This document shows positions 1 to 64,000 of a DNA stretch of 64,000 nucleotides, in pieces. This DNA comes from an uncultured Chlorobiaceae bacterium (GTDB taxonomy: Bacteria; Bacteroidota; Chlorobiia; Chlorobiales; Chlorobiaceae): contig CAIMCD010000008.1 in the NCBI GenBank assembly GCA_903839405.1, positions 1-64,000 of the forward strand. Direction: 5' to 3'. The notes under the pieces are model-generated. The model did not search any database and was not told the origin of the DNA. It saw nothing but the letters and a program-made list of their open reading frames with translations. The position numbers and the translations under genes were made by a program. The first letter of the stretch is position 1; each line of letters opens with the position of its first letter.

Positions 1-1
1 T

Positions 2-55
2 GAAAAAATTGATCGTGAACTCGCAAAACTCCAGGGAGAAGCGGAAGCAGTATAA
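2..55 (+). CDS. C-terminal end of upstream CDS (probably magnesium chelatase subunit I), truncated by window start
   Basis: Open frame ...EKIDRELAKLQGEAEAV* ending TAA at 53-55, overlapping the bchD ATG by one base; identity inferred only from bchI-bchD-bchT gene order in Chlorobi. Confidence 0.5.
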   Translation, partial: EKIDRELAKLQGEAEAV

Positions 56-1911
56 TGATAGCATTTACCGATATTGTAGGGATGGATCTGGCCAAGCAGG
101 CGCTCATGCTGCTGGCCGTTGATTCGGCTCTTGGCGGTGTTGTCATTCCTTCGGCCGTGGGGTCGGGAAAATCGACGATCGCCAGGGCATTTGCCGGTAT
201 ACTTCCCAAAGGTACTCCTTTCGTGGAACTCCCCCTGAACGTTACCGAAGACCGTCTGATCGGCGGTGTTGATTTGGAGGCGACCCTTGCCACCGGTGTC
301 CGCGTGGTGCAGCACGGTGTGCTCTCCAAGGCACATGGCGGGGTGCTCTATGTGGACTCTATCAGCCTGCTCGACAGCTCGGCCGTTTCGCACATCATGG
401 ACGCCATTTCGCGTGGTGAGGTGCTGGTTGAGCGTGAAGGACTCAGTGAGGTGCATGCGGCAAAGTTTATGCTGGTGGGCACCTATGATCCGACCGACGG
501 CGAGGTACGCATGGGGCTGCTTGATCGCATCGGCATTATTGTACCCTTTACCGCCCAGAACGACTATCGGGCGCGCAAAAAAATTGTCAACACCGTGCTC
601 GGCAAGCGGGATTCTGAGGATACCGAGGACGAGCTCAACATGTTGACCGGCCTGATCCAGGCCGCCAAGGAGCAGTTGCCGCACGTCTCCATTTCCAAGG
701 AGCAGGTGCAGGCGTTGATCCAGACCGCGATTTCACTTGGCGTTGAGGGAAACCGGGTTGATGTCTTTACGGTTCGTGCCGCCCTTGCAAGTGCTGCGCT
801 GGCCCAGCGCAGTGACGTTGAGGATGAGGATATGAAGCTCGCCATCAAGCTGGTGCTCATCCCCCGGGCTACCCGGATGCCGGAACGCGAAGAGTCATCG
901 GAGGAGATGCCGCCGCAGGAGCAGCCTCCAGAGCAGGAGGAGCCCGAAGCCGAGGATGAAAACGCCCCGAACGATACCCCTGACTCCGAAGCTGAAGAGG
1001 AGCAGAAGGATACTCCTGATATGATTGAGGAGTTGATGATGGACGCGGTTGAAATTGAACTGCCGGACAACATTCTCAATATTTCCCTCGCCTCGAAAAA
1101 GAAGAGCCGGACGGGAAGCCGTGGTGAAGCGCTCAACTACCGGCGTGGCCGTTTTGTACGGGCCCAGCCCGGCGAGATGCGCAGCGGCAAGGTGGCGCTG
1201 ATTCCAACCTTGATTTCGGCGGCACCGTGGCAGGAGAGTCGCAAACGCGACAGCAAGATGGCCGGAAGAGCGAAAACTGCCCTGATCATCACCAAGGATG
1301 ATGTGAAGATCAAGCGGTTCCGCGACAAGTCGGGCACGCTCTTTATTTTTATGGTTGATGCCTCGGGTTCCATGGCGCTCAACCGGATGCGCCAGGCCAA
1401 GGGTGCGGTGGCAAGTCTTCTGCAGAACGCCTACGTGCATCGTGATCAGGTTGCTCTTATCTCATTCCGTGGCAAGCAGGCCCAGGTGCTGCTCCCTCCT
1501 TCGCAGAGTGTCGACCGGGCAAAACGTGAGCTTGATGTGCTTCCAACCGGTGGCGGTACACCGCTCGCCTCGGCCCTCTATATGGGATGGGAGACGGCCA
1601 AGCAGGCCCGTACCAAAGGGATCACGCAGGTGATGTTTGTGCTCATTACCGATGGTCGTGGCAATATCGGACTGCAGGCCTCGTTTGACCCGGATAGTGA
1701 AAAAGCCTCCAAAGAGGTGCTTGAAAAAGAGATCGAGTCACTGTCGCTCTCCATTCAGGCCGACGGCGTTGCCGCGATTGTTATCGATACCCAGATGAAC
1801 TATCTTTCGCGGGGCGAAGCACCCAAACTTGCCCAGCATCTTGGCGGACGCTACTTCTATCTGCCGAATGCAAAAGCCGAACAGATTGTTGAGGCTGCAC
1901 TGAGCTTCTGA
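55..1911 (+). CDS. bchD: Magnesium chelatase subunit D (AAA+ domain, acidic/proline linker, VWA domain)
   Basis: 618 aa; N-terminal AAA+ region (SAVGSGKSTIARAFAG), acidic linker EEMPPQEQPPEQEEPEAEDE, C-terminal VWA MIDAS-type FMVDASGSMA. Confidence 0.95.
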   Translation: MIAFTDIVGMDLAKQALMLLAVDSALGGVVIPSAVGSGKSTIARAFAGILPKGTPFVELPLNVTEDRLIGGVDLEATLATGVRVVQHGVLSKAHGGVLYVDSISLLDSSAVSHIMDAISRGEVLVEREGLSEVHAAKFMLVGTYDPTDGEVRMGLLDRIGIIVPFTAQNDYRARKKIVNTVLGKRDSEDTEDELNMLTGLIQAAKEQLPHVSISKEQVQALIQTAISLGVEGNRVDVFTVRAALASAALAQRSDVEDEDMKLAIKLVLIPRATRMPEREESSEEMPPQEQPPEQEEPEAEDENAPNDTPDSEAEEEQKDTPDMIEELMMDAVEIELPDNILNISLASKKKSRTGSRGEALNYRRGRFVRAQPGEMRSGKVALIPTLISAAPWQESRKRDSKMAGRAKTALIITKDDVKIKRFRDKSGTLFIFMVDASGSMALNRMRQAKGAVASLLQNAYVHRDQVALISFRGKQAQVLLPPSQSVDRAKRELDVLPTGGGTPLASALYMGWETAKQARTKGITQVMFVLITDGRGNIGLQASFDPDSEKASKEVLEKEIESLSLSIQADGVAAIVIDTQMNYLSRGEAPKLAQHLGGRYFYLPNAKAEQIVEAALSF

Positions 1912-1926
1912 TTTATTTCACCACGG

Positions 1927-1960
1927 GAGTGTTCCGCCAGTCGGCCGGAACACTCTTTTT
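1927..1960 (+). terminator. Rho-independent terminator after bchD
   Basis: GAGTGTTCCG ... CGGAACACTC stem followed by TTTTT. Confidence 0.8.
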
Positions 1961-2047
1961 GTGGAATCTTCCCGCTTCTTTTATACATTACCAGTACATG
2001 TTTTAGTAAATTGTTCCCTGTGTAATGCTTTTTTATATACCCCAATC

Positions 2048-5000
2048 ATGTCCACACGTCGTAAAATTGCTGCTATTGTAGGGCTTGAGCAGTATAATGC
2101 CGGTCTCTGGAAAAAAATCAAGACACTTCTTGCAACTGAAGCCGAATTGACCCAATGGAGTGATGTTGATCTTGAAAAGCAGAATCCTGAAGCGGCAAAG
2201 GCCATTCAGGAGGCTGACTGTGTCTTTATGAGCATGATCAATTTCAAGGAGCAGATCGACTGGTTCAAGCTCCAGCTTGATCAGGCTTCCAACCAGAAAA
2301 CCATCTTTATTTTTGAGTCGATGCCCGAAGCCATGGCACTGACCAAAGTTGGCAACTACTCGGTTGGCGACGGGAAGTCGGGTATGCCGGACATGGTGAA
2401 AAAGGTGGCGAAAATGCTGGTCAAGGGGCGCGATGAAGATGCGCTTTACGGCTACATGAAGCTGATGAAGATCATGCGCACCATTTTGCCGCTGGTGCCG
2501 AGCAAGGCCAAGGATTTCAAGAACTGGCTGATGGTTTACTCCTACTGGATGCAGCCGACGGCGGATAATATCGCCAACATGTTCCGCCTGATCCTGCGGG
2601 AATATTTCAATGAGCCGGTTACGGTGGGGGCGATTGTTGATGTGCCGAACATGGGCATTTACCACCCTGATGCCCCGGCCTATTTCAAGGATGTCAAGAG
2701 CTATAAAAACTGGCAGAAAAAGCGGGGCATCAATATGGACAAGGGGCAGAAAATCGGCCTGCTCTTTTTCCGCAAACACCTGCTGCAGGAAAAAACCTAT
2801 ATCGACAACACCATCCGTGTGCTTGAAAAGCGTGGCATCAATCTCTTTCCCTCCTTTGTGATGGGCGTTGAAGGTCATGTTCTGGTGCGTGACTGGCTGG
2901 TGAAAGAGAGTATCGACATGCTCGTCAACATGATGGGATTCGGCCTGGTGGGCGGCCCGGCCGGTTCAACCAAGCCCGGCACGGCGGCTGAGGCGCGTCA
3001 TGAGATCATGACCCAGCTTGATGTGCCCTATATTGTTGCCCAGCCGCTTTTGACCCAGGGGTTTGAATCGTGGAAGGAGCTGGGCGTCTCTCCCATGCAG
3101 ATGACCTTTACCTATGCCATTCCTGAAATGGATGGAGCGATCTCTCCCATTATTCTCGGCGCCCTGCAGGACGGCAAGATCGAAACCGTGCCGGAACGCC
3201 TTGAACGGCTGGCGCAGCTTGTCAACCAGTGGCTCCGCTTGCGTGCCGCAGCCAACCGGGATAAAAAGATCGCCCTTGTGGTTTACGACTACCCTCCGGG
3301 TCTCGGCAAAAAAGCTACGGCCGCGCTGCTTGACGTGCCGAGAACGATTTTTGCCATTTTGCAGCGGCTGAAAAAAGAGGGGTACAATGTCGGCAAGCTG
3401 CCGGAGAGTTCCGATGCCCTCTTTCATCAGCTTGACCGGGCAACCGATTATCAGGTTCAGCAGAGCCGTCCGGACGCTTTGAAGGTTAATCTGGAGAAGT
3501 TCCGGGAGCTGACCTCTTCACGCGAACGTGAACGCATTGAGGATCGATGGCAGAACTTCCCCGGTGAAATTGTGCCGATCGGTGAACATGATGTTTTTGT
3601 CGGCGGCATACAGTTCGGCAATGTCTTTATCGGTGTGCAGCCGCGCATCGGTGTGCAGGGTGATCCCATGCGTTTGCTGTTCGACAAGTCCAATACCCCG
3701 CATCACCAGTACATAGCCTTCTACCGCTGGATAAGCCGTGAGTTCGGGGCCCATGCCATGGTGCATGTCGGCATGCACGGCTCGGCCGAGTGGATGCCGG
3801 GACTGCAGACCGGTCTGACCGGCGATTGCTGGCCCGACGCTCTCCTTGGAGAGGTGCCGCACTTCTACATCTATCCGGTGAACAACCCGAGTGAGTCGAC
3901 CATCGCCAAACGGCGCGGTCTAGCGACCATGGTCTCCCATGTTGTGCCGCCGCTCTCTCGTGCCGGTCTCTACAAGGAGCTGCCGGCCCTGAAGGAGCTG
4001 CTGGTCGATTATCGTGAGCGTTTTCTTGCCCAGGCTTCGGAATCGGGTGGTGAGGGTTCAGGCATTGAGGAGGCCATTATGCAGAAAGCTGAGCTATTGA
4101 ACCTTACCGACGACTGCCCGAGGCGTGAGGGTGAAGGGTTTGGTGATTATGTCAGCAAGCTCTACAGCTATGTAGCTGAGCTTGAAAACCGGCTCATCTC
4201 CAACTCGCTCCACGTTTTCGGTGAGGCGAGCCCTCTTGAGTCGCAGATCATCACCATCACCGAGACCCTGAAAAACCGTGTGGAGGAGTCCCGTTCGCTC
4301 CCGTCGCTGCTGATGACTTCTTCAGGCAAAAACGGCCACTTCCAAAGTTACGAGGAGGTGACCATCCGCTCCAGAAAGGGCGAAGAGGAGGCAATCTTGT
4401 TGCGCGAATGGGTGGAGCAGGCCTGCCGTGATTTTGTCCAGCAGGTGCTCTTTGATCGTAAAAATGCCGCAGGAGCCTTTGCTGCCGTAACTGGCGGCTC
4501 AAGGCTTCCGGCAGAATATACCCCTTTCATTGAGCAGTTGATGAGGGAGGGCGGGCAGATACTTGTGGCGCTTCGCGACAATACCGGCGAGATGGACTCG
4601 CTTGTGAGGGTGCTTCAGGGGCGCTATATCGCGTCCGGTCCAGGCGGCGACCTGGTGCGTGACGGCATCAATGTGCTCCCGTCCGGCCGCAACATCCACT
4701 CGATCGATCCCTGGAGAATCCCTTCGGAACTTGCCTTCCGGCGGGGAAAGCTCATTGCCGACAGCATTGTTAAAAAGCATCGTGAGGAAAATAACGGTGA
4801 GTACCCTGAAACCATTGCCCAGGTGCTCTGGGGGCTCGACACCATTAAAACCAAGGGCGAGGCAGTTGCGGTGGTGATTCGCCTGATCGGCGGTGAGCCG
4901 GCCTATGATGCCTTTGGTAAAATCAGCCACTACAGCCTCCTGCCGCTTGAAAAACTTGGTCGGCCGCGCATTGATGTGCTCATGCAGCTCAGCCCGATTT

Positions 5001-5878
5001 TCCGCGACGCTTTTGGCCTGCTGATGGATCAGCTCGACCGTCTGGTGAAGGAGGCGGCCAAAGCCGATGAGCCGCTTGAGATGAACCCCATCAAAAAGCA
5101 TGTCAATGAAGCGCTTGCAAGCGGTGTCTCGCTTGACAGCGCAACCTCTCGTCAGTTCACCCAGGCTCCCGGTGCCTACGGTACCTATGTTGACGACATG
5201 ATTGAGGACTCTGCATGGGAATCGGAAAACGATCTGGATGACCTCTTTATCCGTCGCAACAGCAGTGCTTACGGTGGAGGAAGAAAAGGGGAGAAGGAGA
5301 CCGAAATTCTCCAGAAACTGCTCGGATCGGTTGACCGGGTGGTGCACCAGGTTGACTCCACCGAGTTTGGTATTTCCGATATCGACCACTACTTCTCCTC
5401 ATCCGGCTCGCTGCAGCTTGCTGCACGCCGCCGCAATACAAAACCGGGTGACGTGAAGCTCAACTATGTTGAGTCCTTTACCTCCGACATCAAGGTTGAC
5501 GATGCTGAAAAATCGCTCCGAATCGAGTACCGCTCAAAACTGCTCAACCCGAAATGGTTTGAGGGAATGCTCAAGCATGGCCACAGCGGTGCCGGCGAGA
5601 TCAGTAACCGGGTTACCTACATGCTTGGCTGGGATGCGGTTACCAAGAGCGTGGATGACTGGGTCTACAAAAAAACCGCCGAAACCTATGCGCTCGACCC
5701 TGAAATGCGCGAGCGGCTTGCGACCTTGAACCCGCAGGCCATCAAGAACATTGTGGGTCGTATGCTTGAAGCGCACGGTCGCGGCATGTGGAAAGCCGAT
5801 CAGGATATGATTGCGGAACTGCAGGAGATTTACGCCGATCTTGAAGACCGGCTTGAGGGAATGGTTGACGGGGAGTAG
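2048..5878 (+). CDS. bchT: Magnesium chelatase subunit H / CobN family (BchH/BchS/BchT type; probably BchT by context)
   Basis: CobN/BchH-like protein with MVHVGMHGSAEWMPG and related blocks; ORF opens at 1961 but MSTRRKIAAIVGLEQYN at 2048 is the likely start; adjacent to bchD as for the BchT paralogue in Chlorobi. Confidence 0.85.
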   Translation: MSTRRKIAAIVGLEQYNAGLWKKIKTLLATEAELTQWSDVDLEKQNPEAAKAIQEADCVFMSMINFKEQIDWFKLQLDQASNQKTIFIFESMPEAMALTKVGNYSVGDGKSGMPDMVKKVAKMLVKGRDEDALYGYMKLMKIMRTILPLVPSKAKDFKNWLMVYSYWMQPTADNIANMFRLILREYFNEPVTVGAIVDVPNMGIYHPDAPAYFKDVKSYKNWQKKRGINMDKGQKIGLLFFRKHLLQEKTYIDNTIRVLEKRGINLFPSFVMGVEGHVLVRDWLVKESIDMLVNMMGFGLVGGPAGSTKPGTAAEARHEIMTQLDVPYIVAQPLLTQGFESWKELGVSPMQMTFTYAIPEMDGAISPIILGALQDGKIETVPERLERLAQLVNQWLRLRAAANRDKKIALVVYDYPPGLGKKATAALLDVPRTIFAILQRLKKEGYNVGKLPESSDALFHQLDRATDYQVQQSRPDALKVNLEKFRELTSSRERERIEDRWQNFPGEIVPIGEHDVFVGGIQFGNVFIGVQPRIGVQGDPMRLLFDKSNTPHHQYIAFYRWISREFGAHAMVHVGMHGSAEWMPGLQTGLTGDCWPDALLGEVPHFYIYPVNNPSESTIAKRRGLATMVSHVVPPLSRAGLYKELPALKELLVDYRERFLAQASESGGEGSGIEEAIMQKAELLNLTDDCPRREGEGFGDYVSKLYSYVAELENRLISNSLHVFGEASPLESQIITITETLKNRVEESRSLPSLLMTSSGKNGHFQSYEEVTIRSRKGEEEAILLREWVEQACRDFVQQVLFDRKNAAGAFAAVTGGSRLPAEYTPFIEQLMREGGQILVALRDNTGEMDSLVRVLQGRYIASGPGGDLVRDGINVLPSGRNIHSIDPWRIPSELAFRRGKLIADSIVKKHREENNGEYPETIAQVLWGLDTIKTKGEAVAVVIRLIGGEPAYDAFGKISHYSLLPLEKLGRPRIDVLMQLSPIFRDAFGLLMDQLDRLVKEAAKADEPLEMNPIKKHVNEALASGVSLDSATSRQFTQAPGAYGTYVDDMIEDSAWESENDLDDLFIRRNSSAYGGGRKGEKETEILQKLLGSVDRVVHQVDSTEFGISDIDHYFSSSGSLQLAARRRNTKPGDVKLNYVESFTSDIKVDDAEKSLRIEYRSKLLNPKWFEGMLKHGHSGAGEISNRVTYMLGWDAVTKSVDDWVYKKTAETYALDPEMRERLATLNPQAIKNIVGRMLEAHGRGMWKADQDMIAELQEIYADLEDRLEGMVDGE

Positions 5879-5888
5879 CTGAATTTAT

Positions 5889-7430
5889 TTAATCGTGATG
5901 TGTGATTGTCTCGAAGTCCTGTTTCGGGAACTTAAAAATTATACAACTTGACGGAACCTGATACCTGAGCAGGCCGAAAGAGTGCGAGAGCTTTGCAATG
6001 CCATGAAGCCGGTAGTTGACCTCTCGTCCCTCATGTTGGCATGTGAGCAGCTTCTGTTCGTACAGTTTTGAGAGGTAGTTGCTTGAGAACTCTTGCATTG
6101 AGCAAAGTCCGAAGTCATCGTAATCGTTGGCATACGTATTTCCCTTGTTGCCGATGCCCTCAAGAACCGTCTCCTCCATAGGTTTAAGAAAAAGTCCCTT
6201 CAATTCACTCTCAACAATTGCATTGAGATAATTTTCTGCTATCAGGTGAGGAATTTGCGAGTTGACGAGTTCCTCTCCAACCGCATTGTGCAGGGTTTGT
6301 TCAAATTGATTCCTGTTGATTCTACTGTTCGGCAAGGAGGGTTTGGAGGTTGAGTTTTTAAGGACATTAGAACGCATCTCTTTAACGAATCGCGCACAAA
6401 TACTGCTGCTATACTTAAAGAGTGAGCGCATTTCTCCGTCCGAGGCTTCGAACAGATGGCGATGAGTATGAGAGGTAAGCGGTGAGAGGGCTTTGCTGGA
6501 CTTGCGAAAGCGCGATACCCTGAGTGCGATCGCATGCTCCAGTTCTTCAAGTTCGATAGGGCCAATCTCAATTCCGGAGCCGGTGGTTCTGTCCGCTACA
6601 CGTGGATCAAGCGATTGAATCAGACTGCCTAAACCGCTTTGCCCAATGAGCACCCACCAGACGTTAGGAATAGCGAAGAGTGTCTCCCTGAAAGAGATGA
6701 GCATGCTCGCAAGTTCGTCGTCACTGAGATTCTCCAGGTTTTCGAGCGCTACAAAGACACCATCGAATTGAAGCTTGTTTACGGCTTCCGCAGCAAGGGC
6801 TGCCAGAGCATTGGCAATAGCTTCAATGGGGGCCTCGGTTGCCTTTGGAAGTTGGATAGTTCTTACAACGTTTCCTCCCAAACCCATGATTGGCAGCTCA
6901 ACAGTGAACGTGGAACTACCAGTACCGGCAAGCCACGTTCCAATTTTTTGAGTCTCTTTAGGGATGGTGCGTGAGTGCAAAGAGCACCAGGCTTTGATCG
7001 AATGGCAAAGTGAATCAAGTGCTCGAAGTGCGAGGCTGCGAGGGTTATCATTTGGAAGAACGGGGCACAGCAGGCGGGCGGCGAGTAGCTTGGGTCCAAA
7101 GAGTGCCATGCTATTCTCTAAGCGGAACTGTTGAACATTAAAAAAACTGGTTTTGCCAACTCCGGGTAAACCCGATAGTATGACAACGCCGTTCGTGGCG
7201 GATTCGAGCTGGGTGCAGAGTTCGATAGCTTCAGCTTCCCGGCCAACAAGAAGCTCAATATCTTCTCTTCGAGGCTTAAGTGGATTCGTGTTGTACGGAC
7301 TTTCGCGAAAGCCAAAAGCTTCCCACATTTCCATGTTTCTCCCTGAACATCTTGTATTGGGGGTACTGCGATTTGAGTCGTACCTGCCGCTGGACATACT
7401 GATCTTATCTGCCTGATTCATAAAATGCAA
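5889..7430 (-). CDS. Orphan AAA/P-loop ATPase, possibly ORC/Cdc6- or STAND-like
   Basis: LSGLPGVGKTSFFN Walker A, FDGVFVALENLENL Walker B-like, VWWVLIGQSGLGSL; probable start Met at 7334 (MEMWEAFGFRESPYN). Confidence 0.7.
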   Translation of the reverse strand: MHFMNQADKISMSSGRYDSNRSTPNTRCSGRNMEMWEAFGFRESPYNTNPLKPRREDIELLVGREAEAIELCTQLESATNGVVILSGLPGVGKTSFFNVQQFRLENSMALFGPKLLAARLLCPVLPNDNPRSLALRALDSLCHSIKAWCSLHSRTIPKETQKIGTWLAGTGSSTFTVELPIMGLGGNVVRTIQLPKATEAPIEAIANALAALAAEAVNKLQFDGVFVALENLENLSDDELASMLISFRETLFAIPNVWWVLIGQSGLGSLIQSLDPRVADRTTGSGIEIGPIELEELEHAIALRVSRFRKSSKALSPLTSHTHRHLFEASDGEMRSLFKYSSSICARFVKEMRSNVLKNSTSKPSLPNSRINRNQFEQTLHNAVGEELVNSQIPHLIAENYLNAIVESELKGLFLKPMEETVLEGIGNKGNTYANDYDDFGLCSMQEFSSNYLSKLYEQKLLTCQHEGREVNYRLHGIAKLSHSFGLLRYQVPSSCIIFKFPKQDFETITHHD

Positions 7431-8139
7431 ATAGTCGGTTCCACTATAAAATACAACAAGATCGCCATAAAAACACCTATTCTTATTTGCCTAAAAAGAG
7501 CTGATGATATAATAATTCGTCAGCAAACGGTTTATCAGCTCCAATTTCCCTACATCGTAATTGAGTAGTTCGGCGTTCTCTGGAGATTTTGACTTTCTTC
7601 ATAATCTTCGGAGTATTTGCGAAGTAAAACCACTTTTTCTAGACGAATGCTTGGTTTGCAGCATGTGTTTTTTCATACTCTTTCGAGAACACAAATCGGA
7701 TTTATCAATAAGCTGCTTTGACAGAATCTTTCGTAATGGCTAATATGTCTCGAAGCGCGTTAAACGGTGATTTCATGCCTGCCATGCGGGTTGTCGGTGA
7801 CGCTATTGGAGCAACAGCACGGTCGACACTGAATTTCACGTTATTGCCGTAATCGTAGTTTGTGTTCCGAAAGTGAAATTCCCAATTATTACGTCTATAT
7901 GGTATTTTTCCCTTTTATATATATGAAACCATTATTAAAGATACAATTAAGATAGGAATAATCCTTTTACATTTATAAAAATGAACTATAATTCTGTGTA
8001 GATTTTGTGTAGACGGATCAACAACGCTCGTTACTTCGCAGAGTATTTCAGGGAAAAGCAAGACAAACAGAGAGTTCAGTTAATCACGGAAAGAGAGCCT
8101 GATGGCAGATATTGAGGGGCTTGGGGGAGTAGGGGAGAG

Positions 8140-8181
8140 TTATAACTCCTATAGGTCACGCGAGACCTATAGGAGTTATAA
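8140..8181. repeat. Perfect 18-bp-arm inverted repeat (6-nt loop) downstream of guaB
   Basis: TTATAACTCCTATAGGTC acgcga GACCTATAGGAGTTATAA. Confidence 0.9.
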
Positions 8182-8193
8182 AACATTCAGGAG

Positions 8194-9717
<1,524 letters not shown>

Positions 9718-9901
9718 TTATTTTTGCCAATTTACAAAAAGTGCGCTTAGAAAGACAATCTTAATCACCGATAACATCACACTCTCAAGCCTCATGCTGA
9801 AAAGTGTGCGTGATAAAAGGTTTGTTTGCTGCCTTTTCAGGCAGAGAATGCTTTTGAAAATCTAAAATAGAGTGTAAATTGCAGGCCTTTTGGTATCAAA
9901 C

Positions 9902-9992
9902 GGAGAGGTCGCATAGTTGGTCTAGTGCGCTCGCCTGGAAAGCGGGTAGGGTGTTACAGCCCTCGAGGGTTCGAATCCCTCCCTCTCCGCCA
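9902..9992 (+). tRNA. tRNA-Ser (anticodon GGA), CCA encoded
   Basis: GGAGAGG/CCTCTCC acceptor, loop CTGGAAA, long variable arm, GGTTCGAAT T-loop. Confidence 0.95.
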
Positions 9993-10145
9993 GGGAATGT
10001 TGATGAATAAAGTCAGTCAGCACGCTTTATTGTCAGAGAGTGCAGAGTGTTGCAGAAAGAAGCAAAAAATTCCCTTGACGCTTTTTTTTCTGGTATTATC
10101 CCAAGCGATTGACTATCTTTGCAACCTGTTCTTTACAACGGAATT

Positions 10146-10228
10146 GGAGGATTTGCCTAATTGGGAAGGCAGCAGTCTTGAAAACTGCCGGGTTCACGCC
10201 CATGGGGGTTCGAGTCCCTCATCCTCCG
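10146..10228 (+). tRNA. tRNA-Ser (anticodon TGA)
   Basis: GGAGGAT/ATCCTCC acceptor, GCAGT-CTTGAAA-ACTGC anticodon arm. Confidence 0.92.
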
Positions 10229-10239
10229 CGCTACATTTT

Positions 10240-10329
10240 GGAGAGGTGGCCGAGCGGCTGAAGGCACCGGTTTGCTAAACCGACGTAGTTCTTATAGGGC
10301 TACCGAGGGTTCGAATCCCTCCCTCTCCG
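10240..10329 (+). tRNA. tRNA-Ser (anticodon GCT)
   Basis: GGAGAGG/CCTCTCC acceptor, CGGTTTGCTAAACCG anticodon arm, long variable arm. Confidence 0.95.
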
Positions 10330-10335
10330 CACAAC

Positions 10336-10365
10336 AAAACCCCGCAGTTGCGGGGTTTTTTGTTT
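10336..10365 (+). terminator. Rho-independent terminator after the tRNA-Ser cluster
   Basis: AAAACCCCGC agtt GCGGGGTTTTTT. Confidence 0.85.
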
Positions 10366-10383
10366 TTCAGCCATTGCCCCAGA

Positions 10384-10956
10384 TTACTCGATTGCAATAT
10401 CGTATTGATCCAGCAAGCCGGGAACTCCCGCAAGTGAGAAGCGGGCTTTTCTGAGACGGTTGGTTTCCGGGTTGATGGAGTAGTTGAAGGCCGAGCGGAA
10501 ATCGGCTTTTTCGAGGTTGGTGTGCATAAAGGTGCAGAGCAGCAGGTCACACTGCTCAAATTCCGCTCCACTCAGATCCGCCTCGGTAAAGTCCGCCTCC
10601 TGCAAGGTGCAGTTTTTAAAACGGATGTTTTTCAGCTTCAGCTTGCAGAAGAGGGCGAGCTTGAGCATGCAGTCTTCAAACGCAAGCTGAAGCAGGAATG
10701 TCCTGCACTCACTGAACTGCACGCCGAGCAGTTTGCAGCCACTGAATTTCACCTCCTGCAGGCTGCTGTTCCGCACTTTTGCAAGGCTGAGGTCACACCC
10801 ATCAAACCGGCACTTTCGGAAGGTCAGTCCGGAGAGATCGGCCGTGTTGAAGTTGCAGTTGATAAATCGGCACTCCTCATACTCGCCCAAGGCAAGAGGA
10901 GCTTGGCGAAAGTCGGCTTTTTCAAAAACCTTCTGCTCTGTGATTGGTATATTCAT
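10384..10956 (-). CDS. Pentapeptide-repeat protein
   Basis: Repeated A(D/N)LxxxxF-like units (FNTADLSGLTFRKCRFDGCDL, EADFTEADLSGAEFEQCDL); likely start MNIPITEQ at 10956. Confidence 0.85.
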   Translation of the reverse strand: MNIPITEQKVFEKADFRQAPLALGEYEECRFINCNFNTADLSGLTFRKCRFDGCDLSLAKVRNSSLQEVKFSGCKLLGVQFSECRTFLLQLAFEDCMLKLALFCKLKLKNIRFKNCTLQEADFTEADLSGAEFEQCDLLLCTFMHTNLEKADFRSAFNYSINPETNRLRKARFSLAGVPGLLDQYDIAIE

Positions 10957-11132
10957 GCTGTAACTTACTATGCAAAGCGATAACTGCCAAAAAAGCCGGC
11001 CTTGTTGATAGATTGCAATGCCGGGTGTTAGCTTGTGATGCCTCTGCAAATTACCATCTCTACCTGTCGCAGAGGTGAACTCTTTGGCGCTTTTTACCTT
11101 TTACCATTGAAAACCCTGGGGGAACGCAACCG

Positions 11133-11627
11133 ATGCAGAGAGCTGAAGCACTTCATTGCCTGCAGGCACTACAACAACCGGTACTGATTGATGGCGGCTA
11201 TTCGCCGGTTGGCCATCTCTTTTTTGTTGCAACAAGCCAGGGACTCTTTACCATTGATTGCCGGGTCTATGATCCTCTGCTTGGCCCCATTGAGTACACC
11301 CTGGAGGAGTACAGGGTGATTTGCGATATTGCTGCCGAGTGCGAAACGCTTGCGGAAAACAGCGACCTCGATCCTGACGAAAAGCTCTTTCTCTTCAATG
11401 ACGGTCAGCCGGATACCGAGTACTGGGCATTCCAGCCGCATGATGAAGCGGCTCTTGAAGCCTACACCTTCTCCCGCGACAAGGTGCTCGTTGAAGAGGC
11501 CTTTATCCGCCAGGCTCTGGAGGGTGAAATCGAACTCTGGGAGAAGATGAAGGAGCGGAAGGTGATCGGGTGGGCCGAGCAGATTGCCTTGCATGGCGAA
11601 GGGGAGTCTGGAGTGGCGCGGGATTGA
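11133..11627 (+). CDS. Conserved hypothetical protein
   Basis: 164 aa ORF with coding-like composition; no family recognised. Confidence 0.6.
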   Translation: MQRAEALHCLQALQQPVLIDGGYSPVGHLFFVATSQGLFTIDCRVYDPLLGPIEYTLEEYRVICDIAAECETLAENSDLDPDEKLFLFNDGQPDTEYWAFQPHDEAALEAYTFSRDKVLVEEAFIRQALEGEIELWEKMKERKVIGWAEQIALHGEGESGVARD

Positions 11628-11763
11628 GCTGTCAATGTGGTTGAGCGTGATGCCACATCACCCGAACATCTGAATGGTGGTCTGCTTATGAAAGAACCTC
11701 CTCAAACCATCGGAGATGCAGTTCGCCCTGCGCTATTGAGTTCAAGCTCAAGGCTATAAATCG

Positions 11764-12352
11764 TTATAGTTTTTTTCTGAATTTTCGGCCTGCCAGAAAG
11801 GCTATGCCGGTGCCTAAAAGAGCCATGGATGCTGGTTCGGGGGTAGGAGCGCTCGTGGTGTTGATGGTTATATTAATCTATCTCTGTAGCAAATCGTGGA
11901 GTTTGCAGGGTAAAATATGCTATGGAAGAGTAATTATTGCCGGAAAAATTTAGTGTCTCATATTGTTATGTTGGGGTGGACGAAAGCACCGTGTAGACTG
12001 GATTAACTGAAGTGGACAGTGATCTGTAATTTGAGTTCAGAGCTAAATCAAAGCTCATTAAGTCAAAATTTGATCCATCGACCATCTCAAACGTCATCGT
12101 TGTGCCCACACCATGAAAATATAATCCGGGGTCGGTGGCAAAGGTCAATGGGCTTCCGATAAAGGTTGTTGCAGGATTAATAACCGTAACCTTCATGCCG
12201 TTTTCAATGGAACTATTCCCTGCGTCTAATGTAGCACCGGGAGTATCAAAGGTCAAGGTTTGCACGGTTGCATCGGCCGAACCGGAAAAAGCTATGAGGA
12301 GTGCCAGCACCGTGGCTACAGGTGATAGCTGACGGCATAGTTGCGTTTTCAT
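11764..12352 (-). pseudogene. Decayed PEP-CTERM sorting-domain protein
   Basis: Signal-peptide ORF (MKTQLCRQLSPVATVLALLIAFSGSADA...) stops at 11966, then continues in the same frame as QYETLNFSGNNYSSIAYFTLQTPRFATEID; a 1-nt shift restores NITINTTSAPTPEPASMALLGTGIAFLAGRKFRKKL*. Confidence 0.8.
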
Positions 12353-13421
12353 CTTGTATCCCTCACGTTGGTTACGTTGAGCGGCATAGCCTCACCATAG
12401 GTTGATGAGACTCATCAGACTGATACAGAAAACACCTCCTGAATTATCCAGGCTTTTTGGTTTATGAGAAAAATACATGTTTGATATCTTATTTTCAATG
12501 CATTTTCTTTCGGCTTAATCTTGTTTGAGTTGATTTGATGTGATTTTTAAGTAAATTTTTAAAAAATCTCGTTTTATTCACTATGAAATTTATTCTGAGC
12601 AATGCAGTATTTATCACATTCATCATCACTGATTTTGCCCTCTGACGGATTGGTTTGGTAGCGTTGCGTGATTTAGGAGTAATCGCTAAAATCAATCACC
12701 TCTGTTCATAATTTTTGTATGATTTGTACAGTTTTTTGATTTTTTGTTTGTTGGAATATGTGAAAATATGTTGTTATTTAGACCGGTTGACTGTGGTTTG
12801 CTATCAGGAAATTTCAAGCTCTTGAAGGGTATCCTACTGGTAGTGATAGCAATTACTCCCTGGTATGAATAACCTGAGGCTTGCCGATTTTGATACGGTG
12901 TATTCATCAAAAACTTTCCGAAATAGCTCATTTTCGATCTGACCATGATCGGCGGCAATATTGTTCTTCTATTACCGGTAGAGCTTCTTTTTCTTTCGAT
13001 TCTTGGTTGTTGTAAAGGGCGGATAAGAATGAGGTATTCTGTGCGTAAGGATGAGGCGCTATGATGTCGCATGAAAGAAAAGAGAGTCGCGTTAGCTGCT
13101 TCACGATGTGCTGGTTCTGGCGGGAGTGGATTCTCCGGCAGTCATGCACTTGAACCGTCTGCTTTACTCTTGTTTGATACTCAGGGATGACGGTTTAGGT
13201 TTCTTGAGAAAGCAACTGTCTGGCTTACTTGGGGCAGGGCGAATGGATGAGATTGAGTTTGTATACGTCATGCAAGAATAAGATAGATAGCATCTTAAAC
13301 GAGAAGACAACTTATGAGATATTGGAGCTGGGAGTCGCTGGTGCCACTCCTGCGAATCAGTGGCGGATGTAGTGATGCGCTTACACAAAAATCGGATGCA
13401 ACCGGCAGGTCGCATTTTTTA

Positions 13422-13455
13422 GCTTTACGCACAAGGCTGGTTTCTGACGTAAAGC
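13422..13455 (+). other. 8-bp perfect hairpin just upstream of the likely EpsD-like start
   Basis: GCTTTACG cacaaggctggtttctga CGTAAAGC. Confidence 0.5.
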
Positions 13456-13487
13456 CATCTTGTTATGCTCGGCTTAAAGGGCAGCAT

Positions 13488-14822
13488 GTGCTGAGGTTGC
13501 TATTTGTTTTTCTTACTTTTATTATTGCCGGATGCTCCCAGCATGCTGCTGAAAACAGTGGTGATCGTGTGGCAGCCGTTGTCAATGGCGTGGAAATTAC
13601 CCAGCGTGAAGTCGATGCTTTTTATAAGCAAGCCGCTTCCCCCGGAGCCAGTGAATCAACAAGGCGCGCTCAACGCCGGATGATTCTGGCCAAAATGGTA
13701 CAAGCTGAACTTCTCGCTCAGGAGGGAGCAAAGATGAAGCTGGACAAATCGCAGGAGTTTCTCATAACCGTTCACGAGGCACGTCGCCGGGTGCTTGCAG
13801 GATTGGCAGAAAAAGAGATTTTCTCAACAGCCAAGCCGGTTTCACCGGCAACGTTCCAAAAAATGTTTGCGGACAACCCTATGGTGTTTGCAGCCAGAAA
13901 ACTTTTCGTTTACGAAGAGGTTCTCTTTTCCGGTGTCAATGTGTCGCTCCTGCAGTCACTGGATGGTAAAATTGGTAAAGGATCATCGTTGAAAGAGTTG
14001 CTTGATGAGATTACCTTGAGGGGAATACCATTTCGGCGCACCATAAAGACGGCTACGACAGATCAGATAGAGCCCGCTATTCTCAAAGTGTTGAGCAACG
14101 CAACCCCAAAGGTACCGGCTGTTGTGCAGATGTCAGACAAGTATTCCATGATTCTGATGCTGCATATGATTTTACCGGCTCCGCTGGAAGGTCAGGCAGC
14201 AGTAAATCAGGTTAATGCCCGGCAACGAAACCTGGCATTTGAACAAAAAATGAAGGATTTGGTTGATGCCTCTAAAATCACCTACCTCGGTGAATTTAAG
14301 CCTGGCGCTCAGCTCAAGCCGGATGGGGTTACCCTGCCAACGGGTGATCCTGCACGTCTGGCAGCCAAACGTCTTCGGCATATTCTCTTCGCGGGATCAC
14401 TCGCCATCTCTTTTGTGGCTGCAATGTTGCTGTTATCGGTTTCAATGTCGATTCTTAAAGGAACGCTCTGGCTTCCTCAATTCTGGCCGGTTCGCAAAAA
14501 GGATATCCCTTCAAATCAACCAGGCTTTCAATATGAGGTTTATAGAGCGAAGCCTCTCGTTAAACTGATTCTTTTCCTTGTTGCACTCCTGAGTGTTTCT
14601 GTTCTTGGTTATCATGTTTCCCTGCTTTGGGATATTATCTCCTTTTGGATGATCGCGGCGGCTATCATAGGCGGTATCCTTGTCGGTGCGGTAGGGAGCC
14701 GGCTGTTTACCCTGCCATTTTTACGGCGCTTGATTCAAACGTTCCGCTGGGTACCGGTTGCAGTTTTTATCTTGCTTTTGGTGATAGAGCTGCTTGAAAC
14801 AATACGAATTATCAACACATGA
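13488..14822 (+). CDS. EpsD-like (SurA/parvulin N-domain) lipoprotein fused to a C-terminal multi-TM domain
   Basis: ORF opens at 13314; GTG at 13488 gives lipoprotein signal VLRLLFVFLTFIIAGCSQ, SurA-like VAAVVNGVEITQREVDAFYKQA, then about five hydrophobic segments; overlaps the exosortase start (ATGA). Confidence 0.65.
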   Translation: MLRLLFVFLTFIIAGCSQHAAENSGDRVAAVVNGVEITQREVDAFYKQAASPGASESTRRAQRRMILAKMVQAELLAQEGAKMKLDKSQEFLITVHEARRRVLAGLAEKEIFSTAKPVSPATFQKMFADNPMVFAARKLFVYEEVLFSGVNVSLLQSLDGKIGKGSSLKELLDEITLRGIPFRRTIKTATTDQIEPAILKVLSNATPKVPAVVQMSDKYSMILMLHMILPAPLEGQAAVNQVNARQRNLAFEQKMKDLVDASKITYLGEFKPGAQLKPDGVTLPTGDPARLAAKRLRHILFAGSLAISFVAAMLLLSVSMSILKGTLWLPQFWPVRKKDIPSNQPGFQYEVYRAKPLVKLILFLVALLSVSVLGYHVSLLWDIISFWMIAAAIIGGILVGAVGSRLFTLPFLRRLIQTFRWVPVAVFILLLVIELLETIRIINT

Positions 14823-15694
14823 GCATTCGGTTCCACGCATCCTGGTTTCCCTGGCTTCTGTTTGTTGTGATTGCTTTGCAGTCAGCGGCTCGCTATACCT
14901 TGCTTGATCCCTTATTTGGAGATAATGACAGGCCGCTCTTGTATGTAATTTTTGCTGTCGTATTATGGAAAGAACGAAGCAGCATTGCAGCCTCCCTGCG
15001 TGGCATGGGAACAGGCTCCCTTGGCTTTGGTTCACTGTTCTTTATTGTCGGGCTGGTTTTTTATATCGCAGGTCACCTCTACCCGGTCATGCTGCTGGAG
15101 TTCTTGGGGCTGTTTTTCATTGCTGCTGGATTGGTTGCAACTCTTGCTCCTCCCGAGTATCAATCATCCGCCTTTTTAATCGTGCTTTCTGGAACCGTTA
15201 TTGTCGTTATCGGCAGGATGGCTCCTATACTGTTATCATCCGATCTCGCGGTGTTTATTGCGGCTCTGTCGGCAAAAATTGTGAATCAAGCTTTTTTTCC
15301 TGTTATCGCTGATGGCGTACATCTCTACTTTGGCCCATACGGTGCTGAGGTTACCGAGGCCTGTTCAGGTATGCGCTCGATTTTTTCTCTGACAGCCCTA
15401 TCCCTCATTTATCTGCGTCTGGATGCCAAACGAAAGCCATGGCATATTCTGGTATTAGTTGCCTGCATTCTGCCTGTTGCTGTATTGACCAACTTGTCGC
15501 GGGTGATATTGCTTGTGCTTGCAACATGGTATATCGGTGACGGCTTTGCCCAGGGGCTTTTCCATGAAACGGCTGGACTTGTTTTGTTTGTTATGGCGCT
15601 TGCCATCCTTGCCCTGATCGATTATCTCTTAAGCTTTGCCTCTTCATTCCTCAAGCAAACCGGAAAAACTGTTCATGCACATAACCAGGTATAG
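14819..15694 (+). CDS. Exosortase (EpsH/Xrt family)
   Basis: Polytopic membrane protein with EACSGMRSIFSL (Cys), NLSRVILLVL (Arg) and LFHETAGLVLF (His), the exosortase catalytic triad context. Confidence 0.92.
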   Translation: MSIRFHASWFPWLLFVVIALQSAARYTLLDPLFGDNDRPLLYVIFAVVLWKERSSIAASLRGMGTGSLGFGSLFFIVGLVFYIAGHLYPVMLLEFLGLFFIAAGLVATLAPPEYQSSAFLIVLSGTVIVVIGRMAPILLSSDLAVFIAALSAKIVNQAFFPVIADGVHLYFGPYGAEVTEACSGMRSIFSLTALSLIYLRLDAKRKPWHILVLVACILPVAVLTNLSRVILLVLATWYIGDGFAQGLFHETAGLVLFVMALAILALIDYLLSFASSFLKQTGKTVHAHNQV

Positions 15695-16364
15695 CGCTCT
15701 GTCCATAACAGCAGGGCTCTTGCTCCTTTTTTCATTGCTTTTGGTCGAATCAAGAGAGAATCTGACCTTTAAGAAAGCTCAGCCAGATCTGCAAAAGGTC
15801 ATTCGCGAACATCCCGATGGTTGGGTGTTTGTGCCCAGTATTCTGCTTGACCCGCAAACGCACAAAACACTGAAAAGTTATTATGATCTTGTTGTTGCAC
15901 AGGCTTATCAGCGTGTTGATGAAAAAGCAGTGGTGATGATGGTGATGACCTGGAGCGCTAACGGTGACCGTCGTGCAGCTCATCAGCAGGAAGGCTGCTA
16001 TCGAGCCAGCGGATGTACGGTCAGTACGCCGAATTACGTTACGGTTACGACGAAAGTGGGAAACCAAAAGGTTGTTGCCTTTACCGCCCGCCGTGGTATC
16101 CGGGATGTTGAAGATGTTATGTACTGGAAGATATCAGGAGGAATAGCTGACAATGACACGACAACTGATAAAAATAAGTTGCTTAGGCTCATGCGTTTGG
16201 TAAAGCGTGTTCCGGGAGATATACCCGATAATGTGATGGTCAGGGTGTCAACTGTTCGCTCGACACCCAATCAGCCTGCAACGGCCCATATTGAATATAT
16301 CAGGGAATTTCTTGAGACTCTTCCGGCCAGTGACCGAAAACTGGTTATGGGTTCTCAGGATTAA
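15675..16364 (+). CDS. Exosortase-associated EpsI-like protein
   Basis: Single N-terminal TM, HQQEGCYRASGC motif; overlaps the exosortase 3' end by 20 nt. Confidence 0.8.
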   Translation: MHITRYSALSITAGLLLLFSLLLVESRENLTFKKAQPDLQKVIREHPDGWVFVPSILLDPQTHKTLKSYYDLVVAQAYQRVDEKAVVMMVMTWSANGDRRAAHQQEGCYRASGCTVSTPNYVTVTTKVGNQKVVAFTARRGIRDVEDVMYWKISGGIADNDTTTDKNKLLRLMRLVKRVPGDIPDNVMVRVSTVRSTPNQPATAHIEYIREFLETLPASDRKLVMGSQD

Positions 16365-16716
16365 GCGTGCATGCAAAATGGATCGTTTGCCGCATTTGAT
16401 CATCTTGGCTGATTGTTTTTCATCCGGATTGATTTTTAATAGTGCTGACAACTTGCAGGGTGGCATGTGGGGGATAGTTTGATCAGCCATGAGAAAGAGT
16501 GCCTTATTCTATAACTGGTTTCTAAATAGGTAGTTAAGATGCGATTTTTCGTATATATAACCGATATTTATCCGTTCAGAATTTTGCGGATCAAGGTATA
16601 AATAAATACGAGATTGTTGTGTCAATCAGGATTTTTTTGCATTTTCTTAAAAGAGATTATCTATATTTAATCAGTGGGTTAACGAAACATCAAAACACAA
16701 AAAGGAGCTAAAAAGT

Positions 16717-17370
16717 ATGAATAAGAAATTGCTAACTTTTTTGGCGACAGGGTCGCTAATGCTTTCGATGGGAAGTGCTGCGAGTGCGTCGATCATCTAT
16801 CTAAATAATCCTGGTTTCGAGTCCGGCGATTTCACCGGATGGAATGTCAATATCCCTGATGCCAATTATGGCTATGCACTGGTGGTGCCGAACGATATAG
16901 CGTACTGGACGCCAGACGCCAGCGTTACGAGTGTTATCAATCCATACAGTGGCAGCTATACTGCCGATCTTTACGGTACAACCAATATCTCTCAAAATAT
17001 CTCCTGGAATGCCGGGGATCGACTGATATTCGCCTATGATTTTAAGTCCAACAATGTTGGGCCGATTAATGATTACGGGTATTTTCAGGTGTTGGGTGCA
17101 GGCAATACCGTTCTTTACAACCAGGTGCTTGGTTCCACTACCTCAGTTGGTGGAGGACTTGAGAGCACAGGTTGGACATATGTTGACTATGCCTTTACCA
17201 CATCAGGATCAGGTGCTGTGAACTTTGGTGTACAGAGCCTTAATGATCCGACCGTTGGTTTATCTCAGCTTTATGTTGATTCACCAACCCCCGAACCAGC
17301 ATCCATGCTTCTCTTGGGTACCGGCCTGGCAGGTTTGGCAGGAAAGAGACTCAGAAGGAAGAAAAAGTAA
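16717..17370 (+). CDS. PEP-CTERM sorting-domain secreted protein
   Basis: Signal peptide plus C-terminal PTPEPASMLLLGTGLAGLAGKRLRRKKK; RBS AAGGAG. Confidence 0.95.
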   Translation: MNKKLLTFLATGSLMLSMGSAASASIIYLNNPGFESGDFTGWNVNIPDANYGYALVVPNDIAYWTPDASVTSVINPYSGSYTADLYGTTNISQNISWNAGDRLIFAYDFKSNNVGPINDYGYFQVLGAGNTVLYNQVLGSTTSVGGGLESTGWTYVDYAFTTSGSGAVNFGVQSLNDPTVGLSQLYVDSPTPEPASMLLLGTGLAGLAGKRLRRKKK

Positions 17371-17469
17371 TCGACACCCGACTCGTTTTCAACATCCATC
17401 GGGGTAAAAAAATGGCAGAACAAGCCAATCAGTTTTGCCATTAAGGTTGGGTTTATGGTTTTTCTTTTC

Positions 17470-17506
17470 ATGCGCCTGTTTGTTTTCAAGCAGGCGCATT
17501 TTTTTT
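17470..17506 (+). terminator. Rho-independent terminator after the PEP-CTERM gene
   Basis: ATGCGCCTG ... CAGGCGCAT followed by a T run. Confidence 0.85.
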
Positions 17507-17719
17507 ACTGAAGATCAAGGCTGCATTTCGCTTTATGCACCAACGGAAAACCCTGCCTAGAGTTCTGATTATTGCTGCAGAGGAGAGTGTGGCCATTGCA
17601 CTACCTTTAGGCACAACTTCAGCTTTTTGATCAATCCGGTTCTTCTCTCTGCTGCTATCCCGCCCTTTTCATGAGTTTTAGCGAAGGGGTAGAGAGGTTG
17701 TCCAAGTAACTTCACCTGT

Positions 17720-17911
17720 TTGGTGACGGGCATGAGAGAACCGCAACTTCCCCAAATTCTCATAACAAAGAGCCAGAGAGAGCTTCCGCCCGAAAAGCTT
17801 GAAGTCCGGATATTTAACGTGCTCGCTTCACGGGCCTCTTCGCACGTTCTATCGTACAGGCATAACGTGTCCGGGCGCAATGCCTACTCTCTTTTCTTAT
17901 CAATGGAGTAG
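17720..17911 (+). pseudogene. Truncated, degenerate duplicate of the downstream PNPOx-fold gene
   Basis: MREPQLPQILITKSQRELPPEKLEVRIFNVLASRA parallels MSEPKIPEILTKKSQRELQPEELEARILKVLASRS at 18195; DNA similarity extends upstream of the ATG. Confidence 0.8.
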
Positions 17912-17932
17912 CTTTCTCACTCTGGCCGTGTC

Positions 17933-18010
17933 CAGCCGGATAACACCTCCATTGAACGTTTTAACGGCCTACTCAGGGATGATACTGGATCATGTTCTGA
18001 AGGATTTCAG
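17933..18010 (+). mobile_element. Probable IS3-type (rve) transposase relic
   Basis: Frame QPDNTSIERFNGLLRDD, continued after a frameshift by ILDHVLKDFRFKK, resembles the OrfB integrase-core C-terminus. Confidence 0.5.
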
Positions 18011-18194
18011 GTTCAAAAAACGGATGTTTCCCATAAGCTGGTTGTATCGTTCCCCCTGGTTTTTATATCCGGGCAGGTCTCTTTTTTTTTGATTTCTGAT
18101 GCTAACTTGCTGTAATTATTTGTATATATGAAGTATATCGTGGCGTTTGTTGCCGGGGAGGGCGTCAGGTAACTTCAACCGTTTGGAGCCGAGC

Positions 18195-18704
18195 ATGAGT
18201 GAACCGAAAATTCCAGAAATTCTCACAAAAAAGAGCCAGAGAGAGCTTCAGCCCGAAGAGCTTGAAGCCCGGATACTTAAAGTGCTAGCGTCACGAAGCC
18301 TTTGCGTGCTTTCGACCTGTCGGGATAACGTACCGAGAGCAACGCCCATTCTCTTTCAAACTAGAGGACTTACGCTCTATATGGCCGGTGAGCCAGGCGT
18401 CAAGCTCGGCAATATCAAGCTGAATCCGAGGGTCAGTGTCGGCATATTCGATCCGAAATCCGAGTCAACCCACAGTTGGCTTGACGTTGAAGGGCTGCAG
18501 ATAAGCGGTCATGCCCGGCTTATTGGGCAGGATGATCCTCTTTTTTTTGAGACCTTGAAGCTTTTCGGCCATCCGAAAGAGTGGGTCACACACTGGGCCG
18601 GCATGTTCATTGAAGTTGTGCCCGACCGGATAGAGCTTCTTTGCATGGCGCTCAAGCAGGATGATTATGCTGCACGCCAAGTCTGGATAAAGCCGGACTC
18701 TTGA
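18195..18704 (+). CDS. Pyridoxamine 5'-phosphate oxidase-fold flavin-binding protein
   Basis: LASRSLCVLSTCRDNVPRATPILF..YMAGEPGVKLGNIKLNPRVSVGIFDP; likely start MSEPKIPE. Confidence 0.75.
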   Translation: MSEPKIPEILTKKSQRELQPEELEARILKVLASRSLCVLSTCRDNVPRATPILFQTRGLTLYMAGEPGVKLGNIKLNPRVSVGIFDPKSESTHSWLDVEGLQISGHARLIGQDDPLFFETLKLFGHPKEWVTHWAGMFIEVVPDRIELLCMALKQDDYAARQVWIKPDS

Positions 18705-18780
18705 GAGAGGTTTTCCGGGCCGTGCCCATGTTTTGCAGTTGGGGAATTACCCGTTTATCAGAAAATAAATTCCTGTTGTA

Positions 18781-20253
18781 ATGAACAGAAAACCGCTTCT
18801 CTTTATCGCTCTCTGGATGCTCTCTTTTTATCCGGTTCATGCCGATGCATCGGCGAAAGCCTCAAGCCCCTACAGTGCCACGAAGTCCTATTATGGTAAA
18901 CTGATTTCCGCGGCCAAGCCAGATGTTGCCAAGTTACGGCTTTTCTTTACCCTTATGCCCAAAGGGGGAGATATTCATCAACACTTTACCGGATCACTGT
19001 ATGCGGAGAATTATCTCGATTGGGTCGATAAGTCGGGATATTGGATCAGCAAAAATGATTTTTCGGTTATCACTCCGAAAGATACTGACAAGTTAAAAGA
19101 CACGGTTTCGGTTAAAAACCTGAGAAGCAACAAGGTGATGCAGGGTGATTTTTTCACGCACTGGTCGGACAAGGATTTTGCAAACCATTATCACGATGAG
19201 ACGGCGCCGGATGTACAGTTTTTCGGTACCTTTTCCTATTTCTCGAAAATTTTTAACGGCAACCAGAACTATTACGCCGACGGTATTCGGGTGCTGAAAA
19301 CCCGGGCTCAAAATGAACATGTTCAGTACCTCGAAACCATGTTTGTCTCTCCCGGTTATCAGAAGGCTGATCCGCAGTTTGATGCACTTGTCCGCAAAGC
19401 CGATATCACTCTTGATAACAAAGCTTTTCGGGCTATTTTGGACAGCTTTTTGCTTGGCGTCAAGCAAGACAGCTTGTTCTACAGCAAGGTCAACCAGTAT
19501 TGTGATCTTGTGGAGCTTTGCAGCAAAGGAGTTGATGATGAGGGATTTACGATGCGCTTCCAAAGCTATGTCTCACGGAATACCACTCCCTCCCAGTTCT
19601 TCTCCGGCCTCTATACCGCCTTTTATGAAGCGGATAAAAACGCCCGTGTTGTTGGCGTGAACATTGTCAGTTCGGAGAATGATGCCATTGCCCTTTCGGA
19701 TTACCGGCTGCACATGCAGATGTTCCGGTATTTGAAGGAACAATATCCACGAATCAAAACCTCCATGCATGCCGGAGAGTTGACGACGGGCATGGTGTTG
19801 CCGGAAGATCTGAAATACCATATTTCCGAAGCCATCGCTGTTGCCGGAGCCAACCGGATTGGCCATGGGGTTGATATTGCTTACGAAACCGATGCCCTCG
19901 CTACACTGAATCGGATGAAGGTTCAGCAGATTCCCGTTGAGATCAACCTGACCAGTAATGAGTTTATCCTTGGTGTCAAGGATGAAGCGCACCCCGTAAG
20001 GCTCTACACCGATTATGGTGTGCCGGTTGTTATCTCTTCGGATGATCCCGGCGTTTCAAGGGGTAGTTTGAGTGAGGAGTATGTGCTGCTCGCCAGCCGG
20101 TACCGATACTCCTATGACGAGGTAAAACAATTTGCCGCAAACAGCATCAAGTACTCCTTTATGAGCGAAAGTGACAAAGAGCGCCATTTGCAGCTCTTGC
20201 GCAAAAATTTTGATGCATTTGAACGCAGGATTATGATCCTGGCCAACAAGTGA
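18781..20253 (+). CDS. Exported adenosine deaminase-family protein
   Basis: Signal peptide; MPKGGDIHQHFTGSL (HxH-type metal site), TSMHAGEL, ISSDDPGVSRGSLSEEY. Confidence 0.85.
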   Translation: MNRKPLLFIALWMLSFYPVHADASAKASSPYSATKSYYGKLISAAKPDVAKLRLFFTLMPKGGDIHQHFTGSLYAENYLDWVDKSGYWISKNDFSVITPKDTDKLKDTVSVKNLRSNKVMQGDFFTHWSDKDFANHYHDETAPDVQFFGTFSYFSKIFNGNQNYYADGIRVLKTRAQNEHVQYLETMFVSPGYQKADPQFDALVRKADITLDNKAFRAILDSFLLGVKQDSLFYSKVNQYCDLVELCSKGVDDEGFTMRFQSYVSRNTTPSQFFSGLYTAFYEADKNARVVGVNIVSSENDAIALSDYRLHMQMFRYLKEQYPRIKTSMHAGELTTGMVLPEDLKYHISEAIAVAGANRIGHGVDIAYETDALATLNRMKVQQIPVEINLTSNEFILGVKDEAHPVRLYTDYGVPVVISSDDPGVSRGSLSEEYVLLASRYRYSYDEVKQFAANSIKYSFMSESDKERHLQLLRKNFDAFERRIMILANK

Positions 20254-20288
20254 GAGCCTTTTCATTTAAGCCGCTTTAGCCAATAGTG

Positions 20289-20326
20289 AGCGTGCCGGAA
20301 CATGTTATCCTCTGTTGCGGCACGCT
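20289..20326. terminator. Stem-loop after the adenosine deaminase gene
   Basis: AGCGTGCCG ... CGGCACGCT, no clear T tract. Confidence 0.4.
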
Positions 20327-20710
20327 TAACTCCCAAGCAACAATTCCCGTCCCTTCATTTATCTCTGTCGCCCCAAAGTTGCACACTCTTTTTCCACGTG
20401 TCATTGCAGATCAACGAGAGCTCTCTTTCAGGATGGTGCACACTCTCTCAGCTCCGCAGGAACGATCATGCTGGTAGCCCAATGCGGAAGTCTGATCTTC
20501 TGCACATATTCACATAAATAGGTACAGATATAATTGCTGGTGATTACTTATATTATTTCAAAAGGTTAGCCTTCATATTCCATGTTGTTCCTGAAGGTTT
20601 TTACCTTAATTCAGATCATCTGCCGTATGAAAAGCCTGGATGGTAACCTTGTCGAGCGGGTGAACCGCTAGCTGATATTTTAGAATAAACGTAATAACAG
20701 GGGTTTTATA

Positions 20711-21718
20711 ATGGCGTTATGGAATGCAATCACAGGGCAATTACGATCAGTCATTGAATGGAAAAATCCTGCACCGGATCTTCTTTTTCAACGATGGACG
20801 GATAATGGCGATGAAATCAAAAACGCGTCGAAGCTTATTGTCGGGCCTGGCCAAGGTGCGATTTTTGTGTATGAGGGAAGACCGCAAGCGGTTATTACCG
20901 AGTCCGGTATGACAGACTTGAAGACACAAAATATCCCGTTCTGGACGACGATCACCAAATTCATGCAGGCTTTCAGGAGTGAGCATAAGGTTGGGATCTA
21001 TTTTTTTCGCACGGCTGAGATTCTGAACCAGGGTTGGGGTACGCCGGGTCCGATAAAATATATCGATCCGCACTACAAGTTTCCTGTTGGCATGAAGGGG
21101 TTTGGCAATTTCTCCTTCCGTATTTCAGATGCAGCCAGTTTCTTCATTAATGTTATGGGTCAGCGGGATGTGCTTACTGTTGATGAACTCCGTCTTGTCA
21201 TTGTTGCAAGGCTTGTCCAGCCCCTTACGGATTTTCTTGCTGAAGCCAGGTTCGGATATAATGAGATTGATGCCAACAGGAATGAAATTGCTGATGGAGT
21301 GAGGGAAAAGGTAGCTCCGATATTTCTGACCCTCGGCTTCGAGCTTAAGGACTTCCGTGTTGAAAATACGGATTTTGATGATGATACGAGGCATCGCGTG
21401 CAGCGTATTGCGGATATGCAGGCAGAGGCACAAGCGGCACAGGCTGTCGGCTTGAATTTCGCTCAAATTCAGCAGTTAGCTGCTCTCAGAGATGCGGCCC
21501 AGAACCAGGGTGGAGTGGCTGGTCTGGGAGTTGGCCTTGGTGCAGGCGTGGGAATGGGTCAGGCAATGGCCGGTATGATGACCAACATGAATGCACCGCA
21601 ACCGGCACCGGAAGATCCTGTGGCCAAACTTGCCAAATTGAAACAGATGCTTGATAACGACCTCATTACCCAACAAGAGTACGATGCGAAAAAGCAGCAG
21701 ATTCTTTCGCAACTCTAA
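20711..21718 (+). CDS. SPFH-domain (virion core-like) protein with C-terminal SHOCT domain
   Basis: LRSVIEWKNPAPDLLFQRW...LIVGPGQGAIFVYEG...; C-terminus DPVAKLAKLKQMLDNDLITQQEYDAKKQQILSQL (SHOCT). Confidence 0.8.
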   Translation: MALWNAITGQLRSVIEWKNPAPDLLFQRWTDNGDEIKNASKLIVGPGQGAIFVYEGRPQAVITESGMTDLKTQNIPFWTTITKFMQAFRSEHKVGIYFFRTAEILNQGWGTPGPIKYIDPHYKFPVGMKGFGNFSFRISDAASFFINVMGQRDVLTVDELRLVIVARLVQPLTDFLAEARFGYNEIDANRNEIADGVREKVAPIFLTLGFELKDFRVENTDFDDDTRHRVQRIADMQAEAQAAQAVGLNFAQIQQLAALRDAAQNQGGVAGLGVGLGAGVGMGQAMAGMMTNMNAPQPAPEDPVAKLAKLKQMLDNDLITQQEYDAKKQQILSQL

Positions 21719-21768
21719 TCGATATCATGCGTTTCGCATTTGAAGAACGTAACGATCAGGAGTCACCC

Positions 21769-23658
21769 ATGCGATCCAGCAGCTTTTTGAAGTTCCTTTT
21801 TCTTTTCGCCCTGACCGCTCTTGGAGTCCCTTTCATCGGTGCGGAGCTTCTTGCGCGGGCCGGAGGCGGCGGAGGCCATGGAGGCGGAAGTCATGGAGGG
21901 GGAAGTCATGGAGGGGGGCATAGCGGGGGTGGATTCTCTGGTGGTGGACACTCCTCAGGTGGGGGATTTTCTGGATATGATACCTCCTCTGGTGGATCCG
22001 GTTTTACTGGTTTTCCCCCATTCATTACAGCCATCATTCTTCTGGTGATTCTCTTCTCTGTATTCCGGCTTATTTTATTTATTCATGAAGCTTCGATTAC
22101 AACCTACTCCAGTATGGCTCGGCATAAAAAAAACTCTTTTGAAAAAGTCGCTGGAGCCAAGGCTTTTTTTGCAACGAATCCCGACTTTGATCAATCCGGG
22201 TTCCTGCTGAAAGTCCGCAAAGCCTTCATCGAAGTACAATTCGCCTGGTCAGAGCAAAATACCAGTCGCATGCGCCGTTTCATTACGGATGGGGTTTATC
22301 AGCGATTTAATACCCAGTTCCGGATGATGAAGCTGCTTCAGCAGACCAACCCGATAAGCAATATCAATATTGCAGATATCTGGGTCGACAGGATTGAGCG
22401 GGACGGTCAGTATGAGATCATGCATGTTGGAATCCAGGCCAGTATGGATGACCGGTTTGAGTGTGCGCTGAACCATGAGCTGGACGAGGAGGGCTTTGAC
22501 GACTTTGTTGAGTTCTGGTCGTTTATTCGTAAGCGGGGAGGAGCGAAAAAAGATCTTTATGATTCAATCAAATGTCCGAATTGCGGCGCACCCTTGCCGG
22601 AGAATATGGGTGAAGTTTGTAAATGTACCTATTGTAATGCAACGCTCAATTCCGGGGAGTTCGACTGGGTTCTTTCCGAAATCACCCAGAAGGACGACTA
22701 CCACAGAGACGATCTCTTTTCAGAAAAGAGTGGCAATCTGGAAGCAAAGGTACGTGATATGGTATCGGTCTATGGAGATTTTTCCGTACAACTGGTTGAG
22801 GACAAGGCTTCAAATGCATACATGCAGATGATGACCGCAGAGGCCATGCATGATCCTTCGCTTATGCGCAGGTTTGTCTCGGATGAATTATTCCAGACTC
22901 TCGCCCCAAAGTATGAAAGGAATCAGGAGATTTTCAACCGTCTCTTTCTGAACAAGGTGACGCTCATCGGGGCTGAGAAAAAGGATAATAAAAATCTCCT
23001 CATGTTCTCGATTCTCTGTTCGCTCCAGAGAGTGGCGGTTACAAACAACAGAGTGGAGCTGCTCGACCCGGAAATGATGACAAAGGAAGAGGTGATGTTT
23101 CTGACCCGTGATGCCCAGGCCGGGGCCGGAAAGGGTTCAATCTATCAGCATAATTGCCCGGCTTGTGGTGGGCCTGTCAAGAACACGCTTGATCTCAAAT
23201 GTTCCTACTGCGGAAGCCTGCTCAACAGCACCGCGAATGACTGGGTTGTCAGCGCACTGATGAGCCGTAGAGAGTTTGCTGACTATTATGGTGCGAATAA
23301 GGGCGGTTTCACTGCCAAGGTAGATCCTGCTTTGCTGGATAAACTCTATAGTCTGAAAGATTATGCTCTCAACAATATCATGATTGTTGTCGCGGCTGAT
23401 GGAGCGCTTGATGACAAGGAGAGAGCTTTTCTTGTTGAAGTTGCAAATAAGTGGGGATTCAAGAGCGCCGATATCGAACCGCTCTTCAAGATGGCCGCAA
23501 GCGGGAGGCTTTCAATCAGAATGCCTGAAGATCAAGAGATGCGAAAGAGTGTTTACAATCTGATGGAGAAAGCCGCAACTGCCGACGAAAACATTACCCC
23601 GCAGGAGCAGGGTATTTTGAATTGGGTGAAAGAGACATATCTCGACAAAAAAACCTGA
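21769..23658 (+). CDS. Internally duplicated Tim44-like / zinc-ribbon / TerB-like protein with Gly/His-rich N-terminal segment
   Basis: SP/TM, GGGGGHGGGSHGGGSHGGGHSGGG, two MRRF(I/V)xD Tim44-like regions each followed by CPxCG...CxYC zinc ribbon, C-terminal IVVAADGALDDKERAFLVEVANKWGF (TerB-like); AGGAG RBS before ATG 21769. Confidence 0.75.
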   Translation: MRSSSFLKFLFLFALTALGVPFIGAELLARAGGGGGHGGGSHGGGSHGGGHSGGGFSGGGHSSGGGFSGYDTSSGGSGFTGFPPFITAIILLVILFSVFRLILFIHEASITTYSSMARHKKNSFEKVAGAKAFFATNPDFDQSGFLLKVRKAFIEVQFAWSEQNTSRMRRFITDGVYQRFNTQFRMMKLLQQTNPISNINIADIWVDRIERDGQYEIMHVGIQASMDDRFECALNHELDEEGFDDFVEFWSFIRKRGGAKKDLYDSIKCPNCGAPLPENMGEVCKCTYCNATLNSGEFDWVLSEITQKDDYHRDDLFSEKSGNLEAKVRDMVSVYGDFSVQLVEDKASNAYMQMMTAEAMHDPSLMRRFVSDELFQTLAPKYERNQEIFNRLFLNKVTLIGAEKKDNKNLLMFSILCSLQRVAVTNNRVELLDPEMMTKEEVMFLTRDAQAGAGKGSIYQHNCPACGGPVKNTLDLKCSYCGSLLNSTANDWVVSALMSRREFADYYGANKGGFTAKVDPALLDKLYSLKDYALNNIMIVVAADGALDDKERAFLVEVANKWGFKSADIEPLFKMAASGRLSIRMPEDQEMRKSVYNLMEKAATADENITPQEQGILNWVKETYLDKKT

Positions 23659-23921
23659 ATCAGTTTCAAGGAGCTGGTTGAAGAAATCTATAATATTTCA
23701 TGATTGCTCTTTTTATTCTCTTTGTCAGACAGCTCCATTTTTGACTGTTGGGTTTGATGAACTGCTCGATATTGATGATAACGGCTTGAAGCTGCCATGG
23801 GGAAGCATATTTACTTGTTTAGCAATGTTTAGCAGTTTGCTTTCGAATTTTATGTTGACATTCGTGGGTTATTGTTTATTATTGCCATAATGTCAAAATA
23901 TTTCCCATGGAGGCGAGTGTC

Positions 23922-25199
23922 ATGAATACTACCCAGAGCTTTTCGTTGTTGCGCCAGCAGGCGGGTTTGTCCATTGACAAAATTGCTCATATTACCGGAT
24001 ATAGCCAGAGAGAGGTATATCGTTGGGAGAAAAACGAGGTGGTTCCCAAAAAAGTAGTACTTGACCAGCTCACAAGGATTGCCCAGCCGTTGTCATCCTA
24101 TGGGAAAGCTTTCTCAAGCTTTACCTTCATTGATCTTTTTGCCGGTATTGGAGGCATGAGAAAAGCTTTTGAGGAACTTGGCGGAAGGTGTGTCTTTACA
24201 AGCGAATGGGATAAATATTCCCGTCAAACATATCTGGCAAATTTTGAGTGTGATCACGAGATTGGCGGTGACATTACCAAAATTGATGCACGGGATATTC
24301 CGTCACATGATATTCTTGTTGCGGGTTTTCCCTGCCAACCTTTTTCAATTGCTGGAGTTTCCAAAAAAAATGCTCTTGGCAAACCTCACGGTTTTGCGGA
24401 CAAAACCCAGGGTACCCTGTTTTTTGATGTGGCAAGAATTATTGAGTACCATCGCCCGAAAGCGATCCTGCTTGAAAATGTCAAGAATCTTCAGCGGCAT
24501 GACAAGGGGAAAACGTTTGGAGTTATCAAGGAGACTCTCGCGGAACTGGGCTATTACTTTGACTGGAAAATTATTGATGCCGGAAACTGGGTTCCCCAAC
24601 ACCGGGAGAGGATATTTATAGCAGGTTTCCGGGAGGATTGCGGATTCAGCTTTGACCGGTTTGATCTGCCAGATGGCAGCCAGCGCCCGGTCATTGAAAC
24701 CATATTGCACACTGAAAACGGAATGGAAAATGAGGAACCCCCTTATACCATCGGCCCGTTGGCAAGAATATCTGATCGCTATACCCTGTCGGATCATCTT
24801 TGGCAGTATCTTCAGCAGTACGCAGAAAAACATCGGGCAAAAGGCAATGGTTTCGGATTTGGCCTTGTCGGTCCTCATGATGTAGCCAGAACACTTTCGG
24901 CACGGTATTACAAGGATGGTTCTGAAATTCTGGTGAAGCAGGAGGGAAAAAATCCCCGCAGACTCACCCCGAGGGAGTGTTCACGATTGATGGGTTTTGA
25001 CGCGCTCAATGGTAACAGTTTTGTGATTCCTGTTTCGGATACCCAGGCTTACCGACAGTTCGGAAATGCAGTAGTTGTGCCTGTCGTCAGGGCAGTAGCC
25101 CGGTATATGCTTGAATACCTTATGGATGGTGTTTCATCTGACCAGTTGCGTTTTGACTTTGGCGTTCTGATGGCTGAAAAAGCTGTTCAGTATGGTTGA
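23922..25199 (+). CDS. DNA (cytosine-5-)-methyltransferase with N-terminal HTH
   Basis: LFAGIGGMRKAFEELG, VAGFPCQPFSIAG, ENVKNL, QFGNAVVVPV; HTH at AGLSIDKIAHITGYSQREVYRWEKNEVVP. Confidence 0.95.
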   Translation: MNTTQSFSLLRQQAGLSIDKIAHITGYSQREVYRWEKNEVVPKKVVLDQLTRIAQPLSSYGKAFSSFTFIDLFAGIGGMRKAFEELGGRCVFTSEWDKYSRQTYLANFECDHEIGGDITKIDARDIPSHDILVAGFPCQPFSIAGVSKKNALGKPHGFADKTQGTLFFDVARIIEYHRPKAILLENVKNLQRHDKGKTFGVIKETLAELGYYFDWKIIDAGNWVPQHRERIFIAGFREDCGFSFDRFDLPDGSQRPVIETILHTENGMENEEPPYTIGPLARISDRYTLSDHLWQYLQQYAEKHRAKGNGFGFGLVGPHDVARTLSARYYKDGSEILVKQEGKNPRRLTPRECSRLMGFDALNGNSFVIPVSDTQAYRQFGNAVVVPVVRAVARYMLEYLMDGVSSDQLRFDFGVLMAEKAVQYG

Positions 25200-25722
25200 T
25201 GTTGTGTCACCGGAAACACGAAGTCGAATGATGTCCGGTATCCGGGCAGTGAATACCATTCCTGAAATGATGATACGCAAAGGCCTTCATACCAGGGGGT
25301 TCAGATTCAGACTCCATTGTAGAGAATTGCCGGGAAAGCCGGATCTTGTTTTTCCGAAGCATCGTGCCGTTATTTTTGTTCATGGATGTTTCTGGCATGC
25401 TCACGAGTGCGCGCTTTTCAAATGGCCGAAAACAAGAGAGGATTTTTGGAAAGAGAAGATTGGTAAAAACAGGATTCGTGACCTTGCGGTTATGGGTGAA
25501 CTTGCACGGCACGGCTGGAGAGTTTTGCTCGTCTGGGAGTGTGCTCTGAAAGGCAAAGAGCGCAGACCGATTGATGAAGTTGTTGATTCCTGTGCAGAAT
25601 GGCTGCTTTCAAGCTCGATAAAACGTGAAATCAGAGGGCAACATGCGACTATCGACACTGCAAATGCTCATGCGAAACAAGGGTTGCCGGACGATCTATG
25701 CGAAGGTACTCGCCGCAAATGA
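25192..25722 (+). CDS. vsr: Very short patch repair endonuclease (Vsr)
   Basis: SPETRSRMMSGIRAVNT, GKPDLVFPKHRAVIFVHGCFWHAHEC. Confidence 0.95.
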   Translation: MVDVVSPETRSRMMSGIRAVNTIPEMMIRKGLHTRGFRFRLHCRELPGKPDLVFPKHRAVIFVHGCFWHAHECALFKWPKTREDFWKEKIGKNRIRDLAVMGELARHGWRVLLVWECALKGKERRPIDEVVDSCAEWLLSSSIKREIRGQHATIDTANAHAKQGLPDDLCEGTRRK

Positions 25723-26962
25723 CAACCGGAAACAGCAGGTCTATTTCGGCGGTGATTTCCAGGCTATCAACATTATTCCCTTTAACACCATAACACCTGA
25801 TCCAGACAAGCCGCATATATTCAAGGCACCACTTGATTTTTGGTGGCTTTCCTGCGATGGCAGCATGCACAATGCACCTCGGGCCCAACTGATACTTTAT
25901 CCCCAATATCCGGAAGTCAGGTTTTCTGGTTTTCTTCAGGGCTGTTCTGCCGCACCGTCAGAACTCATGGATGAGCGTCTGCGACTTGCAGGGCGAATCC
26001 TTTTTCTGGGGATATCTCCTGATGGCAGAATTATCGGTTACCTGTGCCACCCGGACAGTGAACTTGCAAGGGAGTTTGCTTCTCTTGGAGAACTGACCCG
26101 AAGCGGAGTTTTTCTTGAACCCGGTATCGAAACCGGTGCACTGGACGAAAGATCGCAGCTTATCGAGAAACTGAGGCAGATTCATCTGAAGGGCTGGATC
26201 CGCTCAAGAAAACTGGGCAGCAACGGTGTCACATTGCCCTGCGAAGCTTCCAATTGCGGCGGGATGACACTCGAAGCCGAACTTGATATTCCTCCCAACA
26301 GCCGGTCAGAGCCGGACTATCTTGGCTACGAGGTTAAGCAGTACAACGTCAGCAACTTTCAGAGGATCAACAGTGGAGTACTGACTCTCATGACCCCCGA
26401 ACCAACAGGCGGTTACTACCGTAGTGCAGGTATTGAAGCCTTCATTCGCAAATTTGGTTATCCTGACATGACGGGAGCCGCTGGTCGTGGAGACCGGCTG
26501 AATTTCGGAGGTGTACACAAAGTTGGTGAGTATCACTGTTTGACCAACCTCCAGATTGTGCTCAAAGGGTTTGACTCCGTTAAGGGAAAGATCACCGATG
26601 CAACGGGCGGAATATCGCTGATGAACCGTGAAGGTGAAGAGGCTGCGCTTTGGGGATATGCTGACATTATGGCCAAATGGAACCGAAAGCATAACAAGGC
26701 AGTATACATCCCAAGCCAATGCGTTCAGTTACCCGAACGGCAATACTGGTATGGAAATCTGATACGTATTGGTACAGGAACTGATTTTTTGAAGTACCTG
26801 CAGGCCATGGCGGAAGGCAAGATTTATTACGATCCTGGTATCAAACTTGAGAATGCCTCAACCATTCCACGAACCAAACAGCGAAGCCAGTTCCGTATAA
26901 AATCAGCCAATCTTCCTGCACTTTATCACAGCATGGATATTATTGATTTGTGCGATGTATAA
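25643..26962 (+). CDS. MvaI/BcnI-like type II restriction endonuclease
   Basis: Overlaps vsr by 80 bp; PDYLGYEVKQYNV (PD..ExK-type) and LTLMTPEPTGGYY, reminiscent of the MvaI/BcnI family; extra N-terminal region of about 190 aa. Confidence 0.7.
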   Translation: MRLSTLQMLMRNKGCRTIYAKVLAANDNRKQQVYFGGDFQAINIIPFNTITPDPDKPHIFKAPLDFWWLSCDGSMHNAPRAQLILYPQYPEVRFSGFLQGCSAAPSELMDERLRLAGRILFLGISPDGRIIGYLCHPDSELAREFASLGELTRSGVFLEPGIETGALDERSQLIEKLRQIHLKGWIRSRKLGSNGVTLPCEASNCGGMTLEAELDIPPNSRSEPDYLGYEVKQYNVSNFQRINSGVLTLMTPEPTGGYYRSAGIEAFIRKFGYPDMTGAAGRGDRLNFGGVHKVGEYHCLTNLQIVLKGFDSVKGKITDATGGISLMNREGEEAALWGYADIMAKWNRKHNKAVYIPSQCVQLPERQYWYGNLIRIGTGTDFLKYLQAMAEGKIYYDPGIKLENASTIPRTKQRSQFRIKSANLPALYHSMDIIDLCDV

Positions 26963-27268
26963 CCCGCTTGCGGTTCTGAAAATGAAAAGAATAGCAGGAT
27001 CGTGTTTTTTGTGAACAGTCAGTGTTTTAGGCAATGCTCATAACGATTTAAACTAACGCTCCTGAATTCCTGGTTAAAGTATTGCACCTGTGAGGGTGCA
27101 TGATACCGTGTCATCTTTGGGTTGGTCGAACAATCATGAAAATCCAGAAGTACATGCAAGCGCTTTGTAGTTCGATGAGTGCGGGAGTATTTTCTTTATT
27201 AATTGGTTTATCACAAACGATTCACGCAATCGGAATCGTTCGATAGAAATAATTGAAATTGTTGCACT

Positions 27269-27949
27269 ATGGCGTCAGAGGATAAGATAGGGAGAGGGGG
27301 AGCGCAAGAGGTGAGTTGCTCGGATTGCGGGTTTTTGAACTGTTACCGGCAGGAGAGCCGGTTTCCGGATTTCTGCCCGGGAGAGGGTGTGGAGCAAGAG
27401 GAGCTTGAGGGTGTGATAGCGCAGTACTGCGGCGACGAGGTTGATGCCCGAACCGCAAGGGCGTCGGCTGAGGTTGAGGGGCTCTATTACGGCAAGTTGA
27501 CCCGCGTTGAGGAGGTGCTGGCGTTTGCCCGCCGGATCGGTGCGCGTAAAATCGGGCTTGCCACCTGTTTTGGCCTGATTGAGGAGGCGAGGATTTTTTC
27601 GAAGATGCTTAAATTGAACGGATTTGAGCCTTATGCGGTGCTCTGCAAGATCGGCTCTGTCGATAAGGGGGAGATCGGTATTGAGGAGAAGCTGAAAATC
27701 AAGCCGGAGAGTTTTGAGGCGATGTGCAATCCGCTTTTGCAGGCAAAAATGTTGAACGAGTGGAAGTCGGAACTCAATGTGGTGATCGGGCTCTGCGTTG
27801 GCCATGACGCCCTTTTCAGCCGCCACAGTGAGGCTCTGGTGACAACGCTGATTGTCAAGGACCGGGTGCTTGCGCACAACCCGGCCGCCGCACTCTATAC
27901 CAGCAACTCCTATTATAAACGGATCATGGAGAGTGATCGCAACCTGTGA
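27269..27949 (+). CDS. DUF1847-like Cys-rich metal-binding protein
   Basis: SCSDCGFLNCYRQESRFPDFCPG, GLCVGHDALF, HNPAAALY. Confidence 0.7.
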   Translation: MASEDKIGRGGAQEVSCSDCGFLNCYRQESRFPDFCPGEGVEQEELEGVIAQYCGDEVDARTARASAEVEGLYYGKLTRVEEVLAFARRIGARKIGLATCFGLIEEARIFSKMLKLNGFEPYAVLCKIGSVDKGEIGIEEKLKIKPESFEAMCNPLLQAKMLNEWKSELNVVIGLCVGHDALFSRHSEALVTTLIVKDRVLAHNPAAALYTSNSYYKRIMESDRNL

Positions 27950-27956
27950 AGGGGTG

Positions 27957-28484
27957 TCAAAGTTTCCCGGCTGAATGGAGTGCCGTATAGATTGTTTTGA
28001 ACGGCAGAAGGAGTGAAAGCGGTGCGTCAAGCATTGGTACGGCCCCATAGCTCTCGTACCACTCTGCAACCCGCGCATTTTTGGCATCGATCAGAAGGGC
28101 GACGCCGCCAACCTGTGATGCAACAAGAAGAGATCGACGACCTGCAGCAAGCAGTAACTGTCCACCCAGCCCCAGACCCTGAACGGATCGATCAACCGCC
28201 AAACGACCAAGCCTGAATACCGGAACCTCATGGCGGGCCAACCCCTTCCTGACAACTTCTGGGGTGGTGTTATAGGCAACAGAGGCCGGTGTCAGGGTGT
28301 AAAAGCCAAGAATCTTTTTGCCGTCACCTTCATTCAGAGCGAGAAAGGTTTTTGCTCCACCTTTTTCATGACTGTTTCGGGCATGGTGCCAGAGGAATTC
28401 GTTAAGGGCTTTATCTCCGCAATCAAAAGCCGCGCGGTCATGGAGTTTAGCTATCGGCTCCTCGTGCCAGGGAGGGAGAGTCAT
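27957..28484 (-). CDS. GNAT toxin, TacT-like
   Basis: RLAVDRSVQGLGLGGQLLLAA acetyl-CoA loop, WYESYGAVP; overlaps upstream antitoxin by 4 bp. Confidence 0.85.
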   Translation of the reverse strand: MTLPPWHEEPIAKLHDRAAFDCGDKALNEFLWHHARNSHEKGGAKTFLALNEGDGKKILGFYTLTPASVAYNTTPEVVRKGLARHEVPVFRLGRLAVDRSVQGLGLGGQLLLAAGRRSLLVASQVGGVALLIDAKNARVAEWYESYGAVPMLDAPLSLLLPFKTIYTALHSAGKL

Positions 28485-28759
28485 GATTGTTTCGGCAAGG
28501 CGAATGCCGCAGCCATAAGTTTTTCGTTGGGTGCAGGCGGCTCTTCCAATAGATTAAGGAGATGGAGGCTGTCGCGCTCTGTCAGCCCGATTTTTTCATT
28601 CTGGCCGATGACCTCCCGTGCCGCTGAAACCGCCGTGCGGGTGACGAACTCGCTGAGATGCGTACACTGCAATGCTGCTGCACGCATCAGCAGCGACTTT
28701 TCCTCTGACGCAATGCGTAGCGAGAGCCGCGCATTACTCTCTACCGGGATTTGTGCCAT
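28481..28759 (-). CDS. DUF1778/RHH antitoxin, TacA-like
   Basis: ARLSLRIASEEKSLLMRAAALQCTHLSEFVTRTAVSAAREVI. Confidence 0.85.
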   Translation of the reverse strand: MAQIPVESNARLSLRIASEEKSLLMRAAALQCTHLSEFVTRTAVSAAREVIGQNEKIGLTERDSLHLLNLLEEPPAPNEKLMAAAFALPKQS

Positions 28760-28873
28760 ATCAGAACTCTTTGATTTCTCTCCATTGAACAGTTGATAGT
28801 GAGTATACTGATTTTTTCTGATATGTACGGTTTCAAAGTGTACAGAAATCCTTTTCTTTCCGTGGAGGCCCGC

Positions 28874-30586
28874 CTACCGGCCAAGCCCCGTAAGCGCTTG
28901 ACTATCGAGTCTATCCACTCTCCATATCTTGCCGCCTGCGGATTGTTGATATTGATAGAGGTCGACAAATTCCGGAGCCGCTCCGTTCTGTAACCGTGGG
29001 GTTATAACCACAAAAGTCATGGTCGGGAAGTTGTGGTTATGGTCAATCCATGTTCCTGAATTCGCATAAATGCTTTTCTGCGAATTATATTTTTTTGTGG
29101 GAATAATTTTTGCAACGTGCGTATGACCAAAAACGACAACTCTCTTCTTGGATTTCGGATTATTAAAGTATTGCGTTACTGCCTGATCATCAGTTTCCTC
29201 GACGGAGTCAGCTTTGGTCAGCGCCTCCTCTACCGGAATATGAACAGCAACATTGTTGCCATCCTGCCTCGCTATCCAGTTATCCTGAATCCCCTTGAAG
29301 AGCGTGACATCAATAGGGCCACCTTGCTGCAGTTGAAACGGAATGAGATCCTTAATTGCATACTTATCTGTAAAACCATCAATATTTGTTGTTATGATCG
29401 GCTCATCAAAACCTTCCTTTATCGGAAACTGGGTCATGAGATTTTTCCAGATAGCCCAGTATTGATAGGCAAGTTTCTGGCTCTCTGTGAGATTGTTGGG
29501 GGTTACTTCAGCTATTGTACCACCGGGTAGAGGATGTTTTTCCACAACAGAGGTTGTGGCGATGCGGGTAAAAAAATAGCCTGGGGGCAAAATGGAGCCT
29601 TGCGCTATGGATTTGTTTGAAATCGGGTCAGGCGCACAGAAAAAATTATAACGATGCCCATGCTCTATAACGATTTCCGGATGATTGAGGGGAGAGTATG
29701 AGCCCAGACCCTTTACGTCTCGCGCTTGTGCGATGCCAGGCATGATACTATCAACTTCACTCGAAGAGATCAATAAATCGTGATTGCCCGGTAGATAGGT
29801 AACCTTGATTTTCCCCTCTCTGATAATACGCCGAAAGGCATCTATAACATCCTGATTGTTACGGGCTATCGCCTTGACAAAATCCGGCTGACTTTTCTCG
29901 TTTGCAAAGGGGCCGACGCTTAACGGCAGAAACCACTCATCAAGCATATCCCCTGCAATGACGAGCTCCTTCACATTGGGCGACATGCTGAGTTGATTCA
30001 GAAAATTAATGAGCGCCGAGCGGTTATTTTGACACTCGGCATATTTGGAATCAATACCTAAATGGATATCGCTGATGCAGACAATCTGTTCTCTTTCATT
30101 ATGCAGAGATGGAACTCCTTTTTGGCCGAGGTTAAAATGATGGTTAAGGGCGAAATAACCCGTTACCGCCGTTCCCAGTGAGGCTCCTTCTACGGAGTTG
30201 ACTTTTTCGCTGATCGTTATTTTGTACTCCTCACCTTCACGCAGTCCGGCCCCGCTCTTTCTGGAAAGGGTTATGTGTGAGGGATTTTTTTTGTCAAGCG
30301 TGCAGAGCGTGGGTTCTTGCGTGAGCTGTTCTTTATCCCCGTTGAGCTGAACCCTGTAGAGCTTAATATTGCCCGCAACGCTCTTCAGCTTTAAGGGAGC
30401 ACTGAAATCAAGGCTGATTGAGCGAAGCTCATTGATAACCGGCGGGTCGTCGACGTTATCCGATAACGCTATACTTGATTGTACGTTCAGTTCTCTGTGA
30501 GCAGCCTTAAGCGGCCTCGACCAGGAGTTGGTGCTGGAGAGTGCCGCACAAGCGGTAAGGAGAAGTGCCGGGATTGTTTTTTTCAT
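28874..30586 (-). CDS. Exported calcineurin-like metallophosphoesterase
   Basis: CISDIHLG, IAGDMLDEW, YLPGNHD, VFGHTHVAKI metal-binding motifs; N-terminal signal peptide. Confidence 0.9.
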   Translation of the reverse strand: MKKTIPALLLTACAALSSTNSWSRPLKAAHRELNVQSSIALSDNVDDPPVINELRSISLDFSAPLKLKSVAGNIKLYRVQLNGDKEQLTQEPTLCTLDKKNPSHITLSRKSGAGLREGEEYKITISEKVNSVEGASLGTAVTGYFALNHHFNLGQKGVPSLHNEREQIVCISDIHLGIDSKYAECQNNRSALINFLNQLSMSPNVKELVIAGDMLDEWFLPLSVGPFANEKSQPDFVKAIARNNQDVIDAFRRIIREGKIKVTYLPGNHDLLISSSEVDSIMPGIAQARDVKGLGSYSPLNHPEIVIEHGHRYNFFCAPDPISNKSIAQGSILPPGYFFTRIATTSVVEKHPLPGGTIAEVTPNNLTESQKLAYQYWAIWKNLMTQFPIKEGFDEPIITTNIDGFTDKYAIKDLIPFQLQQGGPIDVTLFKGIQDNWIARQDGNNVAVHIPVEEALTKADSVEETDDQAVTQYFNNPKSKKRVVVFGHTHVAKIIPTKKYNSQKSIYANSGTWIDHNHNFPTMTFVVITPRLQNGAAPEFVDLYQYQQSAGGKIWRVDRLDSQALTGLGR

Positions 30587-30651
30587 GCTGGTCCTGTTAT
30601 TTTATCGATTATCGAGCAGTTATACCTGTTTGCATACGTTGTATCGTCGCG

Positions 30652-31458
30652 CTACTCTTTAACCATTCTATAGGCAACAATCCGCCACTCCTTGCCGTAG
30701 AGCGAAACGGTTTTCCAGGTTGCCTCCTTGGTTACCTGTTCATTTGTTTGCGGGCGATAGAAGCTGTAGCGCCCTCGGCCCTCCGGCTCTGCAACGATGC
30801 GTCGCCCGATTGCAAGCAGTGACGGGAAGGGTTGGTAGAGCGGGGCGGTAAAGAGGTTCAGGCCGATGTGATCCGCCATGATGTCGTAGAGCATGGTTCC
30901 CTCGGTGTCAACCACCCAGATGTTGACCTCCGTATGGGCAACAGCCTGTTCAATGATCGGGCGCAGAAGCTGCTCAGGGCTGAAGAGCAGGCTGAGGGCC
31001 CCCCTGAATTTCCCTTTTCGCTCAATAACCGGATACTCAGCATCTATGGCGTGTACTCCTTCAACTGAGTTGAAGAGTCGGCTCATAACCGGGCGGTGTT
31101 CCTTCAGCATGAGCTGAACCTGCGGCTGATTGCTGATATCCTGGCCGATGACCTTTTTAAATGATTGCGGTTCCACTTCGACAATCTGACCTCTGGTATC
31201 AATCGTGACCGCGTCAATGGTGAAGGGGAGGGTCGAAACGAGCTGGTTGAGAATCTTTCGGGCCTTGTTACCCGTCACTCTGGTGAGTGCCAGTTGCCGG
31301 GCTCCACCCGTCAAGGAGCGGTCAATGGTGGAGAGAGATTTTGCAATATCGGTTGTTGCGGAGTCAAGGGGAGAGGCTGTTGCGCTTTTCCAGCTAGCGC
31401 ATAAAAGCATGAACGCTGTAAAGAGCAGCAGCACATAACGAGGGAAGCGTTGCATCAT
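30652..31458 (-). CDS. Periplasmic Cache/dCache-like sensor domain protein without a transmitter domain
   Basis: Signal peptide; IGQDISNQPQVQLMLKEHRPVMS..., VNIWVVDTEGTMLYD. Confidence 0.65.
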   Translation of the reverse strand: MMQRFPRYVLLLFTAFMLLCASWKSATASPLDSATTDIAKSLSTIDRSLTGGARQLALTRVTGNKARKILNQLVSTLPFTIDAVTIDTRGQIVEVEPQSFKKVIGQDISNQPQVQLMLKEHRPVMSRLFNSVEGVHAIDAEYPVIERKGKFRGALSLLFSPEQLLRPIIEQAVAHTEVNIWVVDTEGTMLYDIMADHIGLNLFTAPLYQPFPSLLAIGRRIVAEPEGRGRYSFYRPQTNEQVTKEATWKTVSLYGKEWRIVAYRMVKE

Positions 31459-31738
31459 TGACCTTTTTCTGTTCGGATTGCGACTGAAAAGAGTGTTCTG
31501 TCAACTCGCTTATTATACGCATTTTGATGTAAAGAGTTACAACTCTGGTCAGGAATTTTTGTTCGAGTGGAGTGCCATGGCGTTCCAGATTGCACCGAAC
31601 AGATCGATAACGCCAAAGAGGCTGCCCTGTAAGGGCGTGGAACGTTGGATGGTCGCACCGTGTTGGTGGTGATGTGTCGGGCTAGCAAAAGCACCCGGAC
31701 AAGCTTGTTGCTGAACCATTTTACTTCAGGAGTTGATC

Positions 31739-32818
31739 ATGTCCATACTGTTCTCCCCGACCATTCTTGGGTCAATCGTGCTTGAGAATCGAATCGTGAT
31801 GGCTCCGATGACGCGCAGTCGTGCAAATGGTAATATTCCCAATGCCTTGATGGCTGAGTATTACCTGCAACGCAGAACCGCCGGGCTCATCATTACCGAG
31901 GGCACATCCTCTTCTCCCAATGGACTGGGCTATCCGCGCATACCGGGCATATTCTCCGTGGAGCAGGTTGAGGGTTGGAAAGCCATTACCGAAGCGGTGC
32001 ATAACGAGGGGGGAAAGATATTTTTGCAGATCATGCATTGCGGCCGGATTGCTCATCCGCTCAATATGCCCGCCGGCGCTCGCTTGATTGCGCCTTCAGC
32101 CGTTGCTGCTGCGGGCGAGATGTACACCGATGCCGAGGGGCTGAAGCCATTCCCTCTGCCTCATGCCATGAGTGGGGAGGAGATCCGCTCCACGGTGGCA
32201 GAGTATGCCGAGGCTGCACGTCATGCTGTGGCCGCAGGGTTTGACGGCGTTGAGCTGCACGGTGCAAACGGCTATCTGCTTGAACAGTTCTTCCGCCCGA
32301 ATACAAACCTTCGCACCGACAGTTATGGCGGTTCCCTGGAAAACCGTGCACGGTTTGTGTTTGACGTCGTTGATGCGGTGGACCGGGCCATTGGCCGGGA
32401 CAGGGTCGGCATCCGGCTCTCCCCCTTCGGCGTCTTCAATGATATGCCGCTTTACGACGAGATGGAGGAGGAGTATACCTGGCTGGCCAAACAGCTTAAT
32501 CAATTGTCTCCGGCCTACATCCATCTTGTCGATCACTCCACAATGGGCGCACCGGTTGTGCCGGAGAGCATGAAGGCTACCTTTCGCCGAGAGTTCAAGG
32601 GAGCCCTGATTCTTTCCGGAGGTTACGACCGGGAGCGGGCTGAACGTGATCTGGCCGGGGGCAAGTGTGATCTCATTGCCGTCGGGCGGCCGTATATTGC
32701 CAATTCAGACCTTGTTGAACGATGGAAAACCGGAGCCCCTCTGAACGCTCCCGATACCGATACCTTCTACTCTCCCGGTTCAAAAGGGTATACCGATTAT
32801 CCGGCGTTGCATGCATAG
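31739..32818 (+). CDS. Old yellow enzyme family alkene reductase (NemA-like)
   Basis: MAPMTRSRANGNIPN, GFDGVELHGANGYLLEQFFRPNTNLRTDSYGGSLENRARF. Confidence 0.93.
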   Translation: MSILFSPTILGSIVLENRIVMAPMTRSRANGNIPNALMAEYYLQRRTAGLIITEGTSSSPNGLGYPRIPGIFSVEQVEGWKAITEAVHNEGGKIFLQIMHCGRIAHPLNMPAGARLIAPSAVAAAGEMYTDAEGLKPFPLPHAMSGEEIRSTVAEYAEAARHAVAAGFDGVELHGANGYLLEQFFRPNTNLRTDSYGGSLENRARFVFDVVDAVDRAIGRDRVGIRLSPFGVFNDMPLYDEMEEEYTWLAKQLNQLSPAYIHLVDHSTMGAPVVPESMKATFRREFKGALILSGGYDRERAERDLAGGKCDLIAVGRPYIANSDLVERWKTGAPLNAPDTDTFYSPGSKGYTDYPALHA

Positions 32819-32897
32819 GCTCTTTTCAACCATGCCGATCTCTTGCTTGATTTGAATTTGGTGGTGAATTTCACCCGCCCAACCCTGACCTCTCACC

Positions 32898-33359
32898 ATG
32901 AAGCTCTCTTTTCAACCGACGGAGATCGGAACAATTGGTATAGCTGAGTCTGGAGGTTTTATAACCAACCTCTGGTTTGCTACAGACCAGATTCCTCCAA
33001 AGGTTGAAATCGGTGAAACGGAGCTCTTGAGCGAGGCCTTTCGGCAGTTGGAGGCCTACCTTGCGGGTGAGCTGAGGGGTTTTTCACTGCCGCTTGCTCC
33101 TGCGGGTACACCCTTTATGCGCTCTATATGGAAACAGCTCTCTCTCATTCCTTACGGGAGCACGGCTACCTACAAGGGGATCGCCACTTTGGCAGGAAAT
33201 CCCCGTGCCGTGCGTGCGGTTGGGATGGCCAGTAACCGGAACCCTCTGCCGCTCTTTATTGCCTGCCACAGGGTGATTGGCAGCGACGGCTCTCTGACCG
33301 GCTACCGTGGTGGGCTGGCGTTGAAAAAGTGGTTGCTTGAGCTTGAGCAAAAGAGATAA
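32898..33359 (+). CDS. Methylated-DNA--protein-cysteine methyltransferase (Ogt-like)
   Basis: IPYGSTATYKGIA, GMASNRNPLPLFIACHRVIGSDGSLTGYRGGL. Confidence 0.92.
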   Translation: MKLSFQPTEIGTIGIAESGGFITNLWFATDQIPPKVEIGETELLSEAFRQLEAYLAGELRGFSLPLAPAGTPFMRSIWKQLSLIPYGSTATYKGIATLAGNPRAVRAVGMASNRNPLPLFIACHRVIGSDGSLTGYRGGLALKKWLLELEQKR

Positions 33360-33454
33360 GCCGTTGTTACCGGTGTTACAAAAACAGTACAGTCGTTATA
33401 AAATATTTTTTGTCATCTGAGGGTTGCGAGTTGAGATGTTCGTTTTGAAGCGGG

Positions 33455-34363
33455 TTGCTGGATATCGATTCTTCAATGGATTTCGAAAACCAAGGAGGCT
33501 ATCACTTGAACACCAAAAAGTTTCTTCTCATGCATGCGGCCCTCTTCTGTGCCCTGCTCTTCAATCTCTATCCCGGTTATGCCACAGCGAAAGAGCGTGC
33601 GGTTACTCCCCAGGAAAAGGTTGCTCCCCAATCCGGCAATCGTCAGGAGTTTCTGGCGGGTTATCTTGCCACCGATCAAGCTCCGGGCAGTCTTCGGCTG
33701 CTTCCCGCTCCTCCGGCTCTCGGTTCTGCCGCTTTTGCGCTTGATGAAGATGTTGCCCGCCGCACCTTTGCCGTTCGCCAGACAGCACGTTACGCACTTG
33801 CGCTTTCAGATTTTGACCTGAATTTCCCCCATGCCGCCGGTACCTTTTCCTGTGCTTTGAACGCTCCGGTTACCGAAAAGGATACACCGCGCCTTTACCT
33901 CTTGTTGCGCCGGACCATGACGGATGTGGCAATGTCAACCCGGGCCGCAAAGGGTTATTATAAACGCCCGCGTCCCTTCATGGTGAACCATGAGCCGATC
34001 TGCGCTCCTGAAATGAGAGCCATGCTGGAGAGCGACGGCTCCTACCCTTCGGGGCATACGGCGATCGGCTGGGCCTGGGCGCTTATTCTCACCGAGATAT
34101 CTCCGGATCAAACTGACGCCATCCTTGTTCGTGGCCGGGCTTTTGGCGAGAGCCGCAACGTTTGCAATCATCACTGGTACAGCGATGTGCAGTGGGGGCG
34201 TGTGATGGGTGCGGCAACTGTTGCCCGGCTGCACGCGGTTGAGGAGTTTCGCCGGGATCTGGATGCTGCTCGGGAGGAGCTTCTGGCGGTTCGCAAAAAA
34301 GGGTTGACGCCGGTGCGCAATTGCAGTGAGGAAGCCGCGGCTCTTGCTCAACCGCCCTACTGA
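33455..34363 (+). CDS. Class A acid phosphatase (PAP2 superfamily)
   Basis: KGYYKRPRPF, SYPSGHTAIGWAW, GESRNVCNHHWYSDVQ; signal peptide from about 33509. Confidence 0.9.
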   Translation: MLDIDSSMDFENQGGYHLNTKKFLLMHAALFCALLFNLYPGYATAKERAVTPQEKVAPQSGNRQEFLAGYLATDQAPGSLRLLPAPPALGSAAFALDEDVARRTFAVRQTARYALALSDFDLNFPHAAGTFSCALNAPVTEKDTPRLYLLLRRTMTDVAMSTRAAKGYYKRPRPFMVNHEPICAPEMRAMLESDGSYPSGHTAIGWAWALILTEISPDQTDAILVRGRAFGESRNVCNHHWYSDVQWGRVMGAATVARLHAVEEFRRDLDAAREELLAVRKKGLTPVRNCSEEAAALAQPPY

Positions 34364-34387
34364 TTAATCCTGGTTGCTTTCATGAAA

Positions 34388-34427
34388 ACTCCACAAGGCT
34401 TAGTGCTGATACACAGCCTTGTGGAGT
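34388..34427. terminator. Stem-loop between convergent genes
   Basis: Perfect 13-bp stem ACTCCACAAGGCT/AGCCTTGTGGAGT. Confidence 0.6.
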
Positions 34428-34441
34428 CATTGGAGGGTGGG

Positions 34442-34654
34442 TTACTCCTCGTTTGAATCGGTGAGGGAGTCTTCAGCTTCAGCCCAGTCCTCATCATGGT
34501 AACCGTGTTGTTTCCCTTTTGCTTCCCACCTGAAGTAAGCTGCAAGCCTGATTTGTTCCTCGCGCATTTCCGGTGTCACCTCCTCTTTTGTTTCCGGATT
34601 TACCTGGCTGGTATCTTTTGCTGGTTCTTCTGATTTGTTTGATCCGTTTGACAT
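34442..34654 (-). CDS. Small DUF2934-like protein
   Basis: [30 protein letters not shown]. Confidence 0.6.
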
Positions 34655-34990
34655 GGCAGGTCGTGTTTGGCGTTATGAAACAATAATGAACTTCCAATAT
34701 TTAAACATATAAAATAGCACAAAGTATTAATAACGAGTTCACATAAATGTTTCAAAATTTTTTCAGCAGACGGGTTTCAGCGCCAGGATTTCGAATGTTC
34801 AACGTATTTTTATACACACAGGAAAAATAAAGGTTCATCTCAACCTCTTCTTGCCGCTCCATGATGCACTTTTTTTTCTTGAAAAGAGAAAATGTGCAGA
34901 TTGTGCAAATATTGCGGAAGATTGTCTATCGTTATTCAGGCCGAAGCAACTTATGTTGCAGTTGTCGAGTTGTGATTATGCAAGAATGAG

Positions 34991-35905
34991 GTGCAGTGGA
35001 CTCGCTGGAGAGAAGTTTTCAATAATGGAGTGTTTGAAGTGAACCCGACTCTTGATATACCGGTTGCAAGACTTGAAGATACCTTTTTCGAGATCGTTAC
35101 CCTTGAAAATTCCCGGTTTGAGTTGAATCGTGACAATCATCGGCACGATTTTTTCGAGATACTCTGGTTTACCTCGTCACCCGGTACGCTTCATTCTATT
35201 GATTTTTCGTTCTATCCGGTTGAATCCGATCTGCTTTATTTTCTCGCTCCGGGTCAGGTTCATGCCTATGAAGGAGAGGTGCCATCGGGCTATGTTGTTG
35301 TTTTTTCGCTTGAAGTTTTTAGCACGATCATGAATCCCCAGCTCAGGGTGCTCTTCAACCCGTTCATGAACAGCGGTATCCGGATAGGGGAGGCGCAAAA
35401 GGGTGTGCTTCAGCAACTGGCCGAGCTTATGGTGGCAGAATCACGGGGGGATAAGAACTATTTTATTCTGCTTTGTTATCTTAAGGCATTTCTCATGCAT
35501 ATTGCAAGAACATATCGTGAAGCGGTTTTTGCTTTCGACAAGAGCGGTCAGCGTATGAGCCTGCTCTTTGAGCTGCTGGAAGCGCACTACCGCAAAGAGC
35601 GTCATGCGGCTTTTTATGCCTCGGCACTTGGCATTACGCCGAAGCGGCTCAATGAGATTCTTCATGAGAAATATGATCTCACCCTGACCCGTATCCTCCA
35701 CATGCGTCTTATTCTTGAGGCGAAGCGGGAGATCGCGTATGGAAAGAAAAGTCTCAAGCAGATCTCTTTTGAGCTTGGCTTCAGCGATCAGGCATATTTC
35801 AGCAGGTTTTTCAAGGTGCAGACCGGTATCATGCCCCTGGAGTTCAGAGGCCGGATATTTCGGCTACCGGAGAGAGATGAAGCGAAACGATTTTCAGAGG
35901 AGTAA
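34991..35905 (+). CDS. AraC-family transcriptional regulator
   Basis: Cupin-like N-terminus and C-terminal AraC HTH: KSLKQISFELGFSDQAYFSRFFKVQTGIMPLEFR. Confidence 0.93.
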   Translation: MQWTRWREVFNNGVFEVNPTLDIPVARLEDTFFEIVTLENSRFELNRDNHRHDFFEILWFTSSPGTLHSIDFSFYPVESDLLYFLAPGQVHAYEGEVPSGYVVVFSLEVFSTIMNPQLRVLFNPFMNSGIRIGEAQKGVLQQLAELMVAESRGDKNYFILLCYLKAFLMHIARTYREAVFAFDKSGQRMSLLFELLEAHYRKERHAAFYASALGITPKRLNEILHEKYDLTLTRILHMRLILEAKREIAYGKKSLKQISFELGFSDQAYFSRFFKVQTGIMPLEFRGRIFRLPERDEAKRFSEE

Positions 35906-35915
35906 ATAAAACGAG

Positions 35916-37091
35916 ATGATGTATAAAACAACGAGAAACAGCTTTTTCAAAATTCCGGTTCTGATTGGAATGTGCCTGCCGTTACTTTTCTGGGGTTGCG
36001 GATCGGGAGATGGCGCTAAGGATGCAAAGAAAAAGGAGGCCCCCGCTCTGCCGGTTGCGACGCTCTCGCTCTCTGACGCAACGGTGAGCACGAGCTATTC
36101 AGCCCTGCTTGAAGGGAGGGTCAATGTGGAAATCCGTCCGCAGGTTGACGGGACGCTCCGCAAAATTTATGTGGATGAGGGTGATTACGTCAAGGCCGGC
36201 CAGCCGCTTTTTCAAATTGATGACCGCCTTTACCGGGAGCAGTACAACAGCGCTCTCGGGGCCCAACATGCCGCAGAGGCCAGCCTTGCCGTTGCCCGCC
36301 TTGACACGGAGAAGCTGGTGCCGTTGGTGCAGAACAAGGTGATCTCTGAAATACAGCTTAAAAGCGCCCAGGCCCACCTTCAGGCCTCTCGGGCCGCTGT
36401 GGAGCAGGCAAAAGCTGCCAGTCGTTCGGCCGCGCTCAATCTGGAGTATGCATTGATCAAGGCTCCGGTAAGCGGTTATATCGGCACCATTCCTTTGCGC
36501 CAGGGGAGTCTGGTTATCAAAAACCAGAGCCAGTTTCTGACGCTTCTCTGCGATGTCAGCGAGATCAAGGCCTCTTTCAGCATGAGTGAAATTGACTTTA
36601 TACGCTTCCGGCAGCAATATGCGGGAAGCTCAATTGAGGAGAAGCTGAAGCGGGTTGCCCCGGTATCGCTGATCATGGCTGACGGCAGCCGGTATGAGCT
36701 GAAAGGAAGAATCAAGACCATAAGCGGGCAGTTTGATACAGCCACCGGTTCGGTTGGCATTGAGGCTCTGTTTCCGAATCCCAAGGGGTTGCTGCGTTCC
36801 GGAAATACGGGCAAGGTGGTTGTGGAATCACTCTACAAGAGTGTGCTGCAGGTACCACAGGCCGCAACGGTTGAGCTGCAGGACAAGATTTTTGTCTTTC
36901 TGCTTGGGAAAGGTAACCGGTTGAAGAAGCAGGTGATTACCGTTTCCGGTACGAGCGGCAATAACTATATCGTCAGTTCCGGCCTGAATGCGGGCGATAC
37001 CATCGTGACAACCGGTGTTGAAAAATTGCAGGATGGTGCGCCGATCAAACCGCTACGGAGCAGCGGGCCGTCAGCCGCTTCCCGGCCATAA
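35916..37091 (+). CDS. RND efflux periplasmic adaptor (MFP)
   Basis: Lipoprotein-type N-terminus LLFWGCGSG; EIRPQVDGTLRKIYVDEGDYVKAGQPLFQID. Confidence 0.95.
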   Translation: MMYKTTRNSFFKIPVLIGMCLPLLFWGCGSGDGAKDAKKKEAPALPVATLSLSDATVSTSYSALLEGRVNVEIRPQVDGTLRKIYVDEGDYVKAGQPLFQIDDRLYREQYNSALGAQHAAEASLAVARLDTEKLVPLVQNKVISEIQLKSAQAHLQASRAAVEQAKAASRSAALNLEYALIKAPVSGYIGTIPLRQGSLVIKNQSQFLTLLCDVSEIKASFSMSEIDFIRFRQQYAGSSIEEKLKRVAPVSLIMADGSRYELKGRIKTISGQFDTATGSVGIEALFPNPKGLLRSGNTGKVVVESLYKSVLQVPQAATVELQDKIFVFLLGKGNRLKKQVITVSGTSGNNYIVSSGLNAGDTIVTTGVEKLQDGAPIKPLRSSGPSAASRP

Positions 37092-37168
37092 CGAGAGAGA
37101 GAAGGGAGTAATGGGTCAAGATATTTTTTCCCGCTTCATGGCGGCCAGAGCTAAACGTAAGTAACTCA

Positions 37169-40100
37169 ATGTTTGAACGATTTATTTCAAGGCCGGTGCT
37201 GGCCACCGTGATATCGGTGATTCTGGTTATCCTCGGTGTTGTCGGCATGACCCAGCTCTCCATCACACGCTTTCCGGATATTGCTCCGCCGAGTGTTGCC
37301 GTTTCGGCCAGCTATCCCGGTGCAAGTGCTGAAACCGTTGGACGCTCGGTAGCTCCTCCTCTGGAAGAGGCGATCAATGGTGTGGAGAACATGACCTACA
37401 TGACCTCCACCTCGGCCAACGATGGCTCACTCTCCATAACGGTCTTTTTCAAGCAGGGCACCAACCCCGACCAGGCCGCGGTCAATGTGCAGAACCGGGT
37501 GGCGCAGGCCGCAAGCCGACTTCCTTCAGAGGTCAACCAGATTGGTGTTTCAACCGTCAAGCGCCAGAACAGCCAGATCATGCTCATCAATCTGGCCAGC
37601 AGCTCCAGGCAGTTTGACCAGACCTTCCTGCAGAACTATGCCAAAATCAATATTGTCGACGATCTGGCAAGGGTTCCGGGTGTTGGTCAGGTATCGGTTT
37701 ACGGCAATCTGGATTACTCCATGCGTATCTGGCTGCGCCCGCAGCAGATGGCGGCCTACAAGGTTACCCCGCAGGAGGTGGCTGCGGCCATTCAGAGCCA
37801 GAACCTTGAAGCGGCTCCCGGCTCGTTCGGCGAGAACAGCTCGCAGCCGATGCAGTATGTGATGAAGTACAAGGGCAAGAATCCCTATCCCGGTGATTAT
37901 GAACAGATGGTCATCCGGGCAAAGTCGGACGGTTCACTGCTCCGACTTGGCGATATTGCCCGTGTCGAGTTCGGCGCCTACCGCTACACAGTCGATACCA
38001 AGGCGAACGGAGAGCCTTCGGTTGTGCTTGCGGTCTATCAGGCTCCGGGATCGAATGCCAACACGGTTGAGACTGGTCTGCGCAAGGTGCTTCAAAAAGC
38101 ATCACTCTCGTTTCCTTCCGGCGTCACCTATGCCATTCCCTTCAGTTCAAAGAAGGTGGTTGACGAGTCGATTGAGCAGGTTCAGCATACGCTTATTGAA
38201 GCCTTCCTTCTGGTCTTTCTGGTGGTCTTCCTCTTTCTGCAGGATCTGCGTTCCACCATTATTCCAGCCATTGCCGTGCCGGTTGCCATTATCGGCACCT
38301 TCTTTTTTATGAATCTCTTTGGTTTTTCCATCAACGTGCTGACCCTTTTCGGCCTGGTGCTGGCGATCGGTATTGTGGTTGACGATGCCATTGTGGTGGT
38401 TGAGGCGGTCCATGCCAAAATGGAGGAGAAGAACTATCCGGCCAAAGTTGCAACGGTTTCGGCCATGCGGGAGATCACGACCGCTATCGTGACCATTACG
38501 TTGGTGATGGCCTCGGTCTTTCTGCCGGTTGGATTTCTCCAGGGCTCAACCGGTGTTTTTTACCGCCAGTTCGCCTTTACCCTTGCCATCGCCATTCTTA
38601 TTTCGGCCCTTAATGCCCTGACGCTTAGTCCAGCCCTCTGCGCGCTTTTTCTTACCAATCTTCACGATCCGGATGGTAAAGGGAGAGCGGAAAAGAGAGG
38701 CCGGTTTAGTGGTTTCGGCCAGCGGTTTTTTGCCGGCTTTAATGTGGGCTTTGATCTCTTGAAGCGTAAATATCTCGGTGCCCTGATTTTTCTGATCCGC
38801 CACAAGAGCGTCACCTTCACCTTTCTCGGCCTGCTGGTCTGTCTCTCAATCTGGATGTTCAAGGTCACGCCGACCGGATTTATTCCGGATGAGGATAACG
38901 GCTTTGTGATTGTTTCCGTCACCCTGCCGCCGGGCGCCTCCTTTACCCGGACGCAGGCCGCCATGGACAAGGCCGCCGAAACGCTGAGGGCCATGCCGGC
39001 CGTCAAGAAGGTGCTCTCGATTGCAGGCATTAACGTGCTTTCAAGAAGCTCTTCGCCCTCATCTGGACTCCTTTTTCTTCAGCTTAAAGATCAGAATGAG
39101 CGCGGGCCGAACGGCAATATCAAGAAGCTGCTAGCCTCCATTTCACAGAAACTCTCCAACCGGGAGGGCTCCTTTTTTGCGCTCGCCCAGCCGACGGTTC
39201 CCGGCTTTGGTACGGTCAGCGGCCTTGAGTTTGTTTTGCAGGATCGCAGCGGCGGCGCGCTTGACAAGTTCGGCGGTGTGGCGCAGAGCTTTATTGGCGA
39301 ATTGATGAAACGCCCGGAAATCGGTTTTGCCTTTACCACCTTCAAGGCCACCTATCCCCAGTATGAGCTTGAGGTTGATAATATCAAGGCGGCCCAGCTC
39401 GGCGTGAACGTCCGCGATCTCTTGACCGTGCTGCAGGCCTACTATGGCAGTTTGCAGGCATCGGATTTTAACCGATTCAGCAAGTACTACCGGGTGGTGA
39501 TGCAGGCCGAGCCGGGGGATCGTTCGGTACCCGGCTCCCTGAATGGTATTTTTGTCAAGAATGCCTCTGGCTCCATGGTGCCGGTGACCTCGGTCATCAC
39601 CCTGAAGCGGGTCTATGGCACCGAATCGGTTGACCATTTCAATCTCTTTAATGCCATCTCGATCAATGCGGTGGTGAAACCGGGCTTCAGTACCGGCCAG
39701 GCCATCAAGGCGGTTGAAGAGGTTTCCGCGAGCAACCTTCCTTCGGGCTACACCTATGACTGGAAAGGCCAAAGCCGTGAGGAGCTTGAGTCAAGCGGCG
39801 GGCTTCTCCTGATTTTTCTCCTCTCGGTGATCTTTGTCTACTTTTTGCTGGCAGCGCTGTACGAGAGCTATCTCTTGCCGCTTGCCGTGATGTTTTCCAT
39901 TCCGACCGGACTGCTTGGGGTGTTTATCGGTATCAAGCTGGCCGGCATTGAGAACAATATCTATGTGCAGGTTGCCGTTATCATGTTGATCGGGCTTTTG
40001 GCCAAGAATGCCATTTTGATTGTTGAGTTTGCCCTGCAGCGGAGGGTTAGCGGCAAGTCGCTTTCGGCATCGGCTATTGCTGGGGCAAGAGCACGGCTTC

Positions 40101-40381
40101 GGCCAATTCTGATGACCTCGCTCGCCTTTGTTGCCGGGTTGCTGCCCCTTTTGTTTGTTACCGGGCCGGCGGCCCAGGGCAACCACTCCATCGGTGCAGC
40201 GGCTATCGGAGGGATGTTTATCGGGATGCTGCTTGGTATTCTGGTCGTTCCGGTGCTCTTTATTTTGTTCCAGCATCTGCAGGAGCAGATAACCGGCCCA
40301 GCCGCGACCATCGTTGAGGCCGGGGAGCTGCTTGAAGCGGTTGAACGAGGTGAAAAAGAGCGTTCCCTAGAGCGGTCATAG
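37169..40381 (+). CDS. RND efflux pump inner-membrane transporter (HAE1/AcrB type)
   Basis: 1070 aa; FERFISRPVLATVISVILVILG, GIVVDDAIVVVEAV, MTSLAFVAGLLPLLF. Confidence 0.97.
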   Translation: MFERFISRPVLATVISVILVILGVVGMTQLSITRFPDIAPPSVAVSASYPGASAETVGRSVAPPLEEAINGVENMTYMTSTSANDGSLSITVFFKQGTNPDQAAVNVQNRVAQAASRLPSEVNQIGVSTVKRQNSQIMLINLASSSRQFDQTFLQNYAKINIVDDLARVPGVGQVSVYGNLDYSMRIWLRPQQMAAYKVTPQEVAAAIQSQNLEAAPGSFGENSSQPMQYVMKYKGKNPYPGDYEQMVIRAKSDGSLLRLGDIARVEFGAYRYTVDTKANGEPSVVLAVYQAPGSNANTVETGLRKVLQKASLSFPSGVTYAIPFSSKKVVDESIEQVQHTLIEAFLLVFLVVFLFLQDLRSTIIPAIAVPVAIIGTFFFMNLFGFSINVLTLFGLVLAIGIVVDDAIVVVEAVHAKMEEKNYPAKVATVSAMREITTAIVTITLVMASVFLPVGFLQGSTGVFYRQFAFTLAIAILISALNALTLSPALCALFLTNLHDPDGKGRAEKRGRFSGFGQRFFAGFNVGFDLLKRKYLGALIFLIRHKSVTFTFLGLLVCLSIWMFKVTPTGFIPDEDNGFVIVSVTLPPGASFTRTQAAMDKAAETLRAMPAVKKVLSIAGINVLSRSSSPSSGLLFLQLKDQNERGPNGNIKKLLASISQKLSNREGSFFALAQPTVPGFGTVSGLEFVLQDRSGGALDKFGGVAQSFIGELMKRPEIGFAFTTFKATYPQYELEVDNIKAAQLGVNVRDLLTVLQAYYGSLQASDFNRFSKYYRVVMQAEPGDRSVPGSLNGIFVKNASGSMVPVTSVITLKRVYGTESVDHFNLFNAISINAVVKPGFSTGQAIKAVEEVSASNLPSGYTYDWKGQSREELESSGGLLLIFLLSVIFVYFLLAALYESYLLPLAVMFSIPTGLLGVFIGIKLAGIENNIYVQVAVIMLIGLLAKNAILIVEFALQRRVSGKSLSASAIAGARARLRPILMTSLAFVAGLLPLLFVTGPAAQGNHSIGAAAIGGMFIGMLLGILVVPVLFILFQHLQEQITGPAATIVEAGELLEAVERGEKERSLERS

Positions 40382-40409
40382 TGAGTAACGTTTTATGCAA
40401 GTTTAAGTT

Positions 40410-41837
40410 ATGAGAATAGAACTAAAAAGATTTTTATTTCCGGTCGTGCTGCTTGTCACGAGCACAACCCTTCTGGCATGCAGTGCAACCCGGGAGTACA
40501 AGCAACCGGATGTGCAGCTTCCCGCCGCTTACCGTGGCTCATCGCCGGCGGCTCCGGCCATTCGTGCCGATAGCGCTCTTGCCGCCATGCCTTACCGGAG
40601 TTTTTTTACCGATCCGGCACTGCGGGAGCTGATTGAAGGTGCTGTAGCGGAGAATATTGACCTGCAGGTTGCCTTGAAAAATATCGATTTTGCCCGCCAG
40701 ACCCTTAACTCAGCCAAGCTCGGCAATCTCCCGACCGTGAGCCTCGGCGTCACAGCTTCCCAGAGCCGTCCCTCCGATAACGGATCCAAGGCGAGGGCGG
40801 CTGGAGATAAAACGCTTGACGAATATATCGCTTCAGGATCGGCTTCATGGGAAGCGGATATCTGGGGCAAAATCCGGAGCAGGAAGAGCGCAGCTTTGGC
40901 CGGATATCTGAAAACCGGGGAAGCGGCAAAGGCGATTCATACCCGCCTTGTGGCCGATGTGGCCGCAGGCTATTACAACCTGCTTATGCTGGATGAGCAG
41001 CTTCTCAGTTCACAAAAAAACCTTGCACTGGCCGATACAACCTTGCGGATGATACGTTTGCAGTATGATGCCGGCCAGCTCACCACGCTTGCGGTGCAGC
41101 AACAGGAGGCTTCACGGGAGTCTATTGCTCTCTCTCTTCCGGTAATAGAGCAGAAAATAGCCGCGCAGGAAAATGCCCTCAGCATTCTTTCCGGGAAGAT
41201 GCCTGCTTCCATTCACCGACAGAGAGCGCTTTTTACAATCAAGTTTACCGATGATCTTTCGGCGGGTATTCCTGTTTCGCTCTTGCAGAACCGGTCGGAT
41301 GTCCGTGCTGCGGAACTGGCCGTAAGGGAGGCTTATGCCAATACGGGTGAAGCCAAAGCAAATCTTTATCCATCACTGACCCTGAGTGCGCAGGGAGGTG
41401 TGGACGCCTTGAGTGCCTCCAGGTGGTTTACCTTTCCCGGTTCCCTTTTCAGCTTTGTGCAGGGAGCTGTGGTGCAGCCGGTTTTTCAGCATGGAGAGTT
41501 GCGGGCCAAGTATGAGCAGTCAAAAATCAAGCAGCAGCAGTCGGAGCTTGAGTTCAAGCGCTCGCTGCTCAAAGCTGTAGCGGAGGTTTCGGATGCACTG
41601 GTCGCGATTGAGAAGATCAAAAGCGAGGAGGTTATTGCCGCCCGTCGCCTCGCCACCCTCCAGAGTGCCGTGGCCAATGCCGGAATGCTATTCAACAGTG
41701 GCATGGCGACCTATCTGGAAGTTATTCTGGCCCAAACCAATGCGTTGCAGGCAGAGCTCACCCTGGCCGATATCCGCCGCCAGCACCTTGTCGCCCTCTC
41801 AGAACTCTACCGTTCGCTGGGAGGGGGATGGCAGTAG
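40410..41837 (+). CDS. Outer-membrane efflux lipoprotein (NodT/OprM type)
   Basis: Lipoprotein signal LLACSATREYKQPDVQLP; LLQNRSDVRAAELAVREAYANTGEAKANLYPSL. Confidence 0.95.
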   Translation: MRIELKRFLFPVVLLVTSTTLLACSATREYKQPDVQLPAAYRGSSPAAPAIRADSALAAMPYRSFFTDPALRELIEGAVAENIDLQVALKNIDFARQTLNSAKLGNLPTVSLGVTASQSRPSDNGSKARAAGDKTLDEYIASGSASWEADIWGKIRSRKSAALAGYLKTGEAAKAIHTRLVADVAAGYYNLLMLDEQLLSSQKNLALADTTLRMIRLQYDAGQLTTLAVQQQEASRESIALSLPVIEQKIAAQENALSILSGKMPASIHRQRALFTIKFTDDLSAGIPVSLLQNRSDVRAAELAVREAYANTGEAKANLYPSLTLSAQGGVDALSASRWFTFPGSLFSFVQGAVVQPVFQHGELRAKYEQSKIKQQQSELEFKRSLLKAVAEVSDALVAIEKIKSEEVIAARRLATLQSAVANAGMLFNSGMATYLEVILAQTNALQAELTLADIRRQHLVALSELYRSLGGGWQ

Positions 41838-41997
41838 CTTCCTCAAGGAGTATCCGTTTTCCAGGGCATTGCACACCCTGCACCGTTTTTCTCCGGTTCG
41901 ACAAACTGGAAGGAGATGAACGGTTTGCCTCTCTTGCCTGTTTTATTTAAAACATTTACTACAGTTTGTGCAATCACATCAAGGACAATCAATCATC

Positions 41998-42798
41998 ATG
42001 AATAGCTCATTATATAATGCCACGGTTATCGGTAAAATTATGGTTACTCCGGATCTCATGATTCTCCGGATTGACAGTGATGAGCCGAGAAAAGAGTTCG
42101 AAGCCGGTCAGCATACCCTGCTTGGACTCTATGGATTTGAACAGCGCTCACCCAACTCCGAACCAGAATCGCATCCTGCAGCGCCTGATAGCCTCATTCA
42201 GCGCCCATACTCCATTGCTTCCTCAACCGCCGAGACCCGCCAGCTTGAGTTTTATATTCAACAGGTCAAGTCTGGCCAGTTGACCTCCCGGTTATTCAAT
42301 CTCAATACCGGCGACCGGGTTTTTGTCGGCAAGAAGATTTCCGGTCGATTCCGGCTTGATGAAACGCCTGATGGGAGTGATATTGTCATGGTTGCTACAG
42401 GCACCGGCATAGCACCCTATATCAGCTTTTTGCGCTCCCATATCATTGAAAGGCCGGAAAGCAAGATGGTGGTGATCCAGGGTGCGGCCCATCGCTGGGA
42501 TCTGGGCTATTACAGCGAGTTGACCTTCCTGGAAAAAAGCTTTGCAAATTTTTTCTATGTGCCGACCCTGACCGATGCCGATGATCGCTGGGACGGTTAC
42601 CGCTCCTTGATTGAAGAGCTTTTGCAGCAGGATATTCTGCAGAATGAGTACAACATAACCCCCGATCCCGAGCGCACCCACTTTTTTGTTACAGGCAAGC
42701 CGGATATGGTTGCTCATGTATCGGAGTGGCTGCACGATTTTGGTTACAGCCGCAACTCTCTGGAAGAGCCAGGGGAGTTGTATGTCGAGGAGTTCTAG
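41998..42798 (+). CDS. Ferredoxin--NADP reductase (Fpr-like)
   Basis: QRPYSIASS FAD motif, MVATGTGIAPYISFL, FFVTGKPDMV. Confidence 0.9.
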   Translation: MNSSLYNATVIGKIMVTPDLMILRIDSDEPRKEFEAGQHTLLGLYGFEQRSPNSEPESHPAAPDSLIQRPYSIASSTAETRQLEFYIQQVKSGQLTSRLFNLNTGDRVFVGKKISGRFRLDETPDGSDIVMVATGTGIAPYISFLRSHIIERPESKMVVIQGAAHRWDLGYYSELTFLEKSFANFFYVPTLTDADDRWDGYRSLIEELLQQDILQNEYNITPDPERTHFFVTGKPDMVAHVSEWLHDFGYSRNSLEEPGELYVEEF

Positions 42799-42988
42799 CA
42801 TTTTTTTGAAAAAGCAGCCAGCAAACGGAGTTCTGCCGTGCTCTGGTTGTTCTTGTAAAAATGATATTTAGGTTATATTTCCTTTCATATCAGAGTCCTG
42901 CTCTTGCCGCAAGGCGCCCGGTTGAGGGTAGAGTGGTGGAGATGATCAGGGTATAAAGAGAGGGAGTCTGTTGGGGTCAGTGGAGGTT

Positions 42989-43065
42989 TGGTGGACAATA
43001 GCGGATTCGAACCGATGACCTTTCGCGTGTGAGGCGAACGCTCTAACCAACTGAGCTAATTGTCC
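42989..43065 (-). tRNA. tRNA-Val (anticodon CAC), CCA encoded
   Basis: Minus strand GGACAATTAGCTCAGTTGGTTAGAGCGTTCGCCTCACACGCGAAAGGTCATCGGTTCGAATCCGCTATTGTCCACCA. Confidence 0.97.
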
Positions 43066-43163
43066 TTTTGTGTGAGTGATAGTATAGGCTTTGACACCCA
43101 TTTTTGCAAAATTGCCGATCATTTTTTTTAACCAGTTATTTTTTAATCACAAGTAGAGAGATC

Positions 43164-43388
43164 ATGGATCAGAAACTTCCGGAACTCAATCTTAAAAACG
43201 TGGTTGGTGTGGCAGGCTCGGCCTTGCTGCTTGCCCCTTTTGGTATACCAATTATGCACGGCGTTGCCGGTATTGCTGTGGCTGGGGCCACCTTGTTTGC
43301 TGCCGGCAAGGTGATCAGCAAAACGGCCAATGTTCTGGGTGACAAGCCAGCTCCGAAGCCGGGTGCAGACGATTCGACGGCAAGCTGA
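43164..43388 (+). CDS. Small membrane-associated hypothetical protein
   Basis: Hydrophobic core VVGVAGSALLLAPFGIPIMHGVAGIAVAGATLFAAGKV. Confidence 0.55.
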   Translation: MDQKLPELNLKNVVGVAGSALLLAPFGIPIMHGVAGIAVAGATLFAAGKVISKTANVLGDKPAPKPGADDSTAS

Positions 43389-43601
43389 CAGAAGCATCAC
43401 CAAACCTTTTTCAGAACAGAGATGGGGCTTTATTGATGAGGCTCTCTCTTTTTTATTGTCCTCTCGCTGGCTGTAATCCCTCCACTCTTTCCGATTTACC
43501 CGGCTCTTCACAACACTTTTTTTGCAACCATCAGTGCGCCTGACTGGTTCTTTTTGTGTTGTCGTCAACATCATCATCATTCCGCAACGATCTTTTTCAG
43601 C

Positions 43602-44603
43602 ATGGAAAAAAGTGTTTTTCGCCTCTTTCGCTGCTTGATGGCAACCTTTGTGCTGCTCGGGCAGCTTTTTTTTCTTTCCGGATGTGCTGGCGATACCCTC
43701 CCGAAGCTTCCGGAGAATTTCAGTTTTAACGATCAAAAGGAGAATGGCATGAATTATAACAAGTTGACGCCTGACGAAGAGCGGGTAATTGTTGGCAAGG
43801 GGACTGAACGGCCCTTCAGTGGCAACTACTATCTGAACAAGGAGAAGGGGAGCTATCTCTGCCGTCGTTGTGACGCTCTGCTCTTTCGATCCTCCGACAA
43901 GTTTGAATCGGGCACCGGGTGGCCAAGCTTTGATGACGCAATTGGGGGGGCGGTCAAGGAGATCGCGGATGCTGATGGTCGGCGTACGGAAATTGTTTGC
44001 GCCAATTGCGGGGCGCATCTCGGTCATGTTTTTTTCAATGAGGGCCTGACGGCTAAAAATGTCCGCCATTGCGTTAATTCCGTATCCCTGAATTTCAAGC
44101 CGGAAGCAACGAGTACGGCGGTAACGCAAAAGGCGATTTTTGCCGGAGGATGCTTTTGGGGGGTCGAGTACCATTTCAATAAACTAAAGGGGGTACTTTC
44201 GGCCAAATCAGGCTATACGGGTGGCAGGGTGGATCATCCCACCTACAAGCAGGTTTGCAGCGGCACAACCGGTCATGCAGAAGCCATTGAAGTGGAATTT
44301 GATCCGGCTCTGGTCAGCTATGAAACGCTTGCAAAACTCTTTTTTGAAATTCACGATCCAACCCAGCTCAACCGCCAGGGGCCGGATATTGGTTCACAAT
44401 ACCGCTCGGCAGTTTTTTATACCGATGAGAGTCAGAAACAGGTGGCCGAAAAGCTTGTGGGTGAGTTGAAGGCAAAAGGGTACAAGGTGGTGACCACTAT
44501 TGAAAAAGCCGGAACCTTCTGGCCGGCCGAGGAGTACCATCAGGACTACTACGACAAGAACGGCCATCAGCCTTACTGCCATACCTATCAGAAACGGTTT
44601 TAA
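43602..44603 (+). CDS. Fused methionine sulfoxide reductase MsrB-MsrA lipoprotein
   Basis: Lipobox FFLSGCAG; MsrB CRRCDALLF..GWPSFDDAI..CANCGAHLGHVF..RHCVNSVSL; MsrA AIFAGGCFWGVEYHF. Confidence 0.95.
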   Translation: MEKSVFRLFRCLMATFVLLGQLFFLSGCAGDTLPKLPENFSFNDQKENGMNYNKLTPDEERVIVGKGTERPFSGNYYLNKEKGSYLCRRCDALLFRSSDKFESGTGWPSFDDAIGGAVKEIADADGRRTEIVCANCGAHLGHVFFNEGLTAKNVRHCVNSVSLNFKPEATSTAVTQKAIFAGGCFWGVEYHFNKLKGVLSAKSGYTGGRVDHPTYKQVCSGTTGHAEAIEVEFDPALVSYETLAKLFFEIHDPTQLNRQGPDIGSQYRSAVFYTDESQKQVAEKLVGELKAKGYKVVTTIEKAGTFWPAEEYHQDYYDKNGHQPYCHTYQKRF

Positions 44604-44655
44604 CCGTTTCACTGTAAGCCGCGTCAGCAGGGAGTGTGCTCCAGATGGATTCCGC

Positions 44656-46092
44656 TCAGCTCCCTGCACTCTCGGAGCCCAACATCTCTCCGGGCTCCTC
44701 TTGTTTTACAATGGTTATTCCGTGTTTTCTCATTTTTCTTATAAGAGCGTGTCGGCTTATTCCAAGGGATTCTGCGGCTACCGATTGATTATATTCACAT
44801 GCATCAAGCGCTTTTCGTATTATTTCGATCTCTTTTTGCACCAGATTAACTCTCGCATCTCCGCTTTTCGCTGGTGTCAGGTTTTTTTTGTTGATGGCGG
44901 GCAAGGGAAAATCATGTACTTCAAGTGAGTTGCCCTTACAAAGGATAATTGCTCGTTCGGTGAGGTTTCTCAATTCCCTTACGTTTCCAGGAAAACTGTA
45001 TTTCTTTAGCATCTCGAAAACTTTTTCAGAAATATGCTGGATCGGCTTGTTTATTTTTATTGAAAACTCTTCAATAAAATCGATAAGCAGTGGCGCAATA
45101 TCTTCGGTTCGCTCTCGTAGTGGCGGTATGTGTATATGAAGTGTATTGAGCCGGTGCAGCAGATCGAGGCGAAACTTGTTCTCATCGACAAGTTTTTGCA
45201 AATCATAATTTGTTGCGGAAATTATTCTGAAGTTGGTGCGTATCGGTTTGGTGTCGCCAACTCTTGTGATTATTTTTTCTTCTATAGCACGAAGAATTTT
45301 TGGTTGAATCGTATAGGGCATATCAGCTATTTCATCAAGAAAAAGTGTGCCTTCATGGCAGACTTCAAATAATCCTTTTTTGTCAGATATTGCTCCGGTG
45401 AAAGATCCTTTTTTATGGCCAAAAAATTCACTTTCCATAAGTGATTCGGTAATTGAAGAGCAATTAATCGCACCAAAATAGTTTTCACTATGCTGACTCA
45501 TGTAGTGTATTATTCGGGCAATAATCTCTTTCCCTGTTCCGCTTTCACCCGTGATCAGCACGTTGACATCAGAATATTTCGAGGCGGTTTTGGCTAATTC
45601 AAATATTTCGATAATCTGGGGACTTTTTCCAATAAAATGATGTCCGATTGATGTTTGTATGTTTTTTGTGATCAATGAATGCTTCTCTTCCATATCAGCC
45701 AACTTCCGCTGCATCTGAAGGTACTTTTGCGTGCGTTCCAAAGCGATCTGAAGGTCTATGAATCTCAGTGGTTTACGCATGTAGTCGAAAGCGCCAAGTC
45801 GTATGGCCTGGATGACCGTATCCATATCGCCATGTGCCGAGACCATGATAACCTCAATATTCGGATAAAGCGCTTTGACATTCTTTAAAATATCCAGTCC
45901 ATTTTCGCTTGGCAGCCGAACATCAAGAATAAGGAGATCAATTTCATTTTTGCTTAAAATATCATACCCGTCTTTTACGGTATTGGCCGAAAAAGATATA
46001 AACCCTGAGTTTTGAAAATAATCTTTCAGCTCCTCGGTAAAATCAATTTCATCATCAAGTATCAATACTTGCAGAATATTATAATTTTTCAT
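44656..46092 (-). CDS. NtrC-family sigma-54-dependent response regulator
   Basis: Receiver domain, [19 protein letters not shown] signature [15 protein letters not shown], Fis HTH at C-terminus. Confidence 0.96.
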
Positions 46093-48136
46093 TTTTACTC
46101 TTGTTGGGAAGCGTAATGATAATGGATGTTCCTTTCATCGGGGCGCTTTCAATTCTGATTGTTCCATTCATCTCTTTGATTATTCCATAACTGATAGAGA
46201 GGCCAAGTCCGGTGCCTTTCCCTTCCTCTTTTGTTGAGAAGAAAGGGTTCATGATATTATCCATAACTTCGGGTTTTATGCCTATACCGTTATCATCAAT
46301 AATGACAATGACCGAGTCATTATTTTCATATGAGTTTATGGTTATGTGCATTGCAAATCCAGGTGCACTGAGCTTCACTCTCTCCTCTACGGCATCAATT
46401 GCGTTTTTTATGACATTCAGGATTACCTCTTCAAACCGGTAAATATTTCCTGTAACCAATAGTTGTTCATTTCTTGTTTTAAATGTCAGGGTGATTGATT
46501 TAGCTTTACACTGTTCAGAAATCATTATTAATGCGTTTCTGATACTTTTGTTGACATTGACAATCGACGGGATATAATTATTATCAGTTCTTGAAAAGAG
46601 TCGGATGTTATCAATAATGGTTTGTACCCGTAAAATATTTTCAAATATTTTTTCTGATTTTATTTTAATTGATTTTTCACAGGGGCAGTTATTTCTTGAT
46701 GCATCTGAGAGTATTTTATCGATAATGAGTCCAATGTTGTTGATTGGCTGGTAGATTTCATGTGCAATGCCGGAAGCCATCTCTCCAAGGCTGATAAGCC
46801 TTTTGGCGTGAAAGAGTTTGCTTTCAATAATTTTACGCTGTGATATGTCGCGAATAATAATCATATAGGCAGAAGGGGCTCCCTTTTCATCCTGAATAAG
46901 TGCCGCACTGATTTCAGCCGAATAAATAGAGTTGTTTTTCTTTTTAAGCAATATCTCCTTGTTTTGAATCAACCCCTCATAGAGGGTTGTTTTAAATATT
47001 TCATTGATTGTTTTAATGTCATCCGAATAAACAATTTTTGAAAATGGAACACCTATAAGTTCAGTTCGGTTGTTCGTTCCGTATAATTCAAGGCCAATAT
47101 CAGAAATGCTGGTGATAATGTTTTCAAGATTTGTTGTGATAATACTGTCGGGTGAGGCGGCAATGAGTGTCTGGTATTTTTTGTCAAACGTTCTTCTTGC
47201 TTCTTCAGAGTTCTCCGGTTCAATATTTTTTTTGACATTCGCCATTTCCACTTCGGGCATGAAAACTGCTTGACCGTCATTATCGGACATCATCCTGTTC
47301 AGCAGATTTCGATAATATTCCTGGCTTTTCCATATCGCCCGCTCACGGGTACCAAGCGCGGTCATATCAACCGAAAAAACAAGAAACTGCCGGTTCCTCT
47401 GCTCAGCATAAGGGAGGGGGGTGATGGTATGCAGATCAGTTCGCCCCTCCATGTGATCTTCGAAAGAGAGCGGTTTTGATGTCACCACGACCTCCTTCAG
47501 TGATCGTTTCCATGTTTCGACAACCAGCGAGGGAAGGAGCGTGTAAAGAGAGCTGCCAATAGAGGCAAGCGGCCCTCGGCCGTACCGGTTCATGAACGCC
47601 TTGTTGGCTGCACGGAGAGTAGAGGCTTGATCAATCAGAAAGACCGGTTCCGTAAACGTTTCAAACAGTGCCTGGATCGATTGTTCCGGCTCGCTTTTTC
47701 CGAAAGGTGTTGTGCGGAAAATCATTGCACGGCCTTGTATGCCGTGAGCTTCATGATGCAGAGGCACAATTTTTCCCCGCACCCTCAGGACCTCTCCATT
47801 TGGGGCGATGAAGAGCGTATCGTTATCAAAACCAACCTCCTCCACTACCCACAAGGCTTGAAGCAGCATCTGTTTTTCGCTGGTGCTCTGGAGAGGAAAG
47901 ACACTATCCAGAGCTTCCCCCTGAGCCTCGTTTTGCTTCCATCCCGTGCAGTTCTCGGCTGTTGTATTTAAAAACACGACTTTGGCGAGATTGTCGATAA
48001 TGATGACCGCATCATCAAGCACGTTCAGGAGCCTCATACTCAGGGCGTTCAGTGGCAGGGAGATGGTATCCATGACGGAACAGTGGTTTTCCCGCAGTTG
48101 TACTTGGATTGCAAGAGCCGTAACCGGCACTCTCAC
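46079..48136 (-). CDS. Multi-PAS sensor histidine kinase
   Basis: PAS regions, H-box ISLGEMASGIAHEIYQPINNI, N-box VILNVIKNAIDAVEE, DNGIGI, GKGTGLGLSI; overlaps response regulator. Confidence 0.95.
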   Translation of the reverse strand: MRVPVTALAIQVQLRENHCSVMDTISLPLNALSMRLLNVLDDAVIIIDNLAKVVFLNTTAENCTGWKQNEAQGEALDSVFPLQSTSEKQMLLQALWVVEEVGFDNDTLFIAPNGEVLRVRGKIVPLHHEAHGIQGRAMIFRTTPFGKSEPEQSIQALFETFTEPVFLIDQASTLRAANKAFMNRYGRGPLASIGSSLYTLLPSLVVETWKRSLKEVVVTSKPLSFEDHMEGRTDLHTITPLPYAEQRNRQFLVFSVDMTALGTRERAIWKSQEYYRNLLNRMMSDNDGQAVFMPEVEMANVKKNIEPENSEEARRTFDKKYQTLIAASPDSIITTNLENIITSISDIGLELYGTNNRTELIGVPFSKIVYSDDIKTINEIFKTTLYEGLIQNKEILLKKKNNSIYSAEISAALIQDEKGAPSAYMIIIRDISQRKIIESKLFHAKRLISLGEMASGIAHEIYQPINNIGLIIDKILSDASRNNCPCEKSIKIKSEKIFENILRVQTIIDNIRLFSRTDNNYIPSIVNVNKSIRNALIMISEQCKAKSITLTFKTRNEQLLVTGNIYRFEEVILNVIKNAIDAVEERVKLSAPGFAMHITINSYENNDSVIVIIDDNGIGIKPEVMDNIMNPFFSTKEEGKGTGLGLSISYGIIKEMNGTIRIESAPMKGTSIIITLPNKSKNEKL

Positions 48137-48461
48137 TCCGTCTTCTTACGGCTTTATCGGGGCAAGAAGTTGCCCGTTTTGCTGATGAGAAAAAAACATG
48201 AAAAAACTATTGAAGCATCATGAGATACGAGCTGTAATGCTTGCCGGAATTTTCTCTCCATACTGTTGGCACCTCTTGCTCTTGCTGCGGATTCTAGGGC
48301 AAAGTAATAAATTTTATACAAAAAAAAACACATCAAACTGGTTCTTTTTTTGCTTCACTCTGTTCTGTGCCAGTGTGGGAGCTGGGTGGCGGGGTCGGCC
48401 GAGTCAAGGTTTAACCGGCTTGTTGAGTGGCGACTGAGAGTTGTTTATTCGGTGCAGTTTT

Positions 48462-49004
48462 TCAGTGCAGCAGCTTGAAGACCTCTTCAGTGGTGTTGCA
48501 GAGCGAGTAGTAGGCGGCGTGATCGTTGATGATCAGATTTTCGGTTGCCATGCGGTTGAAAAAGAGGAGGAGGGGTTCCCAGAATCCGTTCAGATTGAAG
48601 AGGATGATGGGTTTGTGATGATGGCCAAGATGTTTCCAGGTGATCACTTCAATTAGTTCGTCAAGGGTGCCGAACCCTCCGGGAAGCACCAGATAGGCCT
48701 CGCCCCATTCGGCCAGCTTTACTTTCCGTTCATGCATGGTCTCAACAACATGCAGCTCACTCAGCCCGTAGTGGGCGTGCTCCCGCTCCACCAGAAAGCG
48801 CGGGATAATCCCTCTGACCTTTCCCCCATGCTCCATCACCGTATCGGCAATGCAACCCATGAGGCCGGCTCGTCCTCCACCATAAACAAGGGTGATTCCC
48901 GCGGTTGCAAACTCGCGACCAAGCTCCCGCGCCGCATGAAAATACTCCTGGGGAGCGAGATTGCTGGAACTGCAGTAGACGGTGACGGAAGAGAGCATGT
49001 GCAT
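48462..49004 (-). CDS. LOG-family protein
   Basis: VYGGGRAGLMG, ERKVKLAEWGEAYLVLPGGFGTLDELIE. Confidence 0.95.
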   Translation of the reverse strand: MHMLSSVTVYCSSSNLAPQEYFHAARELGREFATAGITLVYGGGRAGLMGCIADTVMEHGGKVRGIIPRFLVEREHAHYGLSELHVVETMHERKVKLAEWGEAYLVLPGGFGTLDELIEVITWKHLGHHHKPIILFNLNGFWEPLLLFFNRMATENLIINDHAAYYSLCNTTEEVFKLLH

Positions 49005-49634
49005 TTAGTAATTAAGGGTGATACTGTCCTCTGCCCGCTGGTAGAGATAGGTTTTCGGCTCTTCAATTTTTTTGACCTGAAAGCGGGCTGAAGCTCTATC
49101 CCACAGCTCAGCATCCTCGGCATACTCAAGATCGCGGAACCCTTCGAGCGCAAAAAAAAGCTCTCTTTTGCCGAAAAACGTTGCGCCAAGCGTGCACTCC
49201 CGGATGTGGACCAGCTTCTCTGGGTTGTGGCGATCCTTGACCCATATCTCTTCGTCGCAATGGTAACCTCCGGTGAGCAGATCGGTAGCGGGTTTCTCCT
49301 CCATAATCGCCATCCTGCTTTCAAGATGGTTGGGGAGGTAAGCGTCGTCACTGTCCAGAAAGGTGATGTAGCGGCCAAAAGAGGCCTGAATGCCGGCATT
49401 GCGCGAAAGCGCGGCGTTGCGGTTCCGGTGCTTCATATAGCGGATATTGGCAAACTGGCCGATAAACGGGTCGAGCGTGGCGAAGGTGTTGTCCGAACTA
49501 CCGTCGTCGATAATCAGCACTTCCCAGTTGGTGAATGACTGCGCAAGCACGCTCTGGAGAGCCGTTTCGATGTGCCGGGCCCGGTTAAAGGTGGGGATAA
49601 TGACCGAAACATCCGGTGTGCAGTTGAATATCAT
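49005..49634 (-). CDS. Family 2 glycosyltransferase
   Basis: VSVIIPTFNRARHIETALQSVLAQSFTNWEVLIIDDGSSDNT, FLDSDD. Confidence 0.93.
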   Translation of the reverse strand: MIFNCTPDVSVIIPTFNRARHIETALQSVLAQSFTNWEVLIIDDGSSDNTFATLDPFIGQFANIRYMKHRNRNAALSRNAGIQASFGRYITFLDSDDAYLPNHLESRMAIMEEKPATDLLTGGYHCDEEIWVKDRHNPEKLVHIRECTLGATFFGKRELFFALEGFRDLEYAEDAELWDRASARFQVKKIEEPKTYLYQRAEDSITLNY

Positions 49635-50629
49635 GGTCGTGCGGCTTTGATGGCAAAGGCACAGATAAGCATTCCGGCCACCAGAAAGTTCTGCGCAATG
49701 GCGTTATAGCGCACGTCCATGGTGATGGGTGAGCGCACCAGGGAGAACTGCAAGAGGAACTGCGGAATGATCAAGAGGCCGACAATGGCCGCGAAAGTAG
49801 GTTGGCCGATCAAGAGGAGGTAGCATGAAGCCAGAATCTGGCCGGCATTGATCAGCACGGAGGCAATGATGGCCGCATTGCTCGCTCCGAAAACCACGGG
49901 GAGGGTTCTGATGCCGATCAGCCGGTCACCCTCCATCGACTTGAAGTCGTTGATGGTCATGGTTCCGGTGCTGGAGAGGGTAAAGAGCCCGGCCACAATC
50001 AACGAAGGCTGCAGCGAGGAGAGGGTAAAGAGCGGCCGGTAGGCAATCTCACCGGCTATCCAGGGAATAATGAGGTAGGAGAGCGCAACAATGATATTGC
50101 CCGCCCAGAGCCGTTTTTTCAGCTTGATCGGATTGGCGCTGTAGAGGTGCGCATTGATGATGCCGATGATAACATAAAACCCTATCAGCGGATGAATCAG
50201 GTAGCCGGTGATCACCGAGAGGAGCGACCAGATGGCAATCAGGATAGTTGCGTTTTTCAGCGAAATGGCCCCTCCCGGAATCGGGCGGTTCGGTTCGTTG
50301 ATCTCATCAAGGTCGCGGTCGAAATAGTCGTTGAGCATCTGGCAGGTTCCGCTCGCCAGTGGCCCGGTAAGGAGCAGGCCGAGCAGGAATTTTGTGCCGG
50401 TTATCTCCCTCCATCCAAACGCACCGCTGGCTACGGCGCCACAAAGAAAGCTCCAGATGACCGGAATCCAGGTGACCGGCTTGAGAAAGCGGATGAAGAG
50501 TCGCAGCAGTGAGAGCGGTTCCGACGGCCTCCTGCTGGCATGGACCACTTTGCGAAGGTGAAGTGGCGACCGGAACTCCCCACCATTTTGGGGCTCTTCT
50601 GTATTATTGATGGATTGAAGATCACTCAC
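49631..50629 (-). CDS. chlG: UbiA-family chlorophyll synthase (ChlG/BchG type)
   Basis: FLKPVTWIPVIWSFLCGAVASG, NDYFDRDLDEINEPNRPIPGGAIS, NDFKSMEGDRLIGIRTLPVVFG; paralogue choice uncertain. Confidence 0.75.
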   Translation of the reverse strand: MSDLQSINNTEEPQNGGEFRSPLHLRKVVHASRRPSEPLSLLRLFIRFLKPVTWIPVIWSFLCGAVASGAFGWREITGTKFLLGLLLTGPLASGTCQMLNDYFDRDLDEINEPNRPIPGGAISLKNATILIAIWSLLSVITGYLIHPLIGFYVIIGIINAHLYSANPIKLKKRLWAGNIIVALSYLIIPWIAGEIAYRPLFTLSSLQPSLIVAGLFTLSSTGTMTINDFKSMEGDRLIGIRTLPVVFGASNAAIIASVLINAGQILASCYLLLIGQPTFAAIVGLLIIPQFLLQFSLVRSPITMDVRYNAIAQNFLVAGMLICAFAIKAARP

Positions 50630-50933
50630 CCGTACTGACTTAGGTTTTCAAGAAATAGCGCTTGGCATGAAAATAACATGTTAAAAGCAAGAAAGGAATC
50701 GCCGGAGCGCAAAAGCGCGCCCTTTCTTCAGAATATCCAGAAATAGTACAAGGATTTTTTCAAAGTTCAATCAAACAAACCCTTTTGTTAGGGTGTGGCT
50801 GTTTTCTCACTCTCGACCTTCTTTGAACGTAAGGCAATGGCAATCGGCGTCTGGATGGCAAAAACGTTATCACTCTTGCGGCTTCCACGCCTTTCGCCGT
50901 CGGTACAAAAAGGGGTGATAGTTTAGATTTGGG

Positions 50934-50971
50934 CGACACCGTAGACTGGCACGTTGCCGGTTACGGTGTCG
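50934..50971. repeat. 10-bp perfect inverted repeat in an ORF-poor intergenic region
   Basis: CGACACCGTA ... TACGGTGTCG. Confidence 0.5.
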
Positions 50972-51184
50972 TGCTAGGCATGACTGTGCAGGAGGTGCCT
51001 CTTTGCAGGGGAGGAAACCTATTCATCCTTCAGAATAGTAAACTTTACTTATCTTGATTTTCAGGAAGAGGTTGAAGGGCTGGCAGATGGTGCAGAAAAG
51101 GGGATGAGTGGGGAACGCGCAGGGATTTTGGCTTGTTATCTGTGATATTGGTTGTTGTTAACTAACTATAAAAGAATAAAATAT

Positions 51185-51646
51185 ATGAAACAGTCCTTGT
51201 TTCAGGAGATGAAAAAGACCTTTCTGTTTCATGCTATAGCGGCTCATTTCAGCAATGGTCTGATTCCTGTTGCCGTGCTCTACCTGATGCTTGCCATTCC
51301 GACCGGGAATGTCTATTTCGAGCATACGGTTGAACATCTTATTGTTATTGTGCTGATGGCGATTCCGGTCTCGTTTTTTTCCGGGATTCACGACTGGAAA
51401 AAGAAGTACCGTGCTGCGAAGGCTCCCATATTTATCAAAAAAATAAGGCTTTCCGGACTCCTTTTTCTGCTCACGGCTTCGGCTGTTGCTCTCCGCCTCT
51501 CCATCCCCGATGTGATGCAGCGCACCGGTTTGGAGCACTGGCTCTACGTTGTGATCCTCTTTTCCATGCTGCCGGTTGTTGCGCTTCTCGGTCACTATGG
51601 TGGCAAGCTTTCGGCCCAGTCACGCCAGGCCTCCAAACCGGCCTGA
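51185..51646 (+). CDS. Integral membrane hypothetical protein
   Basis: Four hydrophobic segments; likely start MKQSLFQEMKK. Confidence 0.65.
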   Translation: MKQSLFQEMKKTFLFHAIAAHFSNGLIPVAVLYLMLAIPTGNVYFEHTVEHLIVIVLMAIPVSFFSGIHDWKKKYRAAKAPIFIKKIRLSGLLFLLTASAVALRLSIPDVMQRTGLEHWLYVVILFSMLPVVALLGHYGGKLSAQSRQASKPA

Positions 51647-51673
51647 GGCCTATAAGCGTAAAAACATGGCCTG

Positions 51674-52165
51674 ATGAACATTACGCTGAAGCCGATTGAG
51701 GAGCGGGATGCGGAGGAGATCATTGATATTTTCAATGTCTATACCCAAAACAGTTTTTCCGCCTATACCGAGACGCCGCTCTCTTATGAGATGTTTGAAT
51801 CCTTTACCCAGTTGTCGTGGGGATATCCTGCACTTGCCGCAAGGGACGCCTCGCAACGAATCATCGGTTTCGGTCTGCTTCGCCCCTTCAGCCAGCTTCC
51901 TGCTTTTTCCGCTACAGCCGAGATCACCAGCTTTATCAAACCGGGTTATACCGGCCGTGGAATCGGGAGGCTTCTGCTTGAGCATCTTGAGGCAATGGCG
52001 CGCGAGATGGGCCTTACCTCAATTCTCGCTACGATGTCATCGCTGAATGAGGGGAGCCGGCGTTTTCACCGGATGAACGGTTTTCTGGAGTGCGGATGCC
52101 TTTCAGGGGTTGGGCGGAAAGAAGGGATGACTTTTGACGTGATCTATTGCCAGAAAATACTTTAA
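51674..52165 (+). CDS. GNAT N-acetyltransferase
   Basis: SFIKPGYTGRGIGRLLLEHLEAMAREMG. Confidence 0.85.
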   Translation: MNITLKPIEERDAEEIIDIFNVYTQNSFSAYTETPLSYEMFESFTQLSWGYPALAARDASQRIIGFGLLRPFSQLPAFSATAEITSFIKPGYTGRGIGRLLLEHLEAMAREMGLTSILATMSSLNEGSRRFHRMNGFLECGCLSGVGRKEGMTFDVIYCQKIL

Positions 52166-52211
52166 GTTGTTTCCGGGTGTTCTCTCCAGAAATAGAAACG
52201 AAACAGCCTCT

Positions 52212-52838
52212 ATGATTGACCATAATGTTTTGCTGGTGTTTTTTACCACCTCTGTTATTCTTGCTCTTTCGCCCGGGCCCGATAACCTCTTTGTGCTGGC
52301 GCAGTCCGCCCAGGAGGGGCGTATGGCAGGCTTTTATGTGACGCTTGGCCTTGCTACCGGACTCATCGGTCATACGACTGCGGTGGCTTTTGGTCTTGCG
52401 GCCATTGTGCGCTCTTCACTCTATGCGTTTACGATTTTGAAATACATTGGCGCGGCCTATCTGCTCTATCTTGCCTGGCAGGCATTCAGGGCTTCGGCTG
52501 CAACTGGCCGGATGGAGGATGTTCAGCACTTTTCCCCCTGGGGACTCTACCGGAGGGGGATTATCATGAACCTTACCAATCCAAAAGTTTCACTCTTCTT
52601 TCTGGCTTTTCTGCCGCAGTTTGTTGATCCGGCGCGTGGTTCCATGACATTGCAGTTTTTTCAGCTCGGGGGTGTTTTTATGCTGGCCACACTGCTGGTG
52701 TTCGGTCTTATCAGTCTGCTTGCCGGAGGCGCAGGCGAACGGTTCCGTCGTTCGGCTTTTGCGCAGAAAGCCATCAACCGGATTGCGGCCATGGTCTTTA
52801 TTGGTCTGGCCCTGAAGCTGGCCTTTTCGGAACGCTAA
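52212..52838 (+). CDS. LysE/RhtB-family exporter
   Basis: LALSPGPDNLFVLAQSAQEGRMAGFYVTLGLATG. Confidence 0.92.
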   Translation: MIDHNVLLVFFTTSVILALSPGPDNLFVLAQSAQEGRMAGFYVTLGLATGLIGHTTAVAFGLAAIVRSSLYAFTILKYIGAAYLLYLAWQAFRASAATGRMEDVQHFSPWGLYRRGIIMNLTNPKVSLFFLAFLPQFVDPARGSMTLQFFQLGGVFMLATLLVFGLISLLAGGAGERFRRSAFAQKAINRIAAMVFIGLALKLAFSER

Positions 52839-52917
52839 CCAGCCACTTTGTATGCCCGCAATCTCTTTTCTTCTGAAGCTTTGAACGTTAAAAAACCATT
52901 CACCAAACAGGATAATA

Positions 52918-53220
52918 ATGATTAAACATATCGTGATCTGGCGGCTTACAGAAAGTGCGCATGGTAGTGACCGGCAAACCAATGCAGCCTTGATCAAGGA
53001 GAAGCTTGAAGCACTGCGGGGCATCGTTCCCGGTATGGGAGCGTTTGAAGTGGGGCTTGATTTCAGTCGGAGCGATAGTTCAGGCGACCTGGTGTTGTAC
53101 AGTGAGTTTTCGGGCCAAGCGGCTCTTGCAGCCTATCAGGCCAGCCCGGAGCATCAGGCCGTGATCCCGTTTATTGTCGAAGCTGTTGCAGAGCGAAGGG
53201 TTGTGGATTACGAGGTGTGA
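52918..53220 (+). CDS. Dabb-family stress-responsive barrel protein
   Basis: MIKHIVIWRL..., LVLYSEFSGQAALAAYQASPEHQAV. Confidence 0.85.
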   Translation: MIKHIVIWRLTESAHGSDRQTNAALIKEKLEALRGIVPGMGAFEVGLDFSRSDSSGDLVLYSEFSGQAALAAYQASPEHQAVIPFIVEAVAERRVVDYEV

Positions 53221-53241
53221 TTGAAAGTTTGACCAATAAAA

Positions 53242-53273
53242 AAAGCGGCCCAGTGTAACCAGGCCGCTTTTCC
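53242..53273. terminator. Bidirectional terminator between convergent genes
   Basis: AAAGCGGCC ... GGCCGCTTT with flanking A/T runs. Confidence 0.75.
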
Positions 53274-53297
53274 ATTCAAAAACATCCAAAGTTCAAT

Positions 53298-53486
53298 TTA
53301 TCCCTGAACGATACACTCTGCTGGGCAGACGGCCACACAGGCAGGTGCGTCAGCGTAACCTTCGCACTCTGTGCAAGTTGCAGGATCGATAATATAAATA
53401 TCATCGCCAGCAGAAATTGAACTGACCGGACATTCCGGTTCACAGGCTCCACAGTAGGTGCATTCTTCAGTAATGTAAAGTGCCAT
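53298..53486 (-). CDS. 2[4Fe-4S] ferredoxin, Chlorobium type
   Basis: CTYCGACEPECP ... CTECEGYADAPACVAVCPAECI. Confidence 0.96.
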   Translation of the reverse strand: MALYITEECTYCGACEPECPVSSISAGDDIYIIDPATCTECEGYADAPACVAVCPAECIVQG

Positions 53487-53699
53487 ATTCCAGGTTCCTT
53501 GCTTAAAAGTTGTAAAAAAAAAGAAAGAACGATTCGGGTCAATTTCGATTAATATAAGATTTTTATTTTAGCTCAAAAAAAAACGCCGTATCACGAATCG
53601 TTTTATTTTTGAGCGGAGTGATCAGCTTGTACGATCACTCATTTTCAGCAGTTGCCTCCTTCCTCTGGATCCTGTTACCGAACACAAGCGAGCGACTGG

Positions 53700-54665
53700 T
53701 TACTTGTTTTCGTGGATTTCATAGGCATTGATAATATCGCGCACCAGTTTGTGGCGGACAACATCGGTTTTGTCCAGGTAGACAAAGCTTATCCCTTTGA
53801 TATTATTGAGGATTTCGGGTGAAGTGGTGAGGCCGGAATCAAGCTCCTGGGGGAGATCAATCTGGGTGACGTCACCCGTAATGATGGCTTTTGAGTTAAT
53901 GCCGAGCCGGGTAAGACACATTTTCATCTGCTTGTTCGATGCGTTCTGGGCTTCATCAAGAATGATAAAGGCATTGCTCAGGGTTCGGCCGCGCATGTAA
54001 GCCAGTGGAACAATTTCAATAACCCGTTTTTCGGTAAGGAGTTTCAGCTTTTCAGCCGTCAGCATGTCCTGCAGGGCATCATAGAGTGGACGCAGGTAGG
54101 GATCGATTTTCTGGGCCAGATCGCCCGGCAGAAAGCCGAGGTTTTCACCGGCCTCTACGGCAGGACGCGCCAGCACAATGCGCTTGACCGTTTTGGCATT
54201 TAGTGCTGCAACGGCTATGGCTACAGCGGTATAGGTTTTTCCGGTACCGGCCGGGCCGATGGCAAAAACAATGTCGTTTGATTTTGCTTCAGCCACCATG
54301 CGCCGCTGTCCGTCGGTTTTGGCCCTGACCGTATAATCCGCCGTGGTGAGAATGACATCCGCGTCATGCTGACGCAAGGGTTTAAGCTGCGGCGAAGGAG
54401 AGAGGGCCAGCGTGATGAGCATGTTCAGGTCGTTGTCCAGCACTTCTCCATGCTTGTCGGCCAGAAAAATCAGCTCCCGGAACAACTGCCTGAGAGCCGT
54501 GACGGTTTCGGGTTTGCCCTGAAGGGTGATTTGAGCGCCCCGCGCCGAGATTTGTACATCGGGAAACTCCTGGCGGATTTTTTTCAGGTTTGCATCATAG
54601 GGCCCAAGCAGAATAACCGGCTCTATGCCTTTTATCTCAAATGTGTTTTCGGTGATCAGCTCCAT
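53700..54665 (-). CDS. phoH: PhoH-like ATPase
   Basis: FAIGPAGTGKTYTAVAIAV, LARPAVEAGENLGFLPGD, FIILDEAQNAS. Confidence 0.95.
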   Translation of the reverse strand: MELITENTFEIKGIEPVILLGPYDANLKKIRQEFPDVQISARGAQITLQGKPETVTALRQLFRELIFLADKHGEVLDNDLNMLITLALSPSPQLKPLRQHDADVILTTADYTVRAKTDGQRRMVAEAKSNDIVFAIGPAGTGKTYTAVAIAVAALNAKTVKRIVLARPAVEAGENLGFLPGDLAQKIDPYLRPLYDALQDMLTAEKLKLLTEKRVIEIVPLAYMRGRTLSNAFIILDEAQNASNKQMKMCLTRLGINSKAIITGDVTQIDLPQELDSGLTTSPEILNNIKGISFVYLDKTDVVRHKLVRDIINAYEIHENK

Positions 54666-54683
54666 TCAGGGTTAACGCTTTGT

Positions 54684-55676
54684 CTAGTGAGTTTTTTCGA
54701 GATCGAAGTAGGGGTTCGGTGCCGCAAGGTAGTGCTGCACATACTCCCGGGTACCCTCTTCAAGTGAGGTTAATGGTTCGTTGAATCCTGCCGAACGGAG
54801 TTTGGTAATGTCCGCACAGGTGTAGTACTGGTATTTGTTTTGCAGGGTTTCCGGCATCGGCACATATTCGATGTTTGGCTCTTTGGCGAGGGCGGAGAAG
54901 GTTGCCGTCACCAGGTCGCGGAAGCTTCTTGCCGTGCCGTTTCCAACGTTATAGAGCCCTGTAGCTTTAGGGTTTAGAAGCAGCCATGCCATGATTCGGG
55001 TGCAGTCCCTGACATAGACAAAATCCCGTAACTGTTCCCCATCCCGGTAGTCGGGCCGGTGCGATTGAAAGAGTTTTACCGTTCCACTCTCCTGGATCTG
55101 ATGGAAGGCTTTATAGACAACGCTGCTCATATCCCCTTTGTGATACTCGTTCGGCCCGTAGACATTAAAGAATTTCAGGCCGGCAGCATAATCAAGCACC
55201 CCGTTTTTGAGTGCCCAGCAATCAAAGAGCTGCTTTGAGTAGCCATACATGTTCAGGGGGCGGAGCGTGTTGATGTGACGGATATCGTCGCTGTAGCCGT
55301 TTGAACCGTCACCGTAGGTTGCGGCGCTTGAGGCATAGAGCAGCCGTACCTGGTGCGCCATGCAGAATGATGCAATTTTTTTTGAGTAGCCGAAATTGTT
55401 CTGGAGCAGGTGATCGGCATCGGTTTCGGTGGTTGAACTGTTTGCGCCCATGTGGATAATGGCTGAAATCCCTTGAAGCGCGTTGCGTTCAAGCAAGCCC
55501 GGCAGCTGCTCTATGGATATAAAATCTGCAAACTGAAGCCCGGAGAGGTTGCGCCACTTCTCTGTCGTGGTTGAACCAAGGTCATCAACGATCATGATAT
55601 TGTGTTCACCGTTGCGGTTAAGTTCACAAAGCATGGCACTGCCGATAAATCCGGCCCCGCCGGTGATAATGATCAT
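54684..55676 (-). CDS. hldD: ADP-L-glycero-D-manno-heptose-6-epimerase
   Basis: IIITGGAGFIGSAMLCELN, MYGYSKQLFDCW, FNVYGPNEYHKGDMSSV. Confidence 0.93.
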   Translation of the reverse strand: MIIITGGAGFIGSAMLCELNRNGEHNIMIVDDLGSTTTEKWRNLSGLQFADFISIEQLPGLLERNALQGISAIIHMGANSSTTETDADHLLQNNFGYSKKIASFCMAHQVRLLYASSAATYGDGSNGYSDDIRHINTLRPLNMYGYSKQLFDCWALKNGVLDYAAGLKFFNVYGPNEYHKGDMSSVVYKAFHQIQESGTVKLFQSHRPDYRDGEQLRDFVYVRDCTRIMAWLLLNPKATGLYNVGNGTARSFRDLVTATFSALAKEPNIEYVPMPETLQNKYQYYTCADITKLRSAGFNEPLTSLEEGTREYVQHYLAAPNPYFDLEKTH

Positions 55677-55744
55677 ATCAGTAAAAGTATAGGATTAAGC
55701 TCCGGTTGAGGTTGAATATAAAGAGGGAGTCACAAAAACAAAAG

Positions 55745-55782
55745 GCCACCTGTCATTATAGAGGCGGCCTTTCTCTGGGCGG
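55745..55782 (-). terminator. Probable terminator of the 55795-56217 gene
   Basis: AAAGGCCACCT ... AGGCGGCCTTT imperfect stem; T-rich on minus strand. Confidence 0.5.
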
Positions 55783-55794
55783 GGGAGAGGGCGT

Positions 55795-56217
55795 TCAGGC
55801 GGAAACTTTCAGTTGTCGGTCATTGACCAGAATTTTTCGGCCCCAGAAGAGCCACAAACGAACCGTATCAACCGGTTTGCCTATAATTTCAGCGATCTCG
55901 GCGTGTTTGAGGTCCGAGAGTTCACTCAAAAGTACCGAAAGCTTGATGTCAGCCGCCCATTGGCGCAGGGAGTCAATGAGTTGGCTGTTGGCGTTGCATG
56001 GTTTTTCGGTGAGATAGAAATCGGTATTCTGGCCGAACCGCTCCAGATAGCTATGCCGGAAGGTTTTCAAAAGCTCACTTTGCGGTGTTTTGCTATTGGC
56101 GTCATGATAGGTTTTATGCAGGAGGTCACTTGAATCACTTTCGCTTCCTGTCATCCAGTAAGCAAGGGTGTAGAGTGTATCAAGAAGATCAAGAGGGGAT
56201 TTCGTTAACTGCGTCAT
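55795..56217 (-). CDS. Small ECF sigma-factor-like protein
   Basis: Region 2-like LYTLAYWMTGSESDSSDLLHKTYHDA and region 4-like LSELSDLKHAEIAEIIGKPVDTVRLWLFWGRKIL. Confidence 0.6.
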   Translation of the reverse strand: MTQLTKSPLDLLDTLYTLAYWMTGSESDSSDLLHKTYHDANSKTPQSELLKTFRHSYLERFGQNTDFYLTEKPCNANSQLIDSLRQWAADIKLSVLLSELSDLKHAEIAEIIGKPVDTVRLWLFWGRKILVNDRQLKVSA

Positions 56218-56405
56218 GGCTTCTCCTTTAATATGGATAATTTTAATCCTGTTTTAATTTATAAAAAAAATGAGGATTGTGGAGATTTTTTTCATGAATT
56301 GACTGAAAAAGATGTTTTTTTAATAAAAAAAATGGCAAGTGCCGGAATGAAAGGCTTTCTGTGGCTGTTAAATCAAGTTACCTCCAATAATTTCACAGGT
56401 GCATC

Positions 56406-57473
56406 ATGCAAAGAGATATCGAGCACCTTCTTAATCCTGCGTTAAAAAATATTGCAACGTACAGGGTTGAGGGGGGACAACAGGCTGAAATAAAGCTGAA
56501 CCAGAATGAGAGCCCCTTTGATGTGCCGATGTGGCTTAAAGAGGAGATTCTCGGCGAATTTCAGAAGGAGCCATGGAACCGCTATCCTGATATTCTTCCC
56601 TATCGCGGGATGCAGGTTTATGCCGATTTTCTGGGTATTTCGCCTGATTCGGTTATGATGAGCAATGGCTCGAACGAGATGCTCTACACCATCTTTCTTG
56701 CCTGTCTTGGGCCGGGCCGCAAGATACTCATCCCCGATCCATCCTTTTCGCTCTATGAAAAAATAGCCCTGCTGTTGCAGTCGGAGATTGTGCGCGTGCC
56801 GATGCTTCCGGGTCTTGAGTTTGACACGGAGGCGATTCTTCGTGTGGCGCACGATGAGGCGGTGGATTTTATTGTGCTTTCAACACCCAATAATCCGACT
56901 TCAAAATCGCTGCCCTTTGATGAAATTCGCCGTATTGCTGAATCCTCAGAGGCTCTTGTGCTGGTTGATGAGGCCTATATTGAGTTTTCCCGCCAGCACT
57001 CGGTGCTTGAGTTGATCGGGGAGCTGAAGAATCTGGTGGTACTGCGGACCATGTCCAAGGCGCTGGCCCTTGCCGGCATCCGAATTGGTTTTGCGATGGC
57101 TCATCCGCTTTTGATGGCCGAGATTGCAAAACCTAAAATTCCTTTTGCTTCAAGTCGGCTTGCCGAGATAACTCTTGTGCATGTGTTGTCGAATTACTCG
57201 TTGGTTAATGATGCCGTATCGTATATTCTCCATGAGAGGATGCGCTTATTTCAGGCACTGCTTCTGCTTCCAGGGGTTGAACCGCTTGAGAGCGATACCA
57301 ATTTTCTCATCATCCGGGTCGGTGATGCATCTTCGGTGTTTCAAAGCCTCCAAAGTGATGGGATTCTGGTGAGAAATGTTTCCGGTTATCCGATGATGGA
57401 GAACTGCCTGCGCTTCAATGTTGGCCTCGTTGAGGAAAATCAGCGTCTCATTGAAAAGCTCCGTTCGCTCTAG
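56406..57473 (+). CDS. hisC: Histidinol-phosphate aminotransferase
   Basis: KLNQNESPFDVP, NGSNEMLYTIF, LVDEAYIEFS, TMSKALALAGIRIGF. Confidence 0.95.
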   Translation: MQRDIEHLLNPALKNIATYRVEGGQQAEIKLNQNESPFDVPMWLKEEILGEFQKEPWNRYPDILPYRGMQVYADFLGISPDSVMMSNGSNEMLYTIFLACLGPGRKILIPDPSFSLYEKIALLLQSEIVRVPMLPGLEFDTEAILRVAHDEAVDFIVLSTPNNPTSKSLPFDEIRRIAESSEALVLVDEAYIEFSRQHSVLELIGELKNLVVLRTMSKALALAGIRIGFAMAHPLLMAEIAKPKIPFASSRLAEITLVHVLSNYSLVNDAVSYILHERMRLFQALLLLPGVEPLESDTNFLIIRVGDASSVFQSLQSDGILVRNVSGYPMMENCLRFNVGLVEENQRLIEKLRSL

Positions 57474-57474
57474 C

Positions 57475-58020
57475 ATGGGGCCTGAGTTCAGAAAGTTACC
57501 TGGTTCGGAGATGAACCGGCTGAGTGTCGCAGAGTACCCGGAGGCACCCAAGCATCCAATTTATCTGATGTTGCATAATATTCGCAGCATGTGGAATGTG
57601 GGTGCGATGTTCCGGACGGCCGATGCGGCGGGCATTGAGAAAATGATTCTGACCGGCTACACGGCAACGCCGCCGAGAAAAGAGATTACAAAAACCGCGC
57701 TTGGTGCCGAGGCGAACGTTCTCTGGGAGTATCATGCTGATCCGCTTGAGGCTCTTTCGAGATTAAGAGAGCAGGGTGTAAGAATTTTTGGGCTTGAAAT
57801 TGCCGAAGGAAGTCGTTCGTATACAGATCTCAATGCGGCCGATTTTCCGATCTGTCTTGTTGTTGGCAATGAAGTGGATGGTATTGACCCTCAAGTGCTT
57901 GAGGGGTGTGACGAGGTGCTTGAGATCCCGCAGTATGGCACCAAACACTCCCTGAATGTTGCGGTTGCAGCCGGTATTGCCTTGTTTGAGCTGGTGCGTG
58001 TTTTTCGGCGGGGAGCGTAA
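57475..58020 (+). CDS. SpoU/TrmH-family RNA 2'-O-methyltransferase
   Basis: LMLHNIRSMWNVGAMFRTADAAGIEKMILTGYT, CLVVGNEVDGI, IPQYGTKHSLNVAVAAGIALFE. Confidence 0.95.
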   Translation: MGPEFRKLPGSEMNRLSVAEYPEAPKHPIYLMLHNIRSMWNVGAMFRTADAAGIEKMILTGYTATPPRKEITKTALGAEANVLWEYHADPLEALSRLREQGVRIFGLEIAEGSRSYTDLNAADFPICLVVGNEVDGIDPQVLEGCDEVLEIPQYGTKHSLNVAVAAGIALFELVRVFRRGA

Positions 58021-58088
58021 CCCTGGTTTGTTATATTGTTCTTGTTTTACTTACCTGAAAGTCAACAGTTTTTAACGGCCTTCTTTCA

Positions 58089-58919
58089 ATGCTTCATTAC
58101 AAGAGTTACGAGTTGGATGATCCTGCAGCTCCTTGGGTTGTTTTTGTACACGGAGCCGGTGGCAGTTCTTCAATATGGTTTTTGCAGATCAAGGAGTTTA
58201 TCCGCCATTTCAACGTGCTGCTGGTCGATCTCCGGGGGCACGGCAAGTCAAAAAGCATTGCCACCCACAAGGAAGATCGTCATTACGATTTCGAGGATAT
58301 TACCCGCGATATTATTGAGGTGCTTGACTCCCTGAAGATTGAGAAAGCGCACTTCATCGGTATCTCGCTTGGTACCATTCTGATTCGTAACCTGAGCGAA
58401 ATTGCGCCGGGAAGGGTCTGCTCCATGGTGATGGGCGGAGCGATCATCAGGCTCAATATCCGCGCAAAGGTGCTCGTTACGCTTGGAAACATGTTTAAAC
58501 GCTTTGTGCCCTACATGTGGCTCTACAGCTTTTTTGCCTGGATCATCATGCCGAGCGAACGGCATAAAAAGTCCAGACTGCTGTTTGTCAATGAAGCTAA
58601 AAAGGTTGCGCAGAAAGAGTTTATGCGCTGGTTCCGCCTTACCTACGAAATTACTCCGCTCTTAAAATACTTTGAAGAAAAAGATACCGGCATTCCGACC
58701 CTCTATCTCATGGGTGATGAGGATCACATGTTTCTTCCCGCTGTCCGCTACATTATTACCCGCCATACCAACTCCTGGCTTGAGGTGATTGGCAATTCGG
58801 GTCATGTTTGCAATGTGGATCAGCCGAGAGAGTTCAATACGCGTGCGATTCTTTTTTTGCAGAAGATGTCCAGTTGCAGTTCAGAGGATAACTCCCGGTT
58901 CCGGCTTGCTGCCTGCTAA
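58089..58919 (+). CDS. Alpha/beta-fold hydrolase
   Basis: WVVFVHGAGGSSSIW, HFIGISLGTILIRNL, GNSGHVCNVDQP. Confidence 0.9.
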   Translation: MLHYKSYELDDPAAPWVVFVHGAGGSSSIWFLQIKEFIRHFNVLLVDLRGHGKSKSIATHKEDRHYDFEDITRDIIEVLDSLKIEKAHFIGISLGTILIRNLSEIAPGRVCSMVMGGAIIRLNIRAKVLVTLGNMFKRFVPYMWLYSFFAWIIMPSERHKKSRLLFVNEAKKVAQKEFMRWFRLTYEITPLLKYFEEKDTGIPTLYLMGDEDHMFLPAVRYIITRHTNSWLEVIGNSGHVCNVDQPREFNTRAILFLQKMSSCSSEDNSRFRLAAC

Positions 58920-59488
58920 AGCACCGCCTTGTTGTAGAAGTTCATGGCGTGCTCTATGCCGTTCTTTGCGAAATCAAGCGCGGCGTCGGCAGCGACGGGC
59001 AGCACTTTTTCCATGATCTTTTTCTCCTCCTCGTTGAACTTTCCGAGCACAAATGATGACAAAGAGTTTAGCGGCTCCTCTCGGGGCCTGATCCCGATTC
59101 TCATCCGCGGGAACTCCTCGCTTCCCAAGCACTCAATAATATGTTTCAACCCGTTCTGCCCGCCGGCCGAACCTTTTGAGCGCAGGCGCAGCAACCCTGA
59201 CGGGAGGTTCAGGTCATCGCAGATGACCAGCATATCGCTCCGCTCAATTTTATAGAAATTCATGGCCGCAACAATGGCATGACCCGAGAGGTTCATGTAG
59301 GTCATCGGTTTGACGAGGATGACCGATTCATTTTTATGGTTTATTTTTGCGGAGAGATATTTCCCTTTTCCTGTCGTGAAGCTGCAGCCGAACGAGGCGG
59401 CAATGCCTTCAACGGCATCGAACCCGATGTTGTGACGGGTTCCGTTATAGCGGGATTCAGGATTTCCGAGACCAGCAACAAGTTTCAT
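58916..59488 (-). CDS. pth: Peptidyl-tRNA hydrolase
   Basis: MKLVAGLGNPESRYNGTRHNIGFDAVE, KPMTYMNLSG, GSAGGQNGLKHIIECLG. Confidence 0.97.
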   Translation of the reverse strand: MKLVAGLGNPESRYNGTRHNIGFDAVEGIAASFGCSFTTGKGKYLSAKINHKNESVILVKPMTYMNLSGHAIVAAMNFYKIERSDMLVICDDLNLPSGLLRLRSKGSAGGQNGLKHIIECLGSEEFPRMRIGIRPREEPLNSLSSFVLGKFNEEEKKIMEKVLPVAADAALDFAKNGIEHAMNFYNKAVL

Positions 59489-59795
59489 GGTACGACAGTA
59501 TCAATCATGGGGGTGAGTTCCGGGCCTTACGAGCCGAAATTTTGTTGGTAACCGGGATGAATATACACTCCGGTGCTGCAAAATTGGTAACAATCATGCA
59601 TTTTGATTTCCTGCAAAAATGAAGAATTGAGCGTGAAATAGTGAAAAAGCGCTAAGAAGTTCTATGAAAAGGCATTGAGATTCATAAAAAAAGTTGCAAC
59701 TTTATGCTTACCCTTCCAAAAGGGCGTTTCTTTGTCATAGTTCTGCTGTTGTAATCCTTTCTTTATTCAAGAAATAACAGAGTAAAACAGTTACA

Positions 59796-62273
59796 ATGAA
59801 AAAACCTTTCAATGTTACATGGATGCCCAGAGCGGTTTCGGCTTTGGGAGGCCTTGGTATCTTGCTGCAGGCGCCAAAAGCGATGGCAAGCGAGGCGGAT
59901 TTGGTATTACCTGATTTACACTCAGGGATTTTCCTTGGAGGAATTCCTGGTGACACCCTTCTCATGTGGGGTCTTGCGATCTGCCTGTTCGGCATGATTT
60001 TTGGTATTGTGCAGTACATGGGCATTCGCAGTCTTCCGGTTCACTCGGCCATGCGCGAGATCAGCGAACTGATCTACGAAACCTGTAAAACCTATCTCAT
60101 TACGCAGGGCAAATTTATTCTTGTTCTCTGGGTGCTTATCGGCGCCATTATTGTTGCTTACTTTGGCTGGCTCCGTCACTTGGAAACCATCAAGGTTGTT
60201 TTCATTCTTGTTGCCAGTCTTATCGGTATTTTGGGAAGCTATACGGTTGCTTGGTTCGGCATGAGGATCAACACCTTTGCCAACTCACGCACGGCATTCG
60301 CCAGTCTCGGCGGAAAGCCCTTTCCTACCTACGCCATCCCGCTCAGGGCCGGTATGAGTATCGGTATGCTGCTCATCAGCATCGAGCTGTTTGTGATGCT
60401 CTGCATTCTGCTCTTTGTGCCCAAGGATTTTGCCGGCCCATGTTTTATCGGCTTTGCAATCGGTGAGTCTCTCGGTGCATCGGTGCTTCGTATTGCCGGT
60501 GGTATCTTTACCAAGATTGCCGACATCGGTTCCGATTTGATGAAGATTGTTTTCAAGATCAAGGAAGATGATGCCCGCAACCCTGGCGTTATTGCTGACT
60601 GTGCCGGTGACAATGCTGGCGATTCGGTTGGGCCTACGGCTGACGGTTTTGAAACCTACGGTGTTACCGGTGTTGCTCTTATCTCCTTTATTTTGCTCGC
60701 CATCAAGGCACCTGAAATTCAGGTCATGCTGCTTGTCTGGATTTTTGCCATGCGTCTGGTCATGATTCTTGCCAGTGCCTTCTCCTACTGGACCAACGCG
60801 GCACTTGCCAAAGCGAAGTACAGCAATGCCGATGAGATGAACTTTGAAAAACCGCTCATCACCCTTGTCTGGCTTACCTCAATTGTCTCCATCATCCTTA
60901 CCTACATCGCATCGTACTACCTGATCAGAACGCTTGGTGACGGCACCATGTGGTGGAAGCTTGCTTCGATCATCACCTGCGGTACGATTGCCGGTGCGCT
61001 TATTCCTGAACTGGTCAACCGCTTTACCTCTACCGAGTGTGCCCATGTGCGCAACGTCGTGCAGTGTACCAAAGAGGGTGGAGCTGCGCTCAACATTCTC
61101 TCTGGTCTTGTTGCCGGTAACTTCAGCGCCTACTGGATGGGTCTTGCCATTGTCGGTCTCATGGGTGCAGCCTATGGCCTCAGTACGCTTGGCATAACCA
61201 CTCTTGGTTTGACTCCTGAACTGATTGCCCAGAAAGGACTTCTTACGGTCGGTCTCGACAAGGTGATCATGCTTGCTCCTTCGGTCTTTGCTTTCGGTCT
61301 TGTGGCTTTTGGCTTCCTCAGCATGGGCCCGGTCACTATCGCCGTCGACTCTTACGGCCCGGTAACCGATAACGCACAGTCGGTTTATGAGCTTTCGCTG
61401 ATTGAAAACGTTCCAGCAAGAGAGATTGAGAGTGAGTTTGGTTTCAAGCCGGACTTCACCAATGCAAAGCGCTATCTGGAAGCCAATGACGGCGCCGGCA
61501 ATACCTTTAAGGCAACAGCCAAACCGGTGCTGATCGGTACGGCAGTGGTGGGATCGACAACCATGATTTTCTCGATTATCATGATTTTGACCAATGGTCT
61601 TGCCGACACCTCGGCCATTGCCAAGCTCTCGATTCTCTCGCCTCCATTCCTTCTTGGTCTCATGATGGGTGGTGCGGTGATCTACTGGTTTACCGGTGCC
61701 TCCATCAATGCGGTCACAACCGGCGCCTACTACGCGGTTGAGTTCATCAAGAATAACATCAAGCTCGACACCTCGGTTGAGAAGGCCTCGATTGAGGACA
61801 GCAAGAAGGTTGTGGAAATCTGCACGAAGTTTGCGCAGAAAGGTATGATCAACATCTTCCTGACCGTGTTCTTCACAACCCTTGCCTTTGCATGCCTCGA
61901 CTCCTTCTTCTTTATTGGCTACCTGATCTCCATCGCCCTCTTCGGGCTCTATCAGGCGATCTTCATGGCCAATGCCGGTGGTGCCTGGGACAATGCGAAG
62001 AAGCTTGTGGAAACCGAACTCAACGCCAAAGGAACTGATTTGCATGATGCTTCAATTGTTGGTGATACGGTTGGCGATCCTTTCAAGGATACCTCTTCGG
62101 TTGCCCTGAACCCGATCATCAAGTTCACCACGCTCTTTGGTCTGCTTGCTATCGAGCTTGCCATCGAGCTTGCTCCACAGGTAGCGCTTACTTTGGCCGC
62201 AGTCTTCTTTTTGCTCTCGCTGGTCTTTGTACACCGCTCCTTCTTCTCCATGCGCATCAAGGTTGACGAGTAG
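59796..62273 (+). CDS. hppA: Membrane-bound proton/sodium-translocating pyrophosphatase (divergent)
   Basis: 825 aa polytopic; ADIGSDLMKIVFKIKEDDARNPGVIADCAGDNAGDSVGPTADGFETYGVT, VGDTVGDPFKDT. Confidence 0.95.
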   Translation: MKKPFNVTWMPRAVSALGGLGILLQAPKAMASEADLVLPDLHSGIFLGGIPGDTLLMWGLAICLFGMIFGIVQYMGIRSLPVHSAMREISELIYETCKTYLITQGKFILVLWVLIGAIIVAYFGWLRHLETIKVVFILVASLIGILGSYTVAWFGMRINTFANSRTAFASLGGKPFPTYAIPLRAGMSIGMLLISIELFVMLCILLFVPKDFAGPCFIGFAIGESLGASVLRIAGGIFTKIADIGSDLMKIVFKIKEDDARNPGVIADCAGDNAGDSVGPTADGFETYGVTGVALISFILLAIKAPEIQVMLLVWIFAMRLVMILASAFSYWTNAALAKAKYSNADEMNFEKPLITLVWLTSIVSIILTYIASYYLIRTLGDGTMWWKLASIITCGTIAGALIPELVNRFTSTECAHVRNVVQCTKEGGAALNILSGLVAGNFSAYWMGLAIVGLMGAAYGLSTLGITTLGLTPELIAQKGLLTVGLDKVIMLAPSVFAFGLVAFGFLSMGPVTIAVDSYGPVTDNAQSVYELSLIENVPAREIESEFGFKPDFTNAKRYLEANDGAGNTFKATAKPVLIGTAVVGSTTMIFSIIMILTNGLADTSAIAKLSILSPPFLLGLMMGGAVIYWFTGASINAVTTGAYYAVEFIKNNIKLDTSVEKASIEDSKKVVEICTKFAQKGMINIFLTVFFTTLAFACLDSFFFIGYLISIALFGLYQAIFMANAGGAWDNAKKLVETELNAKGTDLHDASIVGDTVGDPFKDTSSVALNPIIKFTTLFGLLAIELAIELAPQVALTLAAVFFLLSLVFVHRSFFSMRIKVDE

Positions 62274-62307
62274 CGAGTGCTGTTTTTTTGCCTCTAAAAA
62301 CCCACTG

Positions 62308-62338
62308 AAAAGAGCCGTAGTAATGCGGCTCTTTTTTT
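62308..62338 (+). terminator. Rho-independent terminator after hppA
   Basis: AAAAGAGCCG tagtaatg CGGCTCTTTTTTT. Confidence 0.85.
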
Positions 62339-62394
62339 GTCTTTCCCCAATCTGGAAGGTAACTTGCAAAGAAACTTTACAATGGAGGTTCTCT

Positions 62395-63150
62395 ATGCCA
62401 GTACGGTGGAACATCTTTTGCGGGATGAGCATCCTGCTTTTTTCGTGCTTTATGCCGGCTCTGGTTCTGGCTGGCACGGAGCCGCAAGTCGGTCAGCCTT
62501 CTATTCTCGTTACCGGGTTTGAGCCCTTCGGCGGCGACACCGTTAACGGCTCCTGGGAAGCCGTGCGCCATCTTGAGGGTCAACGTATTGCAGGACGAAG
62601 GGTTCTAGTCCGTCAGCTCCCGGTGGTATGGCAGAGGGCTTCCAAAGAGCTTGAAGCCTTGATACGCCGCTATCATCCGGAGGCGGTTGTGGCTTTCGGA
62701 GTGGCTGGAGCCGAGCCGGTGCGGGTGGAGATGGTGGCAAAAAACGTGCGTGATATGATTCGGGACAATGCCGGTAACTTGCCGGCAAGCCGCGTTATCC
62801 AGCCTGGAGCGCCGTCCGATCTTCGAACTACATTAAACAGTACCCTGATTGTGCGCCGCCTGCAAGAGGCCGCTATTCCGGTCACCCTTTCGGAGGATGC
62901 CGGCGGCTATCTCTGTAATGAAACCTTTTTTAACCTGATGAACTTTACGCCTTCCGCCACTTCACCTCTGCGCTATCGCGGTTTTATCCACGTGCCACCG
63001 CCGGGTGCCCGTGTGGCCATGCCGGATGGTTCCCGATTCCTGTTCGACCGGGCAGCTCTCGAAAAAGCGGCCGATGTTGTGCTTCGTGCCGTGGCCGAAG
63101 GGCTTCAGGGCGAAGGAGCGTCCGGCCAAGTTCAATCAATTCACCACTAA
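62395..63150 (+). CDS. Pyroglutamyl-peptidase I-like (C15) protein with signal peptide
   Basis: RBS GGAGG, SP MPVRWNIFCGMSILLFSCFMPALVLA, ILVTGFEPFGGDTVNGSW, GYLCNETFFNLM (Cys), GFIHVPP (His). Confidence 0.85.
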   Translation: MPVRWNIFCGMSILLFSCFMPALVLAGTEPQVGQPSILVTGFEPFGGDTVNGSWEAVRHLEGQRIAGRRVLVRQLPVVWQRASKELEALIRRYHPEAVVAFGVAGAEPVRVEMVAKNVRDMIRDNAGNLPASRVIQPGAPSDLRTTLNSTLIVRRLQEAAIPVTLSEDAGGYLCNETFFNLMNFTPSATSPLRYRGFIHVPPPGARVAMPDGSRFLFDRAALEKAADVVLRAVAEGLQGEGASGQVQSIHH

Positions 63151-63167
63151 TCCCAAAGGAGGAATCC

Positions 63168-64000
63168 ATGCAGAGAAGGCTACCACAAACACTTGCCAAA
63201 GTTCTGGCATTTGCTCTTTTGCTCGTTATGGCGCTCTTTTTCCCGTCGCCATCGTTTGCCGACGGAAGTCAAAACCTGCTGCTTGGGGGGAATGTTGTAC
63301 TCCAGCCGGGGGATGTGATTAATTTCAAGGGCGGTGGCGGTGCTTTTCTCAGCACGGGTGAGTATGGTCATACCGGCATGTATCTTGGTAGCGATCCTGC
63401 AACCGGTAAGAAGATATTTCTTGATTTCACCACCAACAAACCGGGCTCTTTCCGGGGGCGGATTACCGGGACAGAGCGGTTTTTGGCCGACAATCTCCGC
63501 CACGGGGAGTTTAATGTTTACCGGCTCGATGGCCGTTATCCCCTGAACCAGCAAAAGCTGGTTGAGAGCGCAAAAACTATAGCCACGAACAAAAATTTCG
63601 GTGCCCTTATTGACTGCGCCAATGCTGCATCACGCGCTCTTTCGGCGGCCACCGGTGTTTCGATTGTCATGGTCACTCCGGACGGATTTGCCAACGACCA
63701 GCGCTTTACAGCAACATCGCTCAGTGTTGATATCAAAACCGCGCTCAATGAGGTGCGGCATGAGGTACGGGGGGTTTCGGGCAGATGGCAGGGTGCCTAT
63801 TACTATGACGATCCGGCGCGGGTCGGCGTATCGGGTGCATTCAGCATGGATGTTCAGCAGCAAGGTTCATCAATTTCCGGCAGCATCGTTGATGCTGAAG
63901 CGGGATCGGCCAGCTTTTCCGGCATCTTCAATGCTGCAAGTGGCCAGATTCAGTTCACCAAAAACTATAACACGTCGGGTCACAATCAGATTGTCTACCG
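63168..64000 (+). CDS. Exported protein with possible circularly permuted NlpC/P60-like (papain-fold) domain; runs off window
   Basis: RBS AAGGAGG; SP MQRRLPQTLAKVLAFALLLVMALFFPSPSFA; LQPGDVINFKGG...YGHTGMYLGSD (His) then GALIDCANAASRAL (Cys). Confidence 0.55.
   Translation, partial: MQRRLPQTLAKVLAFALLLVMALFFPSPSFADGSQNLLLGGNVVLQPGDVINFKGGGGAFLSTGEYGHTGMYLGSDPATGKKIFLDFTTNKPGSFRGRITGTERFLADNLRHGEFNVYRLDGRYPLNQQKLVESAKTIATNKNFGALIDCANAASRALSAATGVSIVMVTPDGFANDQRFTATSLSVDIKTALNEVRHEVRGVSGRWQGAYYYDDPARVGVSGAFSMDVQQQGSSISGSIVDAEAGSASFSGIFNAASGQIQFTKNYNTSGHNQIVY

Follow-up and report, generated by a model that had tools for sequence, protein, structure and literature searches.

The locus examined here raises the question of whether two neighbouring genes, one encoding an SPFH protein and the other a membrane protein with repeated Tim44-like and zinc-ribbon domains, form a functional unit, and what such a unit might do. 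The genes lie on the forward strand of a 64,000-nucleotide stretch of DNA from an uncultured Chlorobiaceae bacterium (the window). A preliminary description had named two adjacent same-strand open reading frames, proposed that their products form a membrane-scaffold/stress-response complex, and pointed to a restriction module directly downstream. Both frames are present; we refer to them as S and T.

Two adjacent genes and their products

S (20711-21718, + strand) is preceded by the ribosome-binding sequence AGGGG and encodes a soluble SPFH protein of 335 residues. A Pfam profile search matched it to Band_7_1 (PF13421) with an E value of 3.2e-37, and residues 306-332 to SHOCT (PF09851; E 8.6e-8, 32.1 bits compared to a cut-off of 27), confirming the SPFH protein with a SHOCT tail that had been described. 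Its AlphaFold model (pLDDT 76) matched prohibitin, stomatin, HflKC and flotillin in Foldseek, indicating an SPFH fold. Kyte-Doolittle analysis revealed no transmembrane (TM) segment in any of the 40 S homologues examined. Relative to three close relatives, dN/dS was 0.04-0.05 for S and 0.14-0.15 for T, indicative of strong purifying selection on both genes.

T (21769-23658, + strand) encodes a membrane protein of 629 residues. Its reading frame can be extended upstream as far as 21727; the start is nevertheless better placed at 21769, because AGGAG lies 8 bases before this ATG and because the beginning of the signal/TM segment is conserved at this point in relatives. The spacing between S and T is therefore 50 bp rather than 8. 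In order, T consists of a signal/TM segment, a Gly/His-rich stretch, a TM helix, two units each made of a Tim44-like domain and a zinc ribbon, and a TerB-like domain (AlphaFold model pLDDT 82, pTM 0.77). The N-terminal hydrophobic helix (21769-21861; residues 5-31 of the model) is either a signal peptide or a first TM segment and ends in ARA|GG, where, in an alignment of 57 T homologues, R30 and A31 are nearly invariant and G32 and G33 invariant. It is followed by the low-complexity Gly/His-rich segment (21862-22014) and by the main TM helix (22018-22116; residues 84-116 of the model), behind which lie basic residues. Based on the ARA|GG site and these basic residues, the Gly/His-rich stretch is predicted to lie outside the cytoplasm, and the C-terminal part, with the Tim44-like domains and ribbons, inside.

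The preliminary description had also claimed a duplicated Tim44-like/zinc-ribbon unit. The first Tim44-like copy (22174-22554) matched PF04280 with an E value of 1.3e-13 and 51.7 bits compared to a cut-off of 29.6, and is followed by zinc ribbon 1 (CPNCG...CTYC) and the segment DWVLSEI (22573-22704). The second, divergent copy (22765-23145) is followed by zinc ribbon 2 (CPACG...CSYC) with DWVVSAL (23155-23280). Using the window protein alone, BLASTP aligned residues 136-312 with 333-505 (numbered from 21769; E 8.6e-14), while hhalign profile-profile comparison of the two units returned a probability of 99.7% and an E value of 1.5e-26. The four cysteines of each ribbon (269/272/286/289 and 463/466/478/481) are invariant in 57 of 57 homologues from several phyla, and zinc-ribbon Pfam models matched T weakly (DZR, 0.0044). 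In Foldseek, the T model matched the C-terminal domain of human Tim44 (2cw9) with a probability of 1.00 and a TM score of 0.62 over the target. Judged from the sequence, then, the internal duplication is real, and the searches proposed to find SPFH and Tim44 relatives, by profile and by structure, found both.

The C-terminal end of T (23320-23655) was less clear-cut. Its match to TerB (PF05099; E 1.7e-4) scored 22.3 bits, ~2 bits short of the cut-off of 24.4. The label TerB-like draws support from a match to PDB entry 2ou3, a COG3793 tellurite-resistance protein (E 0.0015). This helical domain is optional in the family. TerB is absent from 12 of 21 Chlorobiaceae T copies (alignment A1). In a tree of the T core, the Chlorobiaceae sequences form one group (100/93) in which copies with and without TerB are interspersed, requiring 3-4 changes in TerB state. 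This pattern is most simply explained by repeated loss, the direction depending on the root. Outside Chlorobi, S adjoins a TerB-less T in 7 of 13 cases compared to 1 of 31 for TerB-bearing T (p 3e-4, across few independent events).

Distribution and linkage of S and T

The named relatives of the source genome belong to Chlorobium/Chlorobaculum. T was found in 25 of 87 Chlorobiaceae genomes, each of which also encodes S, as the same-strand gene immediately before T wherever the contig allows. Only 3 of the 62 T-lacking genomes contain S: two possess a distant S, and the third, whose genome is incomplete, has a close S, downstream of which T was not found. We compared 19 fetched Chlorobiaceae neighbourhoods holding both genes with the window. 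Only S and T were constant across them, flanking genes being common to close relatives only. The pair is found at differing genomic positions, and no third gene accompanies it throughout.

When the T alignment was run against GTDB species genomes, 94 relatives emerged, of which 80 were kept, 60 of them outside Chlorobi (Spirochaetota, Bacteroidota, Myxococcota, Bdellovibrionota and one Betaproteobacterium). S adjoins T at 8 of these 60 loci, in three other phyla, with order and strand as in Chlorobiaceae. The S tails at these loci are SHOCT or SHOCT-like (L129, L175, L177 and L179) or GYF (L168, L182, L183 and L186). At two Bdellovibrionota loci, L177 (position 9722) and L179 (9617), the S stop and the T start overlap by 4 bp, suggesting translational coupling. 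Since the other 52 loci have no adjacent S, adjacency is not obligatory; in genomes with an unlinked T, S often lies beside a YdjG-like gene instead. Separately, several Spirochaetota genomes (e.g. G549, G544, G488 and G465) contain frames of ~900-1000 residues with a T-like Tim44 plus zinc-ribbon stretch (E ~1e-25 to 1e-40), which by sequence are members of a wider family.

Co-occurrence extends beyond adjacency. Using a broad definition of S that includes distant subfamilies, an S-type SPFH protein was encoded in 44 of 48 T-bearing genomes outside Chlorobiaceae; where T is lacking, the share in these phyla was 9-23%. For the other Bacteroidota the respective counts were 24/27 and 27/311 (Fisher p 1.5e-19, ignoring phylogeny), the latter scored at E below 1e-15 in members of the phylum that lack T and lie outside Chlorobiaceae, and for Spirochaetota they were 9/9 and 33/141 (Fisher p 5e-6, likewise ignoring phylogeny). 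Taken together, these findings bear out the expectation that the pair is co-conserved, and S-T is a real and conserved pair whose members are probably linked in function.

Partners of S and related systems

At 30 S loci not chosen for the presence of T, the next same-strand gene downstream encoded a zinc ribbon in 18 cases, compared to ~7% of nearby genes. Some of these partners were ribbon proteins with a TM segment or short ribbon proteins, the latter of which we take to be DUF4178-like, a label that we likewise presume for clusters of the L214, L215 and L219 type. Most had two ribbons and a C-terminal TM segment, and the one tested displayed a faint match to the YPEB domain (E 0.011). These two-ribbon proteins fit the published description of YdjG (PMC11237479), and are YdjG-like in that sense.

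T itself aligned with a profile of the YdjG-like proteins (A5) over one ribbon only, and we therefore rejected T as a YdjG homologue. A YdjG-like protein was absent from the source genome when searched with the A5 profile; within the order, one was found in a single Chlorobiaceae genome, beside its distant S. We also considered whether PspA is encoded elsewhere in the source genome. A search with PF04012 found no match in this genome, which is 95% complete, while controls were positive. None of 87 Chlorobiaceae genomes had a PspA match above the cut-off either, whereas in the order's other families 11 of 12 genomes did.

The closest known system is pspA-ydjGHI of Bacillus subtilis, in which the soluble SPFH protein YdjI and PspA are no longer localised to the membrane when YdjG or YdjH is missing, and in which two-hybrid analysis found YdjI bound by YdjH (TPM), not YdjG (PMC8581546). 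S-T resembles YdjI with YdjG/YdjH in combining a soluble Band-7 protein with a zinc-ribbon membrane protein (PMC8581546, PMC9239133, PMC11237479). T, like YdjG, has a second, NTF2-like-type domain, and the genes are on the same strand in an operon-like arrangement. In contrast to the B. subtilis system, the source genome yielded neither PspA nor a YdjG-like homologue, S ends in SHOCT whereas YdjI ends in a zinc ribbon, and T, which resembles the YdjG-like profile in one ribbon only, bears an N-terminal TM segment and duplicated Tim44-ribbon units. Two further comparisons are instructive. SPFH-NfeD pairs (QmcA-YbbJ, flotillin-NfeD; PMC2636767) likewise place the gene of an SPFH protein in an operon with that of its dedicated membrane partner, and the S model matches their SPFH structures; however, S lacks a TM segment of its own and its partner is not NfeD. 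In polyamine/DUF4178-type clusters (PMC11237479; L214, L215, L219), an S-type SPFH gene lies directly upstream of a zinc-ribbon gene, but the partner and neighbourhood differ from those of S-T. We found no description of a bacterial SPFH/Tim44 pair in the openly accessible papers searched.

Proposed function and alternatives

We read S-T as a PspA-free form of a membrane module already known, the SPFH/zinc-ribbon type, with a partner family that has no name. Its function is assigned by analogy, and T seems to take the place of YdjG. That S and T would form one membrane-bound complex, T anchoring S as a PspA-free envelope scaffold, is a reading to which we assign roughly even chances. Under this model, the N-terminal TM segment(s) would fix T in the inner membrane, the Gly-rich stretch lying on the outer side and both Tim44/zinc-ribbon units, often with TerB, in the cytoplasm. 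Soluble S would oligomerise into an SPFH assembly that T brings to the membrane, a step proposed because YdjG and YdjH do the same for YdjI in B. subtilis. Two points weigh against this model: T lacks a neighbouring S at 52 of the 60 loci outside Chlorobi, and in the B. subtilis two-hybrid tests YdjI was bound by YdjH rather than by YdjG. Given the families involved, the assembly may serve as a scaffold that monitors the envelope or controls the quality of membrane proteins, in which the Tim44-like domains and ribbons are putative lipid- or protein-binding parts, and it would work without PspA. We infer the physical complex, the anchoring, the topology and the stress role; the YdjI/YdjG parallel makes the membrane-scaffold complex proposed at the outset the best inference, its stress component being the more conjectural part.

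With S-T, the SPFH/zinc-ribbon component of the envelope-stress operon known from B. subtilis is seen apart from PspA, and since this core exists in a PspA-free family, the function of the two genes could be tested alone. It also brings to light an unnamed conserved protein family (TM segment, two Tim44-ribbon units, with or without TerB) with members in Spirochaetota, Bacteroidota, Chlorobiota, Bdellovibrionota and Myxococcota, and suggests that soluble SPFH proteins exchange partners as a rule. A more tentative generalisation, which we suspect but consider rather less probable than the complex itself, is that YdjI-type SPFH proteins are general soluble scaffolds with an exchangeable zinc-ribbon membrane partner (YdjG-like, DUF4178-type, other ribbon proteins or T). 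S-T would then be an undescribed, self-sufficient and position-shifting envelope module in a PspA-free family, with TerB shed where T is locked to S.

It is also conceivable, if somewhat unlikely, that T serves as an adaptor in translocation or membrane-protein assembly, recruiting chaperones or nascent proteins at the membrane, with S as a chaperone-like SPFH cap at the same site. Domains of the Tim44-like type interact with membranes and with Hsp70 or ribosome partners, and besides human Tim44 the T model matches many mitoribosomal chain d entries, which we take to be Tim44-like mL45. T resembles TimA and other bacterial Tim44-like proteins (NF033778, PF04280) in having a membrane-anchored Tim44-like domain. 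Its match to the TimA model, however, is weak (E 5e-9; 36 bits, far under the curated cut-off of 200), and T differs in its two Tim44-like domains, two ribbons and frequent TerB, while known TimA has neither zinc ribbons, duplication nor an SPFH partner. Moreover, most Chlorobiaceae lack the pair, which is therefore no core import factor.

That S and T act in separate processes, as members of an accessory gene set whose adjacency in Chlorobiaceae is a single inherited arrangement, we judge to be unlikely. Chlorobiaceae T sequences form one clade, so the 25 cases there count as one origin, and T is mostly unlinked elsewhere. On the other hand, S and T lie side by side in other lineages too, again with S first; the two stay together where every other neighbour changes, and S shows a general association with zinc-ribbon partners.

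That the ribbons and the external segment serve to sense zinc or other metals at the envelope, or to maintain their homeostasis, is quite improbable. Two invariant zinc ribbons, together with the His-rich segment of most Chlorobium T copies, are consistent with such a function, but these ribbons are usually structural, and the histidines are missing in most other phyla, leading us to reject the segment as a conserved metal site.

The type II restriction-modification set downstream (23907-26962, + strand) encodes an HTH protein and a C5 cytosine methylase (Dcm-like), a Vsr mismatch endonuclease and an MvaI/BcnI-family endonuclease. It had been placed directly after T, but begins ~250 bp on, behind its own promoter-like (sigma-70-like) site at 23855 (11/12 match), and it is a unit separate from S-T. 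The hinted link between the two did not hold up: apart from the window, just one relative has the full set beside the pair, Vsr alone lies near it in a second relative, and other neighbours vary. Thus, despite this proximity and the patchy distribution of the pair, we reject as very improbable an anti-phage or restriction-linked defence module, since the best PADLOC match was not significant (E 0.043), phages returned no hits and plasmids a single weak partial one.

Other genes of the window include a GNAT acetyltransferase beside a TacA1-like antitoxin, a probable TacAT-type toxin-antitoxin pair (27957-28759, - strand). On the + strand are an adenosine-deaminase-like protein with an N-terminal signal-like segment, scoring below curated NCBIfam cut-offs (18781-20253), a protein-sorting set of exosortase (EpsH), a DUF3485 protein and a PEP-CTERM protein (14819-17370), and three tRNA-Ser genes (gga, tga, gct) in a row (9902-10330).
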